From Bryobacteraceae bacterium (GTDB lineage Bacteria > Acidobacteriota > Terriglobia > Bryobacterales > Bryobacteraceae): a stretch of 18,533 nucleotides of DNA. The stretch spans positions 1-18,533 of the forward strand of contig JARKOC010000368.1 in the NCBI GenBank assembly GCA_029975915.1. The letters run 5' to 3'. Below, in pieces: positions 1 through 18,533 of this stretch. The position numbers and the translations under genes are program-made. Each line of letters opens with the position of its first letter. Positions within the stretch are counted from its first letter, which is position 1. The notes beneath the pieces are model-generated. The model was not told the origin of the DNA, made no database searches, and saw only the letters and a program-made list of their open reading frames with translations.

Positions 1-2
1 CC

Positions 3-482
3 CCCGGTCCGTTGGCGCAGGCCGCGGACGCGATCGCCCGCTCGGCCGAACTGCGTCGCCCGCCGCTGCCACGACCGGACCGCGTCCCCGGGATGTCGTC
101 GATCGCCGGGCTGATCTTGGCCGGGGTCGGGAAGGGCCGCAAGACCCAGGAGATGCTCACCCGGACGCTCCTGTTGCGGCAGTTGCTCGCACTCGGTCAG
201 GCGGCCGCGGAGGCGCACCAGGCGGTGGGGGAGCTTCGCCGGGCTGAGCAGATCAACCATGCCCTGAACGCGCGGCTGGCACCCATGCTGCGGCAGCTGG
301 AGGCATCCATGCCGCCAGCGCACGGCACCGGTCCAGTGCCGGCAGCAAGTGATCAGCAGCAGGCGGTGGCCGCGGCGTTCGCCCAACCGGCCGGATCAGT
401 GATCCCGCCCAGCCTGCCCACACCACAGCCCGCGCGGCCGGCTGAGCACACGACTCGAGCCGGCTCCGGGATCCAGCGATAA
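3..482 (+). CDS. Probable relaxase/mobilization protein, C-terminal part (5' truncated by window)
   Basis: The reading frame is open from the first bases of the window, so the TTG at 12 is probably internal and the gene starts upstream. What is visible is about 160 residues: an Arg/Pro-rich stretch, a short hydrophobic segment (SSIAGLILAGVG), a Leu- and Ala-rich helical part with LLLRQLLALGQAAAEAHQA, then a low-complexity Pro/Ala/Gln tail. From memory of the family, actinobacterial relaxases carry a tail of this kind (LLLRQxLxL...AHxAxGELxRA) after the nuclease domain. None of the catalytic HUH or tyrosine motifs lies in the window, so the assignment rests on the tail and on the next gene. 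It ends 51 bp before that gene in the same direction, consistent with an operon. Alternative: an unrelated coiled-coil protein. Confidence 0.5.
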   Translation, partial: PGPLAQAADAIARSAELRRPPLPRPDRVPGMSSIAGLILAGVGKGRKTQEMLTRTLLLRQLLALGQAAAEAHQAVGELRRAEQINHALNARLAPMLRQLEASMPPAHGTGPVPAASDQQQAVAAAFAQPAGSVIPPSLPTPQPARPAEHTTRAGSGIQR

Positions 483-533
483 CGACCTGGTGCACACCGA
501 TTGCCACATCGTCGGTGAGGAAAGGAACCCGCC

Positions 534-1382
534 ATGTCTGACAACGACGGTATCGACGATGCCCTGCGTAACGCAGCCCAACTGACCGCGGGGATGCTGG
601 CCCGCCTGGGCGAGGCACAATTCCGCGCCACCCAACAACACGCCACCGACCAGGAACACGCCGTCACTGCGGCATCCACGTACGCCGAGCAGCAGATCTC
701 GCAGGCCGCTGCCCAAGAACAGGCCGCGATGGCCAGGCTGCGGCTGGTCTATGACCCCGACTGGTGGGCTGCCGCGACCATCCAACAAGTGGCGGACACT
801 TGGCATATCGCCGACGCCTACCGAGAACACCCGGATGCCGGCGCGGCCCGAGAGGTCATGACTCGCGAGATCACCACCCGCTGGGGCGTCACACCCGAGG
901 CAGACACCGACAGCGCCGCCGTTCTTGGACTTCTCGAACAAACCGAACACGACCGGAAACAAGAGAGCGTCGAAGAGTTCCGCGCCGAACAAGACCGCAG
1001 CCGTGGGCAGACTATCGAGGATGAAGCGGGTGGTGAAGACATGCCTGGGCAACAAGCCAACGACGCTGCCGAACTGCGATCGGAGACGGCAGAGCACAGC
1101 GATGAGATCTGTGAAGGCGGGCGGGCGCGGGCGCGGGCAGACAGCGTCGATAGGCAAGGCGCCGACGGGTACGACTCGGCCGAACAACGCCAGGCGCGGG
1201 CCGAGGGCTACGCGAGGTCCGGGGACCAACGCGCCACCCGAGCGCGCATCTTGGCCGACAAAGGAAATGCGTTGCCGCCGGTGTATGCGACTCGCGCCCG
1301 ACCCGGCCGCGGGCGCCGGCTCTCCCATGGACCACGCCAACCCCGCCCCTACTACCGCATTGTCGGCGACCGCGGCCGATAG
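534..1382 (+). CDS. Accessory protein of a mobilization/conjugation module (hypothetical)
   Basis: A 282-aa protein with ATG preceded by a good purine-rich ribosome binding site (GGAAAGGAAC, about 8 bases upstream). The N-terminal 65 residues are Gln/Ala-rich and probably helical; the middle has RLVYDPDWWAAAT (about residues 69-81) followed by a helical part ending ITTRWGVTPEADTDSAA; the last 120 residues are highly charged and disordered, ending in an Arg-rich tail. The YDPDWW...TRWGV arrangement resembles proteins I recall next to relaxase and coupling-protein genes of actinobacterial integrative elements, which have no assigned activity. The gene follows the relaxase-like tail on the same strand. 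A long minus-strand frame across it (396-1448) is the mirror of its codon bias. Function is inferred from context only. Confidence 0.62.
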   Translation: MSDNDGIDDALRNAAQLTAGMLARLGEAQFRATQQHATDQEHAVTAASTYAEQQISQAAAQEQAAMARLRLVYDPDWWAAATIQQVADTWHIADAYREHPDAGAAREVMTREITTRWGVTPEADTDSAAVLGLLEQTEHDRKQESVEEFRAEQDRSRGQTIEDEAGGEDMPGQQANDAAELRSETAEHSDEICEGGRARARADSVDRQGADGYDSAEQRQARAEGYARSGDQRATRARILADKGNALPPVYATRARPGRGRRLSHGPRQPRPYYRIVGDRGR

Positions 1383-1719
1383 TGCCTCCAATGCAATAGG
1401 GGAGTGAACGACCGGCGCACGCAATCGCAGCGGTTCCTTCAAAGGCATTCCACCCAGTGGCTCAGCGCCGTCGAGAATCCAGCTCCCAAACGCTCATTGG
1501 TCTTATTGCGATGACGGTGCTTGTCCGTGCCGGGTGGCGCGCTCAGCACTCGCACTAGGTCGGGCGACGAAGCCGTATCCGATGCTCGGGCAGTTCTTGG
1601 GTCAATCACACTCGACACACCATGACGGTTCTTCGCGCTTGACGGTTGTGGTGTTCGTCTGAACTTGAGGACAGGAGGCTAGTGACGAGGGCCGCCTCTG
1701 GTATGGATCTACTGCCGGA
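1383..1719. other. Gap between mobilization module and next gene
   Basis: About 340 bases without a convincing gene. The octamer TGACGGTT occurs twice about 20 bases apart (near 1623 and 1641), but no coding frame with a start and ribosome binding site and no clear terminator was seen. It probably contains the 3' end of the mobilization transcript and the border to the following accessory genes. Confidence 0.5.
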
Positions 1720-2388
1720 TCAGCGTGCGACACCCTTCTTCCAGTCCGCTAGGGTCTTGGAGATCTCCTTCAACGGCTTTTCAACCAGCGCGAGCCCTTG
1801 CGCTCTGGCAGCTTGGTGCTTGAGGTCCTCCATCTGGATGACATAGGACAGGTCGGGGATCAGCCGTCCCTCAGAATCGGTGGCTGAAACCTTGACCTCG
1901 ATCGCCGGGACGGGGTCCTTACCTTCGTTGGGGAAGAACTTGTACAGCACACCCAGATTCCACATGAAGGTGCGCCCCGGAGCAAGCGAACCTAGGCCCG
2001 CCTTGCACAGTTGTTCGAGGGCTGCGATGTCCTGGCGTTCCTCTTCCGGGGCCCATGTTGGCAGCGGGGGGTCGAATGCAACCTTGATATCGCGGGCAAC
2101 TGTCGGGCCCGAGTTGCCGATCTGTAAGGTCAACACGCCGGCGTCGTCGCGCGCGCGGAGGTCGGCCCATATGTATGGATTCAGCGCAGCTCGCTGGGCA
2201 TCAAGGGTGAGCTCGAGTTGTGCTTGGGCAATATCTACGGACCGCTGCGCCGACTTGGCGGAGACCTGCGCCGCGTCTTTGGACTCGGCTGAGATTCGCC
2301 TGTTGTGAATGCTGAAAAACGTCGCGAATGCGAGGCTCAGAATCGAAATAGTCACGCCTATGAGGGAAATGGCGGTTGGGGCATCCAT
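1720..2388 (-). CDS. Membrane-anchored hypothetical protein, 222 aa
   Basis: Starts at ATG 2388 with no obvious Shine-Dalgarno sequence. Residues 5-27 (TAISLIGVTISILSLAFATFF) form one N-terminal membrane helix without a cleavage site. It is followed by a Ser/Ala/Gln-rich stretch (about 32-65) likely to be a coiled coil, then a soluble domain that begins RAALNPYIWADLR and includes the beta-rich LTLQIGNSGPTVARDIKVAFDPP. This pattern of one helix, short coiled coil and a domain opening with an NxGxxxAxDI segment is widespread in proteins of unknown role in accessory regions. It would sit at the membrane with the domain probably in the cytoplasm. It is transcribed alone, divergently from the 390-aa gene. 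No function is assigned. Confidence 0.75.
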   Translation of the reverse strand: MDAPTAISLIGVTISILSLAFATFFSIHNRRISAESKDAAQVSAKSAQRSVDIAQAQLELTLDAQRAALNPYIWADLRARDDAGVLTLQIGNSGPTVARDIKVAFDPPLPTWAPEEERQDIAALEQLCKAGLGSLAPGRTFMWNLGVLYKFFPNEGKDPVPAIEVKVSATDSEGRLIPDLSYVIQMEDLKHQAARAQGLALVEKPLKEISKTLADWKKGVAR

Positions 2389-2730
2389 ATGAATTAGGTT
2401 AGGGGCAAACCGGGTACTGCTCGCTGGCTACCCGAGCGCGGCGGGATCGAGAGCTTTCGGGTCGTGCCCGTTTTGGAGTAGCGGGCTTCGCTTAGGACTG
2501 TCCAGACGTCGGTCGGTCGCGGCGTCAGGCCGAGCAGCTGGATCTCGTTCATCTCCGGGGAAGGGCAGGTGAGACTGTGGACCGCGAGAATTTGTGTCCT
2601 TGACGAGACGAGATCCCCCTCCGTTCCTTACCCGGTCCCGAGCCCCGCAATCTTGGCTCATGCCTTCCCACAGCGAGACACACTTTATGAGACGTGTGCT
2701 CTGGCGCGATGCCTGAGAGATGATCAGTGA
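2389..2730. other. Divergent intergenic region
   Basis: About 340 bases between two divergently transcribed accessory genes; it must hold both promoters. Two short minus-strand frames (2428-2661, 2549-2779) cover it, but they lack ribosome binding sites, have unlikely Arg/Pro-rich composition and the second overlaps the start of the next gene. I see no tRNA, terminator or clear operator. Confidence 0.45.
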
Positions 2731-3903
2731 ATGGGGAAGAAGTCACGGAGGCCATCTCGGCGAGAGAGGCATGCGCCAAACGCGGGCCGCGAGGGTCTTA
2801 CAGTCACCGTCGGCGTTACTCCTCAAATGAAGGCGAGCGGCCAGCCGTCATTGGTTAATGAGCTGCGACTGCTGCGTAGCTCACTGCTGTATGCAGATCA
2901 TGTTGACCTTGTCGCGCCGAGCGCGGCGTGGATGCGCGAATTCCGGCCCCTGCGGGACATCGACCCGGACGATCCGTGGACGACCATCACCGCGTTACCG
3001 GCCGAGACGTTGCGGCGTATCGGGGTGACGGATGTGAGTCCAAGGGACTTTCGTAGGGGGATGCGGAGGTTGGAAGTCCGGCCGCGTAACGATCCAGAGC
3101 GGATGGAGGCTGAGCGCTTATGGAAAGAGTACATACCCGAGATGAGGAAACAGGCGGAGGAGGTTTTCGACAGCGCTGAAGCCGTGCAGCTCGACATGGC
3201 GCTGGACACCGGTGCAGTGACAATGATCAGTGGTGGCACACGCTTCGAGGACTCTGCCGACCTCCAAGTTGACTGGTTCCGTGATCGCCTTTCCAGGGCG
3301 TTGACCGATCCCGGCTCGCACCTCCTGTTGGATGAGGTCACCACTGACTTCCTGCGGGCATCGGAAGACTTAGCTGATGCGGTGCCCCACGTGGCCGGCA
3401 CGCGATGGCGGCGGGCCAGCGTGGGGACAGGTCTGGTGGAGCGGTTGCCGACCTTCCCGGACGCTCCGATGAGTCAGGTGATCGAGGCGCGAAAGGAACT
3501 CGCCGAAGGACGAGCCCGGTACAGGGCGTCGGTAAAGCGGCTGGCCGACAGGCTCGAGTCGTCGGCCCTGGACGCGACGCTTCCGAGTGAGATCGACGAA
3601 CTGTGGTACGACGAGGTTCGCCCCAGCCTCGACGACCTGCGAAGAACGGCATCGAAGGCCCAAGTCGCGGTTGAAACGACTAAGCGCCTTGGGACGGAAT
3701 ATCTGCCGAACCTGGTGGTGGGAATCGTGGGCCTCGCCGAGTTGGCGGCCATGCTCCCTTCCGCGACCGTCCTGGCAACTGCTGCTGGTCGGGTGGCCGC
3801 CGCAGGCGCAGGTGAGGCATTCAAGGCTCGCTCGACTGTGCGGCACCATGACCTCGTGTATCTCTTGGACGTCGATAAGAAGCTTGGTCGCGCGAGGCGC
3901 TGA
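2731..3903 (+). CDS. Hypothetical protein, 390 aa, C-terminal hydrophobic helix
   Basis: ATG at 2731 directly follows an in-frame TGA, so this is the longest possible start; no strong ribosome binding site precedes it. The first 20 residues are basic (GKKSRRPSRRERH). Residues 25-110 contain NELRLLRSSLLYADHVDLVAPSAAWM and an acidic turn DIDPDDPWTTI. The middle (about 115-300) is long, helical and charged. Residues about 325-360 (NLVVGIVGLAELAAMLPSATVLATAAG) are hydrophobic enough for one membrane helix, or a helix packed in a core. The phrase SLLYADHVDLVAPSAAW resembles the N-termini of uncharacterised proteins that report radioresistance- or defence-like neighbourhoods, but I cannot name a family. 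It stands alone, and function is unknown. Confidence 0.75.
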   Translation: MGKKSRRPSRRERHAPNAGREGLTVTVGVTPQMKASGQPSLVNELRLLRSSLLYADHVDLVAPSAAWMREFRPLRDIDPDDPWTTITALPAETLRRIGVTDVSPRDFRRGMRRLEVRPRNDPERMEAERLWKEYIPEMRKQAEEVFDSAEAVQLDMALDTGAVTMISGGTRFEDSADLQVDWFRDRLSRALTDPGSHLLLDEVTTDFLRASEDLADAVPHVAGTRWRRASVGTGLVERLPTFPDAPMSQVIEARKELAEGRARYRASVKRLADRLESSALDATLPSEIDELWYDEVRPSLDDLRRTASKAQVAVETTKRLGTEYLPNLVVGIVGLAELAAMLPSATVLATAAGRVAAAGAGEAFKARSTVRHHDLVYLLDVDKKLGRARR

Positions 3904-4337
3904 GCGTGGCATCACGCACGACCAAGGCCACTTGCGAAAGAAGCTAGGAATCTATCAAGTACTCGATCGGGAAGGATGGGGGCCGCTGTGGCTGCTATTA
4001 GACCTGCGCACCAGCTAACAGTGCTGTCACCTCGTTAGGAGAGCTGCTGCTTGGCGGCCGGGATCACTATCGACGCACTCACTCAGCGACTTGAGGCTGG
4101 ACACGGGAACTCATGTCCGGGTTCTGTCGGCGGCGCCCGGCAACCCTGCGACGGTTGGGTTACCAACTACCCCAAGAGTGAGCCCAGCTCAGGCACCGTT
4201 GTCGAGGATGTCAGCCGAGAGGAGAGAACGGGCCGGAACGCCGTTGTCTGCTGATCAAGCAGGGTGCCTGGACGAGGCGAAGCGCCGGCATTCGGCGAAG
4301 ACCGAACGCCACGAGAGCCGGCTTGGTGCCGCCTGGC
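3904..4337. other. Gap between 390-aa gene and resolvase (convergent)
   Basis: About 430 bases between two convergent genes. Small plus-strand frames (4051-4254, 4091-4369) are not supported by ribosome binding sites and overlap each other. A run at 4137-4170 (GGCAACC ... GGGTTACC) faintly recalls the conserved core of actinobacterial SAM riboswitches, but no complete fold and no downstream target gene can be drawn. No strong terminator hairpin was seen. Confidence 0.45.
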
Positions 4338-4910
4338 TCACGTCACCGCGTACCGACCGGTCCCGTTGAGCGCTGAGTGGAGCGTTTGTCGGCTGACCCC
4401 AAGGTCTCTGGCCACGCGAGCTTTTGGCACTCCGGCCTCGACCTGCTTCCTGGCTGCTGCGATCTTCTCAGCATTGAGCTTGGGAACCTTGGCGTACTTG
4501 CCTGCCGCCTTGGCGAGCGCGATCCCGTCGAGCTGCCGCTCGCGGATGGACTCTCGCTCCAGCTCGGCGAATGCTGCGAAGACGGTGATTATCGCCCGGC
4601 CCTCCTTGGTCGAGACGTTGAGCATGGGGGAGTCGATGAACTCCAGCGCCACCCCCTTGCTGGCCAGTTCGTCGACGATGCGCAGCAGATCCCGGGTGTC
4701 GCGCGCCAGCCGGTCAATCGACTTGGTCCTGATGGTGTCACCGGCCTGCGCAAAATCCATCAGGGTCCGAAGCTTGGCTCGATCGGCGAGCGTCTTCCCC
4801 GAGACCTTCTCTTCGACCAAGACGTCGACGCCGGCCAGAGAATCGCGTTGCCGATCCAGATTCTGGTCCTTCGAGCTGACCCGCGCGTAGCCGTATATCC
4901 GCCCACTCAC
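4338..4910 (-). CDS. Serine recombinase (resolvase/invertase family)
   Basis: A 190-aa small serine recombinase. It cuts and rejoins DNA at paired crossover sites through a phosphoserine intermediate and usually resolves transposon or plasmid dimers or inverts DNA. The catalytic signature YARVSSKDQNLDRQ lies at residues 8-21, with Ser12 the nucleophile and Arg10 beside it. The conserved SIDRLARDTRDLL follows near 64-76, then the long E helix (AFAELERESIRERQLDGI). The C-terminal 30 residues (GVPKARVARDLGVSRQTLHSAL) form the helix-turn-helix of the resolvase DNA-binding domain, so the protein is full length. The start is GTG at 4910, preceded by GGGAGG about 9 bases upstream. No transposase is adjacent; it may belong to the mobile element whose mobilization genes are at the 5' edge. 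Confidence 0.95.
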   Translation of the reverse strand: MSGRIYGYARVSSKDQNLDRQRDSLAGVDVLVEEKVSGKTLADRAKLRTLMDFAQAGDTIRTKSIDRLARDTRDLLRIVDELASKGVALEFIDSPMLNVSTKEGRAIITVFAAFAELERESIRERQLDGIALAKAAGKYAKVPKLNAEKIAAARKQVEAGVPKARVARDLGVSRQTLHSALNGTGRYAVT

Positions 4911-4933
4911 CTTAAAGGCCTCCCGTCGGCTCC

Positions 4934-4961
4934 GTCAATTGACCATCTCAGTGACTTCACT
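4934..4961. promoter_or_regulatory. Paired palindromes upstream of the resolvase gene (putative operator or res subsite)
   Basis: Two small dyads lie 24-51 bases upstream of the resolvase GTG: GTCAATTGAC (4934-4943, a perfect 10-base palindrome) and AGTGACTTCACT (4950-4961, 5-base arms around 2 bases). Small serine recombinases often bind inverted-repeat subsites next to their own gene and autoregulate there. Whether these are such sites is inference. Confidence 0.3.
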
Positions 4962-5333
4962 TTACGCTGTGTCCTGGCCTCGCCAGAAGTTCCATCGAGT
5001 ACACCCTGTTGGACGTCCGAGCAAGCGGCCAAGCGGCCCTCATCCCCTTGGGCGCCCATCGGATGTGCTCGACTCTGCCGAAGGGCGTGTGGTTACTCAA
5101 CTGCCCAGAGTCGGATAGCCGTCGGGCGCGGCGAACGGGACGTCGTCGACCTTGCAGCAGGTGGCCCGGATACCTGCACAGAATGTGCGGGCGGCCTCGA
5201 CGTCGCCGTGGTCCTAGCGCGGCGGTCGGATCCAGATGGCGTAACCTGCACGTTCGGAAGGTCACGCTGTGCAACGCATGAGACAAAGCCAAGCGCAAAC
5301 GCCACGAGTTCCTAGCGGGGGGATGCAAAACCC
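4962..5333. other. Divergent intergenic region between resolvase and TIR gene
   Basis: Nearly 400 bases between the divergent resolvase and TIR-domain genes. Apart from the possible gene remnant at 5097-5213 I see no credible coding frame. The stretch should carry the promoter of the TIR gene; no clear -10/-35 pair could be chosen. Long plus-strand frames running through here are read-through from the mirror of the resolvase gene. Confidence 0.4.
5097..5213 (-). pseudogene. Possible 3' remnant of a lost gene
   Basis: On the minus strand an open stretch reads DHGDVEAARTFCAGI, continues through CKVDDVPFAAPDGYP and stops with TGA at 5097-5099. It has the composition of a genuine actinobacterial protein C-terminus but is blocked at its 5' side by a stop at 5214-5216, with no start codon or ribosome binding site. 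It may be the tail of a gene truncated when the resolvase or TIR region was inserted. No family could be named and chance cannot be excluded. Confidence 0.2.
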
Positions 5334-6902
5334 ATGTTCGAGCCGCCGAGATTCGGGCTGTCCTCGAACGAACCCGTGCCTGGGCGAGTCTTCTGGACGC
5401 TTGGTGACGGCCCAACGCAGGAGGACTTGCGGGTCTCGCGTCGATGGTTGGAAGCGGAACTGAAGGCGCAGGTTCTCCTATCTGACGAGATCCTAGCCTC
5501 AGCTTCGTACTTCTACGAGTCACGGTTGACGCAGGACTTGGTTATGGGTCCAGCGCGCGGACTCGTTCGAGATGGTGAGCTTCGCTTGTTCGTCGGCAGC
5601 GATCTCCAGAACTTCGAACACCACGCGAGCGAAAAAGCAAAGAAGAGTCCGCTAGAAATGTTGGAGTATGGCCAACCTGCAATGCTGGCCAGACTATCGC
5701 GCCAGCTGGACCGACTCACCGAACCGATGTTTCGCCGCGCGGTTGATATCAGCGGGGCGATTATCGAGCTGTGGCTCGCAGACCTGGTCGACAACCGACC
5801 CGGCACGCTTGGCGGAATCGCGTGCGAGATTGACGGAGTTGCTGAAGGTACAACTGCGACATTGCTCGCCCAGATCGCGGCTGAACGAAAGGGAGACTTC
5901 GTCTGGCCGTTTGTGCTTCCGAGATTGCAGGGCAGTGGATTCCCAAGACATCGCTTGGGTGAAGTGAAGCATCGATTGAACCAGCTGTACGCACGAGCGA
6001 GCGCGGAGGCTGTGGATGCCTTCATCGACCTAGCGGACCCCGTTTCAAGTGACTCGAAAGTGACGCATGCGAGCGCACAAGATCCGTTCCTGCTCCTGAA
6101 GACTTTACGTGCGCTAGGACTACTCACAGATTTCTTGAACCTCAGTGTCGATCAAGTAAGAGACCTAAAGCGAACTCAGGGCTGGACCGCTTTCCGACCG
6201 CTGTACGTAGCTCTCGTAGAAGCAGCGGTCAGTCTGAGCGGGGATGTGACCATTGCATTGCCACTGCTACAGCATGCCCACAACTCGGGACTCACGCGTG
6301 ATGAGTTCACCACCGCCTTGGCGCGCGTCCTACATGATGAACTTGACGGGTGGACCCTCGAGAGATGCGCAACAATGAGCGAGAAGTTTTTGACACTCAC
6401 GGACGTATTTGGCGATAACCCAATTGCTCTACTCGAGCATAGCCTCAGAGAGGACCTACCAATAATGACCGGACGACGCGTTGCGAGCACGCCGCTTGCC
6501 TTCATTGTTCACGGGCATGACGCCGCTCTTCGGCTAGACCTGAAGAACTACATACAGAACACGCTCGGCTGGCAGGAGCCAGTCGTCCTTGCAGAGAAGC
6601 GCAGCGGTGGCCGCACGATAATCGAGAAGTTCGAGGAGAACGCGGAGAAGGCCGACTACGCCTTTATCCTTCTCTCCCCCGACGACCTCACGAAAGACTC
6701 AGAAGCACGTGCTCGGCAGAACGTGATCTTTGAACTTGGCTTCTTCGTAGGATACTTCGGTCGAAAGAGCGGACAGGTGTTGGTGCTGCGGAAAGGTGAT
6801 GTCCGACTCCCAGGCGACTTAGATGGAGTCATCTACATCGATGTCTCAGCGGGCATCGCGGCGGCCGGCGAAGAAATCCGACGAGAACTGAACGTCTCGT
6901 GA
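5334..6902 (+). CDS. TIR-domain effector-like protein (CAP12/Pycsar-type TIR, C-terminal)
   Basis: A 522-aa protein with two parts. Residues about 387-515 match the TIR-like fold found in CBASS Cap12 and Pycsar effectors (predicted nucleotide-binding, PF10137): FIVHGHD (390-396), GGRTIIEKFEE (425-435) and RARQNVIFELGFFVGYFGR (459-477), then VLVLRKGDVRLPGDLDGVIYI. Glu431 in RTIIEKFE is the candidate catalytic residue. Active relatives degrade NAD+ when infection is sensed. The first ~385 residues are mainly helical, with no transmembrane segment and no STING or known sensor motif that I can recognise. No cyclase gene is adjacent, so this is not a canonical CBASS or Pycsar pair; it may act alone, with the N-terminal part as sensor. 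ATG 5334 follows a G-rich run (GGGGGG) 11 bases upstream. Codon use is less GC-rich than the P450. Confidence 0.88.
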   Translation: MFEPPRFGLSSNEPVPGRVFWTLGDGPTQEDLRVSRRWLEAELKAQVLLSDEILASASYFYESRLTQDLVMGPARGLVRDGELRLFVGSDLQNFEHHASEKAKKSPLEMLEYGQPAMLARLSRQLDRLTEPMFRRAVDISGAIIELWLADLVDNRPGTLGGIACEIDGVAEGTTATLLAQIAAERKGDFVWPFVLPRLQGSGFPRHRLGEVKHRLNQLYARASAEAVDAFIDLADPVSSDSKVTHASAQDPFLLLKTLRALGLLTDFLNLSVDQVRDLKRTQGWTAFRPLYVALVEAAVSLSGDVTIALPLLQHAHNSGLTRDEFTTALARVLHDELDGWTLERCATMSEKFLTLTDVFGDNPIALLEHSLREDLPIMTGRRVASTPLAFIVHGHDAALRLDLKNYIQNTLGWQEPVVLAEKRSGGRTIIEKFEENAEKADYAFILLSPDDLTKDSEARARQNVIFELGFFVGYFGRKSGQVLVLRKGDVRLPGDLDGVIYIDVSAGIAAAGEEIRRELNVS

Positions 6903-6970
6903 CGAACCGGTGATGCGAAGACTGCGCCTCCGAGGCCATGGGTCGCGACGACGGGTGGCACGACGGGAAA

Positions 6971-7014
6971 CATAATGTGGTCTGCATGAGTCATAATGCG
7001 TGGTCTGCATGAGT
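6971..7014. repeat. Imperfect tandem duplication, 21 and 23 bases
   Basis: Two adjacent copies share CATAATG followed by TGGTCTGCATGAGT. Copy one is 6971-6991 and copy two 6992-7014, differing only by a CG inserted after the shared CATAATG. The copies abut with no spacer. They lie between the TIR gene and the DUF4145 gene and could be a duplicated protein-binding site or simple slippage. Confidence 0.75.
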
Positions 7015-7220
7015 ACCGTTACGCCTCACGGACGGGAACTTGGAGCCCAGCCTCCGCCTTGGTGCCCACTCGTGTAACAGCCCCCGAGCATGCCGGCCGC
7101 AGGTTCCCCGCTCGGCCCGGGGCCGGACACATCCGACTCTGGCACTGTGCGCGAGGGTTGCCTTGCGGCTGGGCTTTCGCGCACCCGCCTTCAATTGTCT
7201 CCGGGCGCGCGATCTTGGCC

Positions 7221-7241
7221 GCCGCCCGAAATCCGGGCGGC
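7221..7241. repeat. GC-rich perfect inverted repeat
   Basis: GCCGCCCG (7221-7228) and CGGGCGGC (7234-7241) form a perfect 8-base-pair stem with the loop AAATC. A second short dyad (GGCGCC ... GGCGCC) follows directly. No T-tract follows on either strand, so rho-independent termination is unlikely; it could end transcription weakly from the TIR side or be a protein site. Confidence 0.5.
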
Positions 7242-7421
7242 GCCTCCGGCGCCCCCCCGATCGGTGCAGATGAGCGCTCGCTGACGCGGCGCGTCCGCCA
7301 CTTCACTCCGTGCCGCGAACAGCCACCAACTGGTCGCGGTCGCTCTCACGCGTACGCTTCCGTCTCGTGCGCAGCAAGTCCCGGACGGGTGGACTCACCC
7401 GAGACCGTCGGCGCTGTGCGC

Positions 7422-7434
7422 CATAGTGCTGTCA
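7422..7434 (+). promoter_or_regulatory. Candidate leaderless promoter (-10) of the DUF4145 gene
   Basis: CATAGTG lies 7-13 bases before ATG 7434 with no Shine-Dalgarno sequence between. In actinobacteria a TANNNT-like -10 box at this distance is typical of leaderless transcripts beginning at the start codon. No clear -35 box is seen. This also supports choosing 7434 rather than an upstream in-frame start. Confidence 0.3.
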
Positions 7435-8069
7435 TGGCGACGACGACTTGCGGTTGGTGCAACCGCGACGTACACATGACCCAGCTTTCGCGACACCCCT
7501 CTGTGCAGAACGACATGTTCACTGGGTATGTCAGTGACGCTGCCTACAAGTGCGACAACTGTGGCCGGTTCAGCGTAGTCACGTGGCGAACTACTTACGA
7601 CCCATCGGGCAGTTATCGTTCGGGCGAGCCGGAGGACTACGACCGCAGCGTCCAGTGGAACCCGCCTGCCACCAACCAACCTGGGTATCCCGACGTGCCG
7701 TCGCACATCGCTTCCGCCGCTCGCGAGGCATGGCTGTGCTTTGCGCACAACGCCTACATCGCCACGTGCAGCGTGGCGCGTTCCGTGATCGAATCGTCAG
7801 CGAAAGCCCACGGCGTCACCGTGTACGGAATCCATGCCAAGATCACCGAACTCTCAGACAAGCACCTCATTTGGGGGACCCTTGTTGACTCAGCCCACAT
7901 AGTGCGGCAGTTCGGGAACGACGCCGCTCACGGGGACCTCGCCGAGCCCGCCACGAACGACGAGGCTTCCGACGTCCTCACCATCATGGACGAACTGCTA
8001 CACCAGTTGTTCACTACGCCGGCGCGCGCCGCGAAGCTCAAGGCCGCCAGGGCCGCGCGAAAGGACTGA
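7434..8069 (+). CDS. DUF4145 domain protein with N-terminal zinc ribbon
   Basis: A 211-aa protein. I chose ATG 7434 because family similarity begins there with MATTTCGWC, and the in-frame extension upstream is not protein-like. Cys6-x2-Cys9 and Cys40-x2-Cys43 form a zinc ribbon typical of the family. The DUF4145 domain follows at about residues 80-185, with the helix AAREAWLCFAHNAYIATCSVARSVIE and the conserved RQFGNDAAHG near the end, a HEPN-like helical arrangement. The C-terminus is a basic tail (KLKAARAARKD). DUF4145 occurs alone or fused to restriction and other defence nucleases; its activity is not established. It follows the TIR gene after a long gap and precedes the HNH-like gene on the same strand. 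Confidence 0.85.
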   Translation: MATTTCGWCNRDVHMTQLSRHPSVQNDMFTGYVSDAAYKCDNCGRFSVVTWRTTYDPSGSYRSGEPEDYDRSVQWNPPATNQPGYPDVPSHIASAAREAWLCFAHNAYIATCSVARSVIESSAKAHGVTVYGIHAKITELSDKHLIWGTLVDSAHIVRQFGNDAAHGDLAEPATNDEASDVLTIMDELLHQLFTTPARAAKLKAARAARKD

Positions 8070-8272
8070 AAGTCACGCCATCCTGAGCTACCCGAACTGT
8101 GTGTCGCGAGGGGTAAGCCTTCTGGCCTGGCCTGGCCTTCGCACGCGCGCTCTTGCCGCTCGCAGTCTGATAACGCTACGCCAACCGGCTGGTGGAAGGC
8201 ACCCCAGTCTCGCGTGGGCGTGTCGGCAGTGATCGTCAGATCAGACGGGGCACAGGTGATCAGGCGGATAGG

Positions 8273-9082
8273 ATGAACCTCGTGAGCCCCCCACCACCAC
8301 CTGCAGATGCTCGGTGCTGGTGGTGTGGCCGCGCAGCGGATTCGCGGGAACATCGCTTCAAGGCGTCCCAGCTCCGAAACATGCTCAAGGGGTGCGCAAG
8401 CCATCTGTGGCTCGACGCTTCTGATCGACCAGCTCGGATCAATGGCCCAGGGGCCAAGGCTATGCATTTCCCTAAAGTCTTGTGCAAGCAATGCAACAAT
8501 GCCGAGAGCCAGCCCTTTGATCGGGCCTACGATCACTTCGTGCAGAAAGTCATTGACGACCCAGAATTCTTCAGAGTGCGAGCGAAGTTTAACATGCTTG
8601 ACATATTCCCGGGGGACTCGTCGGCCACAAGGAACTTGGCTCGCTACTACATGAAGAACATCGGGTGCCGTGTCGCCGAGACTGGGTTCGAGGTCCCACA
8701 ACAGGTGGTGGACTTCATGAACGGGGCCGACGGAATGTCGAACGGCGCCATAGTCCTTTATAAAGACTTCTCCGTGTTCGATCAGCTCAAGCGCGCGGGC
8801 ACTGGGGGTCATTATCCGTATGCAAACCGAATGCATAACCCAAGGTCGCCTGACGATGGTGCCCTGCGCGCATTCATTGCGGAGATCCAGGACGGTCCGG
8901 TGGGTGCGATCTTCTGGTGGGATGCAATAACTCCGCTCGGTACCACGTTCTGCTCGCGGCAAATCACACATCTGCGTCATCGCCGTGAACTGCCTTATCA
9001 CGAGCTCCATCAGCGGGAATGGGATCGGGCGGCAGCACTCCAGAGGGCATTAGACGAGAGCGGCGCTACCCCGACTGGCTAG
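8273..9082 (+). CDS. HNH-like endonuclease-fold protein
   Basis: A 269-aa protein counted from ATG 8273; an in-frame GTG at 8192 gives a longer version, but its extra residues are Arg/Gly-rich and unconvincing. The N-terminal 80 residues carry an HNH/treble-clef pattern: Cys15-x2-Cys18, then Glu26-His27 (SREHRFKASQLR), then Cys71-x2-Cys74-Asn75 (LCKQCNNAES). This is the usual layout of small HNH nucleases, with EH metal/catalytic residues between the two zinc knuckles. The rest (FDRAYDHFVQK, RNLARYYMKNIGCRVAE, VGAIFWWDAIT) is family-specific and may recognise a partner or DNA site. Relatives are found in defence islands and prophages. It sits 203 bp after the DUF4145 gene. Nuclease activity is not shown by the sequence. 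Confidence 0.75.
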   Translation: MNLVSPPPPPADARCWWCGRAADSREHRFKASQLRNMLKGCASHLWLDASDRPARINGPGAKAMHFPKVLCKQCNNAESQPFDRAYDHFVQKVIDDPEFFRVRAKFNMLDIFPGDSSATRNLARYYMKNIGCRVAETGFEVPQQVVDFMNGADGMSNGAIVLYKDFSVFDQLKRAGTGGHYPYANRMHNPRSPDDGALRAFIAEIQDGPVGAIFWWDAITPLGTTFCSRQITHLRHRRELPYHELHQREWDRAAALQRALDESGATPTG

Positions 9083-9410
9083 CGGGCGACGAACTCACGC
9101 CTGATAATCGGGCTGGTACCCCAAGTCCTATCGCGACGAATTGTCTATCGGTGGCGTCACGTGATGGCAGCGGAGGCGGTGCACTCCCTTCCGCTATGCC
9201 GCGCTGAGTCGGTGGGAGTCTCCGCCGGACGTCAGTGGTCGACGGCAACGATGGTCAGCTAGTTGGAGCCTCATGGGCCATGCCAGAGTCGGACGGAGCG
9301 GTCACCCAGAAGCGGCGAAGCAAGCGGGCCACTCGGTCGCCGGCAGCGGGACCACCAAGCTCGTCCGGACGCAAGGGTGCAGGGACGGTGGTGGCGATCA
9401 TCTGCGAGGG
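9083..9410. other. Convergent gap between HNH-like and P450 genes
   Basis: About 330 bases between convergent genes. Short frames on both strands overlap each other and lack ribosome binding sites. I see no terminator hairpin with a T-run and no RNA gene. Base composition rises towards the GC-rich P450, so the border of the accessory region may lie here. Confidence 0.4.
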
Positions 9411-10799
9411 TCAGGTGCGCGGCGTCAGGGCTTCCCTATCGGCCTGAGTTCTGGGGACGCTGACGGCTCGCTGGTCGTCCGGGGTACGGCGTCCGAGGAC
9501 GTTGATCCGGAAGCGATTGTCGGGGCTGGGTGTGGGGCGGGCGATCTGACGGAGCCGGTATCCGGGGTCCTTTGTGAACCTCAGCGTGTGGAGCAGGAGG
9601 GCGGCGTCGAGGGTGAGGAGTCCTTCGGCCATGCCCCGGCCTGCGCACGTGTGAGTGCCGACCCCGAAGGGTACGTAGGCGCCGGGGGTGCGGTGTTCGC
9701 CGCGTTCACGGGAGAACCGGTCGGGGTCGAAGCGGTCGGGGTCGGCAAAGAGGTCGCCGAGGCTGTGGGTGACGGTGGTGGCGATGATGACGTGGGTGCC
9801 GGCGGGCAGGTGGTAACCGGCGAACTCGACGTCGGTGACCAGGTGCCGCTCGAGTGCAGGGGCGATGGGATGCACCCGGAGCACTTCGAACAGGAACCGC
9901 ACCAGGCCGGGCATCCGCTCGAGTGCTTCGGCGGTAATCCCGCCGGCGAGGGCAGCGTCGACCTCCGCGACGAGGTCGGGAACCAGCTCGGGACGCTGCA
10001 CGAGTTCCCAGATCGCGAACGCGAGCGTGTTGGCGGCGGTGTCCATGCCGGCGATGAACGCGCCCAGCGCGGCGACGCTGACGTCGGTGGGCCCCCACCG
10101 GCCGGGGTCGAGGGCGGCGGCGGCGAGGACGTCGTCGATCAGGTCGGGGACGTCGCCGGGGCCGGTGCGGCGGCGCTCGTCGACGAGTGCGTCCACCATG
10201 GCCCAGACCCGCCGCTGGGAGCGGGCCACCCGCGGGAATCGCATCAAGGCGGGTGGGCGTTGCCGGGTCACGTGGGCCATCAGGGTGAGCTGGACGTAAC
10301 GGACCAGGTCATCCAGCAGGGGGCGCGCGCTGCCGCTGACCGCGACTCGAGCCACCTGCTCGGTCACCAGCCGCTTGCACCAGGGCGCTACCGCGAGCCA
10401 GCCCGGGCTCACGGCGTCCAGATCCTCGTGGGCGGCCGCCGCTGAGCGGTCGATCGTGGCGTTGAAGTGGGCCCGGGTATACGCCCGGGCTTCGACGCGG
10501 CGCATCGCGGTGTGTTCCTCACCATCCACGCTGATCATCGAGCTTGCCACGCCGAAATGCCGGTCGAGACGCCCCCAGGCCAGGTGTGATCCGAAGCTCT
10601 TCCGGCCGGACCCCGAGGCGTACCGGTTGGCCTCCGGGCCAGCGAGCACCACCAGGCGCTGCCCGAGGACACGGATCTCGAACACCGGTCCGTGCTCGAT
10701 GTAGGCGCGGGTGAAGAAGGCACGCATCCGGGTGGTGTTGAGGTCGTACAGGCTGCCCAGCAACGGTGCGGATCCGACGACGGGGATCGTGTTCGTCAT
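9411..10799 (-). CDS. Cytochrome P450
   Basis: A 462-aa haem monooxygenase, soluble, needing separate ferredoxin/reductase or flavodoxin partners that are not in this window. Three signature motifs are intact: the I-helix oxygen-binding AGMDTAANT (250-258), the K-helix ExxR at Glu305-Arg308 (EVLR), and the haem-binding loop PFGVGTHTCAG with Cys385 as axial ligand. The N-terminus (TNTIPVVGSAPLLGSLYDL) has the Pro/Gly-rich start of soluble family members related to CYP51/CYP120-type enzymes. I placed the start at ATG 10799; a longer frame reaches 10910 but its extra residues are Arg-rich and unlike the family. Substrate is unknown. It is much more GC-rich than the genes divergent from it, so it is probably resident rather than part of the peptide locus. 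Confidence 0.95.
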   Translation of the reverse strand: MTNTIPVVGSAPLLGSLYDLNTTRMRAFFTRAYIEHGPVFEIRVLGQRLVVLAGPEANRYASGSGRKSFGSHLAWGRLDRHFGVASSMISVDGEEHTAMRRVEARAYTRAHFNATIDRSAAAAHEDLDAVSPGWLAVAPWCKRLVTEQVARVAVSGSARPLLDDLVRYVQLTLMAHVTRQRPPALMRFPRVARSQRRVWAMVDALVDERRRTGPGDVPDLIDDVLAAAALDPGRWGPTDVSVAALGAFIAGMDTAANTLAFAIWELVQRPELVPDLVAEVDAALAGGITAEALERMPGLVRFLFEVLRVHPIAPALERHLVTDVEFAGYHLPAGTHVIIATTVTHSLGDLFADPDRFDPDRFSRERGEHRTPGAYVPFGVGTHTCAGRGMAEGLLTLDAALLLHTLRFTKDPGYRLRQIARPTPSPDNRFRINVLGRRTPDDQRAVSVPRTQADREALTPRT

Positions 10800-11236
10800 C
10801 CCAAGAGTGTCGACCCTCCCGTGCCGGGCGACAATCCGTTGGGCCGCGGCAGAGCGCACCACTCGGCAACGGACGGCGGCTGTCGGCCCGCCCACCGCCG
10901 TATGGAACACCTCGAACGAAAAGCCCCGGGCAGGGAGTGTCGCATGCCAGACAGCCTCTCGGGGTGAACGGGCAACACGGCGAACACCTCAGCCACATCC
11001 AAGACTGCGCGCGCGGACGCTGGTGCTGAGAGTCGGATTCGCAGATTCCCATGGCGGGCGTCGACGCCGTGGGGCGTGAGTTCGCCCACATGCCGAGAAG
11101 CGTACGTCCGGCCCCCGCCCATGAGCTGAACTAGACCCCCGCCGCCAATCCCCGTGTGATATCATCCCCTAAGCCTCGTGAGTTGCCTTGCCGCAGTCAC
11201 GAAGCGCCATTTCGGCACTATTGGGGGGACAATAGG
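10800..11236. other. Divergent intergenic region, P450 / radical SAM operon
   Basis: About 440 bases with short overlapping frames on both strands that have no ribosome binding sites. Composition is GC-rich near the P450 and drops near the peptide operon. It includes the 8-base palindrome TGATATCA at 11157-11164 and, just before the operon, TGGGGGGACA (11222-11231), which recurs upstream of the precursor gene. The promoter of the radical SAM operon should be here, but I cannot pick -10/-35 boxes with confidence. No second precursor-like ORF was found here. Confidence 0.4.
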
Positions 11237-12688
11237 ATGACAACGCAAGTCAATGCCATGGGCCGTACCGACTCCTATGCCCTTCGTACCTCCACCCCCC
11301 ATAGCACTCCAACAAAGTTGCGTCCTGGAGCCTACAACCTACAAAGCCGGCTGCCCGGCGGGCAGTCGCTTCTCGTTAACTGCATTACCCGGGCTATCGA
11401 TTTAGTCCCGACATCGCTCGCAGAGTATCTGACGGAAGTCGGAGAGATTCCAGAAGATTTCGTCGATCCACCACAGGCGCTTCTCGACTATCTCGCCCTT
11501 CGGGGCTATGTCACGAACTTGTCGCCCGAAGAGGAGCGAACCGCGGTTCGTGACCTCGCCACTCGTATAGACGCCGCTCGCGCTCAAGAGCGAGCCACCC
11601 CCACTTTCACCTTCGTCCTAACCTATGGATGCAACCTCGCATGCACCTACTGCTTCCAGTCAGGTATTGAAGGTCGCGCGCGACCGTCGATCATGTCGCC
11701 AGATCTAGTCGTCCGCTACTTCCGGTACATAGACACCTTCCCGCATAACCAATCGAAGCAAAATATCGAACTCTTCGGTGGTGAACCTCTTATGAAGAGC
11801 ACGAGGAAGACGGTGGAAACGATTGTCAAGTTGGGCGTCGATCGGGGCTACACCTTCACCGCCACAACTAACGGTGTTCAGCTTGATCACTTTCGCGATC
11901 TACTCTCTCCCACCAAGATCGCCCGCCTACTGGTCACGCTCGACGGTCCACGGGAGATCCACGACGCGCGCAGGATTAACACATCAGGCCACGGAACCTT
12001 CGCGAGGATTGTATCGAACATAAAGGCCGCCACAGACGAGGGTGTCATGGTTAGCATCCGCACCAACGTCGATCGCGATAACCTTGCACATCTCCCCGCG
12101 TTCATAGACTCCTTGGACGAAGTCGGACTCCTCGGACGGAGAAACGTCACGGTATTCGCAGCGCCAGTCAAGCCAAGCTTGGGGAGCCTAGCTACCTCTG
12201 AACTCCTCAGCCACTCCGAACTCATAGAATTCCTCTCTCGCGATAGACGTCTACTCGCACTCCGGGATGAGAAGAACCAGGGCTCAGTCAACTCCTGGGA
12301 CTTCTCTTGGGGCGAGCAATCTAGATACTGCGGTGCCGTTTCCAGCTCCCTACTTCTTGATCCCGAAGGGCTCGTATTCACCTGCAACGAGGTGGTAGGG
12401 CAACCAGAACACGCGGTTGGTCAATTCAGGGACGATACGGTCGAGTTCTTTGCGGACAAGTACTCACGCTGGCGCAAGCGTTCCGTGGTGGCCCTTGAAC
12501 AGTGCCTAGGCTGCCAAGTCGCGCTGGTATGCGCCGGGGGCTGCGCCATCCGCGGTTGGCATGAGGGCTCTGCAGGCGCTGTCGATTGCGGAGGCTTCAA
12601 AGAGGCCTTTCTGTCCAGCCTGCGACGCCAGTTCCTCACCCAGAACCCTCAGCAAGAGGAGCCCGATGGCCCTCCAACTTCCCTCTGA
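11237..12688 (+). CDS. Radical SAM/SPASM peptide maturase
   Basis: A 483-aa enzyme that would modify a ribosomal peptide by SAM-derived radical chemistry. Residues 28-95 (KLRPGAYNLQSRL, then VNCITRAIDLVP) resemble the N-terminal region, often an RRE-like peptide-binding part, of sacti-/ranthipeptide and related maturases. The radical SAM core carries Cys132-x3-Cys136-x2-Cys139 and GGEP at 181-184. The C-terminal SPASM domain is complete: Cys365-x12-Gly378-x4-Cys383, Cys423-x2-Cys426-x5-Cys432-x3-Cys436 and Cys451, binding two auxiliary Fe-S clusters. Start ATG 11237 follows GGGGGGACAATAGG; the longer frame to 11156 has no ribosome binding site. Its 3' end overlaps the protease gene by 23 bases. 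Likely products are thioether (Cys to alpha or beta carbon) or C-C cross-links, but this cannot be decided from sequence. Confidence 0.95.
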   Translation: MTTQVNAMGRTDSYALRTSTPHSTPTKLRPGAYNLQSRLPGGQSLLVNCITRAIDLVPTSLAEYLTEVGEIPEDFVDPPQALLDYLALRGYVTNLSPEEERTAVRDLATRIDAARAQERATPTFTFVLTYGCNLACTYCFQSGIEGRARPSIMSPDLVVRYFRYIDTFPHNQSKQNIELFGGEPLMKSTRKTVETIVKLGVDRGYTFTATTNGVQLDHFRDLLSPTKIARLLVTLDGPREIHDARRINTSGHGTFARIVSNIKAATDEGVMVSIRTNVDRDNLAHLPAFIDSLDEVGLLGRRNVTVFAAPVKPSLGSLATSELLSHSELIEFLSRDRRLLALRDEKNQGSVNSWDFSWGEQSRYCGAVSSSLLLDPEGLVFTCNEVVGQPEHAVGQFRDDTVEFFADKYSRWRKRSVVALEQCLGCQVALVCAGGCAIRGWHEGSAGAVDCGGFKEAFLSSLRRQFLTQNPQQEEPDGPPTSL

Positions 12689-13928
12689 CTTTGTGTTGGG
12701 ACAGCTCCGCCCCGATGGTAGAGCCGTCGCTTTCGCGAATGGGCATTCCTACTTGGTTGAGGAGCCCACGCTCTCACTCTTGAGGACTGTTGAGTCCAAG
12801 GGGAGCGTAGATCTTGGAACCCTTGCGGAGGTTCTCGGAATCGCAGAAGAGGGCGGACGGCGGTCCGAACTTCAGGCTTTTATTGACGACGTCTTGCTGA
12901 AGGAGGGGCTCTTGATTGACACTGAGGCTCCATCCAAGGGTGCGGCGTCCTTTGTCGACCCTCTCGCACTCGGCGTTAAGGTTCGTCTATTGGATGAAGT
13001 TCGAATGATGCGACTCGCTCAGCTCATCGCTCCTATTGCGTCTCAGAGGAGTGTCCTGGTTCTTTTTGTTGTTGCTCTCACAGCTTCAGTTCTTGCCGTT
13101 TTCGAGGCGTGGCAGGCGGGGCTCCTCACAGACGGGTTGCGAATACTCGGAGCCGTAGCAGTGGTTGCTCCTGGAATCACTCTTCTGGCTCTCCTGTCTT
13201 TGGTCATTCATGAGATTGGTCACGCTGCAGCCGCGTTTCATGAAGGTGGTCGTGTCGACGGGGCTGGCGTTGGTATCTACTTCGGGTCGATGGTAGCTTA
13301 TGTTGGATTGGACTCGGTGCATCGCCTTCGGCGACGAAGCCGTCTTTCTGTAGACTGTGCGGGCATCGCCTTCCAGGGGCTTTGCCTCGTTCCTGTCGTT
13401 GTGGCGGCCACTATCTGGCCCTCGGACTATTTGATGGTCATTGCGTTCAGTCTCTCCACCTCGATCCTTGCCAACCTCAGTCCTCTAACGCGACTCGACG
13501 GCTACTGGATCATCTGTGATCTTTTCGAAGCTCAGCAACTTCACGCTAAGGCGCTGTTGTTTGTTCGGCCAAAGCGCGGTTGGCGGACGCTGCCCACTTC
13601 CGAGCGATGGGCGGCATTGACGCTGATCGGTTCGTTCTTGATGTACATCGCCACGGGCGCCATTCTGGTGGCACTAATCGGGTTCCTAATTCCCATGAGC
13701 TTCCCCCGATTCGTGCAGAATGAGGTGGCTCAACTCTTCTCCGCGGTTTCATCAGGCGCCCTCGAAGCCGTGATAGGGTCGGCATGGCGCCTCCTCTTTG
13801 GCGCAGTCATGCCGGCCGTTGGCTGGGGATTCGCACTTATACAGACGGGGAAGTTGTTGTATCGGCGTATTCCCCTCACGCGTTCGATCGAAGGGCGAGG
13901 GGCGAGTCCACATGTCCAGCGCACTTAG
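12666..13928 (+). CDS. M50-like intramembrane zinc metalloprotease of a peptide locus
   Basis: A 420-aa integral membrane protein. The start is ATG 12666, inside the end of the maturase gene, with AGAGGAG (12653-12659) 6 bases upstream; the longer frame simply runs through the maturase. Residues 1-90 form a soluble domain (HSYLVEEPTLSLLRTVE, then SELQAFIDDVLLKEGLL) that looks like a PqqD/RRE-type winged helix, although that is inference. Several membrane helices follow (about 128-147, 160-182, 235-275, 317-345, 368-395). The zinc site His182-Glu183-Ile-Gly-His186 lies in a helix, and NLSPLTRLDGYW (270-281) supplies the second M50 motif with Asp278 as third ligand. The protease probably removes the leader, releases the peptide at the membrane, or gives self-protection, as proposed for YydH-type proteins. 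Confidence 0.9.
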   Translation: MALQLPSDFVLGQLRPDGRAVAFANGHSYLVEEPTLSLLRTVESKGSVDLGTLAEVLGIAEEGGRRSELQAFIDDVLLKEGLLIDTEAPSKGAASFVDPLALGVKVRLLDEVRMMRLAQLIAPIASQRSVLVLFVVALTASVLAVFEAWQAGLLTDGLRILGAVAVVAPGITLLALLSLVIHEIGHAAAAFHEGGRVDGAGVGIYFGSMVAYVGLDSVHRLRRRSRLSVDCAGIAFQGLCLVPVVVAATIWPSDYLMVIAFSLSTSILANLSPLTRLDGYWIICDLFEAQQLHAKALLFVRPKRGWRTLPTSERWAALTLIGSFLMYIATGAILVALIGFLIPMSFPRFVQNEVAQLFSAVSSGALEAVIGSAWRLLFGAVMPAVGWGFALIQTGKLLYRRIPLTRSIEGRGASPHVQRT

Positions 13929-14811
13929 ACTTGCGTTCAAGCCAGTCGGACTTATCGCCGGGCTGCCTGCGAATCACGGTTCTCTGAAGACGAAGTTCCT
14001 CTCATCCGTCCACGGAGGAGCGCCAGTCCTTGAGGGCTTCGACGCAATGGGCGGCGATGTCATACCCTCATTTGAGCGTGATACGACCTATGATTTCGCC
14101 ATTGCGGCCTTGCTCAGGCGCGCAGGTATCAGTGGTGAAGATTCTCTTCGCATTCTCACGGCTGGTTCCCTCTTGCGAGTAGGCGTGGGATTGTTGAGGG
14201 CGGGCCGTGCCAGGAAGGGCTGCCTTGGGGTGTCGGAGGCTGCTTGCCGACTAGCTTTGGATCTGTTCGGGTCCAGGATCGATCCGACTTCGGAGTGGGA
14301 GCAACTCGTCGCCCTGCTGAAGTTTCTCGCGAGTCAGACAGTTGATCCTGAGCCGTGGACGTGCGAACACTGGCAATTGAGTGTCACGGCCAGCCCTGAG
14401 CGACTTATCCCGATGCTCTCTCTGGTGGGTGGGGGTCACAATGTGAACGCATCCTTTGCAGAGCGCGAAGTAATTCAGGCCTTGGCGAATGGATATTTGG
14501 CCCGAAACGAGCTCATGCGTTGGGAGCGGGGCATTTTGGAGGGGAGGCCGACCCGACTGCGCGGCGCTGTTGCTGAGGAGTTCCGGGGAGAAACGCCGAG
14601 TCTGAATCAGGTGGGCGTGCGAATCGTCGAGTCTGGCGACTGGGTTGCGCTGGTGGATGATCTGGATAGGTCTGTGGTTGATTTGCAGATCGTGCGAGCC
14701 GGGACGCATATCTGGCTGTTGAAGGCGATTCGACCCTCAATCTGCGCTGACTACGAGGCGGTAGCGAAGCGAGCCAGAGTTGTGAGGATGTCGATTACTG
14801 GTGACGTCTAA
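13912..14811 (+). CDS. Unrecognised protein of the peptide locus, 299 aa
   Basis: Starts at ATG 13912, overlapping the end of the protease gene by 17 bases, with GAGGGG about 8 bases upstream; the frame extends to 13798 but only through protease coding sequence. The protein appears soluble, with no signal peptide and no clear membrane helix. N-terminus: SSALRLAFKPVGLIAGLPANHGSL, followed by an alternating segment (KTKFLSSVHGGAPVLEGFDAMGGDV). The middle is helical with four cysteines (in KGCLGV, AACRLAL, WTCEHW and SICADY, the last near the C-terminus). The end (GVRIVESGDWVALVDDLDRSVVDLQIVR) is beta-rich. No catalytic motif or family was recognised. Co-translation with the maturase and protease implies a part in making, recognising, or resisting the peptide; an immunity or scaffold role is possible. 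Confidence 0.82.
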   Translation: MSSALRLAFKPVGLIAGLPANHGSLKTKFLSSVHGGAPVLEGFDAMGGDVIPSFERDTTYDFAIAALLRRAGISGEDSLRILTAGSLLRVGVGLLRAGRARKGCLGVSEAACRLALDLFGSRIDPTSEWEQLVALLKFLASQTVDPEPWTCEHWQLSVTASPERLIPMLSLVGGGHNVNASFAEREVIQALANGYLARNELMRWERGILEGRPTRLRGAVAEEFRGETPSLNQVGVRIVESGDWVALVDDLDRSVVDLQIVRAGTHIWLLKAIRPSICADYEAVAKRARVVRMSITGDV

Positions 14812-14827
14812 ACAACCTGGTGGGTGA

Positions 14828-15664
14828 TCAAGGCAAAGGTGTCTCTCGGCACGAAGTGCCGCTCGGGGCGCATTGCATGGCGGGGAGGCCAATTGTCGGG
14901 CGAGCATCCGTGGGGGTCAGATGTGACGAAATGTGCTTGATCGTCTCGGATCCGCAAATATCTGCGGGCTTTCCTTCTGTTGATGCACAAATCTGCGCGA
15001 TCTGAACGTTTGCAGACCCGAGGATCATTTTGGCTACCGGAGACGAGGCGCCTGAAAGCTCAGCGGCTATATCGCTGGTTGACTTTCCCTCCATTTGTGA
15101 GCTTGCATCGAAAAGTGTGCCAATTCGGTAGCCGGTGCCCCAAGAGACCCAAGGTATTGAACCATCTGGATCGAGTCGATCCATGAGTTCTCTGTCGTCG
15201 CTCGTCAGGGCGTCGAGCGGTCGCTTTGCCGCATCTTCCAACTCCACGGCTTCGAACGTGACGTGGTCGCTGGTGAATGTTGCGTTCCTGAAACTGACGG
15301 TGGGAAGTGACTGCCAAGGCATCGAGCCGGGAATGTCAATGCTGTGCAAGCCAGCGAAGGTGCCAAACTGGCTCAGTGCGATCACCAGCGACCACCGTTC
15401 CATCGCGCAGTAGTGGCAGTATTCAGCCCCCACATACAAGACACGAGGCTTCTTCGCTTGGCGGAGGGGGTCCTCACCGAGGACGTGCGACGCGGCTGTG
15501 ACGGCATCGATATTGAGAGCGCCCAGCGCGACTCCGTCTCGCAGTGATATGTCGACGACGGGTGCGCTAATGGCGCGATCCCCGGTGTCAAGCGGAGCAT
15601 TGCACCCGGCCATCAAGACGGATGCTGCGATGGCGAGCATGATCCGTCTAGCTGATATTTCCAT
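14828..15664 (-). CDS. DUF929 thioredoxin-like lipoprotein
   Basis: A 278-aa secreted lipoprotein. After ARR it has a hydrophobic stretch (IMLAIAASVLMAG) ending in the lipobox LMAGC, so Cys21 would be lipidated and the protein anchored outside the membrane. The DUF929 core (PF06053) follows: VLYVGAEYCHYCAMERWSL at 75-93 with the Cys83-His-Tyr-Cys86 redox pair, then ALSQFGTF and SLPTVSFRNATFTSDHVTFEAVE, which match the family well. Family members are presumed thiol-disulfide oxidoreductases. I chose ATG 15664; GTG 15673 is possible and neither has a strong ribosome binding site, so translation may be weak. It lies 68 bp behind the Cys-rich precursor on the same strand, suggesting disulfide formation or reduction on the exported peptide. 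It ends 16 bp from the convergent 299-aa gene. Confidence 0.9.
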   Translation of the reverse strand: MEISARRIMLAIAASVLMAGCNAPLDTGDRAISAPVVDISLRDGVALGALNIDAVTAASHVLGEDPLRQAKKPRVLYVGAEYCHYCAMERWSLVIALSQFGTFAGLHSIDIPGSMPWQSLPTVSFRNATFTSDHVTFEAVELEDAAKRPLDALTSDDRELMDRLDPDGSIPWVSWGTGYRIGTLFDASSQMEGKSTSDIAAELSGASSPVAKMILGSANVQIAQICASTEGKPADICGSETIKHISSHLTPTDARPTIGLPAMQCAPSGTSCRETPLP

Positions 15665-15687
15665 GAGATTCACGAGCTGGTAGTGAT

Positions 15688-15724
15688 GGTTTCGGGGAGG
15701 CGCTTTCGACCCCTCCCCGAAACC
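15688..15724. terminator. 13-bp perfect inverted repeat between precursor and lipoprotein genes
   Basis: GGTTTCGGGGAGG (15688-15700) and CCTCCCCGAAACC (15712-15724) form a perfect 13-base-pair stem with an 11-base loop. It begins 8 bases after the precursor stop codon on the minus strand. No T-run follows, so it is more likely a partial terminator or 3' stabilising hairpin that lets the precursor transcript outnumber that of the lipoprotein. This arrangement is common behind RiPP precursor genes. Confidence 0.75.
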
Positions 15725-15732
15725 GGACTCTA

Positions 15733-15873
15733 CTACTTGCAGCTCCCGTAGAACAAGGTGCTGCAGCAGTCCTTGCCACAGGTTCCCATTTCAAGTCGGG
15801 ACTCGAGGCGCTCCACCGACTTCACCGAGAACTGCTTGACGTCATTGAGCGGAACGATCTTGATCTTGTCCAT
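15733..15873 (-). CDS. Putative Cys-rich RiPP precursor peptide, 46 aa
   Basis: A small gene below usual length cut-offs. ATG 15873 is preceded by AGAAGGAG (15883-15890) with a 9-base spacer, the best ribosome binding site in the region. It ends in two consecutive TAG codons. Residues 1-30 form a charged leader (MDKIKIVPLNDVKQFSVKSV, then ERLESRLEMG); the C-terminal 16 residues TCGKDCCSTLFYGSCK form the likely core, with Cys32, Cys36, Cys37 and Cys45. The leader/core composition, the hairpin behind it, and the neighbouring radical SAM/SPASM enzyme, M50 protease and thioredoxin-like lipoprotein all fit a RiPP substrate. Its four cysteines could be thioether donors, disulfides, or both. Leader cleavage near Met29-Gly30 is a guess. 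It does not match a precursor family I know. Confidence 0.82.
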   Translation of the reverse strand: MDKIKIVPLNDVKQFSVKSVERLESRLEMGTCGKDCCSTLFYGSCK

Positions 15874-15882
15874 GGTATCGGA

Positions 15883-15890
15883 CTCCTTCT
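15883..15890 (-). promoter_or_regulatory. Ribosome binding site of the precursor gene
   Basis: On the minus strand AGAAGGAG ends 9 bases before ATG 15873. It is close to the anti-Shine-Dalgarno complement and indicates strong translation of this 46-codon ORF, which decides that the ORF is real. Confidence 0.75.
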
Positions 15891-16104
15891 CTTGCGACAG
15901 AGGTCCAGCGAGTCTGTCCCCCCATTGGATGCTAGCGGGTCGACGGTTGCTTCGCTCGGTGTCTCGCTAGAGTCGGACCGCGTCGATGCCCACCATGAGG
16001 CCAGCATTGGGAAATGGGGGCGGATGCGACCTTTGACCCACGGTCGCGTGAGCAGAATCGTTGAATCCTGAATTGTGCGGTGACGTGCGCAGGCGATAGC
16101 CTAG

Positions 16105-16118
16105 CCTCGATCTTTCAT
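16105..16118 (+). repeat. Left terminal inverted repeat of the IS (putative)
   Basis: CCTCGATCTTTCAT; 12 of 14 bases match the inverted right end. It begins with CC, as family ends commonly do. Flanked on the outside by CTAG. Confidence 0.6.
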
Positions 16119-16277
16119 ATGGCCGGGTTGGGTCGTTGTGACGGCTTGAGGATCACCGTCGTGGTGTGATTCTGCCGGGTGGGTGTGACAGTTTCCCGGA
16201 TGCGGTTCCGGTGGGCGGGGATTCCAGGGTCCCGGTGGGTGTTTCATCTTGTCGGGGCAGGTTTGAGGGCTGGCGTG

Positions 16278-17667
16278 TCAGGTGCTGTCCAGGATGGTGA
16301 GGGCGGTCAGCGCGCCGACGAGGAGGCCCACCCACGGGTGGTGGCCGGCGTAGCGGAGCCGGACCTGTCGGCTGCCCCGGACCAGGGCGGCGGGGATCGT
16401 GAAGAGCCGGTAGCGGAGCCGTTTCGGTTCCCAGCGGCGGGCTGGCTGATCGTGGAGGGCGAGGAGTTGCATCCACGCGGTGAGCTCGCAGGCGAGGGCG
16501 ACGATGGCGCACCAGATCTGGTTTTGGGCGAACGAGTACAGGGGCAGGTTCGTCAGCCCGGTGTCCTTGGCGAGCCGGATCCGGTCCTCACACCTGGCCC
16601 GCCTGCGGTGACGGAGTTCGAGGTCGGCCAGTTGGCCGCGGGTGGTGTTGGTGGCGAACGCGGTGATGCGGTGGCCGTCGACATCGGTGATGGTCAACTG
16701 GGCGCCAGGGTGCGGTCGTTCTTTGCGGATGATGACCCGCATCCCGGCAGGCCAGCCCTTCAGGTCGAGCAGGCCGGTGAGTTCGGCGACCCAGGCCCCC
16801 TCACGAGGCTGGCGGTCGGCGTCGTGGGCAGCGGTCCACACTCGGTCGGGGATCTTCTCGATCAGGGTGGCGGCGTCGGTGGGGAGGGTGAACCCGACCG
16901 AGTACTGCACCCGTTGGCCGGTGAGCCAGTTGAGCAGGTCGTGGCTGTAGCCGGCACCATCCACCCTGACCAACACGCGTTTCCCGGGCCTGTGGTTGGG
17001 CAGTCCCGGCAGTTGTCGGAACGCTTGCCGGAGGACGGTGATGTGGTCGGTGGCCTTGTTGGAGCCGGCGTTGCCGGGTCGGAGCAGGATCGCCAACGGT
17101 TCCCCGGTGCCCTCTTGGCCGTGGTCGACGAACGCGCACAAAGGGTGGAACCCGTACCCCTTCTTGAACGTCGGTTTCGCGTGTTCCTTGTCCGAGTGCG
17201 CTGTCACCAAGGTGGCGTCGACGTCGACGACCAGCGGCTGCTCCACGCTGGCGGCGTGGTGGGGGGCTTGCTCACCGGCCAGCAACCAGGCGCGGGCCCG
17301 GGCTTCAGCGCGGGCGTCGTTGATGGCTTTCAACGCGGTCGGTGCGTCGGGCGGCGAGCAGGCTGATCAGCCGGGAGATGGTCGGGTCCGAGGCCACCTT
17401 CCCGTACACGTCCGGCTCGCTGCGGACCAGGGCGACGTCGGCGAGGCAGTCGCCTCCCAGGGCGAGAGTGATGGCCAGGTCGGACAGGATCTTGCCCGGG
17501 TCGTGGGTCGCGAACGGTTTGCGCCACGGCGCCAACGCCGTCGACAACCCGTGGGTGAGGCCGGTCACCACGGCCGTCTTCGTGAGCAGCATCCCGCCGG
17601 CCTGACCCACCACGCGGGTGGCTCCGGCGTCGTGGCGGGGTTGGGGATACGCGGCGGTACGCTTCAC
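16278..17667 (-). pseudogene. IS1380-family transposase, frameshifted
   Basis: Two overlapping minus-strand frames make one transposase of about 462 aa. The N-terminal part begins at GTG 17667 (VKRTAAYPQPRHDAG), with GAAGGAAG about 10 bases upstream, and runs to the frame break. The C-terminal part continues KAINDARAEARARAWLLAGEQ to 16278. Removing one C from the CCC at 17349-17351 joins the frames as LLAADAPTALKAINDAR, the sequence expected of the family, so the break is a single-base insertion. DDE-type features are VVDVDATLV, VLVRVDGAGYSHDLL and RARCEDRIRLAKDTGL (family glutamate in CEDRI). The family is not known to use programmed frameshifting, so the copy is probably dead, or the base is a sequencing error. 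Confidence 0.9.
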
Positions 17668-17772
17668 GTTGAAAGTGCTTCCTTCGCGTGGGTGATTGGG
17701 ACTTCGACAATCACATTCTCCCAAGCCGGAAGCACTTTCGCTGTTCAAACCACCGAGTCAGACCCCACCCTC

Positions 17773-17786
17773 ATGAAAGCGCGAGG
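17773..17786 (-). repeat. Right terminal inverted repeat of the IS (putative)
   Basis: Read inward on the minus strand: CCTCGCGCTTTCAT. Flanked on the outside by TTAA, which does not repeat the CTAG at the other end. Confidence 0.6.
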
Positions 17787-18050
17787 TTAAGGCGGCGAAT
17801 GACATGCGGATTCGTCTGGCTCAACCGCGACAGTTGGCCGACCATCTGAATCCAAGTCCCGATCCACGCGGCAGCGAAGGCGAATAGGGCAGGACAGAAC
17901 CCCTGCTCGCGGACAGCACTGACAGCGGCGACGTGGATTCTCCGCACTCGAAGCTCAACACGCGCATCTAATGCCGCGGTGTGCGAGGGTAGCCTGACGG
18001 CTGGGTGGTCACCCGAGCACGACCGCCCTCAATTGCCGCGACCCGGTGGC

Positions 18051-18371
18051 CTATTCGTCGGATACTCCCTCGGGTTCGGTGAGTTGCCGGAGCGCTTGGA
18101 CGTGGCCGAGGTAGGCGGTGCGTCCTGCGGAGGTGAGCTGGATCCAGGTTCGTGGTCTGCCGAAGGGTTGTGGGCGTTTCTCGAGGGTGAGGTAGCCGGC
18201 GTCGGCGAGCAGTTTGAGTTGCTTGGACAGCAGTGATGTCGAGATCCCGAGGGCGTCTTCGAGGGCGCTGAACTCCAGGTCGGTAGCGGTCGCGAGGGCG
18301 GCGGTGATCCGGAGCCGGGTCGGGGCGTGGATCAGGTCGTCGAACCGGGGGGCGGGGGTTTCCCAGCTCAT
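18051..18371 (-). CDS. Winged-helix transcriptional regulator (HTH_34/MarR-like)
   Basis: A 106-aa single-domain DNA-binding protein. It opens with RFDDLIHAPTRLRITAALA, the usual first helix of the family (PF13601-type winged helix), followed by the helix-turn-helix FSALEDALGISTSLLSKQLKLLADAGYL (about residues 34-61) and the wing LEKRPQPFGRPRTWIQLTSAGRTAYLGHV. No effector domain is present, and length is typical. ATG 18369-18371 overlaps the TGA of the upstream membrane-protein gene (ATGA), so the two are translationally coupled and probably act together; the regulator may control that operon. The plus-strand frame across it is a shadow. Confidence 0.93.
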   Translation of the reverse strand: MSWETPAPRFDDLIHAPTRLRITAALATATDLEFSALEDALGISTSLLSKQLKLLADAGYLTLEKRPQPFGRPRTWIQLTSAGRTAYLGHVQALRQLTEPEGVSDE

Positions 18372-18533
18372 AGGAGGTCGTAGCGGTCGTAGTCCCCGGC
18401 GGCGAGGCGCCGGACGCGGTAGCGGTCCTCCCAGCGCAGCCAGGCGTAGCCGCCCACGGCCGCGATCAGCCCCACCCCGAGGGAGTACCAGGGTTGCCAG
18501 TCGGGTGGTGCTTCGACCTGGCCCAGGACGAAC
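18368..18533 (-). CDS. Membrane protein, C-terminal end (5' part beyond window)
   Basis: Fifty-four codons are visible on the minus strand before the TGA at 18368-18370: APPDWQPWYSLGVGLIAAVG forms a membrane helix, then a short tail GGYAWLRWEDRYRVRRLAAG and DYDRYDLL. The 4-base ATGA overlap with the winged-helix regulator shows co-translation. Small membrane proteins with this terminal helix and acidic/basic tail commonly precede HTH_34 regulators in actinobacteria; the function is not known. The gene continues past the end of the window. Confidence 0.75.
   Translation of the reverse strand, partial: FVLGQVEAPPDWQPWYSLGVGLIAAVGGYAWLRWEDRYRVRRLAAGDYDRYDLL

Follow-up and report, generated by a model that had tools for sequence, protein, structure and literature searches.

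A probable, uncharacterised radical SAM-modified RiPP locus with a daptide-like intramembrane protease

Related peptide systems

Daptides are processed by an RRE-fused site-2 protease and carry the leader motif ELExMEAP, in a leader that RRE domains read; PMC10036551 describes an invariant C-terminal Thr in their precursors. Ranthipeptide and sactipeptide systems (CteB, PapB, SkfB) combine a SPASM maturase with a short Cys-containing precursor, and CteB, a thioether-forming enzyme, is identified in PMC10352776 as the protein of PDB entry 5wgg. Further radical SAM (rSAM)/SPASM RiPP maturases are collected in the curated family TIGR04463 (rSAM_vs_C_rich). In epipeptide loci (yydFGHIJ / epeXEPAB), a radical SAM enzyme and an M50 protease are encoded in one operon. 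Radical SAM/SPASM enzymes also produce cofactors, such as PQQ and mycofactocin.

The five-gene locus described here lies in an 18,533-nucleotide stretch of DNA (the window). We regard it as a real, uncharacterised RiPP locus, and biosynthesis of a ribosomal, radical-SAM-modified peptide is probably the best explanation of the whole. An earlier note on this DNA could name no matching system, which was half right: the M50 protease and the leader are daptide-like. Daptides share with the locus the M50 family (the best NCBIfam match of the window protease is daptide_HExxH, NF041824), an E-x-L-E-x-x-x-x segment immediately before the predicted core and, as we infer, leader-guided intramembrane removal of the leader. 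In contrast to daptides, the window precursor ends in Lys46 instead of Thr and has Arg for Met at the equivalent of position -4, the main enzyme is an rSAM/SPASM protein, and the M50 protease scores 81.7 bits against a cut-off of 300. Ranthipeptide and sactipeptide systems have a comparable maturase and a short Cys-containing precursor, whereas the window adds an intramembrane M50 leader protease and a leader motif with LN and ExLExRxE, and stays far below the cut-offs curated for PapB, Clo7bot and geopeptide maturases. The best curated family for the maturase is TIGR04463, where it reaches 154.5 bits of the 525 required. As in epipeptide loci, a radical SAM enzyme and an M50 protease share one operon; in contrast to them, the window core is Cys-rich, no ABC pair occurs among the ORFs scanned, and the protease reaches 34.4 bits with the epipeptide (YydF/EpeX) protease model NF058609 (cut-off 225). 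None of the curated NCBIfam cut-offs was reached by maturase, protease or precursor.

Organization and genomic context of the locus

The locus spans positions 11237-15873, with all five ORFs at the places and in the convergent layout claimed for them earlier. Overlapping plus-strand genes for the maturase, the M50 protease and a 299-aa protein (p299) face a minus-strand pair for a 46-aa peptide and a DUF929 lipoprotein:

11222-11231, plus strand: decamer TGGGGGGACA, located 5 bp before the start of the maturase gene
11237-12688, plus strand: radical SAM/SPASM peptide maturase, 483 aa (PF04055)
12666-13928, plus strand: intramembrane M50 metalloprotease, 420 aa; 23-bp overlap with the maturase gene
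13912-14811, plus strand: p299, 299 aa, no family assigned; 17-bp overlap with the M50 gene
14828-15673, minus strand: DUF929 thioredoxin-like lipoprotein (PF06053)
15688-15724: hairpin whose 13-bp stem is fully paired, lying between the genes for the precursor and DUF929
15733-15873, minus strand: probable RiPP precursor peptide, 46 aa with 4 Cys (leader profiles)
15736-15786, minus strand: predicted core GTCGKDCCSTLFYGSCK, residues 30-46, for a putative cut after Met29
15787-15813, minus strand: candidate leader recognition motif ERLESRLEM, residues 21-29 (alignments)
15915-15924, minus strand: second copy of decamer TGGGGGGACA, located 41 bp before the start of the precursor gene

The five locus genes have GC contents of 0.55-0.58, against 0.705 for the P450 gene. 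A 12.4-kb part of the window DNA is present in a second assembly at 99.25% identity; this near-identical copy of 12,362 bases is labelled Spirochaetia and was taken as contig 37 of assembly G001, from which other unmasked stretches sampled have GC contents of 0.55-0.62, like the locus genes. In a plasmid collection, only segments of the IS and of the P450 had near DNA matches, all of them actinobacterial. Because these indications of the host (Spirochaetia label, GC, actinobacterial matches) conflict, the lower GC emphasized earlier stands as a contrast without giving a direction, and mis-binning is possible.

Two copies of the decamer compare with 0.07 expected in the window, and 1 of 200 shuffles had two, a post hoc and weak signal; a looser dodecamer gave two window matches, a number reached by 8 of 200 shuffles. 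The 62-nt stretch at the hairpin folds at -32.6 kcal/mol (z -4.9), with 0 of 200 shuffles equally stable. The hairpin has no T run and may serve as an attenuator or stabiliser. Pfam recognised no exporter in the 18 window ORFs scanned, nor was an immunity gene or ABC exporter recognised among the window ORFs scanned.

Maturase and intramembrane protease

The maturase matches Radical_SAM (PF04055) at E 6.6e-17. As in enzymes of rSAM-modified RiPPs, a CX3CX2C motif (residues 132-139) is accompanied by auxiliary-cluster cysteines, here seven SPASM cysteines in the pattern, assigned by eye, C365-x17-C383 ... C423-x2-C426-x5-C432-x3-C436-x14-C451. The closest solved structure is CteB, with a profile E-value of 2.8e-37 over nearly the whole length, while the PapB ranthipeptide maturase model NF047865 gave 116.4 bits, below its cut-off of 340. 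With CteB, the nearest solved relative, as a lead, the enzyme would likely form Cys thioethers of the ranthipeptide or sactipeptide kind.

Alternatively, the enzyme might carry out another rSAM modification (epimerisation, or cross-linking through C-C or ether bonds), in which case the peptide would, once released, pair its four Cys in disulfides with the aid of DUF929, like a disulfide-bonded bacteriocin. M50 proteases do also serve epipeptides, the products of a radical SAM epimerase, but the maturase is closest to CteB and not to an epimerase, and the low score of the protease with the epipeptide model points the same way. We consider this alternative unlikely.

The protease matches Peptidase_M50 (PF02163) at E 9.6e-6 and 25.5 bits, just below the cut-off of 27.2. 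Like an M50 site-2 protease, it combines HExxH (HEIGH at 182-186) with a distal Asp (Asp278, in LDG) in the membrane core, and both are invariant in nine rSAM-linked M50s. The fold matches SpoIVFB and an RseP orthologue; PDB profile matches were limited to MJ0392 (E 0.013) and RseP (E 0.71). An N-terminal accessory domain (about residues 22-89), predicted as a two-strand/three-helix block with pLDDT 53-69, is common to the M50s of other rSAM loci. Among M50s without rSAM, profiles link it only to L186 and L183; those of L181, L182, L184, L185 and L188 gave E 0.9 or worse, and the comparison returned no line for L187 or the daptide-like L180. Comparison with the N-terminal domain of the maturase revealed no tie (hhalign probability 2%). 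An RRE in the protease did not emerge from these comparisons, and Foldseek by itself returned nothing below E 0.001.

Precursor peptide and leader signature

The 46-aa peptide, which matches no Pfam family at all, has Cys at positions 32, 36, 37 and 45. In other rSAM+M50 loci, precursors share the leader K-x-L-N ... E-x-L-E-x-R-x-E, which takes the form PLN ... VERLESRLEM in the window. Leader profiles built without the window peptide ranked the 46-aa ORF first among 247 window ORFs of 20-120 aa (one training set contained two near-identical Rhodococcus peptides), with E-values of 0.001 and 0.0047; the next-best ORF reached E 3.6 against 0.001. Because a profile trained without the window places it first, the 46-aa ORF can with high probability be taken as a genuine RiPP precursor. 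Its scores of 10.8-13.1 bits are low, as for a weak, divergent member. It outscored all 2000 shuffles of its own sequence, in a test made circular by 30 library peptides that came from an alignment including the window peptide; P0003, a double-length ORF, and P0002, a window variant, were excluded from that profile. P0002 is 98% identical to the 46-aa peptide and keeps L-E-x-R-x-E. The gene-encoded precursor with its conserved leader and variable core agrees with an rSAM-modified RiPP, and the earlier proposal of a RiPP locus with this precursor now rests on homologous loci and a leader profile, beyond Cys content.

In a gapless alignment by eye, the ERLESRLEM region lines up with VEELENRDEM of L178 and VEELEAMDAP of L180. 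As the leader aligns in this way with daptide leaders, whose numbering ends at the Pro of ELExMEAP, cleavage is placed after Met29; this would leave a core of 17 residues with an unmodified mass of 1771.704, compared with a monoisotopic mass of 5184.561 for the full precursor. The exact core peptide and its masses can serve as search targets.

Training precursors were chosen by eye. When each locus was left out in turn, a proposed precursor came first in all six training loci and in the window. By the terms of the earlier note, its reading would be refuted if homologous loci in many genomes lacked any small Cys-rich ORF. This was not the case: 11 of the 16 other rSAM+M50 loci inspected have short Cys-containing ORFs with the same leader. 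The other five (L002, L006, L011, L174 and L176) showed no leader-profile match at a plausible precursor, and in two of them a Cys-rich ORF lies directly downstream of the rSAM gene. Sixteen loci were added later. Seven of them have rSAM+M50 and come from the same order as training locus L016; one of these, L179 (the same as L130), had given no precursor in a shorter stretch. Precursors at E 1.6e-7 or better were found in five of the seven, against no match as good as E 0.05 in the nine that have M50 but lack rSAM. Among 71 control loci with rSAM and no M50, the top match reached E 0.0075, only about seven times worse than the window, and several control matches are perhaps precursors of sister families.

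Searched against 5.77 billion proteins (787 candidates scored), the leader profile gave 32 matches at E 1 or better, all of 36-106 aa, devoid of Pfam domains and named only 'hypothetical protein'. By connecting the Cys-rich peptides of rSAM loci to a protease system of the daptide type, the leader signature makes precursors findable that are too short and divergent for ordinary annotation.

p299 and the DUF929 lipoprotein

No Pfam, NCBIfam or PADLOC family matched p299 above its cut-off; DoxX_3 scored 14.5 bits against 25. Among 7998 candidates scored, no relatives were found beyond near-identical copies, and the protein is present in one of 58 related genomes. Kinship with the third proteins of the Rhodococcus locus (281 aa; hhalign probability 0.6%) and of L002 (283 aa) was rejected (BLASTP E 2.1 or worse in both cases), a MAFFT alignment (A1) was discarded as gap-driven, and a single-sequence AlphaFold2 model (pLDDT 34.7) was not usable.

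The DUF929 protein matches PF06053 at E 4.3e-14 and 53.1 bits (cut-off 24.6) and has a lipobox, LMAGC by eye, and the active-site motif CHYC; DUF929 is placed in the thioredoxin-like clan in PMC3091736. PF06053 was found in 19 of 396 Actinomycetota genomes. Twenty of their 22 loci were parsed (all except L154 and L157); their upstream ORFs, judged by eye, are varied, and the neighbours of DUF929 are unrelated genes. A profile search of 19 rSAM+M50 records (3.0-18.5 kb each, near-identical pairs among them) found DUF929 in the window alone, and it was rejected as a locus marker. The co-occurrence of p299 and DUF929 with maturase and protease suggested in the earlier note failed to appear, both being absent from the 18 other records. 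Since p299 in addition has no relatives beyond near-identical copies, the two proteins appear from these comparisons to be member-specific, and the core system would need no DUF929.

This restriction to one record also argues against the disulfide alternative. In its favour are the thioredoxin-like assignment and lipobox of DUF929, its place on the same strand downstream of the precursor gene, the CHYC motif where all 20 parsed Actinomycetota loci have CP[FY]C, and a Cutibacterium plasmid on which a DUF929 relative (32.7%) lies downstream of a secreted-looking 124-aa protein with Cys. A disulfide role for DUF929 is a conjecture. Finally, the five genes might not form one system, the plus-strand operon acting elsewhere and the minus-strand pair being a separate small-lipoprotein unit. 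The two transcription units do converge, and DUF929 keeps other company elsewhere, but the first rank of the 46-aa ORF with rSAM+M50 precursor profiles and, weakly, the decamer upstream of both units make this very improbable.

Proposed pathway

The sequence itself shows the gene set, the catalytic motifs and the relatedness of the precursor to those of other rSAM+M50 loci. In the preferred reading, a radical-SAM-modified RiPP, the precursor leader would recruit both enzymes. The SPASM maturase, with SAM and Fe-S clusters, would introduce cross-links, most likely Cys thioethers, in the Cys-containing C-terminal part, and the same leader would recruit the M50 protease much as in daptides, so that the leader is cut off, probably after Met29, and the core is freed at the membrane. 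The hairpin downstream of the precursor gene could keep the precursor transcript in excess over that of DUF929. Outside the membrane, the DUF929 lipoprotein might act on the freed peptide in disulfide handling or self-protection, and p299 may be a member-specific accessory or immunity protein. If this is true, a single leader type can support modification chemistries that are unrelated to each other while relying on one kind of membrane protease, and the window would be an example of a RiPP with its own extracytoplasmic thioredoxin-like partner.

Distribution of related loci

Pairs of rSAM and M50 genes are sparse and occur in records titled Rhodococcus, Clostridium, Herbinix, Ruminococcus, Epulonipiscium, Paenibacillus and Muribaculaceae. 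M50 matches at 1e-10 were found in 56 of 396 Actinomycetota genomes, and among 30 matches fetched with flanks of at most about 1.5 kb, the seed alone had rSAM beside M50. Other M50 draws, each including its own seed genome, gave 6 of 299 at 1e-10 in the phylum of the Ruminococcus locus and, at 1e-20, 3 of 247 and 16 of 198 in the orders of the Muribaculaceae and Paenibacillus loci, respectively. The locus seems to be one of an uncharacterised family that is sparse and extends to bacteria of other phyla. Among the papers listed in literature searches, no title or abstract start described rSAM+M50 loci with this leader; a 2022 JACS atlas of rSAM RiPPs, cited in two of the papers, lay outside this scope, and an earlier description is possible.

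This distribution bears on whether the peptide is instead a metal-binding or redox cofactor-like product, with DUF929 keeping its thiols reduced or loading it. The C-x3-CC spacing could bind metal, SPASM enzymes make PQQ and mycofactocin, and neither immunity gene nor ABC exporter was recognised in the ORFs scanned; but the sparse occurrence and the tandem precursors with varied cores (14 in L038), which resemble competition peptides, render such a product improbable.

More tentatively, and with considerable doubt, the LN...ExLExRxE rSAM+M50 loci may constitute one unnamed RiPP class across Bacillota, Bacteroidota and Actinomycetota, in which a SPASM enzyme and a daptide-like protease read a common leader code and to which the window would add a dedicated extracytoplasmic CHYC thioredoxin-like lipoprotein, giving thioether and disulfide links. 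For the Bacteroidota members the leader motif was seen by eye only, and the profile found none of them. At L099 and L100, an M50 gene adjoins an rSAM gene with weak rSAM scores.

Gene content of the locus

The locus at 11237-15873 is filed here as a radical SAM (rSAM)-modified RiPP system with a daptide-like protease and leader. All five ORFs that the earlier note had placed in it are present:

11237-12688, + strand, radical SAM/SPASM maturase
12666-13928, + strand, M50 intramembrane metalloprotease
13912-14811, + strand, 299-aa protein
14828-15673, - strand, DUF929 lipoprotein
15733-15873, - strand, 46-aa ORF with four cysteines, the proposed precursor

The maturase and M50 genes overlap by 23 bp and the M50 and 299-aa protein genes by 17 bp, while on the minus strand 59 bp lie between the 46-aa ORF and the DUF929 gene, a pair that ends facing the 299-aa protein gene. 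Pfam and NCBIfam scans of the five ORFs identified Radical_SAM, Peptidase_M50 (slightly below cut-off) and DUF929, and gave no match over cut-off for the 299-aa protein and the 46-aa ORF. The maturase retains an intact CX3CX2C motif and seven SPASM cysteines. The lower GC content claimed for the locus relative to the adjacent P450 is borne out (0.55-0.58 versus 0.705); the IS1380 transposase gene has 0.687.

Related loci

The maturase alignment was scanned against 84,980 species genomes, and the best 80 loci among the matches listed were taken. An M50 profile found the protease in nine of the 80, among them the window's own DNA, and next to the rSAM gene in three plasmid loci fetched earlier. 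Once near-identical copies were merged (L014 with L003, L002 with L017, the window with L009) and a later search had contributed seven more loci, the inspected set comprised 17 rSAM+M50 loci including the window. In Rhodococcus (L003, L014), the order of rSAM, M50 and a 281-aa unknown protein resembles that of the window, and the precursor gene sits between the first two; similarity between the 281-aa and 299-aa proteins was not detectable.

A Ruminococcus locus (L038, 6423-9110) has 14 tandem precursor ORFs ahead of the M50 gene; their leaders are of one type, their cores varied. On a Rhodococcus qingshengii plasmid (L002, 4938-10580), rSAM and M50 occur with a gene that is ATP-grasp-like by eye, possibly a hybrid modification system, and with a 48-aa ORF whose leader differs.

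Leader of the probable precursor

Small ORFs beside rSAM+M50 genes have in common an early K-x-[LIM]-N and, just ahead of the first cysteine, roughly [VI]-E-x-[LM]-x-x-R-[DE]-E-[FYM]; in the window peptide the corresponding sequence is PLN ... VERLESRLEMGTC. When a profile was built from 22 peptides of seven loci, with the window left out, the 46-aa ORF took first place among 247 (E 0.001, next 3.8). With 20 peptides from six loci it was again first (E 0.001, next 3.6), and leaving out one locus at a time placed a proposed precursor first in all six. A profile of 46 non-redundant peptides also ranked the window peptide first (E 0.0047, next 5.3) and gave it a higher score than any of 2000 shuffled versions of it. 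As controls served 71 rSAM loci without M50; their ten best top matches reach E 0.0075 to 0.036, so the margin of the window precursor is modest; those in L020, L021, L023, L028, L053 and L054 look like sister-family precursors with a shared S-L-[NT] start. The profile matched no plausible precursor in L002, L006 or L011; in the latter two, Cys-rich ORFs of 47 and 64 aa directly follow the rSAM gene and show ELEEHLET and QLEERLET by eye.

Four sister rSAM loci (L012, L020, L021, L030) encode 36-39-aa S-[LI]-N ... LW ... CC peptides, possibly another unnamed family, that by eye adjoin a BlaI-like regulator (three of four loci) and a 350-360-aa membrane protein.

Sixteen loci fetched afterwards were scanned with the unchanged profile. 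Five of the seven with rSAM+M50 carry one or more precursors with E of at most 1.6e-7; in the other two, near copies L174 and L176, none was found in 9 kb. All seven are from the order of one training locus; they are thus a better test of whether leader and gene set occur together than of how far that pairing extends. None of the nine loci with M50 and no rSAM reaches E 0.05. Among these, L180 encodes daptide-like peptides that contain VEELEAMDAPGW and score E 0.25 and 0.36; in L186 (4619-6025) the M50 gene is followed by a 56-aa ORF without cysteine, whose EELEERLEFG is very like the window peptide's leader (E 0.054). These few cases suggest an association of the leader type with the M50 protease, and of cores containing Cys with the rSAM enzyme.

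Family placement

The maturase has 74 NCBIfam matches, of which the best 25 all score below their curated cut-offs, as do all matches of the M50 protein; TIGR04463 and PapB membership of the maturase was rejected by score. The window precursor matches no NCBIfam model, and in a set of ten small ORFs from related loci, mainly proposed precursors, no match exceeded its cut-off. The system differs from daptides in the C-terminal Lys of the precursor and the below-cut-off protease score, on which grounds daptide identity was rejected. Thirty-two peptides were found among 5.77 billion proteins, one being the window peptide's own variant; the names listed for them were either 'hypothetical protein' or absent. 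A literature search, with most subscription papers outside its reach, found no description of such loci.

Accessory elements

The precursor stop is followed by a hairpin whose 13-bp stem is perfect (dG -32.6, z -4.9), as would be expected of an element keeping precursor transcripts in excess. A decamer upstream of both transcription units may, post hoc, mark joint control. DUF929 is described as thioredoxin-like (PMC3091736). The window protein has a lipobox and CHYC, versus CP[FY]C in 20 parsed Actinomycetota relatives, and on a Cutibacterium modestum plasmid (L135, 5463-6660) a DUF929 gene directly follows that of a 124-aa secreted-looking Cys-containing protein. These features fit a partner that would act on an exported thiol peptide. 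The DUF929 and 299-aa protein genes are absent from all 18 other rSAM+M50 records scanned.

Other genes of the window

4338-4910, - strand, serine recombinase/resolvase (PF00239, 5.9e-36)
5334-6902, + strand, 522-aa protein with C-terminal CAP12/Pycsar-type TIR domain (PF10137, 7.7e-31; PADLOC PDC-S35, 2.1e-42)
6996-8069, + strand, 357-aa DUF4145 protein adjoining the TIR gene (weak PADLOC PD-T7-4 match, E 1.8e-4)
16278-17333, - strand, IS1380 transposase ORF (profile positions 106-418 of 419)

The TIR protein is likely an anti-phage effector, and the IS1380 ORF looks N-terminally incomplete because its match starts at profile position 106. Positions 1-12362 of L009, a contig from a Spirochaetia-labelled MAG, carry the window DNA at 99.25%, and the label may reflect either mis-binning or a real host. 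One end of this contig falls within the recombinase stretch and the other within the IS1380 gene.
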